Origin: Cloacibacterium sp. TD35
GTDB lineage: Bacteria > Bacteroidota > Bacteroidia > Flavobacteriales > Weeksellaceae
Length of the DNA stretch: 64,000 bases
Reading direction: 5' to 3'
NCBI RefSeq assembly: GCF_028864635.1
Contig: NZ_CP104850.1
Location: 1,928,001-1,992,000 of the forward strand
The position numbers were made by a program, and so were the translations under genes. Each line of letters opens with the position of its first letter. Positions within the stretch are counted from its first letter, which is position 1. Positions 1-64,000 of the stretch are shown here, one piece after another. The notes below the pieces were generated by a model. It was given only the letters and a program-made list of their open reading frames with translations. It searched no databases and had not been told where the DNA came from.

Positions 1-1008
1 AGCAGTCACGGGAAAACTCAAAAGCATACCTAGCAGAATTCCGCACAATGTAATCAATACGGTTTCGCTCCATAAAATTATTTTCAGTGTAGATTTTTTC
101 ATGCCAATGGCAAGGAGCATTCCGAATTCAAACGTTCTTTCTACCGTCATCATCATGATGGTACCAAACAATCCGAACCCTATAATCAAATACAATATAC
201 CCGAAAAAATATAGAAGGAAAAACCATCTGCTTTGATATGATTCGCTACATCTGGCATGAGTTCTTGCCAAGTCATGACTTCATATTCTTTTCCGATGCT
301 GTTTTCTAATTCTTCAGTTAGTTTTTCTGCATTTTTGGGATTATCAATTCCCAAAGAAAGAGTTGTTAAGCGGTTTTCGGCAGTTAAAAAATATTGACAA
401 GTTTTTAGAGGCAAATACACAAAATTATCATTCATTTCTGGCGAAGCTAAATGCAGAATGCCTTTTACGTGATATTTTCCTGCAGCCATTACTTCCTGGT
501 AACCCTGTCCGTATAAGACAATGGTGTCATTGACTTTCAGTTGCAGTCTTTTGGCTAAGCCTTCGGAGAGCATGACTGCTTCGTCATTATTTTTAAAATA
601 AGTGCCTTTGATGATTTTATTTTGTAATTGGGTTAAACGGCTTTCTTTATCGGTATCTGTTCCTATGAGTACACAACCTTTGGTTATATTTTTATTAGAC
701 GCCAAAACAAAAGTCTCTAAACGAGGAACAATTTCGGTAACCGCTTTATTTTTTTGAAGTTTTGTAAAAAGTTGAGCATCTTCTGTAAAACTATTTTCTA
801 AAATTTGCTCGTCCCAATATCCTTTTTGATGAACTTGCACATATCCAGTGTAATAATTAACCACGTTTTTAATTAAATTATTGAAAACCCCTTCCTGAAG
901 AGATTGCATGAGAATTGCAAACAGCACTGCAAAAGCAATAGAAGCAATGGTGATCAATGTTCGACGACTGTTTCGCCAAAGATTTCTCCAAATTAATTTG
1001 GCTATCAT
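1..1008 (-). CDS. ABC transporter permease, FtsX/LolC-like (3' end outside window)
   Basis: The reverse strand is open from an ATG at 1008 to the window edge (336 codons), so the C-terminus is missing. The protein starts MIAKLIWRNLWRNSRRT, a typical cytoplasmic lead into TM1 (about residues 20-36). A large periplasmic domain of about 220 residues follows, then TM helices containing a TVERTFEFGMLLAIGM-like segment. That stretch is characteristic of FtsX-type permeases of the MacB/LolCE class. Its ATG overlaps the stop of the upstream LolA-like gene by 4 bases (ATGA), so the two are translationally coupled. The partner ATPase probably lies beyond the left edge. The likely role is export or extraction of an envelope component; the substrate cannot be read from the sequence. 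Confidence 0.85.
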   Translation of the reverse strand, partial: MIAKLIWRNLWRNSRRTLITIASIAFAVLFAILMQSLQEGVFNNLIKNVVNYYTGYVQVHQKGYWDEQILENSFTEDAQLFTKLQKNKAVTEIVPRLETFVLASNKNITKGCVLIGTDTDKESRLTQLQNKIIKGTYFKNNDEAVMLSEGLAKRLQLKVNDTIVLYGQGYQEVMAAGKYHVKGILHLASPEMNDNFVYLPLKTCQYFLTAENRLTTLSLGIDNPKNAEKLTEELENSIGKEYEVMTWQELMPDVANHIKADGFSFYIFSGILYLIIGFGLFGTIMMMTVERTFEFGMLLAIGMKKSTLKIILWSETVLITLCGILLGMLLSFPVTA

Positions 1009-1751
1009 TTTACTTTCGTTATATTTTGAGTACTAAAGAACTGGTCAGTAATAGGAGTGTCAAAAATTAAAGACTTGTAGGTTAATATGGTTTTGTTGCC
1101 TTTTTTATCCGCTGGAATCATTTCCATTTTCGCAGGGAGTAATTTTCCTCCAAGCATTTTAACATCGCTGCAATGCATGGTGTTCATGAGTTTTCCATCT
1201 TCATCAAAATATTCTGCATGAAGCATCATATAATCTTTTTTGTCGATAGAGAGTATTACTTTTCCCCAAACTACTGCCGATTTAGGTTTAGGAATTAATT
1301 GAATTTTGTAGCAATTTCTCCCATCTATTTCAATATCTTCCAGAAAAGTATGATTGTAATCTTCTAAAATTGAAGCTTCTTTTACCAAGTCATCATTGGT
1401 AAAATCTGTTCCCATCCAGCTTTGGCTCATCATAGAAGGCGGCATTTTAATGTTTCTTTCGATGGATGGAACCCAATTCCATACTTCTTTTTTCTTTTTT
1501 AGAAAGACTACACCTTTTTCCTTTGCTGGGGTTAGTACCAAAATCATGGTTAAATCATTTCCTTTAGTCCATGCTTTTACAGTCATTTCTCGAGTCCAAT
1601 TAGGACGAATGGTCTGGATTGAAATTAAAGCAACGGAAGTATTTCCTTTGGCTTTTTCGTCAGCTTTTTTGACAATAGATTTGGCGTCCTGTGCTAAGAT
1701 TATACATGGGAACAATATAAGGAAAACGAATATTGATAGGATATTTTTCAT
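1005..1751 (-). CDS. outer membrane lipoprotein-sorting protein, LolA-like
   Basis: 248 aa with a Sec signal peptide (residues 1-20, ending IILAQ). The mature part has the LolA-like half-barrel features of Bacteroidetes proteins annotated 'outer membrane lipoprotein-sorting protein': repeated strands with phrases such as VWNWVPSIERNIKMPPSMM, SWMGTDFTNDDL and DGRNCYKIQLIPK. It is the first visible gene of an operon with the FtsX-like permease, overlapping it by 4 bases. Together they suggest a periplasmic carrier working with an ABC exporter. This is a paralogue-type LolA and not necessarily the general lipoprotein chaperone. The plus-strand frame through 1396-1809 is its shadow. Confidence 0.85.
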   Translation of the reverse strand: MKNILSIFVFLILFPCIILAQDAKSIVKKADEKAKGNTSVALISIQTIRPNWTREMTVKAWTKGNDLTMILVLTPAKEKGVVFLKKKKEVWNWVPSIERNIKMPPSMMSQSWMGTDFTNDDLVKEASILEDYNHTFLEDIEIDGRNCYKIQLIPKPKSAVVWGKVILSIDKKDYMMLHAEYFDEDGKLMNTMHCSDVKMLGGKLLPAKMEMIPADKKGNKTILTYKSLIFDTPITDQFFSTQNITKVK

Positions 1752-2370
1752 TTTCGCCTATTTAAATTGTTACAGAATTATAACAGTATCATCAAAGTTA
1801 ACAAAATAAAATGAAAAATAATATAATTTAATTGACATTTTTAGCTGATTTTCAGCAGATTAAAAGTTACGAAAACGATGTAGTAACTTTATTTGTGACA
1901 TTGAAAAAATTGTTAAAATTTTGCAGCGTCAAAAACAACGTTGTATAAATCATGTAGAAATGTTAAAATACCAATTTTTTTAAAAATTTTATTCTTTTTA
2001 TAAGACTTTATTGCATAATTAAACAGTCATTTAATAAAAACATGTTATTTGTCATATTTTATAGAAAAATTGTTAAACATAATGTTAATTTTTATTAACT
2101 TTATAGTAAATAATAAATTATTATTATCAATATTTAGTTAATAATTAATAATTTTTTACAAAATTCAGAATTTAACAAATATGTAAGTTTTTAAAAAACA
2201 GTTAGTTATTAAAAATTTAAGATAAAGACACTTAATTATTGTTTTTTAATGGATTAGATATCAATTATTAAAATAAATTTGACGTCTTTAAATTTTAAAA
2301 AATTATTAGTAAAGATCATTTAAAGGAAATTATTAAACTTATTATAAACTTATTATAAAAATTATTTGTT
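1752..2370. other. AT-rich gene-free stretch
   Basis: About 620 bases with no credible ORF on either strand and extreme A+T content. It holds the promoter region of the LolA-like operon near 1752-1900. Short low-complexity repeats occur, for example the 11-base tandem CTTATTATAAA near 2338-2360. I saw no DnaA-box-like TTATCCACA and no tRNA. Confidence 0.6.
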
Positions 2371-2588
2371 CCTCTCCCTAAAATTGAGCAAATATCTATT
2401 TCATCGTTTGTGTTTGTTTTGTGTGTTTTTATGGGGGAGGTTTTTTTTAATAAGTATTGAGTATAAAGATTAATTGTTATTTGCAATTAAAATAAACTTC
2501 AAAAATTAATTTTTAGATTATTTAATTCACAACAGCAAGTAACATAGTTCTCCAGTTCTTAAGTAATTTGAGGCTGGAGATTATTTTC
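2371..2588 (+). ncRNA. two-hairpin element, copy 1 (candidate small RNA/attenuator)
   Basis: Hairpin A (2371-2448) pairs CCTCTCCC with GGGGGAGG around a long loop and is followed by T8. Its loop contains a 31-nt block (2387-2417) that is 30/31 identical to 3735-3765 in copy 2. A 23-nt block (2472-2494) is identical to 3814-3836. Hairpin B pairs CTCCAG (2550-2555) with CTGGAG (2574-2579), followed by a T-rich run. The order and spacing of the three blocks match copy 2. No ORF occupies the element. It ends 70 bases before the AraC-type gene, so it may be a small RNA, a tandem terminator, or a leader that gates that gene. The strand is inferred from the U-tracts. Confidence 0.5.
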
Positions 2589-2658
2589 AGAGATAATTTT
2601 TAAATTATATCACAAAGACTAATAACTAACAGAGTGTTAATTTTTATATTCAGATTAT

Positions 2659-3543
2659 ATGTCTAGTAATTATTTAGTTTTTAGAAAGATTATCTATCTG
2701 ATTGTCTCTTTTTCTACAATTAGTACTGAAAACCCATGTGAATCTATTCTTCAAAAAGAAAATCTGTATTCGTTTGCACAAAAAAAAGTAAATAGTTTTT
2801 CTACTTTTAAAGAGTCTATTTATCAATATACCCATCATTCTTCCTTCAGTAATATCAAAAACTGGAAGATGACAAATTTTACTTTTTTACAAGACTCATC
2901 TGTAAATGACATCGAAAAAAAATATAATCCTATTTTAGTAAAACATTTCAATGATAGTTTTCACAGAATAGAGTATAACATCAAAAGAAATACTGTATAC
3001 TTTAATATTCTCATCTATTTTTTAATTTATTATTTTTATTGGGATCTCTCAATAAAAATGAGAAGGTTTAAAGTATTTGATTTGTCATCATCTCTCAATC
3101 AGATATTTTCAGAACAAAAAGTACAACCAACAATTAGAATTATTCAAAACGATTCTATAAATGATTTAACCGAAAAATATATTCTCAATGGTTTAAAAAA
3201 TTTCGAGGAGAAAACTATTTTTCTACAAAAGAATATTACTTTAGGAAAGTTAGCTACAGAATTAGACACTAATGTAAAATATTTATCTATTGTAATTAAA
3301 AAGCACAAAGCAGAAAACTTTAACAGTTACGTTAATAAACTAAGAATTAATTACATTACTCAGAAATTGGAAAATGAAAATAACTTTGTAAAATATAAAA
3401 TAAGTCATTTATCTGATTTATGCGGTTATTCTTCGCCAGCAGCTTTTACCAAGTCTTTTACAGAAATCATAAAAACAACTCCTTCAGAATTCATCAGAAA
3501 TATAAAAAAGAAGAGAAATGAAGTAGAATTAGAAACAGTATAA
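2659..3543 (+). CDS. AraC-family HTH protein with membrane segment, shortened sensor region
   Basis: 294 aa. The C-terminal 100 residues form two helix-turn-helix units of the AraC/XylS type (ITLGKLATELDTNVKYLSIVIKK; ISHLSDLCGYSSPAAFTKSF...TTPSEF). A hydrophobic segment lies at about residues 113-128 and another at the N-terminus (about 8-22). Flavobacteria have many membrane-anchored regulators built as signal peptide, TPR repeats, TM helix, AraC HTH. This one keeps the TM-HTH part, but its N-terminal region is only about 110 residues without recognisable TPRs. It may be a decayed or minimal member. It is flanked on both sides by copies of the two-hairpin element, which suggests a regulator plus RNA unit that was duplicated. 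Confidence 0.7.
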   Translation: MSSNYLVFRKIIYLIVSFSTISTENPCESILQKENLYSFAQKKVNSFSTFKESIYQYTHHSSFSNIKNWKMTNFTFLQDSSVNDIEKKYNPILVKHFNDSFHRIEYNIKRNTVYFNILIYFLIYYFYWDLSIKMRRFKVFDLSSSLNQIFSEQKVQPTIRIIQNDSINDLTEKYILNGLKNFEEKTIFLQKNITLGKLATELDTNVKYLSIVIKKHKAENFNSYVNKLRINYITQKLENENNFVKYKISHLSDLCGYSSPAAFTKSFTEIIKTTPSEFIRNIKKKRNEVELETV

Positions 3544-3635
3544 ATAGGTAGTGATTTCTCTTTAATTAAATGTTTTTCCGAATTTGACAAATATAAAACT
3601 TTTTTATCCTAATAAGAATATTTAATTTTATCAAA

Positions 3636-3660
3636 TCAGTAACTAACATACCGTTACTGA
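3636..3660. repeat. inverted repeat TCAGTAAC-N9-GTTACTGA
   Basis: A perfect 8-bp inverted repeat (3636-3643 and 3653-3660) with a 9-bp spacer, lying between the AraC-type gene and copy 2 of the two-hairpin element. The geometry suits a dimeric regulator's operator better than a terminator, because no T-run follows. A related TAACTAACA motif occurs near 2626, upstream of the AraC gene, without the symmetric partner. Confidence 0.4.
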
Positions 3661-3714
3661 AAATTTCAACTACTAAAAATAAACAATTAATATAAAATTA
3701 TTGAATTTTAAATT

Positions 3715-3930
3715 GCCTTCTCCCTTCTAAAGTTAGCAAATATATATTTCATCGTTTGTGTTTGTATTTTTTTGGGAAAGGCTTTTTTAGGTTTTTCACT
3801 TTTCATATAATTAAATTGTTATTTGCAATTAAAATATAACTTCATATAATTTTAATTTTTAATTAGCACATGCAAATAACAAATACTTCTCCAGTTCTTA
3901 AATACAATTTAAGACTGGAGAGTTTTTTTT
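3715..3930 (+). ncRNA. two-hairpin element, copy 2 (candidate small RNA/attenuator)
   Basis: Hairpin A (3715-3788) pairs GCCTTCTCCC with GGGAAAGGC and is followed by T6. The stem differs from copy 1 but still pairs, while the loop block 3735-3765 is 30/31 identical. The block 3814-3836 is identical to copy 1. Hairpin B pairs CTCCAG (3889-3894) with CTGGAG (3915-3920), extended by CTTAAAT/ATTTAAG, and is followed by T8 (3923-3930). Conserved loops with changing but paired stems are what a selected RNA structure looks like. The gene 94 bases downstream encodes a lipoprotein. No coding potential is visible inside. Confidence 0.5.
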
Positions 3931-4023
3931 CAAGCAAGAAAAATTTTATATTTCTGTAATGAAGAAATTCATTAGAAACATTGATTTTTAATCTTTTAAA
4001 TTTTATTAACTTTAAAAGAAAAA

Positions 4024-4497
4024 ATGAAATCTCTTCTTTCTTTATTAATTACTTTTTCCTTTTTGGTTTCTTGCCATAATAAAAGTTCTGAAAACACATC
4101 AGAAATTTCTAAAACGGATACTATTCTTCAAAAAAATGGGCAATTACTTACTTATACTGTATACAAAAAGCCTCTCCTTAAAATGAAAAGAGACCGTAGT
4201 GAATACAGTGAAGCTTATCAAAAAAGAATTGCAAAGTTGGTAGAGTATTACTTAGATAAAAACAACCAAAATGCGGTACAATTTCAACTCAAAAATCCAG
4301 AAGCTCATTTGGGGTATTCTACAGAAGAAACCGAGTGGGAAGGCGTGAAATATACCCAAATTGGACTTTTTACCAAAGGTAAAACCAATATGAAAACTTT
4401 TCAATGGCTTTTTTACAACACCAAGACACAAGAACTTTATGAATTTGATGTTCCTAAAAATACTCCTATCTTATTTTCTTATCAAAAAAATAACTAA
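4024..4497 (+). CDS. hypothetical lipoprotein
   Basis: 157 aa with a short lipoprotein signal peptide (MKSLLSLLITFSFLVSC, lipidated Cys17). The mature protein is charged and has a compact C-terminal region containing YSTEETEWEGVKYTQIGLF and TFQWLFYNTKTQELYEFD, which reads like a small beta-rich domain. I do not recognise a named family. It sits 24 bases before the small membrane protein gene and may be cotranscribed with it. Confidence 0.7.
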   Translation: MKSLLSLLITFSFLVSCHNKSSENTSEISKTDTILQKNGQLLTYTVYKKPLLKMKRDRSEYSEAYQKRIAKLVEYYLDKNNQNAVQFQLKNPEAHLGYSTEETEWEGVKYTQIGLFTKGKTNMKTFQWLFYNTKTQELYEFDVPKNTPILFSYQKNN

Positions 4498-4520
4498 ATT
4501 TACTATCAAAATCACCAATT

Positions 4521-4865
4521 ATGAACACTATTATCAAACTCATTATTACTGCTGTTGTGGCTTATTTATTGCCTAACATCTTAAGCGGAGTACATGTGAC
4601 TACCTTTTCTGCCGCAATTATTTTTGCCATCGTATTAGGACTATTAAATTTATTTGTAAAACCCATTTTAGATTTATTTTCATTTCCTATTACATTGCTT
4701 ACTTTAGGATTATTTGCTTTGGTTATTAATGCTATTATTATTCTTTTGGCAGATTATTTTACAGACGGCATTCAGATAGAAGGATTTTGGTGGGCTATTA
4801 TTTTCAGTATTGCCTTATCTATTATTACTTCTATTTTAGAAAATATTTTCATAAACAAAGAATAA
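4521..4865 (+). CDS. phage holin family protein, YvlD-like (four TM helices)
   Basis: 114 aa and almost entirely hydrophobic, with four predicted TM segments (about 3-20, 27-47, 53-77, 88-108). Phrases such as AIVLGLLNLFVKPILDLFSFPITLLTLGLFALVINAI are typical of the 'mycobacterial-type 4-TM phage holin' superfamily (YvlD family). Despite the family name, these are ordinary chromosomal membrane proteins of unknown role, and nothing here suggests a prophage. A terminator follows at 4891. Confidence 0.85.
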   Translation: MNTIIKLIITAVVAYLLPNILSGVHVTTFSAAIIFAIVLGLLNLFVKPILDLFSFPITLLTLGLFALVINAIIILLADYFTDGIQIEGFWWAIIFSIALSIITSILENIFINKE

Positions 4866-4890
4866 GATTAATTTTCTAAAAAACATTATA

Positions 4891-4920
4891 AAAAAACCTC
4901 AATTCCTTGAGGTTTTTCTT
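4891..4920 (+). terminator. intrinsic terminator after YvlD-like gene
   Basis: CCTCAA-ttcc-TTGAGG stem, A6 on the left and a T-rich tail on the right. Confidence 0.8.
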
Positions 4921-5034
4921 TTTACTAAAAACTTTGTAAATACTATATAAAATTTTGTAAAATATTTTCTAACTGGCTTTCTCATCTTTACAAAACATTA
5001 AAAACAACCCATTAACCTTTTAAATTGTAAAGAC

Positions 5035-5478
5035 ATGAGTAGAATATTCTTTATTTTATTATTTCTGATTTTTGGAAAGATAAATGCTACCCATCCTAAT
5101 GATGTTTTAGGTACATGGATGAGTGTAGACAACAGTGTAAAGGTAAAAGTTTATAAAGTCAACAACCAATTCAGAGCTAGAATCATTTGGTTTAATCATC
5201 TTTTAAGCGAAAGCAAAAAACCAATGCATTTGTCATTAGATATTCATAATCCTAATCCCAACCTTAGAAACAGAAAAATTCTAGGTATGGAGATTTTAGA
5301 TGGTTTACGTTATGATGTCCAAAAAAAAGAATGGGTTGACGGAAAAATATACGATGCTTCTAGTGGTAGATATTGGAACTCTAGCGCTAAATTACTTCAA
5401 AATGGAATATTAAAAGTTCGTGGATTCTGGAAAGCAGAATGGATAGGAAAATCTATTTCATTTAGAAAAGTAACATAA
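5035..5478 (+). CDS. DUF2147 domain-containing secreted protein
   Basis: 147 aa with a signal peptide (about 1-18, ending KINA). The mature sequence follows the DUF2147 pattern: DVLGTWMSVDNSVKVKVYK, then RARIIWF, then ILDGLRYDVQKKEWVDGKIYDASSGRYW, then LKVRGFW. The domain is common in Bacteroidetes and Proteobacteria, usually secreted, with unknown biochemical function. The gene stands alone between two terminators and is convergent with the acyl-CoA ligase gene. Confidence 0.85.
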   Translation: MSRIFFILLFLIFGKINATHPNDVLGTWMSVDNSVKVKVYKVNNQFRARIIWFNHLLSESKKPMHLSLDIHNPNPNLRNRKILGMEILDGLRYDVQKKEWVDGKIYDASSGRYWNSSAKLLQNGILKVRGFWKAEWIGKSISFRKVT

Positions 5479-5508
5479 AAAAAGACCTCTAATTGTGAGG
5501 TCTTTTTG
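5477..5508. terminator. bidirectional terminator
   Basis: AAAAAAAGACCTC and GAGGTCTTTTT arms around a 7-nt loop. It lies between the convergent DUF2147 and ligase genes and has U-tracts in both directions. Confidence 0.85.
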
Positions 5509-5510
5509 TT

Positions 5511-7283
5511 TTATGCTCTATCATATAATCTTTCATAAAGATTAAAGAATTTTTCTTTTACTGCTTTACGTTTTAGTTTCAAAGTAGGAGTAAGCAATCC
5601 ATCTTCAATAGTCCAAAGAGTAGGAGTAAGCTCTATTTTCTTAATTTGTTCCCATTTTCCTAAAGTAGCATTCAGCAATTCTATATCTTTCATAATTCTT
5701 GCTTTTAGTTCAGGAGAACTAGCCATCTCTTCTGGAGTTTTTCCAATTTTAAGATTTTTTCTTTCTGACCAAAGTTTAGCAAAAGCATAATCTGGCTGAA
5801 TTAAAGCACATGGCATTTTTTCGCCATCACCTACTACCATAATTTGCTCAATAAATTTAGAACCTTTCGCTAAATTTTCTAAAACCTGAGGCGCTACATA
5901 TTTACCACCAGAAGTTTTGAACATCTCTTTTTTACGGTCTGTAATGTGTAAGAAGCCTTCTTCATCAATATGACCGATATCTCCCGTCATGAAGTAACCG
6001 TCTTCCGTAAATGCTTCTTTGGTTTTTTCATCGTCTTTATAATATCCTTGGAAAACAGAAGGCCCTTTTACAGTAATTTCTCCATCTGCTTGGATTTTTA
6101 CATCTAAATTGTCTAAAACATGACCTACCGTTCCTATTTTCACTCTTTCGAATGAGTTTACCGCAATTACTGGAGAAGTTTCTGTAAGGCCATAACCTTC
6201 TAAAATAGGAATACCCGCACCATGGAAACTTCTATTAAGTTTACTAGATAAAGCAGCAGAACCACTTACTAGAGTGATCATATTGCCTCCTAAACCTTCT
6301 CTCCACTTAGAAAACACCAATTTATCCGCAATTCTATGTTTTAGAGATTTTGGTTTTTTGATGTCATAATTTTCAAGCAATGATAGTGCCCAGTAGAAAA
6401 TTTTAGTTTTTAACCCTCCTGCAGCAGCACCTTTGTCTACAATCTTATCATATACTTTTTCTACCAATCTTGGTACTACAGTCATGTAATGAGGTTTAAC
6501 TTCTTTTACATTATCCCCAATTTTATCTATACTTTCTGCAAAGTGAATTGAGAAACCATTGTACATGAACAAATAAGAAATCATTCTCTCAAAAATATGA
6601 CAGATTGGTAAAAAGCTTAATACTTTAATATCTGTATATTCTAACTTCCAATTTCTAGGAATTCTGTGGTCAGAAGCCAATACGTTAGAAACAATATTTC
6701 TATGAGTAAGCATTACTCCTTTTGGTCTACCAGTAGTTCCAGAAGTATAAATTAAAGTTGCTAAATCATCTGGTTGAATTGTTCTCGCAATGTCTTCTAC
6801 TTCTTGTTGATTGTCATCATTTTCTCCCAAATCCAGCACTTCCTTCCAGTTTGGAGCTCCAGGAATGTCATCAAAAGTAAAAATTCCTTTCAAACTTTCT
6901 ACTTGAGGTTTTACTTGAAGTAATTTTTCGTACAAATCTTTATCCGAAACAAAAACATATTTTATTTCAGCATTGTTAAAGATGTAAATGTAATCTTCAA
7001 TAGAAATGGTAGGATATACAGGAACATCTATTGCACCGATTTGCAAAATTCCCAAATCCATAATGTGCCATTCTGTGCGGTTATTAGAAGAAATAAGCCC
7101 AATTTTATCACCTGGCTTAATCCCTAATTTTAACAATCCTCTGGAAATTTTATTTCCTTGACTCACATATTCTTTTGTAGAAGTTTTTGTCCAAACTCCA
7201 TTATATTTGGTCACCAATGCATCTTCTTTCGGGAATTTATATAATGCATGATGAGCAAAGTCAAACAATCTTGTAACTGACAT
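5511..7283 (-). CDS. fadD: long-chain fatty acid--CoA ligase (AMP-forming)
   Basis: 590 aa, the usual length for bacterial long-chain acyl-CoA synthetases. The AMP-binding P-loop LIYTSGTTGRPKGV lies at about 177-190, followed by the motif GYGLTETSP and the adenylation motif TGDIGHIDEEGFLHITDRKKEMFKTSGGKYV. It activates fatty acids to acyl-CoA with ATP. The gene is transcribed away from an acyl-CoA dehydrogenase gene, and the shared 120-bp intergenic region carries a small palindrome (7327-7343). It feeds the beta-oxidation enzymes encoded further along. Exact chain-length preference is not readable. Confidence 0.9.
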   Translation of the reverse strand: MSVTRLFDFAHHALYKFPKEDALVTKYNGVWTKTSTKEYVSQGNKISRGLLKLGIKPGDKIGLISSNNRTEWHIMDLGILQIGAIDVPVYPTISIEDYIYIFNNAEIKYVFVSDKDLYEKLLQVKPQVESLKGIFTFDDIPGAPNWKEVLDLGENDDNQQEVEDIARTIQPDDLATLIYTSGTTGRPKGVMLTHRNIVSNVLASDHRIPRNWKLEYTDIKVLSFLPICHIFERMISYLFMYNGFSIHFAESIDKIGDNVKEVKPHYMTVVPRLVEKVYDKIVDKGAAAGGLKTKIFYWALSLLENYDIKKPKSLKHRIADKLVFSKWREGLGGNMITLVSGSAALSSKLNRSFHGAGIPILEGYGLTETSPVIAVNSFERVKIGTVGHVLDNLDVKIQADGEITVKGPSVFQGYYKDDEKTKEAFTEDGYFMTGDIGHIDEEGFLHITDRKKEMFKTSGGKYVAPQVLENLAKGSKFIEQIMVVGDGEKMPCALIQPDYAFAKLWSERKNLKIGKTPEEMASSPELKARIMKDIELLNATLGKWEQIKKIELTPTLWTIEDGLLTPTLKLKRKAVKEKFFNLYERLYDRA

Positions 7284-7326
7284 ACTTTACGGTTTTTGAT
7301 TTTTGTAAAAATAATACTTTTTCTTA

Positions 7327-7343
7327 ATTAACAAATAGTTAAT
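7327..7343. promoter_or_regulatory. palindrome in divergent fadD/acyl-CoA dehydrogenase promoter region
   Basis: ATTAAC-aaata-GTTAAT, perfect 6-bp arms, placed just upstream of the -33 position of the dehydrogenase promoter. It is a candidate operator for a dimeric repressor. The region is AT-rich, so chance is a real alternative. Confidence 0.35.
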
Positions 7344-7373
7344 ATCAATTTTCGTGGAAATCCTTAAAAAATG

Positions 7374-7381
7374 TATATTTA
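7374..7381 (+). promoter_or_regulatory. -7-like element TATATTTA of acyl-CoA dehydrogenase
   Basis: One mismatch from the Bacteroidetes TAnnTTTG box, 24 bases before the chosen ATG at 7405. It lies inside the longer upstream ORF extension, which argues against a start at 7354. Confidence 0.45.
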
Positions 7382-7404
7382 CGGCAAATAATTTTAATAC
7401 AAAA

Positions 7405-8547
7405 ATGGATTTTAATTTAACAGAAGAACAACTGATGATTCAGCAAGCAGCGAGAGATTTCGCGCAGACTGAACTTTTGCCTGGCGTAATAGAAAGAGAC
7501 GAACACCAGAAGTTTCCTTATGAACAAGTAAAGAAAATGGGGGAATTAGGATTCCTAGGAATGATGGTAGACCCTAAATACGGTGGAGCAGGAATGGACA
7601 GCGTTTCTTACGTTTTAGCAATGGAAGAGATTGCAAAAGTAGACGCTTCTGCAGCTGTAGTAATGTCAGTAAACAATTCTTTGGTTTGTGCTGGTCTAGA
7701 AAAATTCGCTTCTGAAGAACAAAAACAAAAGTACCTAGTTCCTCTAGCAAAAGGTGAAGTAATCGGTGCTTTTGCACTTTCTGAGCCGGAAGCTGGTTCT
7801 GATGCTACCTCTCAAAAAACAACTGCGATTGATATGGGAGACCATTATCTATTAAACGGTACTAAAAACTGGATTACCAATGGTGGAAATGCTCAATATT
7901 ACATTGTGATTGCACAAACTGATGTAGAGAAAAAACACAAAGGAATCAATGCGTTCATCGTAGAAAAAGGATGGGAAGGCTTCGTAGTGGGTAAAAAAGA
8001 AGAAAAATTAGGAATTAGAGGTTCTGACACGCATTCATTAATGTTTACAGACGTAAAAGTACCTAAAGAAAATAGAATCGGTGAAGATGGATTTGGTTTC
8101 AATTTTGCAATGGCGGTTCTTAATGGTGGTAGAATTGGTATCGCTTCTCAAGCATTAGGTATTGCCTCTGGAGCTTATGAATTGGCACTTAAATACGCTA
8201 AAGAAAGAAAAGCTTTCGGTACAGAAATCATCAATCACCAAGCAATTGCCTTCAAATTAGCAGATATGCATGTAAATATTATGGCTGCAAGAATGCTTTG
8301 CTACAAAGCTGCTGCTGAAAAAGACGCTGGTTTAGACATTTCAGAGTCTGGAGCAATGGCAAAACTTTATGCTTCTCAAGTAGCGATGGATACTACCATT
8401 GAAGCTGTTCAAGTTCACGGTGGATACGGTTACGTAAAAGAATATCACGTAGAAAGAATGATGCGTGATGCTAAAATCACTCAGATTTACGAAGGAACTT
8501 CAGAAATTCAGAAGATTGTAATTTCTAGAAGTATTGCTAAAAAATAA
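7405..8547 (+). CDS. acyl-CoA dehydrogenase (short/medium chain type)
   Basis: 380 aa, the standard length for butyryl/short-chain acyl-CoA dehydrogenases. Flavin-binding phrases GAFALSEPEAGSDA and WITNGG are present, and the catalytic glutamate is in QIYEGTSEIQ (about E363). It oxidises acyl-CoA to trans-2-enoyl-CoA and passes electrons to ETF, whose genes are at 43726-45458. I chose the ATG at 7405 (MDFNLTEEQ) because family members begin there and a -7-like box lies at 7374; the frame extends upstream to 7354 without conserved content. It is divergent from the acyl-CoA ligase gene. Confidence 0.92.
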   Translation: MDFNLTEEQLMIQQAARDFAQTELLPGVIERDEHQKFPYEQVKKMGELGFLGMMVDPKYGGAGMDSVSYVLAMEEIAKVDASAAVVMSVNNSLVCAGLEKFASEEQKQKYLVPLAKGEVIGAFALSEPEAGSDATSQKTTAIDMGDHYLLNGTKNWITNGGNAQYYIVIAQTDVEKKHKGINAFIVEKGWEGFVVGKKEEKLGIRGSDTHSLMFTDVKVPKENRIGEDGFGFNFAMAVLNGGRIGIASQALGIASGAYELALKYAKERKAFGTEIINHQAIAFKLADMHVNIMAARMLCYKAAAEKDAGLDISESGAMAKLYASQVAMDTTIEAVQVHGGYGYVKEYHVERMMRDAKITQIYEGTSEIQKIVISRSIAKK

Positions 8548-8637
8548 TTGGCAAATTCTTTTCAAAATATTAAAGTCGGACAAGCAATTGTTCGACTTTT
8601 TATTTTCATATTTATCAAATTTTCATACTTTTATTCA

Positions 8638-9705
8638 ATGAAAAAATTAAGTCTTTTAGTCGTATTGTTTTCCTTAAATCTTTCAGCGCAGATTCCTACG
8701 CTTACTGATGAAATTGCGTTTCAATTATCGGAAAAACCTGTGCATTGCATTAATCAAGAATACCCCAATAAAACTGCACATGTCATCAATAATGAAATTG
8801 ATGTAAAACTGACTCCCAAAGAATTACACCCTAGCTTTTATGGCTGTTTTGATTGGCACTCATCCGTTCATGGACATTGGATGCTGGTAAAATTACTCAA
8901 AGACATACCATTTCTTAAAAACAGAGAGGAAATTATTCGCATTTTGGATGGTTCTTTTCAAGCCGAAAAAATAAAAACAGAAGCAGAGTATTTCAATAAA
9001 TATCAAGTGGCTAAAGGTTTTGAGAGAACTTATGGCTGGGCTTGGTTGCTTCAATTAGACGCAGAATTGGCCAATTGGGAAAATCCACAAGCGAAAACTT
9101 GGCATCAGAATTTAAAACCATTAACCGATGAAATAGTAAAACTTTGGAAAGAATATCTACCCAAACAAACATATCCGAATAGAACAGGAGTTCATCCGAA
9201 CACAGCCTTTGCACTAAGTTTTGCAATAGACTGGGCAAGAACGGTTGGCGAAAAAGATTTTGAAAACCAACTCATCGAAAAAGCAAAATATTTCTATCTA
9301 AAAGACGAAAAAACGCCAGCTTATTTAGAACCAGACGGAAGTGATTTTTTCTCGCCAAGTTTAGAAATCGCTGATTTAATGACCAGAATTCTTCCGCAGG
9401 ATGAATATGTAAAATGGTTTAATAAATTCTACGAAAAAAGAAGTATTGAAAATATTTCTCAGATTCCTGTAATTTCGGATATTAATGATTATCAAACAGT
9501 TCACTTGGTTGGTTTAAGTTTTACTAGAAGTTGGTGCATGAAAAATATTGCTCAAGTTTTACCTAAAAATCACCGATACAAAAAACATTTTGAAGAAACA
9601 TCTGCTAAATTTTTAGAAAATGCTTTGCCATTGGTTTTTAAAGGAAATTATGGTGGTGATCATTGGCTAGCGAGTTTTGCGGTGTACGCGATGAGTAATA
9701 AATAA
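8638..9705 (+). CDS. DUF2891 domain-containing secreted protein
   Basis: 355 aa from the ATG at 8638, which gives a clean signal peptide (MKKLSLLVVLFSLNLSAQ). The upstream in-frame TTG at 8548 would bury it. The mature protein matches the DUF2891 pattern with many Trp/His/Tyr: HPSFYGCFDWHSSVHGHW, FERTYGWAWLLQLDAELA, YPNRTGVHPNTAFAL and GNYGGDHWLASFAVYA. The helical, aromatic-rich layout resembles (alpha/alpha) barrel glycan-active enzymes, but that is inference and the function is unknown. It is followed by the frameshifted TonB-like gene 16 bases later. Confidence 0.85.
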   Translation: MKKLSLLVVLFSLNLSAQIPTLTDEIAFQLSEKPVHCINQEYPNKTAHVINNEIDVKLTPKELHPSFYGCFDWHSSVHGHWMLVKLLKDIPFLKNREEIIRILDGSFQAEKIKTEAEYFNKYQVAKGFERTYGWAWLLQLDAELANWENPQAKTWHQNLKPLTDEIVKLWKEYLPKQTYPNRTGVHPNTAFALSFAIDWARTVGEKDFENQLIEKAKYFYLKDEKTPAYLEPDGSDFFSPSLEIADLMTRILPQDEYVKWFNKFYEKRSIENISQIPVISDINDYQTVHLVGLSFTRSWCMKNIAQVLPKNHRYKKHFEETSAKFLENALPLVFKGNYGGDHWLASFAVYAMSNK

Positions 9706-9721
9706 TAAACTATAAATAACC

Positions 9722-10458
9722 ATGAAACCAAAAAAACATTCTCTCTTTTTCTATTTTTTACAGCCTTTTTAAATGCTCAAATTTTAGATGAGTTTCCAAA
9801 AAATCAAAATTTTTACAAAGGCGGATTACAAGAATTATATAAGGATATCAACACAATTGCTTCAGAGAAAAAACTTTCTTCTTGTGATAAAAAGGAGATT
9901 TATCAAGCAAAATTGCTATTGACCAAGGAAGCCAAAATAAAATTTATCACTGATTTTGACTCTGCCAATATCAAAAAAAACAAATGTGCATACAATTTCA
10001 CTTTAGAAGTTCTGAGAGAACTGAGACTTAGTGACAAGTGGATTTCTGCGAAAATTAAAGATCAAAATTTTGATTCAATTGTTAGATTATTTTTTGTTCC
10101 CAATCATTTGCTAGATAAATACACAAAAAATTATACCCCCGAAAAATTTTACATTCCTATAACTTACAAAGGTGGAAAAAAATTGATGGATAAGGATATT
10201 CATGATAATTTTATGTCTATTTTTAACGATTACCATGTTAACGGAAACCTTTTTTTAGATTTTGTTGTTGACGAAAATGGTGAAATCCTTAATCCTATTG
10301 TTTCACCTAAAATAGATAATGAATCATTTAATAAAGATATTGTTCGCTCCATCAATAGAACAAAAGGAAAATGGAATCCCGCTATATTAGATGGCGTTCC
10401 TGTGAAATCTAGAATTACTATCCCTCTAAATTTTTCAACATCTTTCTATGAAAAATAA
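9722..10458 (+). CDS. TonB C-terminal-like secreted protein, frameshifted in signal peptide
   Basis: The ATG at 9722 begins MKPKK, then runs out of frame at the A7 run 9730-9736 and stops after 17 codons. One extra A would join it to the long frame, giving a normal signal peptide (KKTFSLFLFFTAFLNAQ) and a protein of about 245 aa. The long frame itself has no ATG before about 10188, only a TTG at 9913. The C-terminal 90 residues look like a TonB C-terminal domain (NGNLFLDFVVDENGEI...GKWNPAILDGVPVKSRITIPL). The break is either a sequencing or assembly indel, a real pseudogene, or homopolymer phase variation. Confidence 0.6.
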
Positions 10459-10459
10459 C

Positions 10460-10492
10460 AAAAAGGCCGTTCATTTTTTGAACAGCCTTTTT
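10460..10492. terminator. bidirectional terminator
   Basis: AAAAAGGC...GTTCA and TGAAC.GCCTTTTT arms between the convergent TonB-like and DUF4349 genes. Confidence 0.8.
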
Positions 10493-10511
10493 ACTATATC
10501 TTAATTTCTCA

Positions 10512-11681
10512 TTACTCTTTCGGCATATATTTAGAAATATCGTCATCTTTTTTATTTTCCTCAGTATTAGTTGGTGAATTTTGAGATATTTCTTCTGATG
10601 GTGTTTTTAATGCTTCTGCTGCTTTTATTTTTTCTTTTTCTATAGCGAGTTGTCTTTGGAATTCTTCTTCGCGTTTTTTCTTATTTCTTTTTGCCACAAA
10701 ATACCAAACAATTCCAGCAATCAAGAAAATAGGCCAAAACGGAACGAGTGCTAAAAATAAACTTCCCAAAACTGCAAATCCTTTCATAAATGCATTAGAA
10801 GATTTATCTACGAAAGTTTCGTCTTTTTGTTCATCATTAAGAATGTTTAAATCTTCTGAAGTTTTATTAAGGTCTGGGGTGTTATCTACTAAAGTCAATT
10901 CCACATCGCACATTTGGCTCCCTACATAATCTTTGCCTTCTACTTCTGTGTTTTTAGATTCTACATTACCCAGATTGCTCATTTTATTAACCAATTCATC
11001 AAAATTGCTTAAAGGAACTTTTACCGTAACATATTGTTTGGCAATTCCTTCGTTTTCGGTATAATTTTCTGTAATTACATCTGCTTTATAAACACTTAAA
11101 TCCTGATTCAGAATTGCTTTTGCAGCAGCCAAATCTTCTACAGAAACTTGCAGTCTAATCGTTTTAGCAATAGGATAGAGTTCACGCTGAGGGATAGGTT
11201 GTTTCTGTACTTGATTTTGATTTTGAACTTCTGGCTCTGGTTGGTTTTGAGTATTATTTTGTGAAGTTTGTTTTAATATTTTATCCGCTGTTTCAGCAAT
11301 TACTGCAGCTGCATTATCACCGCTTTTTATAGCGTTATTTGCGGAGTCTATGGCTTTTCTAATATCTTGAGCTTGTATGTTTTTATGATTTAATTTTTTA
11401 AAAACCTTGTTGATAGAATCAATATTAACATTACCGTTTTTAATCGCTTCTTCTATAATTTTTTTATGTTTATTAAGCTCTGGAGCAATTACTTTTCCTA
11501 CAGTACTGTTAGAATCATTTACAATTTTAGATATAGTATCGATGGTTTGATAACTTTCTTTTGCTTGATTAAAAAGACTATCTGCGGTTTTAAAAGAATC
11601 TGCAGTTTGCTGAATATCGGTTTTATTACATGCAACCAAAAATAGAGTAGCGGTAAAAAGACTAAAAATTGTTTTCTTCAT
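10512..11681 (-). CDS. DUF4349 domain-containing lipoprotein
   Basis: 389 aa from the ATG at 11681, which yields a lipobox (FLVACNK, Cys18); the longer frame to 11819 adds 46 unrelated residues. After a helical Ala/Asn/Asp-rich stretch (30-150) and a Gln/Pro-rich linker comes the DUF4349 core (RLQVSVEDLAAAKAIL...TVKVPLSNFDELVNKM). A TM helix follows (about 297-325) with a basic KRNKKKREEE stop-transfer segment. Lipidation plus a C-terminal TM suggests a protein held in two membrane contacts. Function unknown. The gene is separated from prfC by a terminator. Confidence 0.85.
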   Translation of the reverse strand: MKKTIFSLFTATLFLVACNKTDIQQTADSFKTADSLFNQAKESYQTIDTISKIVNDSNSTVGKVIAPELNKHKKIIEEAIKNGNVNIDSINKVFKKLNHKNIQAQDIRKAIDSANNAIKSGDNAAAVIAETADKILKQTSQNNTQNQPEPEVQNQNQVQKQPIPQRELYPIAKTIRLQVSVEDLAAAKAILNQDLSVYKADVITENYTENEGIAKQYVTVKVPLSNFDELVNKMSNLGNVESKNTEVEGKDYVGSQMCDVELTLVDNTPDLNKTSEDLNILNDEQKDETFVDKSSNAFMKGFAVLGSLFLALVPFWPIFLIAGIVWYFVAKRNKKKREEEFQRQLAIEKEKIKAAEALKTPSEEISQNSPTNTEENKKDDDISKYMPKE

Positions 11682-11805
11682 TTTAATAGTTTTGTTGATG
11701 CCAAACTTAATACAAAAAATGTTCCTTAAAAGTAAGGAAAAATTCATATTTCTATTAAAATAATCAAAATCAATGAATTGTAAAATAAATTTGAAAGTTT
11801 TTACA

Positions 11806-11838
11806 AAAAAAATCTCCAAGTTCCCTTGAAGATTTTTA
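11806..11838 (-). terminator. intrinsic terminator after prfC
   Basis: On the minus strand, AAAAATCTTCAA-gggaa-CTTGGAGATT followed by a T-run. It lies between the prfC stop and the DUF4349 start. Confidence 0.75.
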
Positions 11839-11860
11839 GATGTTTTATTTAAACTTATGA

Positions 11861-13456
11861 TTATTTCGCGTTATTCCATTCACTGATGAAGTGCAGTTTG
11901 ACATTCGGGAATTTTTCTTGAGTCATGTGAATAGTGAAAGCAGAATCTGCCAAAAATACCAACTGACCATGATTATCTCTTGCCATAAAACGCTGTTTTA
12001 ATCTTGCAAATTCTTTGAATTCATCAGATTTTTCGTCGGCTTCTATCCAACACGCTTTATGAATTCCAATTGGCTCATAAGTACATTTTGCACCGTATTC
12101 ATGCTCTAATCTGTATTGAATTACTTCGTACTGAAGCGCACCTACTGTTCCAATAATTTTTCTACCGTTCATTTCTAGCGTAAATAATTGCGCCACACCT
12201 TCATCCATTAATTGGTCAATACCTTTAGCCAATTGTTTTGCTTTTAATGGATCATCATTATTGATATAACGGAAATGTTCTGGCGAGAAGCTAGGAATTC
12301 CTTTGAACTGTAATTTTTCTCCAGCAGTTAAAGTATCACCGATTCGGAAACTTCCTGTATCGTGTAAACCTACAATATCTCCAGGGAAACTTTCGTCTAC
12401 CACTTCTTTTTTATCTGCAAAGAAAGCATTCGGCGAAGAAAACTTCATTTTTTTACCTTCTCTTACTAGAAGATAGTTTTCATTTCTCTTAAAAGTTCCA
12501 GAAACAATTTTCACGAAAGCCAATCTATCACGGTGTTTCGGATCCATATTAGCGTGAATTTTAAACACAAATCCTGTAAAATTCTTCTCTTCTGGTTTTA
12601 CCAATCTAAGGTCAGATTCTTTGGGTTGAGGCATTGGCGCAATTTCTACAAACGCATCTAGCAATTCTCTCACTCCAAAATTATTCAAAGCTGAACCAAA
12701 AAACACGGGTTGTTGGTCACCAGAAAGATATTGTTCTCTGTCAAATTCTGGATAAACAGATTCTATGAGTTCTAGTTCATCTCTTAAAGTAGCAGCAGCT
12801 TTTTCACCGATGGTTTCATCTACTGAACTGTCATTAATATCATTGATGACGATGGTTTCACCAACTTTTTGTTTTTTTTCTTCTAAAAACAACTGAATGT
12901 TTTTCTCCCAAATATTATAAATTCCTTGGAAATCACTTCCCATACCAATCGGAAGAGAAAGCGGAACCACTTTTAAACCTAATTTTTGCTCAACTTCATC
13001 CAGCAAATCAAATGCATCTTTACCTTCACGGTCTAATTTATTGATGAATACCAACATCGGGATTTTACGCATTCTACAAACTTCCACCAATTTTTCAGTT
13101 TGCTCTTCCACACCTTTTGCTACGTCTATTACTACAATTACAGAGTCTACCGCAGTAAGCGTTCTATACGTATCTTCCGCAAAATCTTTGTGACCAGGTG
13201 TATCAAGAATGTTGATTTTCTTTCCTTTGTATTCAAATGCTAAAATAGAAGTTGCTACTGAAATCCCTCTCTGTCTCTCGATTTCCATAAAGTCGGAAGT
13301 TGCTCCTTTTTTGATTTTATTTGATTTTACGGCACCTGCTTCCTGAATAGCTCCCCCGAAAAGAAGTAATTTCTCCGTCAAAGTGGTTTTTCCAGCATCT
13401 GGGTGAGAGATAATCCCGAAAGTTTTACGTTTTGATATTTCTTGTAATAAACTCAT
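11861..13456 (-). CDS. prfC: peptide chain release factor 3
   Basis: 531 aa, normal for RF3. The GTPase P-loop SHPDAGKTTL lies at about 17-26. G2 is in the RQRGISVATS region, G3 is DTPGHKDFAEDTYRTL and G4 is NKLD. The C-terminal domain contains GRKIIGTVGALQYEVIQYRLEHEYGA, an RF3 signature. It recycles RF1/RF2 from the ribosome after termination. Start chosen at the ATG 13456 (MSLLQEISKRKTFG); the frame reaches seven codons further up without conservation. It is monocistronic, with terminators on both sides. Confidence 0.95.
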   Translation of the reverse strand: MSLLQEISKRKTFGIISHPDAGKTTLTEKLLLFGGAIQEAGAVKSNKIKKGATSDFMEIERQRGISVATSILAFEYKGKKINILDTPGHKDFAEDTYRTLTAVDSVIVVIDVAKGVEEQTEKLVEVCRMRKIPMLVFINKLDREGKDAFDLLDEVEQKLGLKVVPLSLPIGMGSDFQGIYNIWEKNIQLFLEEKKQKVGETIVINDINDSSVDETIGEKAAATLRDELELIESVYPEFDREQYLSGDQQPVFFGSALNNFGVRELLDAFVEIAPMPQPKESDLRLVKPEEKNFTGFVFKIHANMDPKHRDRLAFVKIVSGTFKRNENYLLVREGKKMKFSSPNAFFADKKEVVDESFPGDIVGLHDTGSFRIGDTLTAGEKLQFKGIPSFSPEHFRYINNDDPLKAKQLAKGIDQLMDEGVAQLFTLEMNGRKIIGTVGALQYEVIQYRLEHEYGAKCTYEPIGIHKACWIEADEKSDEFKEFARLKQRFMARDNHGQLVFLADSAFTIHMTQEKFPNVKLHFISEWNNAK

Positions 13457-13598
13457 TTCTAAATTTTGAAGTTGCAAAAATCGTGAATTTTTGCGAAAAT
13501 TCCCATAAAGTTAAAAGAATTACTTGGAATTTTTATTTTGACTCTTATTTTAAGGTTATATGTAGAAGATTTCCGCTTCAATGATAAAATATTTAAGT

Positions 13599-13629
13599 AA
13601 AAAAAAACTGCCCAAAATTTTTGGACAGC
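13599..13629 (-). terminator. intrinsic terminator after T9SS cargo gene
   Basis: CTGCCCAAAA/TTTTGGACAG arms with A8 on the plus-strand left flank, which is a U8 tail in the minus direction. Confidence 0.75.
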
Positions 13630-13650
13630 TTTATATTGGAATTATAATTT

Positions 13651-14484
13651 TTAATTTTTAATGAATTTTGTGTTATAAGTGCCTATTTCAGTATATATTT
13701 TAACAAAATAATTTGCCTTGTTGAGATTTTTAACATCAATTTTATTAAAATTCTGTTTAATATCAATTAATTTTTTACCACTGGCATCATAAATTTCGAT
13801 TTTTTTAACCTTGTAAGGAGAATCTACATTGATGGTTTCTGTTGCAATGCTAGGAAATACTTTAATTTTATTAAGCTTTTCTTTTAAATCATTTGTACTC
13901 AGAAAAGATGAGTCTTTAACCCAAGTAAAGGCGTCAAAACTAGCATACTGATAATTACCACCAAGAGTTATTTGGAGTTCATCAATCACAATATTAGAAT
14001 AATTTTGTCCATTAAGATTGGTTAAATCTATAAGAGTAAAACCATTTGTAACTGTATATTGTTTGTTAAAACCAGATGTTTTGGTTTGGCTATATTGAGT
14101 TACTCCAGCTCTTTTCCCAGTTATGGTAACTGTTCCTACAACATTAATATTTGTTGTAGCATCTGCAGCATACAACCAGAATTTATTTACTTTAAACAAA
14201 TTTGAAGTCGTCTTAATACTAAAAGATGAACCTGCTGATTGGTTACCCGAACCACTATTATCAATATATGCATTATCATTAGCCGTTCCACTCCATCCTG
14301 TGCCTGGAAAATCCGCATCAATAGAATAGCTATTAACGTTTGAAATGATATTGAAAATCACTCCGTTATCTGTGAAGCTAGTACTTCTGTTAGTTTCTGT
14401 CTCAAAAACTTCTGTTGAACTTTGAGCTTTGTAAAAATTCAGTGTAAAGAAACTGATTAAAATAAAAATGTAAATTTTCTTCAT
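13651..14484 (-). CDS. T9SS type A sorting domain-containing secreted protein
   Basis: 277 aa from the ATG at 14484 with a signal peptide (about 1-20, ending FYKAQ). The central part is Asn/Ser/Thr-rich beta sequence, including GTGWSGTANDNAYIDNSG. The last 70 residues form a type A por-secretion C-terminal domain: IKVFPSIATETINVDS, KKIEIYDASGKKLI, IDVKNLNKANYFVKIYTEIGTYNTKFIKN. The protein should be exported to the periplasm by Sec, then moved across the outer membrane by the type IX system, with the sorting domain removed. The passenger domain is not recognised. The T9SS machinery is not in the window. Confidence 0.88.
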   Translation of the reverse strand: MKKIYIFILISFFTLNFYKAQSSTEVFETETNRSTSFTDNGVIFNIISNVNSYSIDADFPGTGWSGTANDNAYIDNSGSGNQSAGSSFSIKTTSNLFKVNKFWLYAADATTNINVVGTVTITGKRAGVTQYSQTKTSGFNKQYTVTNGFTLIDLTNLNGQNYSNIVIDELQITLGGNYQYASFDAFTWVKDSSFLSTNDLKEKLNKIKVFPSIATETINVDSPYKVKKIEIYDASGKKLIDIKQNFNKIDVKNLNKANYFVKIYTEIGTYNTKFIKN

Positions 14485-14633
14485 AAACAATAATTATAGT
14501 TATTTTGCAAAAGTAAAGTTATTTTATTAATTATGTTAAATTTGTGAAACTTTAATATGCTAACCCTAGATTATCAAGAAAGAGTTAGAACATATTTTTA
14601 AATACCATTTTTTAAGTTTCATCAAACATTGCG

Positions 14634-14738
14634 ATGACATTAATAACAAAACAATTTAGATTTTCTGAAATTTTAAAGTACTCACAAAAAAATAATAAAG
14701 AATTTATTAAAAGTATTGTTTCTTTGCTAGAAAACTAA
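14634..14738 (+). CDS. possible 34-residue small ORF
   Basis: ATG at 14634, TAA at 14736-14738, encoding a basic, helical peptide (MTLITKQFRFSEILKYSQKN... ending SIVSLLEN). It lies in the gap before the CPBP protease gene. It could be a real small protein or the tail of a lost gene. No known match comes to mind. Confidence 0.2.
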   Translation: MTLITKQFRFSEILKYSQKNNKEFIKSIVSLLEN

Positions 14739-14758
14739 ATGGACCAATTTTTTTGCTT

Positions 14759-15598
14759 ATGAATAAAAATAATTCAAAATACAGAAATTATATTTTTGAT
14801 TTCAAGGAGGCTACAGCTTTATTTGCTGGACTATTTATTGGAATTATGGTTTTAGGCTTATACACGCTTTTTGCTTATTTTATTCTTAAACAAGGCTATG
14901 CAGAAATCCAAAGCAGTATGGTATTTTTCATCGTGAGTTATCTCTGTACTGTTCTTTTTCCGATTATAGGTTTTGATGTTTTCGTGATGAAAAGTCAAGG
15001 AAAAAAACTCAATTTTAACATGCAAACCAGACCTTTTCATGTTTACCTTATGATTTTTCCTATGATGCTGGGAATGATGCTGGTTTCTGAATTTTTAGTT
15101 ACTAGAATTCCAATTGAAGGGGAGTTTTTTGGTCCTTTGTACGATCAAATGTCTAATGCTTTTAGTACTATCGCAACTGATACTGCGGGAATTTATCTTC
15201 TTACTGTACTTTTTGCACCAGTATTAGAAGAAATTCTCTTTCGTGGAATTATCCAAAAAGGATTGATTAATAAAGGTATAAAACCAGCAAAAGCAATTGT
15301 TTTTTCAGCTTTAGCCTTTGGAATTTTTCATCTTAATCCTTGGCAAACAGTCAATGCATTTTTATTAGGATTAGTTTTAGGATTGGTATATTATAAAACT
15401 AAATCCTTATTAATGCCCATTTTATTGCATGGTTTTAATAATTTTATTTCTGCCTATTTATTACTAAATGGAAACTCAGAAAGTGTTACAGAAAACTTAC
15501 ATCTTCCTGAATATTATGGTCTTATAGTAGGAATTGTACTTTTATTTGTTTCTTATTATTTATTCATGTACCGAAATAGAATTTATTACAGAGAATAA
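14759..15598 (+). CDS. CPBP family intramembrane metalloprotease
   Basis: 279 aa with about eight TM segments. The CPBP (CAAX/bacteriocin-processing) motifs are present: EEILFRG (E157/E158), FHLNP (H191) and LLHGFNN (H224, N227-N228), which bind the metal in the membrane. Start taken at the ATG 14759, two codons after a TTG in the same frame. Bacterial members process or protect against peptides, but substrates are mostly unknown and none is implied by the neighbours. The rdgB gene starts 46 bases downstream. Confidence 0.88.
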   Translation: MNKNNSKYRNYIFDFKEATALFAGLFIGIMVLGLYTLFAYFILKQGYAEIQSSMVFFIVSYLCTVLFPIIGFDVFVMKSQGKKLNFNMQTRPFHVYLMIFPMMLGMMLVSEFLVTRIPIEGEFFGPLYDQMSNAFSTIATDTAGIYLLTVLFAPVLEEILFRGIIQKGLINKGIKPAKAIVFSALAFGIFHLNPWQTVNAFLLGLVLGLVYYKTKSLLMPILLHGFNNFISAYLLLNGNSESVTENLHLPEYYGLIVGIVLLFVSYYLFMYRNRIYYRE

Positions 15599-15644
15599 AC
15601 GCTAAAAATTTAAAAATTACAAACTTTATATTTAATACTACCTA

Positions 15645-16214
15645 ATGGAAATCCTCGTTGCCACGCACAACTTACACAAAAAAGAAGAAATTCAACAAAT
15701 TTTAGGAGAAAAATACCACATTACTTCTCTTACCGATTATCATATTCACGACGAAATTATAGAAGACGGAAATTCTTTTCATGAAAACGCCTTGATTAAA
15801 GCTAAATTTTGCTTCGAAAAAACTGGAAAACCGAGTTTAGGAGACGATTCTGGATTAGTTGTTCCAGCGCTTGATGGAAGACCAGGAATTTATTCTGCTC
15901 GTTATGCTGGGAATCATGATTTTGATAAAAATATGGCAAAAGTTCTAGAAGAAATGCAAAACAAAAATGACAGAGAAGCTTATTTTATTACGGTTTTATG
16001 TTTGTATAAAGAAGATGGAGCAGAATACTTTGAAGGTAGAGTGTATGGGGATTTAAGCACAGAAAAAAGTGGAAACAAGGGTTTTGGTTATGACCCGATT
16101 TTTATCCCCAAAAATCATGAAATCTCTTTTGCAGATATGCCTGCTGAACAAAAAAATGCCATGAGTCACCGCAAAAATGCTTTAGATAAATTTCTTGCAT
16201 TTTTAGAAAAATAG
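15645..16214 (+). CDS. rdgB: XTP/dITP diphosphatase (non-canonical purine NTP pyrophosphatase)
   Basis: 189 aa, usual HAM1/RdgB length. N-terminal LVATHNLHKKEEI carries the nucleotide-binding Thr-His-Asn motif. GDDSGLVVPALDGRPGIYSARYAG is the catalytic Asp-containing block, and GFGYDPIF and MSHRKNAL complete the signature. It hydrolyses dITP/XTP to monophosphates, preventing deaminated bases from entering DNA. A possible two-gene unit with the CPBP protease upstream. Confidence 0.93.
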   Translation: MEILVATHNLHKKEEIQQILGEKYHITSLTDYHIHDEIIEDGNSFHENALIKAKFCFEKTGKPSLGDDSGLVVPALDGRPGIYSARYAGNHDFDKNMAKVLEEMQNKNDREAYFITVLCLYKEDGAEYFEGRVYGDLSTEKSGNKGFGYDPIFIPKNHEISFADMPAEQKNAMSHRKNALDKFLAFLEK

Positions 16215-16321
16215 AAATTGCAAAAATTAAAAGATTTATAAACCATTATAACTTTTGCTATTAGAATAATTTTCACGAAATTTGCAGACTTTAAACCTCT
16301 AAAAATCATCATTTAAGCATT

Positions 16322-17236
16322 TTGAGCACCTATTTAACAATTCTCGGATTTAACTCAGCTATTCCTACCGTGAAATCCGCACCTACTGCGCAATTTCTAG
16401 AAATGGAAGAGCGTTGTTTCCTCATTGATTGTGGTGAAGGGACACAAGTTCAATTGAGAAAAGCTAAAGCCAAATTTTCTAGAATTAATCATATTTTTAT
16501 ATCGCACCTACATGGTGACCATGTTTTTGGTCTACCAGGTTTAATTTCTAGTTTTAGACTTTTGGGCAGAGAAACTCCACTTCACGTTTACGGTCCGAAA
16601 GGGATTAAAGAAATGATGGAAACAATTTTTAGAATTACCGAAACGCACCAAGGTTTCGAAGTGGTTTTTCATGAACTTTCTTCTAAAAAATCTGAAAAAG
16701 TCTATGAAGATAATAGAGTAGAAGTTTTTACCATTCCATTAGATCATAGAATTTACTGTAACGGCTATCTTTTTAAGGAAAAACCAAAAGAAAGACACCT
16801 AAACATGCAAGAAATTTCTAAATATCCTGAGATTGAAATTTGTGACTATCATAATTTAAAACGTGGCAAAGACCTTCAGTTGAGTGATGGATATATTCTA
16901 AAAAATGAAGACTTAACAAAACCTGCAGAACCTTCTGTTTCTTATGCTTTTTGTAGTGATACAAGATATTTAGAGAGCATTATCCCGATTATTAAAAATG
17001 TAGATGTATTGTATCACGAAGCTACTTTTTTACACGATTTAAAGGAAATGGCAGACTATACAGGTCACACTACCGCTCTAGAAGCGGCGAAAATCGCTAG
17101 AAAAGCCAATGTTAAAAAATTAATTTTAGGCCATTTTTCTAATCGTTATAATGACTTATCAGTTTTCTTGAATGAGGCTAGTGAAATTTTCCCTGAAACC
17201 TATCTGCCACAGCAATTAGAACCTGTAAAAATTTAA
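16322..17236 (+). CDS. rnz: ribonuclease Z
   Basis: 304 aa. The metallo-beta-lactamase zinc motif HLHGDH lies at 62-67 within FISHLHGDHVFGLPGL. Further metal ligands occur in FCSDTRY, HEATF and LGHFSNRY, all RNase Z signatures. It cleaves the 3' trailer of tRNA precursors. The start is a TTG at 16322: the conserved MSTYLTILGFNSAIPT N-terminus requires it, and the next Met is at residue 28. It is followed by the TIGR02757 gene 68 bases later on the same strand. Confidence 0.92.
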   Translation: MSTYLTILGFNSAIPTVKSAPTAQFLEMEERCFLIDCGEGTQVQLRKAKAKFSRINHIFISHLHGDHVFGLPGLISSFRLLGRETPLHVYGPKGIKEMMETIFRITETHQGFEVVFHELSSKKSEKVYEDNRVEVFTIPLDHRIYCNGYLFKEKPKERHLNMQEISKYPEIEICDYHNLKRGKDLQLSDGYILKNEDLTKPAEPSVSYAFCSDTRYLESIIPIIKNVDVLYHEATFLHDLKEMADYTGHTTALEAAKIARKANVKKLILGHFSNRYNDLSVFLNEASEIFPETYLPQQLEPVKI

Positions 17237-17304
17237 GATTTTTCGATTGACAATTTATACAAGAAAAGATTACTCATATCAATCATCCATTATCATTTAT
17301 AAAA

Positions 17305-18072
17305 ATGAACGAGCAAGAAATCTTTGAATTTCTCAATCAAAAAGCGGGACAATATAATCATGTAGATTTTATTGAATTGGACCCTATTTCTATTCCGCAT
17401 CAGTTTTCATTGAAACAAGACATAGAGATTTCTGCTTTTTTTGCTTCTACCATTGCTTGGGGAAATAGAAAATCTATTATTACATCTGCTCAAAAAATCA
17501 TGAATTTCATGGGAAATTCTCCGTATGATTTCGTGATGAATGTTACCCAAAAAGATTTCAAAAAATTAGAAAATAAAGCCGTTCACAGAACTTTTTCAGC
17601 CGAAGATTTTCAAAAGTTCATTTTAAATTTAAAAAGTGTTTATTCTGAATTTGAAAGTTTAGAAAACTTATTTCTTTTAAAAGCAAACGAAGAAAATTAT
17701 TGTCACGCTATCGAAAGATTTAGAGCTCGTTTTTTAGGAAAAACCCCACACAGAAGCCATAAACACGTGAGTTCACCGTATAAAAATTCGGCTTCAAAAA
17801 GATTGGTCATGTTTCTAAGATGGATGGTTCGCCAAGATAAAAAAGGCGTAGATTTTGGCATTTGGAAAAACCTTTCTCCTCAATATTTATCTATTCCATT
17901 AGATGTTCACACTGCTAATATTTCAAGAAAATTAGGAATTCTACAAAGAACTCAAAACGATTGGAAAGCAGTAGAAGAACTTGACCAAATCATCAGAAAA
18001 TACAATCCAGAAGATCCTGCGGTATACGATTATGCGCTTTTTGGCATTGGAGTTTCTAAGGAATTATTATAA
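17305..18072 (+). CDS. TIGR02757 family protein
   Basis: 255 aa. Sequence features match the TIGR02757 family of Bacteroidetes and some other bacteria: AFFASTIAWGNRKSI, FRARFLGKTPHRSHKHVSSPYKNSASKRLVMFLRWMVR, DFGIWK and IPLDVHTANISRKLG. The layout resembles HhH/base-excision glycosylase-fold proteins lacking an obvious catalytic motif; that is inference. Its stop is 9 bases from the convergent mgtE stop, with no obvious terminator in between. Confidence 0.85.
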   Translation: MNEQEIFEFLNQKAGQYNHVDFIELDPISIPHQFSLKQDIEISAFFASTIAWGNRKSIITSAQKIMNFMGNSPYDFVMNVTQKDFKKLENKAVHRTFSAEDFQKFILNLKSVYSEFESLENLFLLKANEENYCHAIERFRARFLGKTPHRSHKHVSSPYKNSASKRLVMFLRWMVRQDKKGVDFGIWKNLSPQYLSIPLDVHTANISRKLGILQRTQNDWKAVEELDQIIRKYNPEDPAVYDYALFGIGVSKELL

Positions 18073-18081
18073 AAAATATTT

Positions 18082-19431
18082 CTAAATGTGAAGGAGTGCT
18101 TTTGCGATAGCAAAGTAGATTAAAACTCCTAAAATATCATTAGAAGTGGTGATAAACGGACCAGTAGCAATTGCGGGGTCTATTTTATTTTTCTCCAGAA
18201 CAATAGGAACAATGGTTCCGATAATTGCCGCTACCATAATTACTGCCAAAAGAGAGAGAGAAATGGTCACAGAAACCATCAAATCATTATGATTAATCAA
18301 TAAATTAAAACCAAAAATAATTAAAGAAAGTATCATTCCTGATGCTGCAGAAACGCTTACTTCTTTGAATAAAGTCTTAAAAGTATCTTTCCCTAAAGTG
18401 TTATTCGCTAAACCTTGTACGATAATCGCCGAAGCTTGAACCCCAATATTTCCCGCTGTTGCTGCAATTAGCGGCACGAAAAACATCAAAGCAGGAATGT
18501 CATGCATAGCGGTTTGATTGCTTTGCAATACTCTAGAACCAATTAAACCACCTACCATTCCAATGAATAGCCAAGGTAATCTCGCTTTAGTTAAATGAAA
18601 AATGGTGTCACTAGAGTCTACGTCTTGAGAAATCCCCGATGCTAACTGGTAATCTTTTTCTGCTTCTTCTGTAATAAAGTCGATGACATCATCTACCGTA
18701 ATTCTTCCAACTAATTTTCCTAACTTATCTACAACTGGGACTTCGAACAAGTCATATTTTTGCATGAAACGCGCAACTTCTTCAGCAGATTCTGTATCTT
18801 TAACGTATTGAATTTTAGAATTATAAACATCTAAAACTCTAGTAGAAGATGAAGTGGTTAATAATTTTTTGAGACTTAATAAACCGAGTAACTTTTCTGA
18901 ATCATCTACTACATAAATAGAGTAAACTTCTTCCATCTCTTCGGCTTGTTTACGCATCTCTTTGACGGCAGAAATGATTGAAAGATTTTGATTTACTTTT
19001 ACCAATTCGGTAGCCATTAAACCTCCTGCAACATCTTCATCATAACGCAAAAGTTCTACAATATTCTGTGCGTGCTCCTCATCATTTAAGTGCTGAATAA
19101 TTTCATCTTGTTGATATTCAGGTAATTCCGCAATAATATCTGCTGCGTCATCGGAATCTATTTCGTTGATGATATTATCTGCAATTTCTTTGGTAGAGAA
19201 GTTTCTCAGGAATTTTTTACGCTCGTCTTCGTCAATGTAGAGTAGTACTTCTGCAGAGAGCTCGTTATCCATAATTTCGTAAAGAAATTTTTGATCTTCT
19301 TCTTCTAGAATTTCAAAAATATTGGCAATATCTACCGCTTCCACTTCCGAAATAGCTTCAGAAACAGCTTTTACATTTCTTTCTTCGATGAGAAATTGTA
19401 AGGTGTGAGATATTTTTTGCTCTTCAATCAC
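18082..19431 (-). CDS. mgtE: magnesium transporter MgtE
   Basis: 449 aa from a GTG at 19431, matching the usual 450. Domains in order: MgtE N-terminal superhelical domain (about 1-130, ADIIAELP/DDAADIIAEL repeats), two CBS domains (about 130-250, GLLSLKKLLTT, VGRITVDDVIDFI), then five TM helices (about 275-449, VPLIAATAGNIGVQASAIIVQGL). It is a gated Mg2+ channel at the inner membrane. The frame opens further to a TTG at 19476, but a TATTTTTG promoter element at 19466-19473 overlaps that region, so the GTG fits better. Confidence 0.9.
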   Translation of the reverse strand: MIEEQKISHTLQFLIEERNVKAVSEAISEVEAVDIANIFEILEEEDQKFLYEIMDNELSAEVLLYIDEDERKKFLRNFSTKEIADNIINEIDSDDAADIIAELPEYQQDEIIQHLNDEEHAQNIVELLRYDEDVAGGLMATELVKVNQNLSIISAVKEMRKQAEEMEEVYSIYVVDDSEKLLGLLSLKKLLTTSSSTRVLDVYNSKIQYVKDTESAEEVARFMQKYDLFEVPVVDKLGKLVGRITVDDVIDFITEEAEKDYQLASGISQDVDSSDTIFHLTKARLPWLFIGMVGGLIGSRVLQSNQTAMHDIPALMFFVPLIAATAGNIGVQASAIIVQGLANNTLGKDTFKTLFKEVSVSAASGMILSLIIFGFNLLINHNDLMVSVTISLSLLAVIMVAAIIGTIVPIVLEKNKIDPAIATGPFITTSNDILGVLIYFAIAKALLHI

Positions 19432-19465
19432 AGAAATTAATAGGGATAAAAAGTTAGAATTTTTG

Positions 19466-19473
19466 CAAAAATA
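19466..19473 (-). promoter_or_regulatory. -7 element TATTTTTG of mgtE
   Basis: Exact match to TAnnTTTG on the minus strand, 35 bases upstream of the GTG. It decides the start: an upstream TTG at 19476 would precede the transcript. Confidence 0.5.
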
Positions 19474-19564
19474 CAAAATAAGAGTTCAAAAATTCGCATT
19501 AATAATCATTAAAGTCAAATTTTAGTCGATTTTTAATCGTAATTTTGTCAAAAAATTAAGTAAA

Positions 19565-20092
19565 ATGAAGTTAAGAGATATCAAAACAGAAAATAGTACG
19601 ATGCTAGATAAGATGGCAGACAGCGTTATCAGTTGGATTGGTTCTACCGCTTCATTGGTCTTTCACACTATATTATTTATTGTCAGTTTTTTACTTCCAC
19701 TTTTCAAAGTGGTAGAGTTCGAAGAAATGCTTTTGGTTCTCACTACGATTGTGTCTTTGGAAGCAATTTACTTGTCTATTTTCATTCAAATGTCTGTGAA
19801 CAAAAGCAATAAACACATAGAAGTGATTAAAGAAGATGTAAACGAAATTCAGGAAGACATTGATGAAATCCAAGAAGACATCGATGAAATTCAGGAAGAT
19901 ATTGACGAAATTCAAGAAGACATCGACGAGATTGCTGATGATGAAGACGAAGATGAACACAAAGAAAAAGCTCAAAAAGTAATTCTCAAGAGCAATGTTT
20001 CTAATAATAAGCAAGAAATCAAGGAACTAAAAGCTAAAATTCACGACTTACAAGCAAAATTAGAAGATCTTATTCAGAAAGATTTTAATTAA
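19565..20092 (+). CDS. DUF1003-like membrane protein with heptad-repeat coiled coil
   Basis: 175 aa. Residues 1-80 resemble the DUF1003 / low-affinity iron permease type: MADSVISWIGSTASLVFHTILF and MLLVLTTIVSLEAIYLSIFIQMSVN, giving two TM helices. Residues 90-124 are five tandem copies of a 7-residue unit EDIDEIQ (nucleotides 19832-19936). A very acidic DDEDEDEH stretch and a second helical segment (NKQEIKELKAKIHDLQAKLEDL) follow. Ile at positions 3 and 6 of each unit makes a classic heptad coiled coil. It is convergent with rsmA and overlaps its end by 4 bases. Role unknown. Confidence 0.75.
   Translation: MKLRDIKTENSTMLDKMADSVISWIGSTASLVFHTILFIVSFLLPLFKVVEFEEMLLVLTTIVSLEAIYLSIFIQMSVNKSNKHIEVIKEDVNEIQEDIDEIQEDIDEIQEDIDEIQEDIDEIADDEDEDEHKEKAQKVILKSNVSNNKQEIKELKAKIHDLQAKLEDLIQKDFN
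19832..19936 (+). repeat. five 21-bp in-frame tandem repeats
   Basis: Units begin at 19832, 19853, 19874, 19895 and 19916 and encode EDVNEIQ, three EDIDEIQ and EDIDEIA. They differ by synonymous changes (GAT/GAC, ATT/ATC, CAA/CAG), so they are old and selected at protein level. Confidence 0.9.
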
Positions 20093-20862
20093 TTTTCTGC
20101 AGCTTTCCATTCTTGAGTAAAGTTGATAAAATCTTCTACACTCAGTTCTTCTGCACGTTTATCCATAAAAGTATGAGATTTTAACACTTCTGGAATATCT
20201 AGAGATTTTAGTGCATTGCTCAGTTTTTTCCTTCTTTGGCCAAAACCCGTTTTTACAATTTGTTTGAAAAGAATTTCATTTCCTTCTAAACCTTCTTTTC
20301 TATTTCTGGTGAGTTTAATTACACCTGATTTTACTTTTGGAGGTGGGTTGAAAACATTTTCGTGAACGGTAAACAGGTATTTTACATCATAATAAGCTTG
20401 AACCAAAACCGACAAAATGCCATAATCTTTAGTTCTGGGAACCGCAGCTGTACGTTCTGCCACTTCTTTTTGGAACATCCCTACCATTTCTGGAATCTGC
20501 TGATAATTTTCTATAATCTTAAAAAGAATCTGGGAAGAAATATTATAAGGAAAATTGCCAATTACCGCAACTTCTCCAGAAAAAACATCACCTAAATTAA
20601 TTTTGAGAAAATCTCCTGTAAAATGCTTATTTTCAAGTTTTTGATAATGTAATTTCAGATATTCTATGGATTCTGTGTCTATTTCTGCAACGTAAGTTTC
20701 TGTAGGTTTTTCGAGGAGATATTTGGTTAAAACACCAGTTCCAGGACCTACTTCTAGTACATATTGATACGGTTGAAAGTCAAGACCTTCTACAATTTTT
20801 TTGGCAATATTTTCATCAGTTAAAAAATGCTGACCAAGATGTTTTTTTGCTTTTACGTTCAA
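20089..20862 (-). CDS. rsmA: 16S rRNA (adenine(1518)-N6/adenine(1519)-N6)-dimethyltransferase
   Basis: 257 aa, standard KsgA/RsmA length. Motifs: LGQHFLTDENIAKKIV at the N-terminus, SAM motif I LEVGPGTGVLT, and catalytic motif IV GNFPYNIS. The C-terminal helical domain contains FGQRRKKLSNALKSL. It dimethylates two adjacent adenines near the 3' end of 16S rRNA during 30S maturation. Its 5' end lies back-to-back with ftsX, separated by less than 100 bases. Confidence 0.95.
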   Translation of the reverse strand: MNVKAKKHLGQHFLTDENIAKKIVEGLDFQPYQYVLEVGPGTGVLTKYLLEKPTETYVAEIDTESIEYLKLHYQKLENKHFTGDFLKINLGDVFSGEVAVIGNFPYNISSQILFKIIENYQQIPEMVGMFQKEVAERTAAVPRTKDYGILSVLVQAYYDVKYLFTVHENVFNPPPKVKSGVIKLTRNRKEGLEGNEILFKQIVKTGFGQRRKKLSNALKSLDIPEVLKSHTFMDKRAEELSVEDFINFTQEWKAAEN

Positions 20863-20951
20863 AATTTTTAAGATTTTTTAACACAGTTTTGTGTTTGTTC
20901 AGGGGCAAATTTCGGAGTTTTTTTTCTATTTTAGCAGAAAATTTTTTATTG

Positions 20952-21851
20952 ATGGCAAAATTAGCAGAAGATTTAAACAAGAAAAGGCTCCGTTCTAGCA
21001 ACATTACCGTATCAATTAGTATTGCATTGGTATTATTTTTAGTAGGACTTTTTGGGTTGATATTGATAAATGCTCAAAAATATTCGGATTATATCAAAGA
21101 GCAATTGGTAGTAGAAGCTTATTTTGATGATTATATAGACCCTAGAGATTCTGCCAAAGCAGAACAGTTACAAAAGGTAACTTACGAAAGAATAAAATTG
21201 CAGCCTTTTGTGAAAAAAGCTAAATTTATTTCTAAGCAAGAAGCTACAGAACTTGCCAAAAAACAATTGGGTATAGAAACAGATGCACTTTTTGAAGGAG
21301 ATATTTTCCCACCATCTGTAGAAGTTACTTTGAAACCAGAATATGTAGACCCTGCAAAAATAAATGATGTTGTAAAAAAACTGAATGAAGTAGAAGGGGT
21401 AAAAGAAGTGAAAAACGACAGTAAATTGACAATTGAAGTTTACAATAACCTCAATAGAATTTTGACTTGGATTTTGGCCTTTTCTATCTTATTCTTAATC
21501 GTAGCAATGGTGTTGATTAACAATTCTATTCGTTTAAAAATATTTTCTAAACGTTTCATTATCAAAACAATGCAATTGGTAGGTGCAAAACGCAGATTCA
21601 TCCTAAAGCCATTTGTAAAAGAAGCAGTGATTTTAGGAATCATCGGTGCTATTATTGGTTTAACAGCTTTATTCACGGGTTGGTATTTCTTTACCAGCGA
21701 AATCGGAACTCCATTTGTACAAGATACCAATCAATACGTTTGGTTAGTAGCAATCGTTTTTGGTGTAGGTATTCTAATTACCGTAATCAGTACTGTTTTT
21801 GCTACTTGGAGATTCTTAGCATCTAGTGTAGATGATTTATATTACTCATAG
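20952..21851 (+). CDS. ftsX: cell division protein FtsX
   Basis: 299 aa from the ATG at 20952 (MAKLAEDLNKKRLRSSN); the frame extends 35 codons upstream into the rsmA promoter area without conservation. It has TM1 (about 18-40), a periplasmic domain (about 45-175, VVEAYFDDYIDPRDSAKAEQL, VEGVKEVKND) and three C-terminal TM helices with the FtsX phrase RLKIFSKRFIIKTMQLVGAKRRFILKPF. With FtsE it forms the ABC complex that regulates septal murein hydrolysis. ftsE is not adjacent, as is common in Bacteroidetes. Confidence 0.92.
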   Translation: MAKLAEDLNKKRLRSSNITVSISIALVLFLVGLFGLILINAQKYSDYIKEQLVVEAYFDDYIDPRDSAKAEQLQKVTYERIKLQPFVKKAKFISKQEATELAKKQLGIETDALFEGDIFPPSVEVTLKPEYVDPAKINDVVKKLNEVEGVKEVKNDSKLTIEVYNNLNRILTWILAFSILFLIVAMVLINNSIRLKIFSKRFIIKTMQLVGAKRRFILKPFVKEAVILGIIGAIIGLTALFTGWYFFTSEIGTPFVQDTNQYVWLVAIVFGVGILITVISTVFATWRFLASSVDDLYYS

Positions 21852-21863
21852 AAAAATTATAAA

Positions 21864-22139
21864 ATGTCTAAAAAACAAAATATAGAAAAGTCTGAACCAC
21901 AGCACAATCCTTTTTATTTTGGCAAAAAAAATTATCAACTCATGTTGATAGGATTGGCTTTAATTTTAGCAGGATTTCTCTTAATGCTTGGTCCAGATGC
22001 CAATACTGTTAACGGAAAACTAGATCCTAATACTTGGAATGAAGACATTTTTTCCATCAGAAGAATCAGAATAGCGCCGCTGTTAGTGATTGCTGGATTT
22101 ATAGTTCAGGTTTTCGCTATTCTTAAAAGAAACAAATAA
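21864..22139 (+). CDS. DUF3098 domain-containing membrane protein
   Basis: 91 aa with two TM helices (about 27-45 and 70-88) separated by a short loop containing FSIRRIRIAPLLVIAGF, the DUF3098 signature. In Bacteroidetes this small protein is regularly encoded directly after ftsX and before uppP, as here (12 bases after ftsX). That placement suggests a role at the cell division site or in envelope synthesis, but the function is unknown. Confidence 0.9.
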   Translation: MSKKQNIEKSEPQHNPFYFGKKNYQLMLIGLALILAGFLLMLGPDANTVNGKLDPNTWNEDIFSIRRIRIAPLLVIAGFIVQVFAILKRNK

Positions 22140-22160
22140 AAACATTTAAAAACTAAAGAA

Positions 22161-22201
22161 TTAAAAGATTTGAATTGGTATTTGAATCTTTTAATTTTTT
22201 T
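22161..22201 (+). terminator. intrinsic terminator after ftsX-DUF3098
   Basis: TTAAAAGATT/AATCTTTTAA 10-bp stem with a 13-nt loop and T-run, located before the uppP start. Confidence 0.65.
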
Positions 22202-22216
22202 ATTACAATACAGTTT

Positions 22217-23032
22217 ATGGATTTAATCAGAGCAATTATTATTGCAATTGTAGAAGGACTTACTGAATATTTGCCAGTTTCTTCTACTGCACACATGATT
22301 TTCACGAGTTCATTTTTTGGAATTCAAGAAGATGAATTTGTTAAAATGTTTCAAGTTTCTATTCAGTTTGGAGCCATTTTAGCGGTAGTCTTTTTGTATT
22401 GGAAGAAATTTTTTGATTTTAAAAACATCAAATTCTATTTAAAATTAGGAGTAGCCGTTTTACCAGCTTTGGTCCTAGGGAAATTATTTGATGATAAAAT
22501 AGAAACAGTTTTAGAAAAACCTATTCCCATCGCAGTAGTTCTTATTTTGGGTGGTGTTATTTTACTTTTTATCGACCAAATTTTCACCAAACATACGATA
22601 GATGATGAAAAAGATATCACTTTCAAAAAAGCATTAACGATTGGTTTTTGGCAATGTCTAGCAATGATGCCAGGAACGAGTAGAAGTGCGGCTTCTATCA
22701 TTGGTGGAATGCAACAAAACCTCACCAGAAAAGCTGCAGCAGAGTTTTCATTCTTTTTGGCAGTTCCTACGATGTTAGCGGTTACTGCTTATTCTATTTT
22801 CTTAAAAGATTGGAATCATAATGGTTTGGTACAAAAAGGATATGAAATGATTTTTGCCACTCCAGAAAACACGATGAGTTTTTTCGTGGGAAATTTGGTA
22901 GCATTTGTAGTAGCTGTTATTGCAATTAAATTTTTCATTGGCGTATTGACCAAATACGGTTTCAAACCTTGGGGTTGGTACAGAATTATCGCGGGGATTT
23001 TATTGCTGATTTATTTTGGTTGGGTAAAATAA
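22217..23032 (+). CDS. uppP: undecaprenyl-diphosphate phosphatase
   Basis: 271 aa from the ATG at 22217 (MDLIRAIIIAIVEGLTEYLPVSS). The two BacA/UppP motifs are present: EGLTEYLPVSSTAHM near residue 13 and PGTSRSAASIIGG in the middle, within seven to eight TM helices. It dephosphorylates C55-PP to the lipid carrier used for peptidoglycan and O-antigen, and resists bacitracin. A terminator hairpin sits just upstream, and the truB gene begins 21 bases downstream, probably in the same transcript. Confidence 0.95.
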   Translation: MDLIRAIIIAIVEGLTEYLPVSSTAHMIFTSSFFGIQEDEFVKMFQVSIQFGAILAVVFLYWKKFFDFKNIKFYLKLGVAVLPALVLGKLFDDKIETVLEKPIPIAVVLILGGVILLFIDQIFTKHTIDDEKDITFKKALTIGFWQCLAMMPGTSRSAASIIGGMQQNLTRKAAAEFSFFLAVPTMLAVTAYSIFLKDWNHNGLVQKGYEMIFATPENTMSFFVGNLVAFVVAVIAIKFFIGVLTKYGFKPWGWYRIIAGILLLIYFGWVK

Positions 23033-23053
23033 TTTCATTTTATACTTTTTACT

Positions 23054-23752
23054 TTGAACGCAGAAGATTTCTTAAACGGACAAATACTTTTGGTGGACAA
23101 ACCTTTGGATTGGACCAGTTTTCAGGCTGTTAATAAATTGAAGTACAAACTCAAAAGGGAGTTCAATCTTCCTAAAAAATTTAAAATAGGCCATGCTGGA
23201 ACGCTTGATCCTAGAGCAACTGGCTTATTGATTGTTTGCACCGGAAAATTCACCAAGAAAATTCCAGAAATTCAAGATGCGCCAAAAGAATACATCGCCG
23301 AAATAAAAATTGGCGTACAAACAGAATCCTACGACACCGAAAAACCAGAAATTCTACCTACTGATTATTCACACATTACAGAAGATTTCATCAAAGAAAT
23401 ATTATCAACATTTGTAGGAGAAATTGAGCAAAAACCACCTGTTTTTTCAGCCATAAAAATAGATGGAAACCGTGCTTATGATTTAGCAAGAGCGGGTCAA
23501 GAAGTAGAAATGAAATCTAGAAAAACAACCATTCATTATCTCAACAACATCGAAATTCATCTTCCTTTTGTCACTTTTACCGTAGGTTGTAGCAAAGGAA
23601 CTTACATCAGAAGTTTGGCGCATGATATTGGTCAAAGTTTAGGAGTTGGCGCTTATCTTACTCAACTCAGAAGAACCAAAATAGGAGAGTACCATGTAGA
23701 AAATGCTCATGCAGAAATTTTAGAAAATGAGTTTAGATTTGAAAATTTCTAA
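23054..23752 (+). CDS. truB: tRNA pseudouridine(55) synthase TruB
   Basis: 232 aa, the short bacterial form. The catalytic motif GHAGTLDPRATGLL has Asp52, preceded by LLVDKPLDWTSF. KPPVFSAIKIDGNRAYDLAR and CSKGTYIRSLAHDIG are further TruB signatures. It makes Psi55 in the T-loop of tRNAs. The start is the TTG at 23054, needed to include the conserved N-terminal strand. The next gene starts 3 bases after its stop. Confidence 0.93.
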   Translation: MNAEDFLNGQILLVDKPLDWTSFQAVNKLKYKLKREFNLPKKFKIGHAGTLDPRATGLLIVCTGKFTKKIPEIQDAPKEYIAEIKIGVQTESYDTEKPEILPTDYSHITEDFIKEILSTFVGEIEQKPPVFSAIKIDGNRAYDLARAGQEVEMKSRKTTIHYLNNIEIHLPFVTFTVGCSKGTYIRSLAHDIGQSLGVGAYLTQLRRTKIGEYHVENAHAEILENEFRFENF

Positions 23753-23754
23753 CC

Positions 23755-24309
23755 ATGAAAAACTATTACTTTTTATTCATTTTTATTAGTTTTTTAGGAT
23801 ATTCTCAAAAAGGCAGAAATCTTAATCAAGGAATTTATTGGAGTACCGATGGACAAGTTGCCTATGGATTGGCAAAAGCAGTTGCAGACATCGTCAATGA
23901 AGATAACAATGTAGATTTTAATGCCAATGCTGGAATCACTTCTGTTATTGGTTTTCAACCGATTCATAGAATAGGTTTAGGCGCTGGTTTTCGATACAAT
24001 TACATTTATGACAATATCCATAATTTGTACTTTTTGGTTCAGTCAAAAATTTATTTAGACAATACCTCAGATTCTGGATATATCTATCTTAATGCAGGAT
24101 TTGCCCTTACTAAAAGTGATGTAAGAAAAGCCAGAGTATATACTTTAGGCATTGGTGACCAAAACCCAATCAATGTGAGAATGAATTATTATTACTCCTT
24201 TTTTCTGGAAAATCATAGCATGAATTTCGGAGATGGACTGAAAAGTAATTTTTATATTGGGTTAAATCTTGGAATTACTTTTCACTCCAATAAAGTGAGA
24301 GAAGAATAA
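23755..24309 (+). CDS. hypothetical outer-membrane-type protein
   Basis: 184 aa with a signal peptide (about 1-17, ending FLGYSQ). The mature part alternates hydrophobic and polar residues as in a small beta-barrel: [54 protein letters not shown]. The last residue is not the aromatic usually seen in outer membrane barrels. It is tightly placed between truB (3 bases) and rluF (15 bases), so it is probably cotranscribed. No function assigned. Confidence 0.7.
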
Positions 24310-24323
24310 AAAAATTAAAATTT

Positions 24324-25043
24324 GTGGAAACGCGTATTAATAAATATTTATCAGAAGTAGGTTTTTGTTCGAGAAGAGAAGCTGATAAGCTTTTGGAACA
24401 AGGCAGAATTACCATCAATGGCAAAAAGCCAGAATTAGGAACTAAAGTTTCTGATGCTGATGAAATTTGCGTAGATGGCAAAAACATCAAAAAAACAGAA
24501 GAAAAACACGTTTATATCGCCTTTAACAAACCCATCGGAATTGTTTGTACTACAGATACCAAACGTGAGAAAAATAATATTGTAGATTACATTAATCACC
24601 CAAAAAGAATTTTCCCCATCGGTAGACTTGATAAACCTAGTGAAGGATTGATTTTATTGACTTCTGACGGTGATATTGTGAATAAAATTTTACGTGCCAG
24701 AAACAACCACGAAAAAGAATACATTGTACGTGTAGACAAACCGATTACACCCAAATTTCTAGAAAAAATGCGCAATGGTGTTCCGATTTTAGACACCGTA
24801 ACCAAAAAATGCGAAGTAGAACAAATAGATACTTTGCAATTTAGAATTGTACTTACCCAAGGTTTAAACCGCCAAATTCGTAGAATGTGCGAATATCTAG
24901 GCTATGAAGTAAAAAAACTGAAGCGTATTAGAATTATGAACATCAAACTGGATTTACCTATAGGAAAATGGAGAGATTTAACCGATGATGAAATGGCTCA
25001 ACTGGCTCAACTTCTCCAAGATTCTAGTAAAACGGTGGATTAA
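24324..25043 (+). CDS. rluF: 23S rRNA pseudouridine(2604) synthase RluF-type
   Basis: 239 aa. An N-terminal S4 RNA-binding domain ([31 protein letters not shown]) precedes the RsuA/RluB/E/F catalytic domain. Catalytic Asp103 is in [19 protein letters not shown], and [31 protein letters not shown] is typical of RluF. The start is a GTG at 24324 (METRINKYL), 15 bases after the upstream gene. The RluF assignment over RluB rests on the short C-terminus and sequence style. Confidence 0.85.
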
Positions 25044-25062
25044 ATTCATCAGAATTTCTCAC

Positions 25063-25127
25063 AAAAAAAAGACTGATGGCAAAACTTCTTTGCTTTTCTT
25101 AAAGCATTGTCGTTTCTGTCATCAGTC
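25063..25127 (-). terminator. hairpin with U-tract, minus direction
   Basis: GACTGATG (25071-25078) pairs with CATCAGTC (25120-25127). On the minus strand it is followed by T8. The loop is about 41 nt, so efficiency is uncertain. Confidence 0.4.
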
Positions 25128-25636
25128 CAGAAACATTGCCTCTGCAACCTTTATTGCTTCAACTCCCGAAAAATGTTTAACTGCATCTTTTTAAATTCTA
25201 TCCGCAGATATTTCTAAAAATTTTGCCATTTTTCATTAAAACATATTCCATTGCTCGAGCAATTTGATCAACTTGAATTTGGATTAAATTATTTTCTTAT
25301 CAAACACTTTCGTATTCTTCTGGAAAACACCATAGTCTAAGTTGACTGTTTAAGTCTTGCTTTGAAGATTCAAAATCTTTTTTACCTTTTCACTTCAAAA
25401 TCGTTGTGAGACCATCTTGAAAATTACTCAAATAAATTAAACCCTGTTTCTTTTTTCGGTTTCTAAATCAAGTATGAAGAAACTCCACAACTCTCATTTT
25501 TCTACCTAAAAGTTTGACTTGTTTGTTGATGTAAAGGTAATACAGAAATTTACTTTTTATAGACTATTTTGCTTTCTCTTTATTCACTTTTAGATATGAT
25601 TTATGCACAATCATTTTCCTATAAAAGTCTTTATTG

Positions 25637-25685
25637 ATGAGGCTTTATAATTTTATTCACAGAATGAGCATTTAGGAAGCCTCAT
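25637..25685. repeat. 9-bp inverted repeat ATGAGGCTT / AAGCCTCAT
   Basis: Perfect arms at 25637-25645 and 25677-25685 with a 31-bp spacer inside the decayed region. No U-tract in either direction. It could be a trace of a mobile element or a local RNA structure. Confidence 0.35.
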
Positions 25686-25739
25686 AAAAATGTATTAGTT
25701 TTTGATTTTCAACAGGTTGAAAAGTTCTAAATTACCAGA

Positions 25740-26114
25740 TTATTCCATTCTTTTTACAGGCTCTAAATCTCTTAATTCTTCTTCAGTAAAAAGTCTGTAA
25801 ATAATTTTAAAGGTTTTTCCTAACGGTGTCTCTAGAGAAAAACCACCTGGTCCAAAACCGTCTGTAACATCTAGCGTAAAATGAGAAAATTTCCAGTATT
25901 CAAATAAATCTCTATCGATCCAAAATTCAAAACCATCTACCAAACCAATCATGGCATCATTGGTTCTTACGTAGAAACCTCCTTTTTCAAAACATTGAGG
26001 CTGGGTTCCTTCGCAGCAACCCCCAGCTTGGTAAAACATTAAATCACCGTGTTTTTCTTTTAGCGTTTTAATGACTTCCAACGCTTTTTCTGTTACGTCT
26101 AATCTTTTTACCAT
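25740..26114 (-). CDS. DUF779 domain-containing protein
   Basis: 124 aa with the cysteine-rich DUF779 signature YQAGGCCEGTQPQCFEKGGFYVRTNDAMIGLVDG and WIDRDLFEYWKFSHFTLDVTDGFGPGGFSLE. DUF779 genes are regularly found next to aldehyde dehydrogenases of the ExaC/AldA type, as here, and are thought to support their activity or maturation. The paired cysteines suggest metal or redox chemistry (inference). A hairpin in the 76-bp gap may make its expression partly independent of the aldehyde dehydrogenase. Confidence 0.88.
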   Translation of the reverse strand: MVKRLDVTEKALEVIKTLKEKHGDLMFYQAGGCCEGTQPQCFEKGGFYVRTNDAMIGLVDGFEFWIDRDLFEYWKFSHFTLDVTDGFGPGGFSLETPLGKTFKIIYRLFTEEELRDLEPVKRME

Positions 26115-26137
26115 TGATTTAATTTTTTTATAAAATT

Positions 26138-26169
26138 AAAAAAAGGAATGCTGATGAACAACATTCCTT
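26138..26169 (-). terminator. hairpin between aldehyde dehydrogenase and DUF779 genes
   Basis: GGAATG/CATTCC stem with a U7 tail on the minus strand. It may attenuate read-through into the DUF779 gene. Confidence 0.55.
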
Positions 26170-26190
26170 CAAGTTTAAAACACAAGTTAA

Positions 26191-27696
26191 CTAGAAAAAT
26201 CCTAGTTTATTTTTGTTATAGGAAATCAACATATTTTTTGATTGTCTGTAATGATCAAGCATCATTTTGTGATTTTCTCTACCAATACCAGATTGTTTGT
26301 AACCACCAAAAGGTGCACCAGCTGGATATGCGTGATATTGGTTCACCCAAACTCTACCAGCTTTTATCGCTCTTGGCACTCTGTATAATTCATGTGCATC
26401 TCTGGTCCAAACTCCTGCTCCTAAACCATACATGGTATCATTCGCAATTTCTATCGCTTCTTCTGTAGATTTAAAAGTAGTTACTGCTAAAACTGGCCCG
26501 AAAATCTCTTCTTGGAAGATTCTCATCTTGTTGTGCCCTTTGAAAATGGTTGGCTGAATGTAATATCCACCTTCTAAATCTCCACCCAAATGATTTACTT
26601 CTCCACCGCAAAGCAATTCTGCACCTTCTTCTTTGCCTAATTTGATGTAAGAAAGGATTTTATCTTTCTGAATTTGTGAAGCTTGAGCTCCCATCATTAC
26701 GGTTGGGTCAAGAGGATTTCCTGTTTTGATGGCTTTTGTTCTTTCTACCACTCTTTCTAAGAATTTATCAGCAATAGATTCATGAACCAATAATCTAGAA
26801 GGACAAGTACAGATTTCACCTTGATTTAAAGCAAATAATACCGCTCCTTCAACCGTTTTGTCTAAAAATTCATCATCTGCATCCATCACAGAAGGGAAAA
26901 ATACATTTGGTGATTTACCTCCTAATTCTAAAGTCACTGGAATAATATTTTCTGTAGCGTATTGCATTACCATTCTACCCGTAGCTGTAGAACCTGTAAA
27001 CGCTGCTTTTGCCACTTTTGGATTGGTCACTAAAGTTCTTCCTAACTCAGCGCCGAAACCATTGACAATGTTTATAACACCTGCAGGAAGTAAATCTTCA
27101 ATTAATTCCATTAAAACCATAATAGAAACAGGGGTGCTTTCTGCTGGCTTAAGCACTACACAGTTTCCAGCAGCAAGAGCAGGAGCCAGTTTCCAAACTG
27201 CCATTAGAATAGGGAAGTTCCAAGGAATAATTTGTGCAATTACACCAATGGGTTCGTGTACAATGATAGAAACGGTATCCTTGTCTAATTCAGAAATAGA
27301 ACCTTCTTCTGCTCTAATAACACTTGCAAAATATCTGAAATGGTCTACGGCCAAAGGTAAATCTGCAGCCATCGTTTCTCTAATGGCTTTACCATTATCT
27401 ACTGTTTCTACTGCTGCTAAATATGGCAAGTTTTCTTCAATTCTATCTGCAATTTTATTCAAAATAATACTTCTTTGAGTAGCAGAAGTTTCGCTCCATG
27501 TCTTGAAAGCTTCAGAAGCAGCATCTACAGCCATTTCTATGTCTTGTTTCGCAGAATGCGCTGCTTTAGCCATTAATTTACCATCAAGTGGTGAAAGCAC
27601 TTCGAAATACTGTCCTGTAGAAGGAGCAGTCCATTTTCCATTAATGTAATTGTCGTATTTTTCTTTTAAAACCGGACGATTGATTTGTGTTGACAT
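26191..27696 (-). CDS. aldehyde dehydrogenase family protein (ExaC/AldA type)
   Basis: 501 aa. General-base Glu257 is in TLELGGKSP and catalytic Cys296 in [11 protein letters not shown]. The cofactor motif is [11 protein letters not shown], and the C-terminus has the family end ([33 protein letters not shown]). This class oxidises acetaldehyde or related short aldehydes with NAD(P)+. The partners are DUF779 downstream and a divergent AraC-family regulator upstream, so it is probably an aldehyde-inducible module. Exact substrate not readable. Confidence 0.92.
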
Positions 27697-27737
27697 AATT
27701 TGTTGAATTTTTTAATTTTCAGCCAAATTATCTTAAA

Positions 27738-27753
27738 CATGACAAATGTCATG
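27738..27753. promoter_or_regulatory. palindrome CATGAC-aaat-GTCATG upstream of aldehyde dehydrogenase
   Basis: Perfect 6-bp arms in the 196-bp region between the divergent dehydrogenase and AraC genes, about 42-57 bases from the dehydrogenase ATG. Its GC content stands out from the surrounding AT-rich DNA. Candidate operator. Confidence 0.45.
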
Positions 27754-27822
27754 GTAAAATCGTCTCAAATGATAGTATAATAGTGTTTTTGAAATATGGG
27801 TAATAATACTTTAATACAAATC

Positions 27823-27852
27823 TTGTTTGATTAAAAAAATATCATATATTTA
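27823..27852 (+). promoter_or_regulatory. promoter of AraC-family gene
   Basis: TTG at 27823-27825, a 19-bp spacer, and TATATTTA at 27845-27852, close to the Bacteroidetes TTTG-N19-TAnnTTTG consensus. It lies 40 bases before the ATG. Confidence 0.5.
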
Positions 27853-27892
27853 GCCATATTGATTATTTTATCAAAAATATCATTCATGTTAT

Positions 27893-28837
27893 ATGATACA
27901 AGAAGACAAACATTTGCTCTACACGCCTGAATTAACGGGGCATGAGCATTTACAGAACACCATAGAAAACAAAACTACTTTTACCTTAAATAATTGTGAA
28001 TTTTCTCTGTATGAAACGCACAAGAAGACAGAAGATGTTAAACTAAAGTTTAATGATTTGACTTTTACAGCGATGTTACGAGGGAAAAAGCACATGAAAT
28101 TGGAAAATAAATCTGAGTATTTTGATTATTTTCCTGGTGAAACGGTTTTAGTTTCTCCAGGCGAAACGATGGTCATCGATTTTCCAGAGGCAGACGAAAC
28201 TCCTTCGCAGTGTATTGCATTAAGTTTCAGTCCAGATTTTGTTGAAGAATCTTTACATTATCTCAATACCAAATTGATGAAAGTAGACGAAAGCACTTGC
28301 TGGAGAATTTCTAGTGAAGAATTTTATCTGTTCAACAGTTTACCGCTGGCTTCTGCAACTAATAATCTCATGAGAATTGCCATGGAAGATAATATGAATA
28401 AGGATATTATGGCAGATTTGGCGCTGAAAGAATTGTTGGTAAGACTCATGCAAACTCAAGCAGGAAAACTAATTGAAAACGATTACAAAACACTGAAAAC
28501 ATCAAACAGATTGGCTTTTATCATAGACTATATCAAAAACAATCTTCATCAAAAATTAAGTATCGAACATTTGGCAAAATTGGCTTTCGTAAGTAAATCT
28601 AATTTCTTTAAACTCTTTAAATATGAACTCGGAACATCACCAAATGAATATATTCTTCAGCAAAGAATAAAACGTGCCAAAGAACTCCTCAAAGAAAACC
28701 AAAGCATCAAAGAAGTAGCTTTTGCGACTGGTTTTTCTGACACCAATCACCTCATCAAAACCTTTAAAACTTTTGAAGGTATTACTCCGAAAAATTATCA
28801 ACGAAATTTATTTTCAGAATATAAAATCGTTTCTTAA
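27893..28837 (+). CDS. AraC family transcriptional regulator of aldehyde dehydrogenase module
   Basis: 314 aa. The N-terminal 180 residues form a cupin-like sensor domain (FTAMLRGKKHMKLENKSEYFDYFPGETVLVSPGETMVIDFPEA). The C-terminal 100 residues are the AraC DNA-binding domain: KLSIEHLAKLAFVSKSNFFKLFKYELGTSPNEYIL, then SIKEVAFATGFSDTNHLIKTFKTFEGITPKNYQ. It is divergent from the aldehyde dehydrogenase gene, the usual arrangement for a local activator. The ligand is unknown; an aldehyde or alcohol is the natural guess. A strong bidirectional terminator follows. Confidence 0.88.
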   Translation: MIQEDKHLLYTPELTGHEHLQNTIENKTTFTLNNCEFSLYETHKKTEDVKLKFNDLTFTAMLRGKKHMKLENKSEYFDYFPGETVLVSPGETMVIDFPEADETPSQCIALSFSPDFVEESLHYLNTKLMKVDESTCWRISSEEFYLFNSLPLASATNNLMRIAMEDNMNKDIMADLALKELLVRLMQTQAGKLIENDYKTLKTSNRLAFIIDYIKNNLHQKLSIEHLAKLAFVSKSNFFKLFKYELGTSPNEYILQQRIKRAKELLKENQSIKEVAFATGFSDTNHLIKTFKTFEGITPKNYQRNLFSEYKIVS

Positions 28838-28843
28838 ATAAAC

Positions 28844-28877
28844 AAAAAGCCGCTTCAAAAATTTGAAGCGGCTTTTT
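28844..28877. terminator. strong bidirectional terminator
   Basis: AAAAAGCCGCTTCAAA and TTTGAAGCGGCTTTTTT arms, separating the AraC gene from the end of the fad operon. Confidence 0.92.
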
Positions 28878-28900
28878 TATAGCTATTGAATTAACAAATT

Positions 28901-30676
28901 TTAGTAAGAATTTTTCTCTACAAAATGCTTAGCAATTTTCTCAGTTAACGCGATTACGTTTGGCTGGTTGGTGTATTTTGTAAATCTTCTTAAACCAGAA
29001 AGCATCATTCTTTGCTCATCTCCATCAGCGAAAGAAATAATTCCTTCTTTAGCAGCTGTAATTACAGCTTCTACCGCTTTGTAAAGGTTTAATTGAGCCA
29101 TTGAAGCTTCTATAGAATCTGGACCGAAGTTTTTCTCAACTCTTAAAATAGCAGATTCAGCCATGTAAATTTGGTTTAAAATTTCTGAAGCATTGATTAA
29201 CAAGTGTTGTTGTTTTTCAATCTCCATCATAAATTTCTTAAGAGCAGCACCAGAAACCATTAAGAATACTTTCTTAAGATTAGCGATAATTGCTTTTTCT
29301 TCTGACATAAATTCTGAATAGTCAGGAGTTTCGAAAGAAGGAATACCCATTAATTCTTTACCAACTGCCATTGCAGGAGACATTAAATCAATTTCGCCTT
29401 TGAAAGCTCTCTTAATCAACATTCCTACAGAAAGAAGTCTGTTGATTTCGTTAGTACCTTCATAAATTCTAGAAATTCTAGCATCTCTCCAAGCTGCTTC
29501 CATTGGTGTATCTTCAGAGAATCCCATTCCACCGAAGATTTGAATTCCTTCATCTGTAGCTTTTTGAGCGATGTCTGAAACATAAACTTTAAGAATAGAA
29601 CATTCTACTGCGAATTCTTCTACACCTTTTAATTCAGCTTCTTGATGGTTCATACCACCAGCAACTAAAGCATCTATTTTATCTTGAATATCTTGAGCCG
29701 CTCTGTAAGAACCAGCTTCTGAAACGAAAGTAGCAGTAGCCATTTCCGCTAATTTTTTTCTAATTGCTCCGAAAGTAGAAATTGGCGTATTGAACTGTTT
29801 TCTTTCGTTGGCATAATTTACTGAAAGGTTGAAAACTCTTCTCTGTGCATCTAAACAAGCAGCAGCCAATTTAATTCTACCAACATTCAATGCATTTAAA
29901 GCAATTTTGAAACCATTGTTTCTTTCGCCAAGAAGACATTCTACAGGAACTTTCATATCATTGAAGAAAACCTGACGAGTAGAAGAAGCTCTAATTCCTA
30001 ACTTATGCTCTTCTTCGCCGAAAGTAAGGCTTTCAGGATTTTCTAGTTCGCTTCTGTTTACTACGAAACCAGTGATATTTTTATCATCATCGATTTTAGC
30101 AAAGAATGTGAATGTATCTGCGAAACCTGCGTTAGAAATCCACATTTTTTGTCCATTGATGATATAATGTTTACCGTCTTCAGACAATTTAGCTCTTGTT
30201 TTTCCAGAGTTTGCATCAGAACCAGCATCTGGCTCAGTAAGACAGTATGCTCCAAATTTAGTTCCAGCTGCTAAATCTGGTAAATATTTTTGTTTTTGTT
30301 CTTCAGTTCCGTACAATAGGATAGGAAGAGTACCAATACCTGTGTGCGCGCCATAAGCAGTTGCTAATGAACCAGTTGCACCAGATAGGTAATCACAAGC
30401 AATCATAGTAGATACAAAACCTAAACCAAGACCTCCGTAATTTTCAGGAACTGCGATTCCTAAGAATCCCATTTCACCGATTTGTTTCATACATTCTTCT
30501 GTGAAACCGTAGTCTTTTTTCTCGAATCTTTCTTTGTTAGGAACTACAACTTTGTCAATAAATTCTTTTGCAGAGTCGCGAAGCATTTTTTGTTCCTCAG
30601 AAAAATCTTCCATAGTGAAGATATTCTTAGCTTCTATTTCTTTTATTAGGAATTCTCCTCCTTTTAATGTGCTCAT
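28901..30676 (-). CDS. fadE: acyl-CoA dehydrogenase, long form
   Basis: 591 aa, longer than the 380-aa class because it carries a C-terminal helical extension (about 420-591). The flavoprotein core shows GAYCLTEPDAGSDANSGKT and WISNAGFAD, and the catalytic Glu is in RIYEGTNEINRL. This architecture matches the FadE encoded in Bacillus fadNAE-type operons. It is the last gene of the marR-fadN-fadA-fadE unit, 21 bases after fadA, and carries out the first step of beta-oxidation with ETF as acceptor. Confidence 0.92.
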   Translation of the reverse strand: MSTLKGGEFLIKEIEAKNIFTMEDFSEEQKMLRDSAKEFIDKVVVPNKERFEKKDYGFTEECMKQIGEMGFLGIAVPENYGGLGLGFVSTMIACDYLSGATGSLATAYGAHTGIGTLPILLYGTEEQKQKYLPDLAAGTKFGAYCLTEPDAGSDANSGKTRAKLSEDGKHYIINGQKMWISNAGFADTFTFFAKIDDDKNITGFVVNRSELENPESLTFGEEEHKLGIRASSTRQVFFNDMKVPVECLLGERNNGFKIALNALNVGRIKLAAACLDAQRRVFNLSVNYANERKQFNTPISTFGAIRKKLAEMATATFVSEAGSYRAAQDIQDKIDALVAGGMNHQEAELKGVEEFAVECSILKVYVSDIAQKATDEGIQIFGGMGFSEDTPMEAAWRDARISRIYEGTNEINRLLSVGMLIKRAFKGEIDLMSPAMAVGKELMGIPSFETPDYSEFMSEEKAIIANLKKVFLMVSGAALKKFMMEIEKQQHLLINASEILNQIYMAESAILRVEKNFGPDSIEASMAQLNLYKAVEAVITAAKEGIISFADGDEQRMMLSGLRRFTKYTNQPNVIALTEKIAKHFVEKNSY

Positions 30677-30697
30677 TTTATATATTAATTTTTTATT

Positions 30698-31879
30698 TTA
30701 CAATAGTTCAATTACAGAAGCTGCGCCTTGTCCTGTTCCTACACACATAGAAACCATTCCGTATTTCACACCTCTTAATTTCATTTCGTCAAGAAGCTGA
30801 ACGGTCAATTTAGTTCCTGTACAACCTAGAGGGTGACCAAGAGCGATTGCTCCACCATTTACATTTAAAATTTCTGGGTTTAAATCCAATTCTTTTTTAA
30901 TTGCAACTGACTGAGAAGCAAAGGCTTCATTCAATTCAATTAAACCAATATCTTGAAGAGAAAGCCCTGCTTGTTTTAACGCTTTTGGAATGGCGTAGAT
31001 TGGGCCAACTCCCATAATTCTTGGCTCTAAACCAACAGCTGCATAAGAAACTAATCTTGCAATTGGCTCAAGGTTTAATTCTTTTACCATTTCTTCTGAC
31101 ATTACTACTACGAAAGCAGCACCATCAGACATTTGAGAAGAGTTTCCTGCGGTAACAGAACCTCCAGCTGCAAAAACTGGTCTTAATTTTGCCAAACCTT
31201 CAACAGAAGTATCAGCTCTAGGACCTTCATCTACAGAGAAATCAAATTTTTTGGTTTGAACTTTTTGGTTTTCGTCTAAGAAGTTATATTCTACAGGAAT
31301 TGGAACGATGCTTTTTGCAAACTTTCCTTCAGCAATTGCTTTCAAAGCTTTTTGATGAGATTCAAAAGCAAATTGGTCTTGTTCTTCTCTTGTAATTTTA
31401 TATTGCTTAGCAACTTCTTCTGCAGTGTAACCCATTCCCCAATAATAATCTGGGTGAGATTTTGCATAATGACTTTCTGGAACTGGTTTATAACCACCCA
31501 TTGGAATGAAAGACATACTTTCTGCACCTCCTGCAATAATACAATCTGCCATTCCTGCCTGAATTTTTGCAGATGCAATCGCAATTGCTTCAGAACCAGA
31601 TGCACAATATCTGTTTACGGTAACTCCTGGAACTTTATCAGTATTTAATCCCATTAAAGAAATCAAACGAGCAACGTTTAAGCCTTGTTCTGCTTCTGGC
31701 ATTGCATTTCCTACGATTAAATCGTCGATTCTATCTTTATCTAGCTGAGGCAAATCTGCCATCAATTTTTCTATAACCTTTGCAGCCATTACATCTGGTC
31801 TGGTAAATCTTAAACTTCCTTTCGGAGCTTTACCCACCGCTGTTCTGTAACCTGCTACTATATATGCTGTTTTTGACAT
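30698..31879 (-). CDS. fadA: acetyl-CoA C-acyltransferase (3-ketoacyl-CoA thiolase)
   Basis: 393 aa. Active-site Cys92 is in NRYCASGSEAIAIAS, the His in NGGAIALGHPLGCTGTK, and the second Cys in SMCVGTGQGAASVIE. It cleaves 3-ketoacyl-CoA to acetyl-CoA plus a shortened acyl-CoA, the last step of the cycle. It lies between the hydratase/dehydrogenase and acyl-CoA dehydrogenase genes with gaps of 21 bases each, so it belongs to the same operon. Confidence 0.95.
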   Translation of the reverse strand: MSKTAYIVAGYRTAVGKAPKGSLRFTRPDVMAAKVIEKLMADLPQLDKDRIDDLIVGNAMPEAEQGLNVARLISLMGLNTDKVPGVTVNRYCASGSEAIAIASAKIQAGMADCIIAGGAESMSFIPMGGYKPVPESHYAKSHPDYYWGMGYTAEEVAKQYKITREEQDQFAFESHQKALKAIAEGKFAKSIVPIPVEYNFLDENQKVQTKKFDFSVDEGPRADTSVEGLAKLRPVFAAGGSVTAGNSSQMSDGAAFVVVMSEEMVKELNLEPIARLVSYAAVGLEPRIMGVGPIYAIPKALKQAGLSLQDIGLIELNEAFASQSVAIKKELDLNPEILNVNGGAIALGHPLGCTGTKLTVQLLDEMKLRGVKYGMVSMCVGTGQGAASVIELL

Positions 31880-31900
31880 TTTTCTTAAAATTTTTAAAAA

Positions 31901-34294
31901 TTAATTTCTTAGCGGTTTACCTTTTTGTAACATATACTGAATTCTCTCAAGTGTTTTTCTTTCACCACATAATTGTAAGAAAGCTTCTCTCTCAAGATTC
32001 AATAGATATTGTTCTGTAACAACTGTTGGTTCAGAAAGATTACCACCTACCATTACATATGCTAATTTATCTGCAATTTTCTTGTCGTGTTCAGAAATGT
32101 AATTTCCTGTTAACATTTGGTCAGTTCCTACATAGAACATACCTAATGCACCTTGACCAAGAACTTTTACTTTTTGTTGAATTGGTTGAGTATAACCTTG
32201 TTCTGCCATTAATTTAGCTACTTTTTTAGCTTCAGCAATTTGACGGTTTTTGTTTACTACCACGATGTCTTTATGATTTTGAAGAATACCCATATCATAA
32301 GCTTCGTGAGCAGAAGTTGCTACTTTACCCATTGCAATATTCATGAACGCTTCACGCATTCTGTTGTTTTTCACGTCATCAGCTGCGAATTCTTTAGAAG
32401 TTCTCAAAGCGAATTCTTTCGTTCCGCCACCTCCAGGAATTACACCAACTCCAGTTTCTACTAGACCAATGTAAGTTTCTGCAGCAGCAACTACTTTATC
32501 AGCATGCATGGTCATTTCGCAACCACCACCTAGAGTTAATCCGTGAGGCGCAACCACAACAGGAACAGAAGAATAGCGAACTCTCATCATCGATTTTTGG
32601 AAGTAAGCAATTGCCATGTTCAGATCATCCCAATCTTGCTCAATTGCCATCATCAGAATCATCGCTAAATTTGCACCAACAGAGAAATTAGCACCTTGAT
32701 TTCCGATTACTAAACCGTCGTATTCTTTTTCTGCTAAGTCGATAGCTCTGTTTAAACCATCTAGAACTTCACCACCCAAAGAATTCATTTTTGAACGAAT
32801 TTCAAAATTGATGATTCCATCTCCTAAATCTTGGATTGCAGAACCAGAATTGCTCCACAATGTTTTGTTTTTTCTAATATTATCAAGAATAATGAAAGCT
32901 TCTTGACCAGGAATATTATTGTAATTTCCAGAATTTTTGTCGAAGAAAATGCTTTGACCTTCTTCATTTACTTTGTAGAAAGATTCTACTGATTTTACCC
33001 ATTCTGAAACAGTGAAACCAGCTTCTGTAGCCAATTCAATTCCTTTTTGAACACCTACAGCATCCCAAATTTCGAAAGGACCATTTTCCCAACCGAAACC
33101 AGCTTTCATCGCATCGTCTACTTTGTAAAGCTCGTCAGAAATTTCAGGAATTTTGTGAGAAACATAAGCGAAGAGAGCTCCCAGAGATTTTCTGTATAAT
33201 TCTCCTGCTTTGTCTTTTCCACCAATTAAAACTTTGAATCTGTCAATTGGTTTATCTATATTTTTAGTGAGTTCAAGCGTTGCAAAATTTGCTTTTCCTT
33301 GATTTTCGTATTGATAAGAATCTAAATTAAGACCGTGAATTTCTGATTTCCCTGCTTCATTTTTCACTTTTTTGTAGAAACCTTGTTCCGTTTTAGAACC
33401 TAACCATTTGTTTTCCATCATCATATTGATGTAATCTGGAAGGACAAAAGTTCCTTTGAATTGTTCATCTTCTACACCAGAAGCGTGAACTCCGTTTGCT
33501 ACGTGAACCAAAGTATCTAAACCTACCACGTCTGCAGTTCTGAAAGTTGCAGATTTTGGTCTACCAATTACTGGACCTGTTAATTTATCTACTTCAGTTA
33601 CATTAAGACCAATAGATTTTACATTGTGAAGTAAATTCATCATAGAAAAAACTCCAATTCTGTTTGCGATGAACGCTGGGGTATCTTTTGCTAAAACAGT
33701 AGTTTTTCCTAAGAATTTAGCGCCATATTCCATGTAGAATTTCACGATTTCAGCATCGGTATCATTGGTAGGAATAATTTCTAAAAGAGGTAAATATCTT
33801 ACTGGATTAAAGAAGTGTGTTCCTGCAAAATATTTTTTGAAATCATCACTTCTTCCTTCTGCCAACATATTAATTGGAATACCAGAAGTATTAGAAGACA
33901 CCAAAGTTCCAGGTTTACGGAATTGTTCGATTTTTTCGTAAACAGATTTTTTAATGTCTAATCTTTCTACTACCACCTCGATAATCCAATCTGTATTTTT
34001 GATTTTTTGCAAATCGTCATCAAAATTTCCTACAGAAATTCTTTCCGCAAACTCTTTTTTATAAAGTAGAGCAGGGCTGGCTTTTACTAATTTAGCCAAA
34101 CTTTCTGTAGCAATTCTGTTTCGTACTGCTTTGTCTTCTTTGGTAAGACCTTTTTTCTGTTCAGCTTCTGTTAATTCAAACGGAACGATATCAAGAAGGA
34201 GAACTTCTACGCCAATGTTTGCAAAGTGCGCAGCAATTCCGCTTCCCATAATTCCTGAACCAAGAACTGTAACGTGTTTAATTCGTCTTTTCAT
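31901..34294 (-). CDS. fadN: 3-hydroxyacyl-CoA dehydrogenase / enoyl-CoA hydratase fusion
   Basis: 797 aa. The dehydrogenase half comes first: NAD motif GSGIMGSGIAAHFANIGVEVLLLD at 11-34, and GTHFFNPVRYLPLLEII. The enoyl-CoA hydratase half is C-terminal (about 520-700): ANFSVGANLAMILM, HGLTLGGGCEMTMHAD, ETGVGVIPGGGGTKEF. This order is the reverse of E. coli FadB and matches Bacillus FadN. It performs hydration and NAD-dependent oxidation in beta-oxidation. First enzyme gene of the operon, 13 bases after the MarR regulator gene. Confidence 0.93.
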   Translation of the reverse strand: MKRRIKHVTVLGSGIMGSGIAAHFANIGVEVLLLDIVPFELTEAEQKKGLTKEDKAVRNRIATESLAKLVKASPALLYKKEFAERISVGNFDDDLQKIKNTDWIIEVVVERLDIKKSVYEKIEQFRKPGTLVSSNTSGIPINMLAEGRSDDFKKYFAGTHFFNPVRYLPLLEIIPTNDTDAEIVKFYMEYGAKFLGKTTVLAKDTPAFIANRIGVFSMMNLLHNVKSIGLNVTEVDKLTGPVIGRPKSATFRTADVVGLDTLVHVANGVHASGVEDEQFKGTFVLPDYINMMMENKWLGSKTEQGFYKKVKNEAGKSEIHGLNLDSYQYENQGKANFATLELTKNIDKPIDRFKVLIGGKDKAGELYRKSLGALFAYVSHKIPEISDELYKVDDAMKAGFGWENGPFEIWDAVGVQKGIELATEAGFTVSEWVKSVESFYKVNEEGQSIFFDKNSGNYNNIPGQEAFIILDNIRKNKTLWSNSGSAIQDLGDGIINFEIRSKMNSLGGEVLDGLNRAIDLAEKEYDGLVIGNQGANFSVGANLAMILMMAIEQDWDDLNMAIAYFQKSMMRVRYSSVPVVVAPHGLTLGGGCEMTMHADKVVAAAETYIGLVETGVGVIPGGGGTKEFALRTSKEFAADDVKNNRMREAFMNIAMGKVATSAHEAYDMGILQNHKDIVVVNKNRQIAEAKKVAKLMAEQGYTQPIQQKVKVLGQGALGMFYVGTDQMLTGNYISEHDKKIADKLAYVMVGGNLSEPTVVTEQYLLNLEREAFLQLCGERKTLERIQYMLQKGKPLRN

Positions 34295-34307
34295 TATAAA
34301 TATAGGT

Positions 34308-34760
34308 TTATTTTTTATTGTTCATATCATTAGCAATTTTCAAAATATCTCCCATGACTTCTTTGAAAACAGCAAATTTCTCTGGGTCTATTTTTTCTAA
34401 CACTTTTTTATTAAATCCTACAACCACCTCTTTTGAAAGGTTTCTAGATTTAAGTCCTTTGTCTGTAAGTTTAATAATTACTTCTCTTTTATCAGAAGTT
34501 GTTTTTTCTTTGTAGATATAACCATTATCTTCTAAAAGCTTAATTATTCTAGTCAAAGAAGTGGGCTCAATAGCCATTTTAGGACCAAGATTGGTACTTC
34601 TTGTTCCTTCTTTAGGATCGATTTTAAGTAGTGTTAAAGCTTGTACAGCAGTAGAATTATGCATAGAAGCTTGTTCGGAGTACATTTTACTGACTGTCAA
34701 CCAAACTGATTTAAGCATTAAGTCTACATTTTCTACTTTCTCTTTAGTCTTAGTTTCCAT
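34308..34760 (-). CDS. MarR family transcriptional regulator of the fad operon
   Basis: 150 aa with a winged-helix MarR fold: TAVQALTLLKIDPKEGTRSTNLGPKMAIEPTSLTRIIKLLEDNGYIYKEKTTSDKREVIIKLTDKGL, where helix-turn-helix and wing are clear. It is the first gene of the fad operon. Twin palindromes flank its promoter, so it very probably represses itself and the operon, with acyl-CoA or a fatty acid as plausible inducer (inference). A perfect version of the palindrome is also present upstream of etfB. Confidence 0.9.
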   Translation of the reverse strand: METKTKEKVENVDLMLKSVWLTVSKMYSEQASMHNSTAVQALTLLKIDPKEGTRSTNLGPKMAIEPTSLTRIIKLLEDNGYIYKEKTTSDKREVIIKLTDKGLKSRNLSKEVVVGFNKKVLEKIDPEKFAVFKEVMGDILKIANDMNNKK

Positions 34761-34771
34761 TTTTAAAAAAT

Positions 34772-34787
34772 GTTATGCGTGCATAGC
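34772..34787. promoter_or_regulatory. operator 1 of marR-fad operon
   Basis: GTTATGC-GT-GCATAGC, 7-bp arms with one mismatch. It lies directly downstream of the -7 element, where a bound repressor would cover the transcription start. Its centre is 31 bp from that of operator 2. Confidence 0.8.
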
Positions 34788-34794
34788 AAATATA
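34787..34794 (-). promoter_or_regulatory. -7 element TATATTTG of marR-fad operon
   Basis: Exact TAnnTTTG match on the minus strand, 27 bases before the marR ATG and bracketed by the two operators. Confidence 0.65.
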
Positions 34795-34801
34795 AAAAAA
34801 A

Positions 34802-34819
34802 TACTATGCGTGCATAGTA
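34802..34819. promoter_or_regulatory. operator 2 of marR-fad operon
   Basis: TACTATGC-GT-GCATAGTA, a perfect 8-bp inverted repeat that overlaps the -33 region. Same core as the site upstream of etfB. Confidence 0.85.
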
Positions 34820-34925
34820 ATTTTTGTTACAAACTGATAACTAACTGATAATGTGACAATTATTTATTATGTAAAGAATAAGAGAAAGAAAATGAAAATG
34901 AAGAATTTTAAACGAAAAACACTGA

Positions 34926-35849
34926 TTATAAGCAATTTCTAATTGATAACAGTATTTCGTCAATAGATTGACAAGAAAACCTATTATTTTGGTGAAAAAT
35001 CTCCCAAAATGCACCCTGAAATTCTATTTTAAAACCAGAAAGGTCTCTTTTAAAGTTTTTTTGCAAAGCAGAATACAACATTTCTTTTTCTAAAAAAGGT
35101 GCAGTAATTTCAGGAGAAACAAAATCTTCATTGATGGTAAAAAGTCGAGGATTGGTCAATAAATCATTCTTCAAGAGAATGTCTTCTGCCAAACCTTCTT
35201 GAAGATTTTGGTCATTAATAAACCAAATTTTATCAGCAAATTCTTTAGCCAATCGCCAATCATGAGAAGAAAATAGAATAATCTTATTGTGATTTTTCGC
35301 TAAGTCTCTCAGCAGTTTTAAGATGATAATTTTATTCTCTTCATCTAAATGAGTTGTAGGTTCATCTAAGATAATCATCGGGGAATTCTGAGCTAAAGCT
35401 CTTCCAATAAAGGCCTTCTGAAGATTACCGTCTGACAATTTCTGTAACTGAATATTTCTATATTCTTCTAGTTTTAGCTGAAAAATAATGCTGTTAACAT
35501 GTTCTAAATCTTCATTTTCTAACTGATAATAAAAAGGCAAATGAATGAATTTTCCAAGGGAAATTAAATCTTCTGTGGTGTAGTTCGCAGGAATTTGAGA
35601 TTTTGCAAAAACCACTGCTATTTGTTCAGCAATTTCTTTATCAGTAAGTTTCTCAATATTTTTTTGATGTATCAAAATCTCACCATTCAAAGTAGAAATC
35701 TGATGAAGAATACTTTTAATCAGTGTGGTTTTGCCAACACCATTATTACCAATTAGCAAACATACATCACCGTAATCCAATGATGCATTAACCACGGAAA
35801 TAAGAGGTTTTTGGTAACCGATTGTTGTATTTTTTATTTGTAAAAACAT
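34926..35849 (-). CDS. ABC transporter ATP-binding protein (FecCD-type siderophore/cobalamin uptake)
   Basis: 307 aa. Walker A GNNGVGKTT at 34-42, signature LSDGNLQKAFIGRALA (a variant, usually LSGGxxQ), Walker B MIILDEPTTHLDE, and H-loop FSSHDW. A C-terminal extension of about 80 residues (LEKEMLYSALQKNFKRDLSGFKIEFQGAFWEIF) is unusual for the family. It starts 1 base from the permease gene on the same strand. The pair should energise uptake of an iron chelate or corrinoid; no substrate-binding protein is adjacent. Confidence 0.88.
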   Translation of the reverse strand: MFLQIKNTTIGYQKPLISVVNASLDYGDVCLLIGNNGVGKTTLIKSILHQISTLNGEILIHQKNIEKLTDKEIAEQIAVVFAKSQIPANYTTEDLISLGKFIHLPFYYQLENEDLEHVNSIIFQLKLEEYRNIQLQKLSDGNLQKAFIGRALAQNSPMIILDEPTTHLDEENKIIILKLLRDLAKNHNKIILFSSHDWRLAKEFADKIWFINDQNLQEGLAEDILLKNDLLTNPRLFTINEDFVSPEITAPFLEKEMLYSALQKNFKRDLSGFKIEFQGAFWEIFHQNNRFSCQSIDEILLSIRNCL

Positions 35850-35850
35850 A

Positions 35851-36822
35851 TTATTTTTTCTTCAAAATCATCATCAGAATAACTGGAACTCCGAACAAAC
35901 TGGTAATGACATTAATTGGGAATTGGGAAATCTCTGAAATAATAGAGAAAAACTCCATAATAAAAACTCCCAAAATCATATTCAAAATCCACTGTTGCCA
36001 CAATTTCGCAGGCGAATAAATCATTCTGCTAAAATGAGGAACTACTATTCCTATAAACAAAATAGGCCCTAAAAAAGCAGTAACAGAAGCAGAAAGTAGG
36101 GAAGAAGCTATGATAACAAAATATTTCAGCTGCTCTAAATTTACACCTAAACTTTTAGCATATTGATTTCCTAAACTATTCCCGATGAGCGGTTTTATGC
36201 TTTTGAAACTTAAAAACAGACCAACTAATACTACAATTAACAGCACCCAAAGTTGATTTCTTGTCACCTGATTATTTGCGCCAAAACTCCATAAAATATA
36301 GTTTTTTAAACTTTGGTTTTCTGCATATAACTGTAGAATAGAAATTACTGCTCCGGCTAAAGCAGAAACCAAGAAACCGAAAATAATCAGATATGATTTA
36401 TCTTGAAATTTTTTAGAAAAAACCAATAAAATGGTCATTAAAAGTAGGCTTCCAAGAATTGCAGAAATACTAATAAAACCATTTTGCAAAAACTCTGGTA
36501 AGATAAAATCTTGAGAAAAAAAGATGTAAAAAGCAACACTTAAACTGGCGACAGAAGTAATACCAAGAACCGAAGGTCCCGCTAATGGATTTTGAAAATA
36601 TTCTTGTAAAAGAAATCCAGAAGTAGGAATAGAAACTCCTGCTAAAAACATTGCTAAAACACGATTAATTCTGAGTTCTGCAATTTGTGAGTTCTGAGCA
36701 TTAGCGTCAACAAAATCTGCTAAACCTAGTTTTATAAAGCCTATATTTAAATTGATGAGAATCGTAATCACCACCAATGAAAATAGGAAAATAAGAATGG
36801 TTTTGAAGGTTTTATTGTTCAC
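35851..36822 (-). CDS. iron chelate/cobalamin ABC transporter permease, FecCD family
   Basis: 323 aa with about nine to ten TM segments. FecCD motifs: ELRINRVLAMFLAGVSIPTSGFLLQEYFQNPLAGPSVLGITS near residues 48-90, SFGANNQVTRNQLW, and FLGPILFIGIVVPHFSRM near 250. It forms the membrane channel with the ATPase encoded downstream. It is the first gene of the two-gene unit. The tlpA-like gene upstream ends in its own terminator. Confidence 0.9.
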   Translation of the reverse strand: MNNKTFKTILIFLFSLVVITILINLNIGFIKLGLADFVDANAQNSQIAELRINRVLAMFLAGVSIPTSGFLLQEYFQNPLAGPSVLGITSVASLSVAFYIFFSQDFILPEFLQNGFISISAILGSLLLMTILLVFSKKFQDKSYLIIFGFLVSALAGAVISILQLYAENQSLKNYILWSFGANNQVTRNQLWVLLIVVLVGLFLSFKSIKPLIGNSLGNQYAKSLGVNLEQLKYFVIIASSLLSASVTAFLGPILFIGIVVPHFSRMIYSPAKLWQQWILNMILGVFIMEFFSIISEISQFPINVITSLFGVPVILMMILKKK

Positions 36823-36870
36823 AGATTTTATTTAAAAACTTCACAAATTTAACTGAAAAAATATTGCAAA

Positions 36871-36912
36871 AAAAATTCCCGCAGATTTTATAAATATCTA
36901 CGGGAAATTTTT
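36871..36912 (-). terminator. intrinsic terminator after tlpA-like gene
   Basis: On the minus strand, TTTCCCGTAGAT pairs with ATCTGCGGGAA around a short AT loop and is followed by a U-run. Confidence 0.75.
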
Positions 36913-36927
36913 AATATATATATCGAT

Positions 36928-37482
36928 TTATTTAAAAGAATTCAGTTTTGCATCTAAATCTTCTTTGCTCATCATTCCAACTGTTTCTATTTCTTTATCG
37001 CCTTTTTTAATCACGGTAAAAGGAATAGAGCCACCATCCCAAGTCTTAGTAATGGTAGTAAAATAATCTGGTGCAATCATAGAAGCATCAAAAAGAACTA
37101 CATTTTTTCTGATATCATATTCATCTGCAAAATCACTTACTGCAGTGTTCCAATCTTCTTTAGCATCTACACTTACAAAAGTAAATTTCACTGGTTTTCC
37201 TTTTAATTCTTCCATTTTTTCTTTGAAATGCGGAATCTCTTTCATACAAGGTCCACACCATGTTGCAAAAAAATTGGTTACATAAATGGTATCATTTTTT
37301 TGTGGTGCAACCATTGCTTTTAATTGCTCTTGACTCACTTCAGGCAAAGCATTTGCAGGAGTTACAGCTGAGCTGTCTACTTTTTCAGTGGTTGTTTCTT
37401 CTATCAGCTGGTCTGGAGCTTCATTCTTTTTACAAGAAAATAGTGCGGTTAATATAAGTGTGGAAAAGATTAATTTTTTCAT
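36928..37482 (-). CDS. TlpA-like thioredoxin-fold lipoprotein
   Basis: 184 aa. Lipoprotein signal peptide ending FSCKK (Cys17), a Thr/Glu-rich linker (25-50), then a TlpA/ResA-type thioredoxin fold. Its redox motif is FFATWCGPCMKEIPHF (C76/C79), and the cis-Pro region is DGGSIPFTVI. It is anchored in the periplasm and probably reduces disulfides, for example in cytochrome maturation or oxidative repair. Divergent from sanA. The partner is unknown. Confidence 0.9.
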   Translation of the reverse strand: MKKLIFSTLILTALFSCKKNEAPDQLIEETTTEKVDSSAVTPANALPEVSQEQLKAMVAPQKNDTIYVTNFFATWCGPCMKEIPHFKEKMEELKGKPVKFTFVSVDAKEDWNTAVSDFADEYDIRKNVVLFDASMIAPDYFTTITKTWDGGSIPFTVIKKGDKEIETVGMMSKEDLDAKLNSFK

Positions 37483-37565
37483 AAATATTAATTGTTTATT
37501 TTTGTTATGGAATTGATTATTGAGTCGATTTTACAAATATAATAAAATCAAAATGCTTCTTTTGA

Positions 37566-37573
37566 TATATTTG
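37566..37573 (+). promoter_or_regulatory. -7 element TATATTTG of sanA
   Basis: Exact consensus match, 11 bases before the TTG start. It implies a very short leader. Confidence 0.5.
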
Positions 37574-37584
37574 TTACAAACGAA

Positions 37585-37614
37585 TTGAGAATTATTTTAT
37601 TGAGAATTATTTTA
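37585..37614 (+). repeat. 15-bp perfect tandem duplication at sanA start
   Basis: TTGAGAATTATTTTA occurs twice in a row (37585-37599 and 37600-37614). The duplication is in frame and gives two TTG start codons. Confidence 0.9.
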
Positions 37615-38235
37615 AACATATTTAAAAAATTTTTCTTGTTGATAGAACTAGGATTTTTGCTGATGTTATTGGCAAACTTCTGGGTGTTTTCTCTCACCGA
37701 AGGAAGAACGTATACTAAAATTTCAAAAATTCCGCCAAGAGAAGTAGCATTGGTTTTAGGAACTTCTCCAAAAACGATGGCAGGAAATGCCAATCCTTAT
37801 TTTATTTCTAGAATGGATGCTACTGCGCTGCTTTATCATCATGGAAAAATCAAAAAAATCATTGTAAGTGGCGAAAAGAGTGAAGGGTATAATGAACCAA
37901 AAGCCATGAAAAATTTCTTAATTTACCAAGGTGGAGTTCCCGAAAACATCATTCTAGAAGACCCAAAAGGTTTTAATACTCGCGAAAGCATTCTCAGATG
38001 CAAAAATGAATACAAACAAAAAAACGTAATCATTGTTTCACAAGGATTTCATAACCTTAGAGCTTTATTTTTTGCAAGAAACATTGGTATGAACGCATTA
38101 GGATTTGATGCCCAAGATGTTACTAAATATCAGAGTTATTACAGAAATCACCTTAGAGAATTTCTTGCAAGAGTACAAGCTGTAGTGTATTATATTTTCG
38201 GGATTTCAAATGAAGAAGAACATCTGAAAAAATAG
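37585..38235 (+). CDS. sanA: SanA/YdcF-family (DUF218) membrane-anchored protein
   Basis: 216 aa (or 211 from the second TTG at 37600). One N-terminal TM helix (about 15-33), then a DUF218/ElyC-like domain: VALVLGTSPKTMAGNANPYFISRMDATALLYHHGKIKKIIVSGEKS, GVPENIILEDPKGFNTRESI and ALFFARNIGMNALGFDA. SanA proteins affect vancomycin entry and envelope permeability; the chemistry is unsettled. There is no ATG before the TM helix, so a TTG start is required. The start region is a 15-bp tandem duplication. Confidence 0.88.
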   Translation: MRIILLRIILNIFKKFFLLIELGFLLMLLANFWVFSLTEGRTYTKISKIPPREVALVLGTSPKTMAGNANPYFISRMDATALLYHHGKIKKIIVSGEKSEGYNEPKAMKNFLIYQGGVPENIILEDPKGFNTRESILRCKNEYKQKNVIIVSQGFHNLRALFFARNIGMNALGFDAQDVTKYQSYYRNHLREFLARVQAVVYYIFGISNEEEHLKK

Positions 38236-38288
38236 AGTTTCAGACCAAAAAAGAACGCATCAATAAACCAATTATTTAGGAATTTAGC

Positions 38289-38296
38289 TAAATTTG
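38289..38296 (+). promoter_or_regulatory. -7 element TAAATTTG of udk operon
   Basis: Exact TAnnTTTG match, 17 bases before the udk ATG. Confidence 0.5.
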
Positions 38297-38313
38297 TAAA
38301 AAATATATTTTTA

Positions 38314-38931
38314 ATGTTAGTAATAGGTATTGCAGGTGGAACTGGTTCTGGTAAAACCACCGTAGTGAATAATATTTTGCAACAATTGAATGCAGAAGGC
38401 GTAAACGTACTTTCTCAAGACAATTATTACCATGATAATCACCAATTATCGCTCTCAGAAAGAGAAGCGCTGAATTATGACCATCCAAAATCAATAGATT
38501 TTGAATTATTGGTAAAACATGTAAAAGCTCTTAAAAGAGGAGAAAACATAGAACAGCCTTTGTATTCTTTCGTAACGCATTCTAGAACGGGAGACCACGT
38601 TACTGTAGAACCTAAAAACGTTTTAATCGTAGAAGGAATTTTGGTTTTGACCAATCAGGAACTTTTAAAGGAATTCGACCTTAAAGTATTTGTACATGCA
38701 GATTCAGACGAAAGATTAATTAGAAGAATTAAGCGTGACACACAAGAGCGCGGAAGAGATTTACATGAAGTTCTTCACCGTTACCAAACTACGCTGAAAC
38801 CGATGCACCAAGAGTTTATAGAACCTTCTAAAAACGAAGCAGACCTTATTGTTCCTAACATGAGAAAAAATTCTGTAGCTATTGATTTTCTTTCTACAGT
38901 CATTAACAATTCTCTTAAAAAAGCCTATTAA
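38314..38931 (+). CDS. udk: uridine kinase
   Basis: 205 aa, standard length. P-loop GGTGSGKTTV near residues 8-17; SQDNYYHD, NYDHPKSIDFELL and the lid segment RRIKRDTQERGRDL are uridine/cytidine kinase signatures. It phosphorylates uridine and cytidine in pyrimidine salvage. The stop overlaps the next gene's ATG by one base (TAATG), so udk and the ftsB/divIC-type gene are coupled. This order is common in Flavobacteriia. Confidence 0.95.
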   Translation: MLVIGIAGGTGSGKTTVVNNILQQLNAEGVNVLSQDNYYHDNHQLSLSEREALNYDHPKSIDFELLVKHVKALKRGENIEQPLYSFVTHSRTGDHVTVEPKNVLIVEGILVLTNQELLKEFDLKVFVHADSDERLIRRIKRDTQERGRDLHEVLHRYQTTLKPMHQEFIEPSKNEADLIVPNMRKNSVAIDFLSTVINNSLKKAY

Positions 38932-39290
38932 TGAAGGAACTAATTAAAGATATTCAGAAAAAATCTCCGAGTTGGCGTTTCGTTCAGAAATACCTTCTCA
39001 ATAAATATTTTATTACCATTTTTCTTTTTTTGGTATGGATGATTTTTTTTGATTCTACATCTTGGTTAGTAATCAAAGACTTAAACAAAGAAATAGACAA
39101 ATACGAAGAACAACTCTGGTATTACAAGTCTGAATATCATAAAAATGATGCTTTCTACAAAAAGCTCATGAACAACAAAGCAGAAAAAGAAAAGTTTGCG
39201 CGAGAAAATTATTTTATGAAAAAGAAAAATGAAGAAATTTTCATTCTCGTGGTAGACAGTTCTGCCATCAAGAAAAAAGAAAAAGAATAA
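38931..39290 (+). CDS. septum formation initiator family protein (FtsB/DivIC-like)
   Basis: 119 aa: a short basic cytoplasmic tail, one TM helix (about 27-45, YFITIFLFLVWMIFFD), then a coiled coil (NKEIDKYEEQLWYYKSEYHKND) and the conserved end KEKFARENYFMKKKNEEIFIL. That layout is typical of FtsB/DivIC, which bridges early and late divisome proteins together with FtsL. Coupled to udk by a one-base overlap. Confidence 0.9.
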   Translation: MKELIKDIQKKSPSWRFVQKYLLNKYFITIFLFLVWMIFFDSTSWLVIKDLNKEIDKYEEQLWYYKSEYHKNDAFYKKLMNNKAEKEKFARENYFMKKKNEEIFILVVDSSAIKKKEKE

Positions 39291-39354
39291 ACAAATTTAT
39301 CTTGAATTTCAAATGTTGAAAAACATTTGTACACAAAACAAAAAACCATACATT

Positions 39355-40512
39355 ATGTTTGCTCAAGTTACACTTCAGGATTGGGAAAATCTGGTCAAAA
39401 AACAATTGAAAACAGAAGATATTTATGCCGTTCTTACCAAAGTAAACTTGGAAGGTATTTCTGTAAAACCTTATTATGCCGACACTGATTTTGTCTTAAA
39501 AAATCTGCCAAAAGTAGAAGAATCTACACATTTGGTTGCAAAATATCAAGATAATTTAGAAGAACATGCTTATGCGTTTTTATTGGAGCATAATGTAGAA
39601 CATTTAACCGAAAAAACGCTTTTCGTAGCCAATAAAGATTTGGCAGGACACATTTCTCTTGCAGATGATAATCAATATATTTCATTGATAGATGTTTTTG
39701 AAAATCAAGAAATCAACACGCAATTAGCGGAAGAATTACTTTCAAAAAATTTCAAAAGAAATATTGCCGTAGATACCACTTTATATCAAAATGCTGGAGC
39801 TTCTATCACACAACAACTGGCTCTAGCATTAGCAAAAGTAAAAGATTTGGCAGAAGTTTTTGGGGCTGAAATTTTAGAAAAATTGGTTTTCAAATTTGCA
39901 GTAGGCGGAAATTATTTCTTTGAAATTGCAAAAATCAGAGCATTTAAAATCCTTTTCAATCAACTTTCCAAAGAATTCGGACTAGACAGCATTCCTTATA
40001 TTTTCACAGAAACTTCTCTTAGAAATAAAGCTAAAAACGACGAAGAAAATAACCTTATTCGTTCTACTCTAGAACTTTCCGCAGCCATGATTGCTGGTTC
40101 TGATGCGGTTTATAGCAATGATTTTAAGGTGCAAAACTCTAATTCACTTTCAGAGGAAATTTCATTTAAACAACAAATTGTTTTGGCATACGAAAGTATT
40201 ATTAATGTCTTTGACGATGCAGCCAACGGAAGTTATTATATTGAAGAAATCACCCATCAATTCTCTGAAAACGCTTGGAAATTATTCTTAGAACTCGAAA
40301 ATTCTGGTGGTTTTGTAGAAAATCTAAAATCTGGAAAAATTGCTAAAATGATTTATCAACAGGCAATTGCAGAACAAAATTGGGTAGAAGAAGGTAAAAT
40401 AAAACTCATTGGTGTAAATCTTTACCCAAAACTAGAAAAAACTAAATCTGTAGAACAACTTTATAACCCTCAGGAAATAAAACCAGTAAGATGGGCTGAA
40501 ATGTTTGAGTAA
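39355..40512 (+). CDS. mutA: methylmalonyl-CoA mutase, small (beta) subunit
   Basis: 385 aa from the ATG at 39355 (MFAQVTLQDWENLVKKQL); the frame extends 14 codons upstream. It shows the TIM-barrel-like domain of the non-catalytic subunit: GASITQQLALALAKVKDL, KFAVGGNYFFEIAKIRAFKILFNQL and RSTLELSAAMIAGSDAVYS. The B12-binding DxHxxG is absent, as expected. The large catalytic subunit, normally the next gene or nearby, is not in the window. The enzyme interconverts methylmalonyl-CoA and succinyl-CoA. Confidence 0.9.
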   Translation: MFAQVTLQDWENLVKKQLKTEDIYAVLTKVNLEGISVKPYYADTDFVLKNLPKVEESTHLVAKYQDNLEEHAYAFLLEHNVEHLTEKTLFVANKDLAGHISLADDNQYISLIDVFENQEINTQLAEELLSKNFKRNIAVDTTLYQNAGASITQQLALALAKVKDLAEVFGAEILEKLVFKFAVGGNYFFEIAKIRAFKILFNQLSKEFGLDSIPYIFTETSLRNKAKNDEENNLIRSTLELSAAMIAGSDAVYSNDFKVQNSNSLSEEISFKQQIVLAYESIINVFDDAANGSYYIEEITHQFSENAWKLFLELENSGGFVENLKSGKIAKMIYQQAIAEQNWVEEGKIKLIGVNLYPKLEKTKSVEQLYNPQEIKPVRWAEMFE

Positions 40513-40545
40513 TTAATTATAAAAAATTTTAACTTTCAAAATTAA

Positions 40546-41697
40546 TTGGTGAAACTATTAAACCAAGAAATACAAAAATATATTAATGCAAATCTAAACG
40601 CAGATTTGCATTCTTTGTTATTAAAAAAATCTCCATTTTCAGAGATTTCTATGCAAGAATTGGTTCAGCAAATAAAAGGTAGAAAAGTAGCAGAGAAAAA
40701 GTTTCCTTTTTTGAATCAAGAAAACATTATTTTCCCACCCAATCTTAATCTAGAACAGGCATCATCACAAGATACCGCAGACTTTAAAAAACAGTTTTTT
40801 AAAGGAAGAAAATTCATTGATTTAACTTGTGGTTTTGGAATTGACGCTTATTTTATTTCTCAAAATTTTGAAGAAATTACTTTAATAGAGCAGAATACAG
40901 AGCTTTTAGACATTGTAAAACATAATTGGGAAGTCCTCGGAAGAAAAGCGAAATTAATCAACCAAAAATTAGAAGATTTTCTCAAAAATAATAAAGAAAA
41001 ATTCGATTTAATTTATCTAGATCCCGCTAGAAGAGATAACCATAACAGAAAAGTATTTCTTTTGGAGGATTTATCACCCAATATTATTGAAATTCAAGAG
41101 CAACTAATTGACATTTCAACTGAAATTTTAATAAAACTGTCACCACTGATTGACATTCAGCATTTGGTTTCTTCACTCAAAAATATTTATAAAATCTGGA
41201 TTATTGCGGTTAAAAATGAAGTAAAAGAAGTTTTGGTTTATCTCAAGAAAACAAAAAATAAACCAGAAATTTTTTGCATAAATTTACAATCTACAGAACC
41301 TGATTTTCACTTTAATTTAGATGATGAAAAACACTGTCAATCAGAATTTTCAATTCCTAAAAAATACATTTATATTCCAAATAATTCTGTATTAAAATCT
41401 GGAGCATTCAATTTAGTTTCAGAAAAATTTGGTTTGAGAAAATTACATCAAAACACACACATTTACACTTCCGAAGAAAAAATAGCATATTTCCCAGGAA
41501 GAATTTTTGAAACTGAAGAAATTAATTCAAAAGCGATTAAAAAAGGTGAACAATTTAATATCATCACGAAAAATTTTCCTTTAAAACCAGAAGAAATCAA
41601 GAAAAATTACAAAATAAAAGACGGCGGAAACCAATATCTTATCGCGGTAAAATCTCTTTCTGGAAATCATTTCTTGGTAGGAAAACTTCTTGATTAA
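40546..41697 (+). CDS. class I SAM-dependent methyltransferase, THUMP-like domain protein
   Basis: 383 aa. SAM motif I is FIDLTCGFGIDAYFIS (about 97-112). The catalytic-type motif IV is LIYLDPARRDNHN, and a THUMP-like C-terminal region contains YFPGRIFETEEI and YKIKDGGNQYLIAVK. This conserved Bacteroidetes family resembles RNA methyltransferases, but DPAR replaces the usual (N/D)PP(Y/F). The start is TTG at 40546 or GTG at 40549. Target unknown; the sequence does not say whether it is tRNA or rRNA. Confidence 0.85.
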   Translation: MVKLLNQEIQKYINANLNADLHSLLLKKSPFSEISMQELVQQIKGRKVAEKKFPFLNQENIIFPPNLNLEQASSQDTADFKKQFFKGRKFIDLTCGFGIDAYFISQNFEEITLIEQNTELLDIVKHNWEVLGRKAKLINQKLEDFLKNNKEKFDLIYLDPARRDNHNRKVFLLEDLSPNIIEIQEQLIDISTEILIKLSPLIDIQHLVSSLKNIYKIWIIAVKNEVKEVLVYLKKTKNKPEIFCINLQSTEPDFHFNLDDEKHCQSEFSIPKKYIYIPNNSVLKSGAFNLVSEKFGLRKLHQNTHIYTSEEKIAYFPGRIFETEEINSKAIKKGEQFNIITKNFPLKPEEIKKNYKIKDGGNQYLIAVKSLSGNHFLVGKLLD

Positions 41698-41714
41698 GAA
41701 AATTTTAAGTTTTT

Positions 41715-41745
41715 TTTGTGGTAAACTCAATATTTCTTACTTTTG
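41715..41745 (+). promoter_or_regulatory. consensus Bacteroidetes promoter of small lipoprotein
   Basis: TTTG (41715-41718), exactly 19 bp, then TACTTTTG (41738-41745). Best full promoter match in the window; it places the start about 25 bases before the ATG at 41775. Confidence 0.75.
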
Positions 41746-41774
41746 GAAAAATTTATAAACGTAATAATTTAGAT

Positions 41775-41993
41775 ATGAAAAAATTGGTATTTGCTGTAGC
41801 TGCAGCGTCTTTTTTAGTTTCTTGTGGTTTACCTGAAGGAGGAAACAAGGGAGTTTTGAAAAAAACTGAAGATGTAGTAAGATATGACGATGAAAATGCT
41901 GAAGCGCCTACTTACAAAGAAAAAATGGACTCTGCAACTGTAGAACAACCAGCTGCTGCAGAAGTTAAGGTAGATAGCACTGCAAAAAAATAA
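41775..41993 (+). CDS. small lipoprotein of unknown function
   Basis: 72 aa from the ATG at 41775, with a lipobox (FLVSCGLPEGG, Cys17). The mature part is charged (EDVVRYDDENAEAPTYKEKMDS) with an Ala/Val-rich tail. No domain recognised. A consensus promoter lies directly upstream and a terminator at 42015-42042, so it is a stand-alone gene, perhaps well expressed. Confidence 0.75.
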   Translation: MKKLVFAVAAASFLVSCGLPEGGNKGVLKKTEDVVRYDDENAEAPTYKEKMDSATVEQPAAAEVKVDSTAKK

Positions 41994-42014
41994 GATATTT
42001 TCTCATACAAAATA

Positions 42015-42042
42015 GATGTCTTGCAATTGCGAGACATTTTTT
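42015..42042 (+). terminator. intrinsic terminator after small lipoprotein
   Basis: ATGTCT.GCAATTGC.AGACAT hairpin followed by T7. Confidence 0.8.
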
Positions 42043-42065
42043 ATATTTACTAAAATTTTAAAACA

Positions 42066-43448
42066 ATGTCGGACACACAAAGTTATATCCAACAAAACAA
42101 GCAACGTTTTCTAGACGAATTGATAGAATTATTGAAGATTGCTTCTATTTCTGCAGACCCAGCTTACAATCAAGATGTGCTCAATTGTGCTGATGCTGTG
42201 GCAAAACACCTTGCCAATGCAGGAGCAGATCAAGTAGAAATCTGCGAGACCAAAGGTTATCCTGTGGTTTATGGTGAAAAAATCATCAATCCAGAATTAC
42301 CAACCGTTTTGGTTTATGGTCACTATGATGTTCAACCTGCAGATCCATTAGAATTATGGGAAAGCGGGCCTTTTGAACCCGTGGTTAAAAAGACAGAACT
42401 TCACCCAGAAGGTGCTATTTTCGCAAGAGGAAGCGCAGATGATAAAGGCCAATTCTTCATGCACGTAAAAGCTTTTGAAGCTATGATGAAAACCAATTCT
42501 CTACCTTGTAATATTAAATTCATTATTGAAGGAGAAGAAGAAGTAGGTTCAGTAAGTTTAGCTGGATTTTTAGAAGAAAATAAAGAAAAACTTTCTTGTG
42601 ATGTAATTTTAATTTCAGACACGCATATTTATTCTAACGAACAACCGACTGTGACTACTGGTCTTAGAGGTTTAAGTTATATGGAAGTAGAAGTAGAAGG
42701 TCCGAACAGAGATTTACACTCAGGTTTATATGGTGGTGCTGTTCCTAATCCAATTAATGTTTTAGCAGAAATGATTGCTAAACTTCATGATGAAGAAGGA
42801 AGGATTACCATCGATGGTTTTTATGATAATGTAGAAATCGTTTCTGCTGAAGACAGAGCAGAAATGAATAAATTAAAAGACAACCCAGAAGAATTCAAAA
42901 AATCAATTGGATTAAGTGGGGTAGAAGGCGAAACTGGTTATACTACCTTAGAAAGAACTTCTATAAGACCTACTCTTGATGTAAACGGAATTTGGGGAGG
43001 TTACACAGGTGAAGGCGCTAAAACCGTAATTCCGAGCAAAGCATTTGCTAAAATTTCTATGAGATTGGTTCCTTATCAAACTGACGAAGAAATCACTGAA
43101 AAGTTTACAAAATATTTTGAAAAAATAGCTCCAGCTTCTGTTAAAGTAAAAGTTACGCCTCATCACGGTGGAATGCCTTATGTTTTACAAAGCAATACCA
43201 AAGAATTCCAAGCGGCTAAAAAAGCTATGGAAAAAGCCTTTGGTAAAGAAGTTTTACCATATAGAAGTGGCGGAAGTATTCCTATTACTTCTCTTTTTGA
43301 GAAAATTTTAGGAGCAAAATCAGTTTTAATGGGCTTCGGTTTAGATTCTGATGCAATTCACTCGCCAAATGAACACTACGGATTGTATAATTTCTACAAA
43401 GGAATAGAAAGTATTCCATATTTCTTTGAATTTTATACTCAACAATAA
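42066..43448 (+). CDS. M20 family dipeptidase/metallopeptidase
   Basis: 460 aa. Zinc-ligand motifs: YGHYDVQPADP (H86), ARGSADDKGQ (D125), IEGEEEVGS (E156-E158) and, near the end, SIPITS and GLDSDAIHSPNEHY. A dimerisation domain interrupts the core (LDVNGIWGGYTGEGAKTVIP). This is the CNDP/carnosinase-like or PepV-type class that cleaves dipeptides in the cytoplasm. Monocistronic, with terminators on both sides. Confidence 0.9.
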   Translation: MSDTQSYIQQNKQRFLDELIELLKIASISADPAYNQDVLNCADAVAKHLANAGADQVEICETKGYPVVYGEKIINPELPTVLVYGHYDVQPADPLELWESGPFEPVVKKTELHPEGAIFARGSADDKGQFFMHVKAFEAMMKTNSLPCNIKFIIEGEEEVGSVSLAGFLEENKEKLSCDVILISDTHIYSNEQPTVTTGLRGLSYMEVEVEGPNRDLHSGLYGGAVPNPINVLAEMIAKLHDEEGRITIDGFYDNVEIVSAEDRAEMNKLKDNPEEFKKSIGLSGVEGETGYTTLERTSIRPTLDVNGIWGGYTGEGAKTVIPSKAFAKISMRLVPYQTDEEITEKFTKYFEKIAPASVKVKVTPHHGGMPYVLQSNTKEFQAAKKAMEKAFGKEVLPYRSGGSIPITSLFEKILGAKSVLMGFGLDSDAIHSPNEHYGLYNFYKGIESIPYFFEFYTQQ

Positions 43449-43458
43449 ATTTTATGTT

Positions 43459-43489
43459 AATCCTCAATCGAAAAGATTGAGGATTTTTT
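43459..43489 (+). terminator. intrinsic terminator after M20 peptidase
   Basis: TCCTCAATC-gaaaa-GATTGAGGA hairpin followed by T6. Confidence 0.85.
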
Positions 43490-43660
43490 ATTTCTAGTTA
43501 AATTTTAAGAATTAACTCCACATTTTTGGGAAAGAAAAAACCATTAATTTATGGTAATATTTAGCGATTCCAAAAATTATTTAAGAAATAAAACCTCAAT
43601 TTTTCCTTTATTTCAGGCAATTATCGTATATTTATGCATTGAATATAAATAATTTTAGAG

Positions 43661-43678
43661 TATTATGCATGCATAATA
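43661..43678. promoter_or_regulatory. perfect palindrome upstream of etfBA (fad-type operator)
   Basis: TATTATGCATGCATAATA, an 18-bp perfect palindrome sharing the ATGC...GCAT core with the two marR-fad operators. It sits 48 bases before the etfB ATG, just upstream of a -7-like TAAATTAG (43689-43696). A half-site ATGCAT lies 31 bp further upstream (43634-43639). Confidence 0.75.
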
Positions 43679-43725
43679 TTTTTTTATTTAAATTAGCAAA
43701 ATTCAAATAAGAAAAATTAAACCTT

Positions 43726-44472
43726 ATGAAAATATTAGTTTGTATTAGTAGTGTTCCAGATACTACTTCTAAAATTAACTTTACTGCAGATAAATCTGCT
43801 TTTGACAAAAACGGAATTCAGTGGGTAATTAATCCTTACGACGAATTTGCTCTTACAAAAGCAATAAAATTACAAGAATCACAAGGCGCTACCGTTACCA
43901 TCGCTACTGTAGGTGATGCTGCTGCTGAGGCTGTAATGAGAAAAGCTCTTGCCATAGGTGCAAATGACGCGATAAGAGTAAATGCTGAACCACAAGACAG
44001 TATTACCGTAGCTAAAGAATTGGCTAAAATTGTAGAAGAAGGAGGGTATGACTTAGTATTATGCGGTAAAGAATCTATTGATTATAATGGTGCTGCAGTT
44101 CCAGCAATGATTGCTCAATTGCTTAATAAACCTTTCGTAAATGCATGCGTAGGTTTAGAAGTAAATGGTGCAGAAGCTACTGCAGTGAGAGAAATTGAAG
44201 GAGGAAAAGAAACATTATCTGTTAAACTTCCTGCTGTAATCGCTGGTCAAAAAGGTATGGTAGAAGAAAAAGACCTTATTATTCCTAACATGAGAGGAAT
44301 TATGTCTGCTAGAACTAAACCATTAACGGTAAAAGAACCGACTGAAACAGATGTTAAAGTAAGTGCAGTATCTTTTGATGCTGTTCCGGCAAGAGCTCAA
44401 GTAAAACTAGTTTCTGCGGATAATCTAGATGAATTGGTAAGATTACTTCACGAAGAAGCAAAAGTTATCTAA
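43726..44472 (+). CDS. etfB: electron transfer flavoprotein subunit beta
   Basis: 248 aa, usual length. Starts MKILVCISSVPDTTSKI; AMP-site phrases DLVLCGKESIDYNGAAVPAMIAQLL and VREIEGGKETLSVKLPAVIAGQKGMVEEK are EtfB signatures. With EtfA it accepts electrons from acyl-CoA dehydrogenases and passes them to ETF-quinone oxidoreductase. First gene of etfBA, probably controlled by the upstream palindrome. Confidence 0.95.
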   Translation: MKILVCISSVPDTTSKINFTADKSAFDKNGIQWVINPYDEFALTKAIKLQESQGATVTIATVGDAAAEAVMRKALAIGANDAIRVNAEPQDSITVAKELAKIVEEGGYDLVLCGKESIDYNGAAVPAMIAQLLNKPFVNACVGLEVNGAEATAVREIEGGKETLSVKLPAVIAGQKGMVEEKDLIIPNMRGIMSARTKPLTVKEPTETDVKVSAVSFDAVPARAQVKLVSADNLDELVRLLHEEAKVI

Positions 44473-44510
44473 TTCTAATCTTTAATTTTAACTCTCAAAT
44501 TTTAAAAATT

Positions 44511-45458
44511 ATGTCAATTTTTGTATATACCGAAAATATTTCAGGAGCATATAAAAAAGCGGCTCTAGAAGCTGTTTCTTACGCAAAAACAGTTGCAGAT
44601 ATGTCTGGAACTGATGTAGTAGCTGTAAGCATTAACCCTACAGACGCTGCAGATGTTCTTTACAAATATGGAGCTTCTAAAGTTGTTACTCTAAAAAGTG
44701 ATGCGCTTAAAAACTTTAATCCTAAAGCTTATGCAGAAGCTCTTGCTACTGTAGTAGATGGAGTAGTAGTATTCCCACATTCTACAGATGCCAGTTCTGT
44801 AGCTCCTATGCTTGCTGTGATTAAAAACGCTTCATTATTAACCAATGTAGTTTCTGCTCCAGTTGCAGTTTCTCCATTCGAAGCGAAGAGAAAATCTTTC
44901 TCTGGAAAAGCTTTTATGGATGCTAAAGCTCATGGTGAAAATGTAGTTGTTACGATTTCTCAAAACTCTTTTGGAATAAAAGAAAATCCAGTAGCGGGTT
45001 CTGAAGAAGTAAAAGAAGTTTCTGTTTCTACAGAAGGTCTTACAGTAGTGAATCAAGAAAAATCTTCAGGAAAATTAGACCTTAAAGAAGCAGAAGTAGT
45101 AGTTTCTGCTGGTAGAGGCATGAAAGGTCCTGAAAACTGGGGAATGATCGAAGAATTAGCTAATGTTTTAGGTGCAGCTACAGCTTGTTCTAAGCCTGTT
45201 TCTGATATCGGTTGGAGACCTCACTCAGAACACGTAGGACAAACAGGTAAGGCCATCGCTCCTAATTTATATGTAGCAGTAGGTATTTCTGGTGCTATTC
45301 AGCATTTAGCTGGGGTAAACTCTTCTAAAACCATCGTAGTGATTAATAATGATGCAGAAGCACCATTCTTTAAATCTGCTGATTATGGTGTAGTAGGAGA
45401 TGCTTTCCAAATTATTCCTGCTCTTACAGAAAAAATTAAAGCATTAAAAGGACACTAA
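44511..45458 (+). CDS. etfA: electron transfer flavoprotein subunit alpha
   Basis: 315 aa. The C-terminal FAD-binding domain is clear: VVSAGRGMKGPENWGMIEEL, ATACSKPVSDIGWRPHSEHVGQTGKAIAPNLYVAVGISGAIQHLAG and TIVVINNDAEAPFFKSADYGVVGDAF. It lies 38 bases after etfB on the same strand and is followed by a terminator. Electron carrier for the four acyl-CoA dehydrogenase-family enzymes encoded in this window. Confidence 0.96.
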   Translation: MSIFVYTENISGAYKKAALEAVSYAKTVADMSGTDVVAVSINPTDAADVLYKYGASKVVTLKSDALKNFNPKAYAEALATVVDGVVVFPHSTDASSVAPMLAVIKNASLLTNVVSAPVAVSPFEAKRKSFSGKAFMDAKAHGENVVVTISQNSFGIKENPVAGSEEVKEVSVSTEGLTVVNQEKSSGKLDLKEAEVVVSAGRGMKGPENWGMIEELANVLGAATACSKPVSDIGWRPHSEHVGQTGKAIAPNLYVAVGISGAIQHLAGVNSSKTIVVINNDAEAPFFKSADYGVVGDAFQIIPALTEKIKALKGH

Positions 45459-45482
45459 AATATCATCCTTTTTAAAAATATC

Positions 45483-45511
45483 AATCCGAGATTTTTATCT
45501 CGGATTTTTTT
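45483..45511 (+). terminator. intrinsic terminator after etfBA
   Basis: AATCCGAGAT-ttt-ATCTCGGATT hairpin followed by T-run. Confidence 0.9.
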
Positions 45512-45672
45512 GTCGTTGCAAAAGCCAAAAATTTTTATTTCTTTTGAAGAATAAATGAATTTCTCATTATATAAAAATTAAAAATAATTTTATCCTAAAA
45601 ACTTGTGAAATATATCATTTAAGGACATTGATAAAATTTTAAATAACAAATGTTAAATTTTAAAAATTAAAG

Positions 45673-45680
45673 TATATTTG
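45673..45680 (+). promoter_or_regulatory. -7 element TATATTTG directly before bifunctional nuclease gene
   Basis: Exact match ending 5 bases before the ATG at 45686, so transcription should start at or next to the start codon (leaderless or nearly so). Confidence 0.55.
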
Positions 45681-45685
45681 TATTC

Positions 45686-46285
45686 ATGGATTATAAACAA
45701 CTAATCATACGCGGAATATCTTATAGCCAAACTCAGTCTGGAGCATATGCACTGCTTCTGGAACATGAAGAAACTGGCGTAAAACTACCTGTAGTAATTG
45801 GTAATTTTGAGGCTCAATCTATTTCTTTAGGCTTAGAAAAAGACTTGAGACCACCTCGTCCACTCACGCATGATTTATTCACCAAATTTGTAAATTCTAC
45901 CCACTACACACTAGAATCGGTAATTATATACCAAATTATAGACGGAGTATTCTTCTCTAATCTCAATTTTAAAAATACAGAAAACGGTGAAGAACTTATT
46001 TTAGATGCCAGAACTTCTGACGCTGTAGCGATGGCAGTTCGTTTTGATGCCCCAATCTATACAACAGAACAAGTATTGAACGAAGCTGGAATTCTTCTAG
46101 AAATTGATAATGATAACGAATTACCAGAACCCGAAGTGGCTTCAGAACTTGAAACTTCTAACCTTAGAAAACTTAGTACAGAAGAATTACAAATTTTATT
46201 AGATGATGCTGTGAGAGAAGAAGATTATGATACTGCTATGGAAATACAGGAAGAACTCAAAAGACGAAATAAAAAAATTGACTAG
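45686..46285 (+). CDS. bifunctional nuclease family protein (DUF151) with UVR domain
   Basis: 199 aa. The DUF151 domain occupies about 1-130: GAYALLLEHEETGVKLPVVIGNFEAQSISLGLEK, RPLTHDLF and DARTSDAVAMAVRFDAPIY. A short UVR/UvrB-UvrC-like motif is at the C-terminus (STEELQILLDDAVREEDYDTAMEIQEELKRR). The family is annotated from a bifunctional DNase/RNase in plants; the bacterial role is unclear. Promoter spacing suggests a nearly leaderless mRNA. Confidence 0.9.
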   Translation: MDYKQLIIRGISYSQTQSGAYALLLEHEETGVKLPVVIGNFEAQSISLGLEKDLRPPRPLTHDLFTKFVNSTHYTLESVIIYQIIDGVFFSNLNFKNTENGEELILDARTSDAVAMAVRFDAPIYTTEQVLNEAGILLEIDNDNELPEPEVASELETSNLRKLSTEELQILLDDAVREEDYDTAMEIQEELKRRNKKID

Positions 46286-46363
46286 CACTAAAAATTAAAA
46301 ATAAATAATAAACTCTGAAAACACACAACGGTTTCTATACCGTAAAAGAAAAAATTACTACTT

Positions 46364-47737
46364 ATGAATATTAAATTTAGACTGACATTGCTAAGTTTTC
46401 TGCAATTTTTTGTTTGGGGAGCTTGGTTAATCACCATCGCAAATTATTGGTTTGGAACCAAACAATGGGATGGAACAAAGTTTGGCGCTGTATTTAGCAC
46501 TATGGGAATCGCTTCTGTATTTATGCCTACATTAGTAGGTATTATAGCAGATAGATGGATTAATGCTGAGAGAATTTATGGAATTCTACACATTTTATAT
46601 GCTGCCGTTCTTTTTTATTTGCCACAGGTTACCACGCCAGATACATTTTTTGTAGTTATGCTTCTAGCAATGGTTTTTTATATGCCTACGATAGCATTAG
46701 CAAACTCTATTTCTTATACTTTACTTAAAAACAATAACTATGATGTGGTAAAAGATTTTCCACCGATTAGAGTATGGGGAACAATTGGTTTCATCGTAGC
46801 GATGTGGATTACTAATTTATCTGGTAATAAAGCTTCAGAATATCAGTTCTATATTGCAGGAACCGCAGCAGTATTACTCGGTTTATATTCATTTGCATTA
46901 CCAGCTTGTAAACCACAAAAATTAATTTCAAAAGACTCTTCATTAGTAGAAGTTTTAGGTCTAAATGCATTCAAACTTTTTGGAAATTACAAAATGGCTC
47001 TTTTCTTCATATTTTCTATGTTTTTAGGAGGCGCTTTACAATTAACCAATGCTTATGGAGATGTATTTCTTAGCGAATTTGAGAATTTCCCAAAATATGC
47101 TGATTCATTCGTAGTGAAATATTCTACCATTATCATGTCTATTTCTCAAGTTTCTGAAACTTTATTCATCCTTGCTATTCCTTTTTTCTTAAGAAAATAT
47201 GGAATCAAAAACGTAATGTTAATGAGTATGTTTGCTTGGGTATTAAGATTTGGTTTATTCAGTTTTGGCAATCCTACTTCAGGACTTTGGATGATTATTT
47301 TATCATGTATTATCTACGGAATGGCTTTTGATTTCTTCAATATTTCTGGTTCACTTTTCGTAGAAACCAATACCAATTCTAAAATTCGGTCTTCAGCTCA
47401 AGGTTTATTTATGATGATGACCAATGGCTTCGGAGCAATTATCGGAAGCGTTTCAGCTGGTTGGGCTATTGATAAATTCTTTACTCATAAATTCTCAACC
47501 GCAGATTCTTTAGCTGGATTTTTAGATACTACAGTAGATAATTCTAAATTTGTAGAATTCATTGGAAAACAAGGTTCTTCTATTGTAAATGGTACGTTAA
47601 CTAAAGAAATTGCCATGAAAGATTGGCCACATATTTGGTTAGCTTTCGCTGCATATGCTTTAGTGATTGCAGTACTTTTCGCCTTAATGTTTAAACACAA
47701 GCACAATCCAGAAGCAATAGGAAACGTATCACATTAA
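46364..47737 (+). CDS. nucleoside permease, MFS nucleoside:H+ symporter type
   Basis: 457 aa with 12 TM helices. The beginning MNIKFRLTLLSFLQFFVWGAWLITIANYW and phrases GAVFSTMGIASVFMPTLVGIIADRWINAERIYG and FPPIRVWGTIGFIVAMW are typical of the NupG/XapB family in Bacteroidetes. It imports nucleosides with protons, which fits the uridine kinase encoded at 38314. The exact substrate range is not readable. Confidence 0.87.
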   Translation: MNIKFRLTLLSFLQFFVWGAWLITIANYWFGTKQWDGTKFGAVFSTMGIASVFMPTLVGIIADRWINAERIYGILHILYAAVLFYLPQVTTPDTFFVVMLLAMVFYMPTIALANSISYTLLKNNNYDVVKDFPPIRVWGTIGFIVAMWITNLSGNKASEYQFYIAGTAAVLLGLYSFALPACKPQKLISKDSSLVEVLGLNAFKLFGNYKMALFFIFSMFLGGALQLTNAYGDVFLSEFENFPKYADSFVVKYSTIIMSISQVSETLFILAIPFFLRKYGIKNVMLMSMFAWVLRFGLFSFGNPTSGLWMIILSCIIYGMAFDFFNISGSLFVETNTNSKIRSSAQGLFMMMTNGFGAIIGSVSAGWAIDKFFTHKFSTADSLAGFLDTTVDNSKFVEFIGKQGSSIVNGTLTKEIAMKDWPHIWLAFAAYALVIAVLFALMFKHKHNPEAIGNVSH

Positions 47738-47760
47738 TCTAAACCACTGATAATAAACAT

Positions 47761-47793
47761 AAAACACACTTTTTAAAAAGTGTGTTTTTTTTT
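47761..47793 (+). terminator. intrinsic terminator after nucleoside permease
   Basis: AACACACTTTTT/AAAAAGTGTGTT hairpin followed by a long T-run. Confidence 0.88.
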
Positions 47794-47840
47794 GTACTTT
47801 GGCGAAAAGAATTTTAAAATTTAAATCTCAATTAAATATC

Positions 47841-49019
47841 ATGAAAGAAGTATTTATCGTTTCAGCTGCAAGAACACCTATGGGAAGTTTTCTAGGAAGT
47901 TTATCTAGCATTCCTGCCCCTAAATTAGGTTCTATTGCTATCAAAGGAGCGTTAGACAAAATCAATCTTGACGCAAAACACGTTCAAGAAGCTTATATGG
48001 GTAATGTTTTACAAGCTGGAGAAGGTCAAGCTCCTGCTCGTCAAGCAGCATTAGGTGCTGGATTATCAAACGAAACACCTTCTACTACGATTAATAAAGT
48101 ATGTGCTTCTGGGATGAAAGCCGTAATGATGGCATCACAGTCTATTAAATCTGGTGACCAAGACGTAATCGTAGCTGGTGGAATGGAAAACATGAGCCAA
48201 GTTCCGCATTATTATAGCGCAAGAAATGCTGTAAAATTGGGAGATGTAAAAATGCAAGACGGAATGTTAGTTGACGGCTTGACTGATGTTTACAATAAAG
48301 TTCACATGGGAGTTTGTGCAGAAAAATGTGCTGCAGAATATCAATTCTCAAGGGCAGACCAAGACAACTTCGCGATTCAGTCTTATAAAAGAAGTGCAGA
48401 AGCTTGGGCTTCTGGAAAATTTAAAGATGAAATCGTTCCTGTAGAAATTCCACAAAGAAAAGGAGAGCCTATCATTTTCGCAGAAGACGAAGAATATAAA
48501 AATGTAAATTTTGACAGAATCGGAACTTTGCCTACTGTTTTCCAAAAAGAAAATGGAACGGTAACGGCTGCTAATGCTTCTACCTTGAATGATGGAGCTT
48601 CTGCATTGGTTTTAATGTCAAAAGAAAAAATGGAAGAATTGGGCTTAAAACCTTTGGCAAAAATCGTTTCTTATGCAGATGCTGCTCACGAACCAGAATG
48701 GTTTACCACCGCTCCTTCAAAAGCATTGCCAATTGCTCTTAAAAAAGCAGGACTAGAAGTTTCTGATATTGATTTCTTCGAGTTTAATGAAGCTTTTTCT
48801 GTAGTTGGCTTAGTAAACAATAAAATTTTAGGTTTAGACGAATCTAAGGTAAATGTAAATGGTGGCGCTGTTTCACTAGGACACCCACTGGGAAGTTCTG
48901 GCGCTAGAATTATCGTTACGCTGATTAATGTTCTTAAACAAAACAATGGTAAATACGGTGCTGCTGCAATCTGTAACGGAGGTGGTGGTGCTTCTGCAAT
49001 TGTGATTGAGAATTTATAA
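47841..49019 (+). CDS. acetyl-CoA C-acetyltransferase (thiolase II type)
   Basis: 392 aa from the ATG at 47841 ([17 protein letters not shown]); the frame extends 14 codons upstream. Active-site Cys88 in [13 protein letters not shown], His in [17 protein letters not shown], second Cys in [15 protein letters not shown]. It resembles biosynthetic/degradative acetoacetyl-CoA thiolases more than FadA. It condenses or cleaves acetoacetyl-CoA. Stand-alone, about 14 kb from fadA, with no palindromic operator upstream. Confidence 0.92.
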
Positions 49020-49041
49020 TTTTCTCATCTTACAAATCATT

Positions 49042-49090
49042 AACCATTAAGATTTATTGATTTTTTAGTCAATTTCTTAATGGTTTTTTT
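49042..49090 (+). terminator. hairpin after thiolase
   Basis: AACCATTAAGA/TCTTAATGGTT arms with an inner ATTGA/TCAAT pairing and T7. The T-run runs into the next promoter. Confidence 0.65.
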
Positions 49091-49097
49091 ATTTTTG
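49090..49097 (+). promoter_or_regulatory. -7 element TATTTTTG of UMF1 transporter gene
   Basis: Exact TAnnTTTG match, 29 bases before the ATG at 49127, starting in the T-run of the preceding terminator. Confidence 0.45.
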
Positions 49098-49126
49098 TGT
49101 AATAATTCCCTTTTACGGAAAAAACT

Positions 49127-50650
49127 ATGAAACAAAATATCAAAAACAACCCTAAAATTATGAAAGCTTGGGCTTTCTACGACTGGGCGAATTCTGTTTA
49201 TTCACTGGTAATTACTTCTACCATTTTTCCTATTTATTATTCTATTATTACTACTGCCTACGAAAAAAGTGAGTACGTAACCGAAACTGGAAAATGGATA
49301 AAAGTTCCTGTGAGGAATATGATTAATATTTTCGGAAAAGATTATCAACCAGATGCTGTTTATGGCTATTCTCTTACGATTTCGTTTTTGATTGTGGTCA
49401 TTTTATCGCCTATTTTATCATCTTTAGCAGATACCATTGGAAACAAAAAATCCTTTTTACAATTTTTCGCTTATTTAGGAGCTACTTCTTGTATGGGATT
49501 AGCCATGTTTACCAATATGAATAACGTTTTTTTAGGATTGCTTTTCAGTATTACTGCGAGTGTAGGATTCTGGGGAAGTTTGGTTTTTTACAATTCATTC
49601 TTGCCGGACATTGCTACGCCAGACAAGCAAGATGCACTTTCCGCAAAAGGTTACGTTTATGGTTACATTGGTTCAGTAATTTTAGTGGTGATTTGTTTAG
49701 CATTGATTATGTTTTTTGCAGACACTCCAAAAGAAGCACTTTTATACACTAGAATTTCTTTCTTATTCACTGGTGCATGGTGGTTTGGGTTCTCTCAATA
49801 TACTTTCAAACATTTACCCCAATTTGGTGAAGTAAAAGACCAATTACCTAAAGATTTAGTATTGCTGAATCTTAAAAATATTTTCAAAAGTCATAAATCA
49901 AATGGTGGCTTTGTAGAAGTCTTAAAAGATAATATTATCTTCTATATTGAAATTGTAAAAGAAAGCTTCAGAGAGTTATATAAAGTTGGCACACAATTAT
50001 TTAAAACCTCTAATCTCAAGTATTTTTTAGCAAGTTTTTTCTTTTACAGCGTTGGGATGCAAACCATTTTCTTAATGGCTACTCTTTTCGGAAAGAGCGA
50101 AATCAACCTTGAACAAGGAAAACTAATTATGACCTTATTATTGATTCAAATTGAAGCAATTATTGGTGCTATTTTCTTCTCAAGATTATCAAAAAGAATA
50201 GGCAATAAAAATGTCATTAGCATAACCATTATTCTATGGATTTTCGCTTGTCTTTCAGCTTATTTCCTCAAAAAAGAAAATCCAAATGTAGAATATCAAT
50301 TTTACGGAATTGCAGCCATTATCGGTTTAGTAATGGGAGGCATTCAGTCTATGTCTCGTTCTACGTATAGTAGACTTTTACCAAAAGATTCTATGGATAA
50401 TACTACGTATTTCAGCTTTTATGATGTGTTAGAAAAAATTGCGATTATCTTAGGAACATTTATTTTTGCTCTATTAATAGACAATTATGATGCAATTAGA
50501 TTATTCTTCTCTCAAGAATGTTCATTGCAATTACCTACCACTTCAGGAATGAGATTTGCAGCACTTTCTATGTCGGTTTTCTTTGCATTAGGATTATTCT
50601 TCATTAGATTTTTAAAATTCAATAAAATATCAGACAAAGAAACTTTGTAA
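49127..50650 (+). CDS. MFS transporter, UMF1/Atg22-like family
   Basis: 507 aa, 12 TM helices with a long central loop (about 230-290). The N-terminal KAWAFYDWANSVYSLVITSTIFPIYY is the hallmark of the UMF1 (Atg22-type) family. LSPILSSLADTIGNKKSFLQFF and GIAAIIGLVMGGIQSMSRSTYSRLLP are MFS loop motifs. Fungal Atg22 exports amino acids from the vacuole; the bacterial substrate is unknown. A terminator follows. Confidence 0.88.
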   Translation: MKQNIKNNPKIMKAWAFYDWANSVYSLVITSTIFPIYYSIITTAYEKSEYVTETGKWIKVPVRNMINIFGKDYQPDAVYGYSLTISFLIVVILSPILSSLADTIGNKKSFLQFFAYLGATSCMGLAMFTNMNNVFLGLLFSITASVGFWGSLVFYNSFLPDIATPDKQDALSAKGYVYGYIGSVILVVICLALIMFFADTPKEALLYTRISFLFTGAWWFGFSQYTFKHLPQFGEVKDQLPKDLVLLNLKNIFKSHKSNGGFVEVLKDNIIFYIEIVKESFRELYKVGTQLFKTSNLKYFLASFFFYSVGMQTIFLMATLFGKSEINLEQGKLIMTLLLIQIEAIIGAIFFSRLSKRIGNKNVISITIILWIFACLSAYFLKKENPNVEYQFYGIAAIIGLVMGGIQSMSRSTYSRLLPKDSMDNTTYFSFYDVLEKIAIILGTFIFALLIDNYDAIRLFFSQECSLQLPTTSGMRFAALSMSVFFALGLFFIRFLKFNKISDKETL

Positions 50651-50671
50651 ATCTTTAGATAATATATTCAC

Positions 50672-50700
50672 AAGAACCTCAAATTTGAGGTTCTTTTTTT
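50672..50700 (+). terminator. intrinsic terminator after UMF1 gene
   Basis: AAGAACCTCAAA/TTTGAGGTTCTT hairpin followed by T7. Confidence 0.9.
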
Positions 50701-50746
50701 GTGTGGAAATCTTACGATTGATAAACTTTTTCAGAGAATAATTCCG

Positions 50747-50754
50747 TATTTTTG
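50747..50754 (+). promoter_or_regulatory. -7 element TATTTTTG of uvrA
   Basis: Exact match, 32 bases before the uvrA ATG. No clear -33 TTTG at 19 bp. No LexA-like box is recognisable. Confidence 0.45.
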
Positions 50755-50786
50755 TAAGTCTTGATTTTTTTGACGAGATTGATATT

Positions 50787-53618
50787 ATGAGTACAGAAAA
50801 AGAATACATCGAAATATACGGAGCCAGAGAACACAATCTTAAAAACATAAATGTTAAAATACCTAGAAATGAATTAGTTACCATTACTGGGCTTTCAGGT
50901 TCTGGGAAATCTTCTCTCGCTTTTGATACCATTTTTGCGGAAGGACAAAGACGTTATATCGAAACTTTTTCTGCCTATGCTCGTCAGTTTTTGGGAGGTT
51001 TAGAACGTCCAGATGTTGATAAAATCGAAGGACTTTCTCCTGTAATTGCCATCGAACAAAAAACCACCAATAAAAACCCACGTTCTACAGTGGGTACCGT
51101 TACAGAATTGTATGATTTTCTCCGTTTGCTTTTTGCCAGAGTTTCAGATGCTTATTCTTTAGAAACAGGCGAAAAAATGGTGAGCTACACAGAAGAACAA
51201 ATCCTGGAAACCATCAAAGAAAATTATAAAGGCGAAAAAGTTTTACTTTTAGCACCCGTTATTCGTTCTAGAAAAGGGCATTATCACGAACTTTTTGTAC
51301 AATTGGCTAAAAAAGGTTATTCACAAGCCAGAATTGATGGAGAATTACAAGATATAGAATACGATTTAAAATTAGACCGCTATAAAATGCACGATATAGA
51401 AGTGGTAATAGACCGATGGATTATCGGCGAAAACGCTACTGAAAGCAGAATGGCAAAATCGCTGAAAACGGCTTTGCAAATGGGAGAAGGAGTAGTAATG
51501 ATTCAGAAATTAGGTGCTACAGACTATCAATATTTTTCTAAAAATTTGATGGATGCACACAGCGGAAATGCTTTGCCAATTCCAGAGCCTAACACGTTTT
51601 CTTTCAACTCGCCAAAGGGAAGTTGCCCAACTTGTAAAGGTCTTGGAACCATCAAAAAAATCAATGAAGAATTTTTGGTGGAAAATCCTAATTTTTCTAT
51701 CAATCAAGGCGCTTTATTACCTCTAGAAGTTTTAAAAGGAAACAAATGGCTTCTCACTCAAATTAAAAATATTTTAGAAATTTTCGGGCTAGGTTTAAAT
51801 ACTTCTTTCAATGAAATTCCTCGTGAAGCAGTAGATTATATTTACTACGGATGTCAAAAAGAATTTACCGCAGATTTAAAATACGCTGGAATTTCTAAGA
51901 AAATAAAAATTAATTTTGAGGGTCTGGTTCCTTATCTAAGTCAAGTTATCGAAGATAAAGAAAATTATGATGCAGTATTACTTGAAAGACAATTTACCAC
52001 CGAAGAAACTTGTCCAGAATGCAACGGAGCGAGACTTCAAAAAAGCAGTTTGGCTTTTAAAATTGATGGAAAAAACATTGCGGAAATCAATGCTTTGAGT
52101 CTGTTAGATTTAAAAGATTGGATACATGAAGTTAAAGAAAAATTCAGCGAAAAAAATAAAATCATTGCCAATGAAATTCTGAAAGAAATTGAAACTAGAT
52201 TGCAGTTTTTATTAGATGTTGGTTTAGATTATTTAAGTTTGAGTAGAAGTTCTAGAACGCTTTCTGGTGGCGAATCACAGAGAATAAGACTCGCTACACA
52301 AATTGGTTCACAATTGGTCAATGTATTGTATATTTTAGATGAACCAAGCATTGGTTTGCATCAAAGAGACAACGAAAGACTCATCAATTCATTGAAAAAT
52401 CTTCGAGATATTGGAAATTCGGTTCTCGTGGTAGAACATGATAAAGACATGATTCTAGAAGCCGATTACGTTCTAGATATCGGTCCTAGAGCTGGTAAAC
52501 ACGGCGGCGAAATTCTTTGGCAAGGAAAACCTGAAGATTTAATTAAAGCCAATACCATTACCGCAGATTACCTAACAGGAAAAAGAAGCATAGAAATTCC
52601 AAAAGAAAGAAGAAAAGGAAACGGAAAATTTCTTAAATTAAAAGGCGCAACTGGTAATAACCTGAAAAATGTAAACCTAGAAGTTCCTTTAGGAAAACTG
52701 GTGGTGGTAACGGGAATTTCAGGAAGTGGAAAATCTTCTTTGATTAATGGAACGCTTTATCCTATTCTCAATAAACATTTTTACAGAGCGGTTCAAGAAC
52801 CTTTGCCTTACAAAAAATTTGAAGGCATCGAAAATATTGACAAAATTGTAGATGTAGACCAAACTCCGATTGGCAGAACGCCACGTTCTAATCCTGCAAC
52901 TTACACCGGAATGTTCACCGATATTAGAAATCTTTTTGCAGAATTGCCAGAATCTAAAATCCGTGGTTACAAAGCGGGAAGATTCTCTTTCAACGTAAAA
53001 GGCGGAAGATGCGAAACGTGTCAAGGTGGTGGTTTAAAAGTGATTGAAATGAACTTTTTACCAGATGTTTACGTGCATTGCGAAACCTGCAACGGAAAAC
53101 GCTTCAACAGAGAAACTTTGGAAGTTCGCTACAAAGGAAAATCGATTTCTGATGTTCTAGAAATGACGATAGATGAAGCGGTAGATTTCTTCCAACCGAT
53201 TCCTAAAATTTATGCAAAAGTGAAGACATTACAAGACGTTGGTTTGGGTTACATTACACTTGGGCAACAATCTACAACGTTAAGTGGAGGAGAAGCGCAA
53301 CGTATAAAACTAGCGACAGAACTTGCCAAAAAACAAACAGGAAACACGCTTTATATTCTAGATGAACCTACTACAGGTTTGCATTTTGAAGATGTAAAAA
53401 TTCTAATGGAGGCCATCAATCAATTGGTAGAACTGGGCAATTCTTTTATTATTATTGAGCATAATTTGGACGTCATTAAATTGGCTGACCACATTATAGA
53501 CATAGGTCCAGAAGGAGGAAAACACGGTGGCGAAATCATCGCAACGGGAACTCCTGAAGAATTGATAAAATCTAAAAAATCTTTGACTGCAAAATTTTTG
53601 AAAAAGGAAATGAAGTAA
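50787..53618 (+). CDS. uvrA: excinuclease ABC subunit UvrA
   Basis: 943 aa, standard. Two ABC modules: Walker A GLSGSGKSS (35-43) and GISGSGKSS, signatures LSGGESQRIRLATQIG and LSGGEAQRIKLATELA, Walker B ILDEPSIGLH and ILDEPTTGLH. The zinc modules are CPTCKGLG...CPECNGARL and CETCQGGGLK...CETCNGKRF. It scans DNA for bulky lesions and loads UvrB in nucleotide excision repair. Several antisense frames across it are shadows. Confidence 0.97.
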   Translation: MSTEKEYIEIYGAREHNLKNINVKIPRNELVTITGLSGSGKSSLAFDTIFAEGQRRYIETFSAYARQFLGGLERPDVDKIEGLSPVIAIEQKTTNKNPRSTVGTVTELYDFLRLLFARVSDAYSLETGEKMVSYTEEQILETIKENYKGEKVLLLAPVIRSRKGHYHELFVQLAKKGYSQARIDGELQDIEYDLKLDRYKMHDIEVVIDRWIIGENATESRMAKSLKTALQMGEGVVMIQKLGATDYQYFSKNLMDAHSGNALPIPEPNTFSFNSPKGSCPTCKGLGTIKKINEEFLVENPNFSINQGALLPLEVLKGNKWLLTQIKNILEIFGLGLNTSFNEIPREAVDYIYYGCQKEFTADLKYAGISKKIKINFEGLVPYLSQVIEDKENYDAVLLERQFTTEETCPECNGARLQKSSLAFKIDGKNIAEINALSLLDLKDWIHEVKEKFSEKNKIIANEILKEIETRLQFLLDVGLDYLSLSRSSRTLSGGESQRIRLATQIGSQLVNVLYILDEPSIGLHQRDNERLINSLKNLRDIGNSVLVVEHDKDMILEADYVLDIGPRAGKHGGEILWQGKPEDLIKANTITADYLTGKRSIEIPKERRKGNGKFLKLKGATGNNLKNVNLEVPLGKLVVVTGISGSGKSSLINGTLYPILNKHFYRAVQEPLPYKKFEGIENIDKIVDVDQTPIGRTPRSNPATYTGMFTDIRNLFAELPESKIRGYKAGRFSFNVKGGRCETCQGGGLKVIEMNFLPDVYVHCETCNGKRFNRETLEVRYKGKSISDVLEMTIDEAVDFFQPIPKIYAKVKTLQDVGLGYITLGQQSTTLSGGEAQRIKLATELAKKQTGNTLYILDEPTTGLHFEDVKILMEAINQLVELGNSFIIIEHNLDVIKLADHIIDIGPEGGKHGGEIIATGTPEELIKSKKSLTAKFLKKEMK

Positions 53619-53662
53619 AATTTCATCTTTAAAAATAAAATAAACCTAATCTTAGATAAAAA

Positions 53663-54154
53663 ATGAACTACCAAATCCGTGAAATGCTTCAAGAAGATGG
53701 AGCGAGAGTTTTAGAAATTTTCAAACAGGGAATTGATGGTGGCAATGCTACTTTTGACAAAGAAGTTCCAAGTTGGGAATTTTGGGATAATAAATTCTTG
53801 AAAGTATGTAGATTGGTTTTAGAAGACGAAAATGGAGTAGTGCAAGGTTGGGCTGCTATTCAACCAATTTCTGCTAGAGTTTGCTATAAAGGCGTGGCAG
53901 AAGTAAGCATATATCTTGATAACTCGGTTCATGGAAAAGGATTTGGCGAAATGCTTCTTCATAAATTAATAGAAGAAACCGAAGAATATCATTTTTGGAC
54001 ATTACAATCTGGTATTTTTCCAGAAAATGTAGCCAGCATTAAAATTCATGAAAAATTAGGCTTCAGAATCATTGGAAGAAGAGAAAGAATTGCTGAAATG
54101 AATGGAGTTTGGAGAGATGTAATTCTCTTAGAAAGAAGAACTAATAGATTTTAA
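53663..54154 (+). CDS. GNAT family N-acetyltransferase (phosphinothricin-acetyltransferase-like)
   Basis: 163 aa. It starts NYQIREMLQEDGARVLEIF and has WAAIQPISARVCYKGVAEVSIYLDNSVHGKGFGEMLLHKLI, where VHGKGFG is the acetyl-CoA pyrophosphate-binding motif A. The end has SIKIHEKLGFRIIGRRERIAEMNGVWRDVILLERR. That pattern is the PAT/MnaT subgroup (acetylation of phosphinothricin-like or methionine derivatives). 44 bases after uvrA on the same strand. The substrate is inferred only at subgroup level. Confidence 0.88.
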   Translation: MNYQIREMLQEDGARVLEIFKQGIDGGNATFDKEVPSWEFWDNKFLKVCRLVLEDENGVVQGWAAIQPISARVCYKGVAEVSIYLDNSVHGKGFGEMLLHKLIEETEEYHFWTLQSGIFPENVASIKIHEKLGFRIIGRRERIAEMNGVWRDVILLERRTNRF

Positions 54155-54237
54155 ATACGTTAAAGTTTTCTTAAAAAATAAGATTTTGGCAAAGCTTTTG
54201 TTTTAAAGAAGATATCAACCCCCAAAATCCTAAAGAA

Positions 54238-54585
54238 ATGAAAAATATATTTAAAATATTTGGCGCTTTAGCACTCACGATAGCCGTAGTTTCTTGTGGC
54301 ACTAGTAATACTAGAGTTTACCGAGCTCCAGATGGTAGAGTTTACAGACAAGGTGAAATTTACAGAACACCTAATGGAGATGTTTACCGAAACGGTGTTT
54401 TAATTAGAAGCGGTTCTACCGTAATTATTGTAGATGATAGACCTCTACCTCCTGGACAAATGAAAAAAGTCTATGGAACCAAGTCTGCTAAAGTTTTTGC
54501 ACCAGGTCAACAAAAGAATGATAGATATTATTATGATGAACACGGCAAAAAAAGAAAAATAAAGCACAAAAAGAATCACCGATAA
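54238..54585 (+). CDS. lipoprotein with YRxG repeats and basic tail
   Basis: 115 aa with a lipobox (TIAVVSCG, Cys20). Four short repeats follow: RVYRAPDG, RVYRQGEIYRTPNG, DVYRNGVLIR, resembling RHS-like or bacterial surface YxxxGxxY repeats in miniature. The C-terminus is strongly basic (DEHGKKRKIKHKKNHR), unusual for an outer-membrane lipoprotein and suggestive of binding an acidic polymer such as LPS or DNA (inference). No family recognised. Confidence 0.7.
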   Translation: MKNIFKIFGALALTIAVVSCGTSNTRVYRAPDGRVYRQGEIYRTPNGDVYRNGVLIRSGSTVIIVDDRPLPPGQMKKVYGTKSAKVFAPGQQKNDRYYYDEHGKKRKIKHKKNHR

Positions 54586-54609
54586 AAACAGAGATTAAAT
54601 ATTGATAAT

Positions 54610-54637
54610 GAAAGCCCGAAAATTCGGGCTTTTTTTT
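54610..54637. terminator. bidirectional terminator
   Basis: AAAGCCCGAA/TTCGGGCTTT hairpin plus T-run, between the convergent lipoprotein and mgsA genes. Confidence 0.9.
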
Positions 54638-55106
54638 ATGAAATTCCCTTTTCTATATTTCTATTTAAATACACTTTATAATCGGGAATTTCTATCTCAT
54701 ATTCTGTATGCATATAAGGTGAGCTCATTATAAAATCTGCAGTAGATGCATCACATGCTACGATAATATTCCAAACGGCACAGATTCTTAAAAATGCCTT
54801 CACATCTGGATCATGAGGCTGTGCTTCCATAGGATCCCAAAAGAAAATAACGATATCTATTTTTCCTTCGGCAATCATAGCACCCAATTGTTGATCTCCA
54901 CCAAGTGGTCCACTCATTACTCTGTGAACAGGAACACTCAATTCATTTTCTATCAATTTTCCCGTGGTTCCCGTAGCAATTAATTGGTGTTGCTGAATCA
55001 CTTCACTGTGTTTTTTCACCCATTCAAGTAATTCATCTTTTTTATGGTCGTGAGCAATAAGCGCTATTGTTTTTTGAGGAGAAAGCAACCTTACATTTTT
55101 AGTCAT
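54636..55106 (-). CDS. mgsA: methylglyoxal synthase
   Basis: 156 aa from the ATG at 55106 (MTKNVRLLSPQKTIALIAHD). The longer frame to 55151 would run through the upstream terminator hairpin; an ATG at 55115 is also possible. Signatures: IALIAHDHKKDELL, IATGTTGKLIE, VHRVMSGPLGGDQQLGAMIAEGKIDIVIFFWDPMEAQPHDPDVKAFLRIC. It converts dihydroxyacetone phosphate to methylglyoxal plus phosphate, a bypass used under phosphate limitation. Confidence 0.95.
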   Translation of the reverse strand: MTKNVRLLSPQKTIALIAHDHKKDELLEWVKKHSEVIQQHQLIATGTTGKLIENELSVPVHRVMSGPLGGDQQLGAMIAEGKIDIVIFFWDPMEAQPHDPDVKAFLRICAVWNIIVACDASTADFIMSSPYMHTEYEIEIPDYKVYLNRNIEKGIS

Positions 55107-55135
55107 TTCATACATTTTTGAACAAGTAAATTTAC

Positions 55136-55164
55136 AAAAAAAGCAGAACAAAATGTTCTGCTTT
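55136..55164 (-). terminator. intrinsic terminator after peroxiredoxin gene
   Basis: AAAGCAGAACA/TGTTCTGCTTT hairpin with U7 on the minus strand, between the peroxiredoxin stop and the mgsA start. Confidence 0.85.
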
Positions 55165-55187
55165 GGTATTAATTGTATTTTAATATT

Positions 55188-55820
55188 TTAGTTTTGGCTA
55201 AGATATTCTGCAGTAGCAGATCTAGTAGCATTCATTGCTGCTTTACCTTCTTGCCAGTTTGCTGGACAAACTTCTCCGTATTTTTGAACGTGAGTATAAG
55301 CATCAATTAATCTTAAATATTCTGCTACGTTTCTTCCAAGAGGCATATCATTTACACTTTCGTGGAAAACTTTTCCTTCTTCATCTATTAAATAAGTCGC
55401 TCTGTAAGTTACATTAGACCCAGAAAAAGTTTCGTTTCCTTCTTCATCATATTCGAAATCTTGGTCTACAATTCCTAAAATATTAGCCAATTGTCTGTGT
55501 GTATCAGCTAAAAGTGGATAAGTCACTCCTTCGATTCCTCCCATATTTTTTGGAGTAGATAACCATGCGAAGTGTACCTCGTTTGTGTCACAAGAAGCAC
55601 CAATAACCATAGTGTTTCTGTTTTTAAATTCTTCTAAAGCAGCTTGAAAAGCGTGTAATTCTGTTGGACAAACAAAAGTAAAGTCTTTTGGATACCAAAA
55701 TAATAATACTTTTGATTGATTTTTTACTGCTTCTTCTAAAACGTTAATTCTTAAATTTTCTCCTGATTTAGAGATTGCGTCTACCGTTACATTTGGAAAT
55801 TTTCTTCCTACTAATGCCAT
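55188..55820 (-). CDS. 2-Cys peroxiredoxin
   Basis: 210 aa from the ATG at 55820 (MALVGRKFPNVTVDA). Peroxidatic Cys51 is in KDFTFVCPTEL and resolving Cys (about 185) in EVCPANWQEG. RATYLIDEEGKVFHESVNDMPLGRN is also typical of AhpC/Prx1-type enzymes. It reduces hydrogen peroxide and organic peroxides, with electrons from thioredoxin or AhpF (not adjacent). The frame opens 13 codons further upstream without conservation. Monocistronic. Confidence 0.94.
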   Translation of the reverse strand: MALVGRKFPNVTVDAISKSGENLRINVLEEAVKNQSKVLLFWYPKDFTFVCPTELHAFQAALEEFKNRNTMVIGASCDTNEVHFAWLSTPKNMGGIEGVTYPLLADTHRQLANILGIVDQDFEYDEEGNETFSGSNVTYRATYLIDEEGKVFHESVNDMPLGRNVAEYLRLIDAYTHVQKYGEVCPANWQEGKAAMNATRSATAEYLSQN

Positions 55821-55925
55821 TTTTTTTGTTGTTTTTACTATTATATTTTCAGACTGCAAAATTAATCAATTTTAAAAATTTTAAAACGAGAAACCGATAA
55901 TTTTTTTCTATGATTCATAAAAAGC

Positions 55926-55956
55926 AAAAAATCTTCAGCTTTTGGCTGAAGATTTT
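55926..55956 (-). terminator. intrinsic terminator after aspartate aminotransferase
   Basis: AATCTTCAGC-tttt-GGCTGAAGATT hairpin with U6 on the minus strand. Confidence 0.85.
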
Positions 55957-55977
55957 AAGGATATTTTTAAAAATTTG

Positions 55978-57177
55978 TTAATGAATTTCTGCTTCTTTTA
56001 AAGCTTTTTTAATTCTATTCATCGCTTCTTTTAATTCTTCTTCAGAAGCTGCATAAGAGAATCTGATACAATTAGCATCACCAAAACTTACACCTCCTAC
56101 ACAAGCTACATGTGCTTTTTCTAATAAAAACATCGCAAAATCATCAGAATTATTGATGAGAACACCGTCAATGGTTTTCCCGATGTAATAAGAAATATCT
56201 GGGAAGAAGTAGAAGGCAGCTTTTGGCAAATTAACTTTAAATCCTGGAATATCTTTAATCAATTCAAAAACCAAATTTCTTCGTTTTTCAAAACTTTCTA
56301 CCATAAAATGATATTCACTCGGATCTGTTTCCAATCCTGTAATCGAAGCTCTTTGTGCAACTGTATTCGCGCCAGAAGTCATCTGTCCTTGCACTTTATC
56401 ACAAGCTTTGGCTAACCATTCTGGACAAGCGCTATAACCAATTCTCCAACCAGTCATTGCAAAAGCTTTAGACATTCCGTTGATTACTGCAGTTTGTTCA
56501 TAAACTTGTGGAAATTCTGCAATAGAAGTGTGTTTTCCATCGTAATTGATATATTCGTAGATTTCATCAGAAATAATCGTTACATAAGGATATTTCGACA
56601 CTACGTTAGCAATTTTTTCTAGTTCGTCTTTTGTGTAATAACTTCCAGAAGGGTTACAAGGCGAACTATAAAGAATCACTTTGGTTTTTGGAGTAATCGC
56701 TGCTTCTAGTTGTTCAGCCGTCATTTTAAACTCTGTGTCAATATTCGTTTCAATAAAAACAGAAGTTCCGCCCATCATTTTAACCATTTCGTCATAAGAA
56801 ACCCAATAAGGAGCTGGTAAAATAACTTCGTCACCATCATTTACTACCGTAGCTAATACATTGAGAATAGACTGTTTTGCACCATTTGAAACACAAATTT
56901 GAGTCGGCTTATAATCTAGATTATTATCTCTTTTCAGCTTTTTAGCAATCGCTTGTCTCAATTCTAAAAATCCTGGAACAGGCGAATAATGAGAGAAATT
57001 TTGATTAATGGCATCAAAAGCAGCTTGTTTGATATTCGCAGGAACATCAAAATCTGGCTCACCAAGAGTTAAAGAAATCACATCTATTCCGGCAGCTTTC
57101 ATTTCACGGGCTTTATTGCTCATTACGAAAGTTTGGGAATAACTTAATCTGTTTAATCTATCTGACAGTTTATTCAT
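55978..57177 (-). CDS. aspC: pyridoxal phosphate-dependent aminotransferase (aspartate aminotransferase, class I)
   Basis: 399 aa from the ATG at 57177 (MNKLSDRLNRLSYSQTFVMS). PLP-binding Lys237 is in NGMSKAFAMTGWRIGY; SSPCNPSG and SDEIYEYI carry the Asn and Asp/Tyr that hold the cofactor. The class Ib aspartate/prephenate aminotransferase type is likely. It moves amino groups between aspartate and 2-oxoglutarate. Divergent from rsmG, with a TATCTTTG promoter element 16-23 bases upstream of the ATG. Confidence 0.93.
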   Translation of the reverse strand: MNKLSDRLNRLSYSQTFVMSNKAREMKAAGIDVISLTLGEPDFDVPANIKQAAFDAINQNFSHYSPVPGFLELRQAIAKKLKRDNNLDYKPTQICVSNGAKQSILNVLATVVNDGDEVILPAPYWVSYDEMVKMMGGTSVFIETNIDTEFKMTAEQLEAAITPKTKVILYSSPCNPSGSYYTKDELEKIANVVSKYPYVTIISDEIYEYINYDGKHTSIAEFPQVYEQTAVINGMSKAFAMTGWRIGYSACPEWLAKACDKVQGQMTSGANTVAQRASITGLETDPSEYHFMVESFEKRRNLVFELIKDIPGFKVNLPKAAFYFFPDISYYIGKTIDGVLINNSDDFAMFLLEKAHVACVGGVSFGDANCIRFSYAASEEELKEAMNRIKKALKEAEIH

Positions 57178-57192
57178 TTTTACGATTTTTAG

Positions 57193-57200
57193 CAAAGATA
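57193..57200 (-). promoter_or_regulatory. -7 element TATCTTTG of aspC
   Basis: Exact TAnnTTTG match on the minus strand, supporting the ATG at 57177 over the longer frame to 57195. Confidence 0.55.
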
Positions 57201-57244
57201 AATTTTAAAGTATAAATTCCGAAAGATTTCCGCGATAAATTCTT

Positions 57245-57252
57245 TATTTTTG
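57245..57252 (+). promoter_or_regulatory. -7 element TATTTTTG of rsmG operon
   Basis: Exact match, 13 bases before the rsmG ATG at 57266. Confidence 0.5.
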
Positions 57253-57265
57253 TTGAAATATTAGA

Positions 57266-57907
57266 ATGCATATGTCCTCAGAAATTATTTTAAAATATTT
57301 TCCAAATTTAACAGACCAACAAAAATCTCAGTTTCAACAGCTTGAAACACTTTATAAAGATTGGAACGAAAAAATTAACGTGATTTCGAGAAAAGATATT
57401 GATGAATTCTACGAAAGACACGTTCTCCATTCATTGGGAATTGCAAAAATTATGGAATTTGCAGATGGAACCAAAGTTCTAGACATAGGAACTGGTGGTG
57501 GTTTTCCAGGAATCCCATTAGCGATTTTATTTCCTAATGTAGAATTTACTTTGGTAGATTCTATTGGCAAAAAAATTACGGTAGTGAATGCAGTTGCCGA
57601 AAGTCTTGGATTAAAAAATGTAAAAGCCTATCACGAAAGAGCTGAAAAAATAAAAGACAAATTCCATTTTGTAGTGAGCAGAGCAGTTACTCAAATGCCT
57701 GTTTTCTTGCGTTGGTTAAAAGGAAAATTCGAAAAAGAACAATTTAACCCAAAACACAACGGCGTTTTATACCTAAAAGGTGGAGATTTAGGAGAAGAAC
57801 TTGCTGGAATAAAATGTGAAATTTACAATCTGAAAGACCAATTCGAAGAAGAGTTTTTTGACACTAAAAAAGTAGTATATTTATCCAAAGGAAATTTTAA
57901 TTCATAA
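57266..57907 (+). CDS. rsmG: 16S rRNA (guanine(527)-N7)-methyltransferase
   Basis: 213 aa. NVISRKDIDEFYERHVLHSLGIAK and the SAM motif VLDIGTGGGFPGIPLAILFP, then FVVSRAVTQMPVFLRWL, are RsmG/GidB signatures. It methylates G527 of 16S rRNA; loss gives low-level streptomycin resistance. It starts at the ATG 57266, with a second ATG two codons on. First gene of a four-gene unit whose spacers are 12, 1 and -1 bases. Confidence 0.95.
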   Translation: MHMSSEIILKYFPNLTDQQKSQFQQLETLYKDWNEKINVISRKDIDEFYERHVLHSLGIAKIMEFADGTKVLDIGTGGGFPGIPLAILFPNVEFTLVDSIGKKITVVNAVAESLGLKNVKAYHERAEKIKDKFHFVVSRAVTQMPVFLRWLKGKFEKEQFNPKHNGVLYLKGGDLGEELAGIKCEIYNLKDQFEEEFFDTKKVVYLSKGNFNS

Positions 57908-57919
57908 AAACTAAAATTA

Positions 57920-58336
57920 ATGAAGAAAATTTTTAACCTCAGTGTAATCGCTTTATTAGCTGGATTTATCGCTGTTTCTTGTGATAGAAATGACGAAGAC
58001 GAAATACAAAATATAGAATCTATCAAAATAGATAGTGTGAAAATTGCACAAGATACGATGGATGTTTTCACCATTCAAACCATCAAAACATATTCTACTT
58101 ATCCTAGTGCTTGTGATGATTTTTTTGGATATGATTACATCAGAAACGGTTTAGAAAGAAATGTGGTAGCATATTCTTATACGATTAACGGAACTTGTAC
58201 TCAAGCAACAAGAGTTGGAGTGAATGGTTTTAACTTTAGACCAGAAGAAAAAGGTATTTACACTTTCAAATTTTGGAACGGAAAAGACAGCAGCAATCAA
58301 AACATTTGGATTGAGAAAAAAATTGTAGTAGAGTAG
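57920..58336 (+). CDS. hypothetical lipoprotein
   Basis: 138 aa. The lipobox is GFIAVSCDR (Cys21), with Asp at +2; in many bacteria that retains lipoproteins in the inner membrane, though the rule is not established here. The mature part is beta-rich, with four Cys including CDDFFGYDYIRN and NGTCTQATRVGVNGFNFRPEEKGIYTFKFW. It may be a small immunoglobulin-like domain. No family recognised. Between rsmG and the DUF922 gene. Confidence 0.7.
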   Translation: MKKIFNLSVIALLAGFIAVSCDRNDEDEIQNIESIKIDSVKIAQDTMDVFTIQTIKTYSTYPSACDDFFGYDYIRNGLERNVVAYSYTINGTCTQATRVGVNGFNFRPEEKGIYTFKFWNGKDSSNQNIWIEKKIVVE

Positions 58337-58337
58337 C

Positions 58338-58874
58338 ATGAAGAAGACTTTCAGCCTTATTTTATTGTTTTGTTTTTTAACTGTTTTTTCTCAAAAATTA
58401 GTCTGGAAAGAAGGAACAAAACTTAATTGGAGCCTTTTTAAATCACCAGAAAACAAAATGAAAAGTGACAGCACCATTGTCAGTTATTCTTCTTGTGGAC
58501 TAAGTTACACCGCTTTTAAAGACAAAGCCAATAATAAAATGAAGGTGAGAATAGATGCTACTTTTGACCCAAGCAAATCTTGGAAGCATCCTATTAAGAC
58601 CAAAAATCTCAATATCAATCATGAACAAGCTCATTTTGATATAGCCGAAATTTACGCTAGAAAACTGAGAAAAGAATTTCTAGAAAATGTAAAAACGGAG
58701 AAAGATTACCAATTGAAATTTAAGTTGATTTATCAAGTGATGTATGGTGAATTTCTCGATTATCAAAACTATTATGATAATATTACCAAACGAGGAACCA
58801 ATGCAGAAAAACAAAATGAGCTAGAAGCAGAAATTAAAGCTCAACTCAAAAAACTAGAACGCTATAAAAACTAA
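58338..58874 (+). CDS. DUF922 domain-containing secreted putative Zn-protease
   Basis: 178 aa with a signal peptide (about 1-18, ending TVFSQ). The zinc-protease-like motif HEQAH (H95-H99) sits in LNINHEQAHFDIAEIYARKLRKEF, preceded by WSLFKSPENK and ATFDPSKSW. DUF922 is described as a predicted secreted Zn-dependent protease. The third zinc ligand is not obvious. Its TAA overlaps the next ATG by one base, so it is coupled to the nuclease gene. Confidence 0.85.
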   Translation: MKKTFSLILLFCFLTVFSQKLVWKEGTKLNWSLFKSPENKMKSDSTIVSYSSCGLSYTAFKDKANNKMKVRIDATFDPSKSWKHPIKTKNLNINHEQAHFDIAEIYARKLRKEFLENVKTEKDYQLKFKLIYQVMYGEFLDYQNYYDNITKRGTNAEKQNELEAEIKAQLKKLERYKN

Positions 58875-61570
58875 TGCTAAACCAAAAATTTTTACAAAAA
58901 GTAATATCAGAAATACTTGAAAAATCTTCGGATTTATCGGGTTTTTCATTTATAATACCCGGAAAAAGACCCGTAGTTTTTATTAAAAAGATTTTAAAAG
59001 AAAAAAACTATAACGGGTTGCTCCCAGAGTTTTTTACGATTGATGAATTGGTACATTCCATCAGTCAAAAACAAGAAATCAAAGGCATTGCACTTTGGCT
59101 TTTTGCCTATCAAACTTATAGTCAACTTTATCAAGATGAAGATCTTGCTACATTTCTAAAATGGTTCCCAACATTGCAAAAAGATTGGGATGATATGCTG
59201 AAATTTCATGGAAATGATAAAGAAATTCTGGAATGGATGCTCGCTGAAGAGCGCATCAAAAACTGGGGCGAAAATCTGGGCGATGAAGAAGGCGCTAGAA
59301 AGAGAAATCTCAATTTTTGGCGAAAAATGAATGCTTTTCTTCCTTTTTTACAAGAAAAATTAGAGGAACAGCAATTGGCCACTTCAGGAATGATTCATCT
59401 TTATACCAGAGAAAATTTAGAAAATTATTGCAAAAATTTCAATCATAGAGCCGTTTTTATCGGATTTAACGCTTTTACTCCCGTTGAAGAAAAACTGGTA
59501 AGAACCCTTTTACAATGGGACAAAGCTGATATTTTCTTTCATGCAGATGAATATTATTTCAATGACGAAAGACAAGAAGCCGGGAAATTTCTTCGCGAAT
59601 ACAAAACTTGGAAAGAATTCAATGATTCTAGAAATTTCAACTGGATTGAAAATGAATTTTCTGTAGACAAAAACATAAAAGTTTATGAGGTTTCAGGAAA
59701 TATTGCTCAAACCAAAGTTTTGCCAGAAATCCTTTCAGAAATACACACAGAAAATTCTGATTATCAAAATACTGCGGTAGTTTTATTAGATGAAAATTTG
59801 CTTCCTGCAACGTTAGATTCTCTCGCATCTGTTGAAAAACTGAACATTACAATGGGCTTTCCGTTGAAAAATTTGGCATTTTCAAATGCGATGAAAAAAC
59901 TGTTTCATCTTCATAAACAACTAGAAAAAAACGCTTCTTCATATTATTACAATGATATTTTGCCTATTTTAGATGAGCTTCCAAAAAATGCACAAGACGA
60001 AAATATCATCAAAAATTTCATAGCAACCTTAGAAGAAAGAAATATTGTTTACATTTCTAAAAAACAATTAAGCGAATTATTGAACGGACTATCTTTCTAT
60101 AATTTGTTTGAAAAACAAAACGCTGAAACTTTACTTAATACTTTAATTCAATTTTGTAAAGATTTAAAATACAACGAAATAGATAACGTACAATATGAAA
60201 ACATTTCTCATTTTGAGAAGAGTTTCATCATCATCAAGAATCAACTTTCGCCTTATCAATATCAGGTGAAAATCGAAACATTGGAAGTTTTGATTAACCA
60301 ACTCATCAATTCAGAATCTATAGATTTCGTGGGAGAACCTTTAGAAGGTTTACAATTGATGGGACTTTTGGAAACCAGATTGTTGAATTTTGAAAACATC
60401 ATTCTTCTTTCTGCCAATGAAGGAAAATTACCATTGGGAAATTCGCAAAATACTTATCTTCCATTTGACGTAAGAAAGCAGTTTAATCTACATACTTTCT
60501 TAGAAAACGACGGAATTTATGCATATCACTTTTACCGATTTTTACAGAATGCCAAGAATATATATTTGCTTTACAATGCTCTTGGTTCTGGCGTAAATAC
60601 AGGCGAAAAAACGAGATTCATTACCCAAATTGAGATGGAATCTCTGCATAAAATAGAGCATATCATCATCGAAAATACTTCTGAACCCATTAATCAAGAA
60701 CCAATTACGATTGAAAAAACAACTGCTGTTCTTGAAAAATTAGAAGAATGGAAGCAGAAAGTTTCGCCGTCACATTTGGTAACCTACCTTTATAATCCTA
60801 TTGATTTTTATCTGGATAAAATTCTCAACACCAGAGAAACTACAGAAATTGAAGAAGAGCTTTCTCAACGTAATTATGGAACTTTAGTTCACAATGCTTT
60901 AGAATATTTATACGGAAAAATAATTGGTAAAGTATTAAATAGTAGTGATTTAGAAAGTTTACTTCAACAAGTAGATGAATCTATTGACAAAGCGATTGAA
61001 AGATTAAAGCATCAACCAGAGTTCTACGAAAAAGGAATGAATTTCGTTCACAAACAAATTGCCAAAAGAGTAGTAGAATCTGTTTTGAATTATGATTTAG
61101 AACTGGTTAAATACGGAAATGTGTTAGAAATTGTAGCTTTAGAAAGAAAAATAGAAAACATTTCTTTCAAAATTGATGACAATAATGAAGTGATTTTCTA
61201 CGGATTTATTGACAGAATTGATATTCTCAACGGAACTTTAAGAATCATTGATTATAAAACTGCGAAACCTAAAAATCTGAAAATCAAAATTGAAGAAGCT
61301 AATGTTGAAACTCTTTTCTTTGAAGACAAATACAAACAAGCAATGCAATTGTGTATGTATCAATACTGTATTTCACAAATAGGTGAGTTTAAAAATCGTG
61401 AAATAGAAACGGGAATTTGGAGTTTTGCTGAAGTGAATAATGGGGTACAAAACGTAGAATTTGTGAAAGGCAATTTTGAAGATTCCATGATTTCTGTTAA
61501 AAATTTAATTTTAGAAATTCTTAATCCAGAAATTCCTTTTACAGAAAAAGTTCATGAAAGCTGGAATTGA
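58874..61570 (+). CDS. PD-(D/E)XK nuclease family protein (AddB/RecB-like)
   Basis: 898 aa. The N-terminal 600 residues look like an inactivated UvrD-type helicase core (FIIPGKRPVVFIKKIL; no intact Walker A). The C-terminal 250 residues are a RecB-family nuclease: YGTLVHNALEYLYG (His about 672), GFIDRIDILNGTLRIIDYKTAK (Asp and D-YK near 785-794) and KYKQAMQLCMYQYC. It should resect DNA ends with an AddA/UvrD-like helicase. That partner is not in this window; the next gene is opposite and unrelated. Confidence 0.87.
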   Translation: MLNQKFLQKVISEILEKSSDLSGFSFIIPGKRPVVFIKKILKEKNYNGLLPEFFTIDELVHSISQKQEIKGIALWLFAYQTYSQLYQDEDLATFLKWFPTLQKDWDDMLKFHGNDKEILEWMLAEERIKNWGENLGDEEGARKRNLNFWRKMNAFLPFLQEKLEEQQLATSGMIHLYTRENLENYCKNFNHRAVFIGFNAFTPVEEKLVRTLLQWDKADIFFHADEYYFNDERQEAGKFLREYKTWKEFNDSRNFNWIENEFSVDKNIKVYEVSGNIAQTKVLPEILSEIHTENSDYQNTAVVLLDENLLPATLDSLASVEKLNITMGFPLKNLAFSNAMKKLFHLHKQLEKNASSYYYNDILPILDELPKNAQDENIIKNFIATLEERNIVYISKKQLSELLNGLSFYNLFEKQNAETLLNTLIQFCKDLKYNEIDNVQYENISHFEKSFIIIKNQLSPYQYQVKIETLEVLINQLINSESIDFVGEPLEGLQLMGLLETRLLNFENIILLSANEGKLPLGNSQNTYLPFDVRKQFNLHTFLENDGIYAYHFYRFLQNAKNIYLLYNALGSGVNTGEKTRFITQIEMESLHKIEHIIIENTSEPINQEPITIEKTTAVLEKLEEWKQKVSPSHLVTYLYNPIDFYLDKILNTRETTEIEEELSQRNYGTLVHNALEYLYGKIIGKVLNSSDLESLLQQVDESIDKAIERLKHQPEFYEKGMNFVHKQIAKRVVESVLNYDLELVKYGNVLEIVALERKIENISFKIDDNNEVIFYGFIDRIDILNGTLRIIDYKTAKPKNLKIKIEEANVETLFFEDKYKQAMQLCMYQYCISQIGEFKNREIETGIWSFAEVNNGVQNVEFVKGNFEDSMISVKNLILEILNPEIPFTEKVHESWN

Positions 61571-61596
61571 TAAAAAAAATATAATCAACAAATAAA

Positions 61597-61628
61597 ATGG
61601 AGCGTTTAATAACGCTCCATATTTTTTT
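61597..61628. terminator. terminator hairpin overlapping the E2 gene's 3' end
   Basis: ATGGAGCGTT/AACGCTCCAT 10-bp perfect stem with a 4-nt loop, followed by T8 on the plus strand. Its left arm and loop run into the last codons (MERY-stop) of the convergent E2 gene. Confidence 0.85.
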
Positions 61629-62838
61629 TAATCTCTGTTAAGAATTTCGAAGCAAGAGCGCCATCTACAATTCTGTGGTCATAGCTTAAAGACAAAGTCA
61701 TCACCGATTGAGGCAATATTTTCTCTTCGCCATTTTCTTCTATAATCCAAGCTCTTCTGAGAATATTTCCCAAAGCGAGAACTGCAACTTGTGGCCTGGA
61801 AATAATAGGCGTTCCGCTTTCTGAACCGAACATTCCCGTATTAGAAACCGTGAAAGTGGTATCCTGAATATCGTCTGGTTTCAGTTTTCCATTTTTAGCT
61901 CTTGTTCCTATTTCAGAAACCTGTTTAGCAATTTCTACAACGGATAAATTCTGTGCATTTTTAATATTCGGAACGATGAGATTACCGTCTGGAAGTGCTG
62001 CTGCAAAACCTAAATTGATATTTTTCTTTTCTAACAATTCTTCATTATTAAACCAAGAATTTAGAGTAGGATAGACCTTAACAGCGTCTATCACCGCTTT
62101 CATGATCAAATGCGTATAGGTTAATTTCACCACATTTTCTTGTAGAAATTTTTCTTTAATTTCTTCGCGATAAGCAACCAATTTTGTCACATTTACGTCC
62201 ATAAAAGTAGTAACGTGTGGAATGCTTCGCCAAGATTTTTCCATATTTTCGGCGATAAGTTTACGCATTTTAGAAAGTGGTTCTAACGTTTCGTCGAGTT
62301 CTACTTTGAGTTGAAGTTTTTCTTCAACAAATGGAGTAGAAGTATTTTGTTTTCTTGGTTTTAAGAAATTTTCTACGTCTTGTTTTCTGATTCTACCGTT
62401 TTCACCAGTTCCATTAATTTTCTGCAAATCTTCTAAACTCAAGCCGTTTTCTGCAGCCATTTTTCTTACTACTGGAGAAAGAAATGCAACTATTTCAGAG
62501 TTGCGAGGAGTCAACTTAGTATTCTTAATTTCAGAAACAGTTTCTACAGATTGCTTTAGAGTTTCATTACTTGCAATAACTTTTTCTTCAACAGCATCAT
62601 CAACTTCCATTGTACAAATAGTAGTTCCTACAGAAACTTCTTCGCTTTCTTTTACAAGAATTTCTTTCAGCGTTCCTTCGTATTCTGAGAAAATCTCCGA
62701 ATCTACCTTATCTGTTCCAATTACAGCAAAAAGTTCATCTCGTTTGATGAAATCTCCAGGTTTTTTAAGCCATTCTACAATTTTAGCTTCTGTGGTAGAT
62801 TCTCCTATTTTAGGTAATGGTATGTTGATGGTTTTCAT
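61606..62838 (-). CDS. 2-oxo acid dehydrogenase E2 (dihydrolipoamide acyltransferase)
   Basis: 410 aa in three parts: a lipoyl domain (1-80) with lipoylated Lys44 in GTDKVDSEIF; an E1/E3-binding domain (about 117-155, LSPVVRKMAAENGL...GENGRIRKQDVENFL); and the catalytic domain with His388 in SYDHRIVDG. Which complex it serves (branched-chain 2-oxoacid, pyruvate or 2-oxoglutarate) cannot be fixed, since no E1 or E3 is adjacent. The single lipoyl domain and a neighbouring acyl-CoA dehydrogenase gene favour the branched-chain type. The end of the gene forms half of the terminator. Confidence 0.9.
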   Translation of the reverse strand: MKTINIPLPKIGESTTEAKIVEWLKKPGDFIKRDELFAVIGTDKVDSEIFSEYEGTLKEILVKESEEVSVGTTICTMEVDDAVEEKVIASNETLKQSVETVSEIKNTKLTPRNSEIVAFLSPVVRKMAAENGLSLEDLQKINGTGENGRIRKQDVENFLKPRKQNTSTPFVEEKLQLKVELDETLEPLSKMRKLIAENMEKSWRSIPHVTTFMDVNVTKLVAYREEIKEKFLQENVVKLTYTHLIMKAVIDAVKVYPTLNSWFNNEELLEKKNINLGFAAALPDGNLIVPNIKNAQNLSVVEIAKQVSEIGTRAKNGKLKPDDIQDTTFTVSNTGMFGSESGTPIISRPQVAVLALGNILRRAWIIEENGEEKILPQSVMTLSLSYDHRIVDGALASKFLTEIKKNMERY

Positions 62839-62843
62839 TATAA

Positions 62844-62880
62844 ATTAAAAAAGTAGGGACAAATCGTAACTTGTCCCTAC
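62844..62880 (-). terminator. intrinsic terminator after glutaryl-CoA dehydrogenase gene
   Basis: GTAGGGACAA/TTGTCCCTAC stem with U6 on the minus strand. Confidence 0.85.
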
Positions 62881-62895
62881 AAAATATATTTTTTG

Positions 62896-64000
62896 TTAAG
62901 AAAATGCGTTAATTCCTGTAATATCTAGACCTGTGATGAGCAAGTGAACGTCTTCTGTTCCTTCGTAAGTGATTACAGATTCTAAGTTGGCAGCGTGGCG
63001 CATCATTGGGAATTCTCCCATAATTCCCATTCCTCCAAGAATTTGACGAGATTCTCTTGCTATGTTAATAGCCATTCTCACGTTGTTTCTCTTAGCCATA
63101 GAAATTTGAGCAGGTGTAGCTTTGTGGTCATTTTTCAATGTTCCTAATCTCCAGCAAAGCAATTGCGCTTTTGTAATTTCAGTTAAAAATTCTGCTAATT
63201 TTTTCTGTTGAAGTTGGAAACTTGCAATCGGTTTTCCGAACTGTGTTCTTTCTTTAGAATACTGAACAGCAGTGCAATAACAATCAATTGCTGCGCCAAT
63301 TACTCCCCAAGAAATTCCGTAACGTGCCGAATTTAAACAAGAAAGAGGACCTTTTAAACCTTCTACGTTTGGTAAAAGATTTTCTTTAGGGACTCTAACG
63401 TTATTGAAAACTAATTCACCCGTTTTAGAAGCTCTCAAACTCCATTTATTGGTAGTTTCTGGAGTGGTAAAACCTTCATAACCGCGTTTTACAATCATTC
63501 CGCGAACTTTTCCGTCTTCACCTTTTGCCCAAACTACAGCAATATCACAAAGTGGAGCATTGGTAATCCACATTTTAGCACCATTCAATAAATAATGATC
63601 ACCCATATCTTGGTAATGTGTTTCCATTCCTCCTGGATTAGAACCGTGATTAGGCTCTGTTAAACCAAATGCACCGATAAATTCACCAGAAGCTAATTTT
63701 GGAAGATATTTGCGTTTTTGGTCCTCTGAACCAAACTCAAAAATAGGAAACATTACCAAAGAACTTTGAACAGAAGCTGCAGAACGAACGGCAGAATCTC
63801 CTCGTTCTAATTCTTGCATAATTAAACCGTAAGAAATTTGGTCTAAACCAGCACCTCCATATTCTTCTGGAATATAAGGACCAAGAGCACCGATTGCTCC
63901 TAATTCTTTCATGAGATAAGGAATGTCTTTATGATGTTGCGCTGCATCATCAATTTGAGGCATAATAAATGACTGAACCCAATCTCTTACAGAGTTTCTT
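62896..64000 (-). CDS. glutaryl-CoA dehydrogenase-type acyl-CoA dehydrogenase (5' end outside window)
   Basis: At least 367 codons; the reading frame continues past the right edge (RNSVRDWVQSFIMPQ precedes the apparent Met at 63963), so that Met is not the start. Signatures: GAFGLTEPNHGSNPGGMET and WITNAP for flavin binding, SLRASKTGEL, and catalytic Glu in ESVITYEGTEDVHLLITG. The TYEGT-EDVH end and NHGS variant point to glutaryl-CoA dehydrogenase, acting in lysine and tryptophan breakdown with ETF as acceptor. A terminator separates it from the E2 gene. Confidence 0.9.
   Translation of the reverse strand, partial: RNSVRDWVQSFIMPQIDDAAQHHKDIPYLMKELGAIGALGPYIPEEYGGAGLDQISYGLIMQELERGDSAVRSAASVQSSLVMFPIFEFGSEDQKRKYLPKLASGEFIGAFGLTEPNHGSNPGGMETHYQDMGDHYLLNGAKMWITNAPLCDIAVVWAKGEDGKVRGMIVKRGYEGFTTPETTNKWSLRASKTGELVFNNVRVPKENLLPNVEGLKGPLSCLNSARYGISWGVIGAAIDCYCTAVQYSKERTQFGKPIASFQLQQKKLAEFLTEITKAQLLCWRLGTLKNDHKATPAQISMAKRNNVRMAINIARESRQILGGMGIMGEFPMMRHAANLESVITYEGTEDVHLLITGLDITGINAFS

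Follow-up and report, generated by a model that had tools for sequence, protein, structure and literature searches.

The locus and its genes

The window, i.e. the whole 64 000-nt stretch of DNA that was analysed, covers bases 1928001-1992000 of a 2.6-Mb single-contig genome. At the locus studied here, two similar regions of ~217 bases (copies 1 and 2) lie on either side of a gene for an AraC-family regulator, and copy 2 is followed by a lipoprotein gene at 4024. Both genes have the same strand as the elements and start shortly after them, ~70 nt after copy 1 (AraC) and ~93 nt after copy 2 (lipoprotein). The features, in window positions, are as follows.

2371..2448, + strand: hairpin A of copy 1, arms 2371-2378 CCTCTCCC and 2433-2440 GGGGGAGG, T-tract 2441-2448
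2399..2416, + strand: family motif TTTCATCGTTTGTGTTTG of copy 1, in the hairpin A loop
2476..2543, + strand: middle hairpin of copy 1, GTTATTTGC (2476-2484) with GCAAGTAAC (2535-2543)
2549..2588, + strand: hairpin B of copy 1, TCTCCAG (2549-2555) with CTGGAGA (2574-2580), weak T-tract
2659..3543, + strand: gene for the AraC-family regulator (HTH_18), 294 aa, between copies 1 and 2
3715..3788, + strand: hairpin A of copy 2, 3715-3724 GCCTTCTCCC (one C bulged) and 3774-3782 GGGAAAGGC, T-tract 3783-3788
3747..3764, + strand: family motif TTTCATCGTTTGTGTTTG of copy 2, in the hairpin A loop
3818..3880, + strand: middle hairpin of copy 2, GTTATTTGC (3818-3826) with GCAAATAAC (3872-3880)
3888..3930, + strand: terminator-like hairpin B of copy 2, TCTCCAG (3888-3894) with CTGGAGA (3915-3921), T-tract 3923-3930

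At one locus that both have, the source genome is ~92% identical to Cloacibacterium normanense and is therefore called Cloacibacterium-like. Among six congeners the AraC-type protein has no close relative: matches show 24-40% identity over part of its length, none above 40%. The LolA-like gene left of the locus had no match in the same six genomes at E-values up to 1e-10. The lipoprotein gene is present in five of the six, and the alignment with these five loci starts at 3997-4007, with nothing aligning leftward; the copies and the AraC gene thus belong to a stretch that the congener loci lack, and lie at its right end. In one congener locus inspected, the lipoprotein gene is preceded by a 904-aa gene. 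Flanking genes were considered as a guide to orthologous elements and rejected, since the region left of ~3997 could not be aligned at the five congener loci.

By eye, two short palindromes with TAACTAACA in common were seen on either side of the AraC gene, TAACTAACAGAGTGTTA at window positions 2623-2639 and CAGTAACTAACATACCGTTACTG at 3637-3659; they are candidate regulator sites.

Structure of the two copies

The original prediction, made from sequence, described a duplicated noncoding element with the same order of parts in both copies. Copies 1 and 2 indeed align with 72% identity (E = 7e-29), their parts are found where predicted, and neither has an ORF of 60 aa or longer. Each copy consists of hairpin A, a middle hairpin and hairpin B. 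Hairpin A of copy 1 is terminator-like with a long loop (54 nt) that holds a conserved block, and direct reading confirms this loop block as identical at 30 of 31 positions in the two copies. A 23-nt block is likewise identical (2472-2494 and 3814-3836), a pair of matches with up to three mismatches arising in 0 of 100 shuffles; rather than being a spacer, it contains the 5′ arm, GTTATTTGC, of the 9-bp middle hairpin, which the original prediction had missed. The 3′ arm of this hairpin reads GCAAGTAAC in copy 1 and GCAAATAAC in copy 2, so that a U-G pair stands against a U-A pair.

Folding z-scores of hairpin A are −3.5 and −3.9 for the two copies. The segment of middle hairpin and hairpin B (middle+B) folds moderately better than shuffled sequences in copy 1 (z = −3.7) and far better in copy 2 (z = −7.3). 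Changed but still paired stems had been taken as a sign of selection on RNA. The hairpin A stems, of eight and nine pairs, differ by one double change that needs the bulged C, one U-G/U-A exchange and one extra pair, while in middle+B the copies differ in four of 31 pairs, each time on one side of the pair only. Covariation between two copies is therefore weak, and the conclusion drawn from the stems alone was too strong. In computed folds of the window copies the 3′ half of the motif is predicted to pair with conserved AGCAAATAT just upstream.

Distribution of the composite element

From the window copies we built a covariance model of middle+B and searched with it 320 genomes of the family, which we take to be Weeksellaceae. 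The model recovered its own two copies (E of 1e-24 and 1e-22) and no third one; under stricter filters the next best match in the 320 genomes had E = 0.086. When copy 2 was compared by BLAST with 99 relatives, the matches listed outside its own genome were all shorter than 80 nt, and no match to the element was found in plasmids and phages. As far as tested, the composite element is private to the Cloacibacterium-like source genome. Rfam comparison, suggested earlier with the Flavo-1 motif in mind, gave no family (Flavo-1 included) at its gathering threshold in the window; around the locus there were four weak hits (E from 0.14 to 8.3, far below thresholds), and on 20 related loci only three tRNAs. 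Homologues of the composite were not found in the 320 family genomes; what does recur in the family is the motif in the loop of hairpin A.

A loop motif recurring in the family

The exact 18-mer TTTCATCRTTTGTGTTTK was present in 68 of 76 sampled family genomes, with 1 to 12 sites per positive genome, and in two of 319 genomes from 15 other families of the order (tallies by family made by hand from result tables); both outside matches lack, by eye, an adjacent terminator. The reversed 18-mer gave one match in 395 genomes. With up to two mismatches, the 20-mer ATTTCATCGTTTGTGTTTGT was found in 72 of 320 family genomes, its reversed control (also counted by hand) in 13. In the source genome there are seven exact 18-mers, two of them being the window copies.

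For a 15-mer core with at most one mismatch we counted 275 sites in 15 genomes. The reversed pattern had 24 sites, and a control in which two adjacent letters were swapped had 66; in nine genomes the core had 169 sites vs 79 for a second swap. The swap control is conservative because it shares near neighbours with the motif. Exact matches to the swapped patterns numbered two in 15 genomes (first swap) and four in nine genomes (second swap, three of the four being one orthologous gene), compared with at least 82 exact motif sites in eight genomes.

An exact scan of named genomes for the G form of the motif yielded 16 loci. Three are in Weeksellaceae (Cloacibacterium, Chryseobacterium and Kaistella, the Kaistella site overlapping an ORF); the other 13 were judged by eye to be chance matches. 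Motif loci of Chryseobacterium contaminans and Kaistella gelatinilytica are identical to loci in other family genomes.

As a separate observation, a 19-mer is present in three viral contigs, and in one sequence classed as viral (IMGVR_UViG_2645727825_000001, our locus L320) the motif is followed by a hairpin and a T-tract; spread by phages has also been suggested for the FopS RNAs of Bacteroides (PMC11697453).

Sequences adjoining the motif

Site loci came from eight fully listed genomes, further loci from the scans and some 20-mer matches picked by hand. We kept 142 unique exact sites (24 loci, L081-L104, were left out) and set aside 22 that overlap ORFs of at least 100 aa and two with short flanks. 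The resulting 118 intergenic sites include both window copies, and some of them are orthologous to each other.

A terminator-like hairpin with a T-tract follows the motif at 68 of these 118 sites. Applied further downstream, the same test gave 10 sites; upstream it gave 15 on each of the two strands, and 20 mononucleotide shuffles had a mean of 8.75 and a maximum of 13. At 48 of the 68 sites the hairpin begins 2-4 nt past the motif, and the 68 hairpins represent 55 distinct sequences. No terminator was detected at 50 of the 118 sites. The earlier proposal that the copies may be small RNAs thus gains from a family-wide, mostly intergenic motif found beside terminators, and little from covariation between the copies themselves.

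In the window copies hairpin A, whose arms are GC-rich, encloses the motif instead of following it, the 5′ arm of the terminator ending 20-22 nt ahead of the motif. For copy 1 no terminator hairpin was found shortly after the motif; copy 2 is counted among the 68 sites through an overlapping hairpin scored 10 nt downstream, not through hairpin A. By eye, a Chryseobacterium group of three loci (L107, L109 and L114, only L109 being tied to a name) resembles the window copies in layout, in that the loop is long and the motif is surrounded by a GC-rich stem.

The sequence TAnnTTTG, reported as the −7 consensus of a flavobacterium (PMC9723704), occurs within 160 nt upstream of the motif at 37 of 118 sites; the opposite strand gave 9 and a downstream stretch of 145 nt gave 16. 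Of 39 boxes, 20 sit 20-59 nt upstream of the motif. The remaining 81 sites have no box within 160 nt. A convincing promoter was found at neither window copy. Copy 1 has the box TAAATTTG at 2274, which precedes hairpin A by 97 nt and the motif by ~125 nt; for copy 2, TAAATTGC at 3709 would place the transcription start inside the stem. Neither copy has a TAnnTTTG box 20-59 nt upstream of the motif (copy 2 has none at all), and none lies between hairpin B and the downstream gene in either copy.

Of 66 terminator-bearing sites, 46 have a convergent gene next to them (24 of these within 20 nt) and the other 20 face a same-strand gene; given this predominance of convergent neighbours, most sites look like free-standing sRNAs rather than leaders. 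Upstream, 34 of 67 sites have a same-strand gene, and some sites (L179, L180 and L196) come directly behind a same-strand gene.

At three loci (L140, L143 and L239) the motif follows a hairpin directly, so that the opposite strand reads as seed complement plus terminator. The idea of a sponge RNA was considered here and is not claimed, because the opposite strand, with 15 of 118 sites, gave no more than the same-strand control upstream, which also gave 15.

Several multiple arrangements of the motif were noted in passing. In the source genome, at 2035.9-2036.8 kb (L165:5900-6800), there are two small ORFs whose starts look signal-like by eye. Behind each comes the motif and then a terminator hairpin, nearly identical in both cases, and the arrangement is divergent from a gene of AraC type that has a TPR hit. 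Three congeners (L166, L167 and L168) have two or three units of motif and hairpin beside a similar gene block. Intergenic arrays of four to six motif copies with short spacing occur in other genomes (L172:5486-5820, L254:800-1400, L255:1100-1345 and L170:6300-6680), some with repeated hairpins CAGAGCC..GGCTCTG. A relaxase gene of MobA/VirD2 type carries one or two exact motif complements on its coding strand (L153:944-2434 and L156:947-2419, identified with Pfam, and a similar ORF at L174:4417-5907).

Covariation in a group of 12 sites

We aligned 12 sites from at least two genera, picked by the sequence just before the exact motif (one further match of this filter, L006, was left out), with a structure drawn from one of the sequences. 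The invariance of the 30-nt core proves nothing, as the core was the selection criterion. The terminator stem is paired in 12 of 12 sequences, and four of its 11 pairs show double-sided changes. Pairing amounts to 97.2% in the outer 5′ helix, where two of six pairs have changed on both sides, and to only 68.8% of cells in the inner 5′ helix. For the whole structure 93.3% of cells are paired, vs 30.9-48.1% when the structure is slid along the alignment, and its covariation is 0.308 vs at most 0.104. The number of further pair types was not exceptional (57 of 500 shuffles). Three of four folded members beat all 200 shuffles, while the fourth, L181 of the source genome, was matched by three; the motif is mostly single-stranded in the predicted folds of all four. 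The modelled anatomy is that of short RNAs with an intrinsic terminator.

Antisense match to gene starts

Read in antisense, the motif is exactly AAACACAAAYGATGA, a sequence with which some genes for apparently secreted proteins start. At 18 of the 142 sites an antisense ORF of at least 40 aa starts in the motif, some of these being spurious extensions. Nine gene starts that we picked in relatives of the source genome are perfectly complementary to the consensus RNA over 16-24 nt. Six of the nine proteins, including the CsgE protein and the aspartyl protease named below, have a signal-peptide-like beginning by eye. Pfam was run on seven of the nine proteins: L226 is a CsgE curli protein, L119 an aspartyl protease and L207 an HRDC protein, L128 had a BclA_C hit below the curated cut-off, and no Pfam domain was found in L148, L164 and L217. 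The other two of the nine are L129 and L221, the L221 start resembling the L207 start.

Judged from translations, there was no gene start among the six exact matches to the swapped patterns; these were two controls only, and it was the motif that led to the gene starts. The matches may also be compositional, because start regions in the phylum are A-rich. According to a published account of translation in Bacteroidota (PMC6847099), starts have no Shine-Dalgarno sequence and are tuned by adenines at −3, −6, −12 and −13, so that an RNA with the motif sequence would cover the critical window. As evidence of pairing, gene-start complementarity among sites collected in this way is suggestive and not proof.

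Possible function and alternative explanations

Our leading explanation, held tentatively and with a little less than even confidence, is that the window copies are variant members of an undescribed family of paralogous sRNAs that would work in the manner of FopS. A typical member would have a 5′ stretch or small hairpin, a single-stranded seed UUUCAUCRUUUGUGUUU and, after it, an intrinsic terminator. With a seed that is the antisense of AAACACAAAYGAUGAAA, the RNAs would most likely pair with some mRNA start regions. Several presumed target mRNAs encode secreted proteins, and the start regions of putative pairing hold AAACACAAATGATGAAA; pairing there might block ribosome entry, as FopS does in Bacteroides. 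Each window copy would be a transcribed noncoding unit, with terminator-like hairpin A around the motif and hairpin B at the end. Both copies would carry the seed of the multicopy family, which has named intergenic sites in Cloacibacterium and Chryseobacterium. By their motif the copies are likely members and by their layout a variant, and since the seed lies inside a terminator loop with its 3′ half predicted to pair with AGCAAAUAU, the variant may be partly caged.

The association with hairpins could instead mean that the motif is a termination site, read by a factor or by RNA polymerase before the hairpin, with A and B merely insulating the AraC gene. We regard this as rather unlikely. It would suit the 68 sites followed by a hairpin, those that come directly behind a same-strand gene (L179, L180 and L196) and the same-strand upstream gene at 34 of 67 sites; however, with 1 to 12 exact copies per positive genome the motif is far rarer than the expected terminators, 50 of 118 sites have no detected terminator, and the antisense match to gene starts would be left unexplained. 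A DNA target of the AraC protein, duplicated for autoregulation, was among the original suggestions. The copies do flank the gene, and another motif pair in the source genome is also near an AraC-type gene, yet 68 of 76 family genomes have the motif while none of six congeners has the protein at >40% identity, and terminators accompany 68 of the 118 intergenic sites. This suggestion has found little support, and we think it highly improbable.

Also proposed at the outset was a cis-acting leader, in which A and B would be alternative terminators, those of copy 1 in the 5′ region of the AraC gene and those of copy 2 in that of the lipoprotein gene, with an exchange of partners through a GCAAAUA/UAUUUGC switch. 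The position of the window copies, ~70 and 93 nt before same-strand genes with no TAnnTTTG box between B and either gene, is what such a leader would have. On direct reading, GCAAATA of loop A is complementary to TATTTGC of the middle hairpin, a pairing that could free the motif; the minimum-energy folds of the window copies do not choose it and use local pairings only, and it would leave the outer stem of A untouched. No Rfam family matches, and terminator-bearing sites of the family mostly face convergent genes (46 of 66). A leader is thus conceivable for the window copies and does not fit most family sites; on balance we consider it unlikely.

Within the sRNA explanation, a more ambitious picture, which we put forward as a conjecture somewhat on the doubtful side, is that of a family-wide regulon with up to about a dozen paralogous sRNAs per genome and a seed antisense to A-rich starts of surface-protein genes that lack a Shine-Dalgarno sequence; in one species the seed would have moved into a terminator loop, been duplicated on both sides of a regulator that has no close relative in six congeners, and been caged by a complement within the RNA, which would make it switchable.

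Comparison with known systems

To our knowledge, little is known about post-transcriptional control in Flavobacteriia. In the excerpts that a literature search returned there was no mention of the motif or of a comparable sRNA family in Weeksellaceae. If our explanation is true, the clade-wide seed would give a handle on a regulon spanning Chryseobacterium and its relatives.

Ordinary terminators have short, unconserved loops. Hairpins A and B resemble intrinsic terminators in having stems followed by T-tracts; hairpin A of copy 1 differs in its 54-nt loop with a conserved block.

Two systems were compared by their published descriptions. The sRNA Rfp18 of Flavobacterium psychrophilum (PMC9723704) is also a structured noncoding RNA, from a related flavobacterial family, with predicted pairing to protease mRNAs; it is described as a single sRNA rather than a multicopy one, with the pairing in its third stem-loop. 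The closest known system is FopS (together with GibS) of Bacteroides, whose RNAs are bound by the RRM-1 protein RbpB (PMC11697453). In Bacteroides thetaiotaomicron, 14 paralogous FopS sRNAs have a shared seed that covers the start region of a susC mRNA, and they bind RbpB. As is proposed for the present family, these are multicopy short RNAs (12-15 per genome there) with a conserved seed and a variable 3′ part, in the phylum Bacteroidota; they are mostly intergenic, with one 3′-UTR member, and pair next to the start codons of surface-protein mRNAs (PMC11697453). FopS differs in being described from Bacteroidaceae (PMC11697453), whereas transcription and targets of the present family are predicted from sequence, and the window variant differs from FopS in having the motif in a terminator-like loop. 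If the likeness to FopS holds, multicopy sRNAs that pair at start codons would not be confined to Bacteroides.
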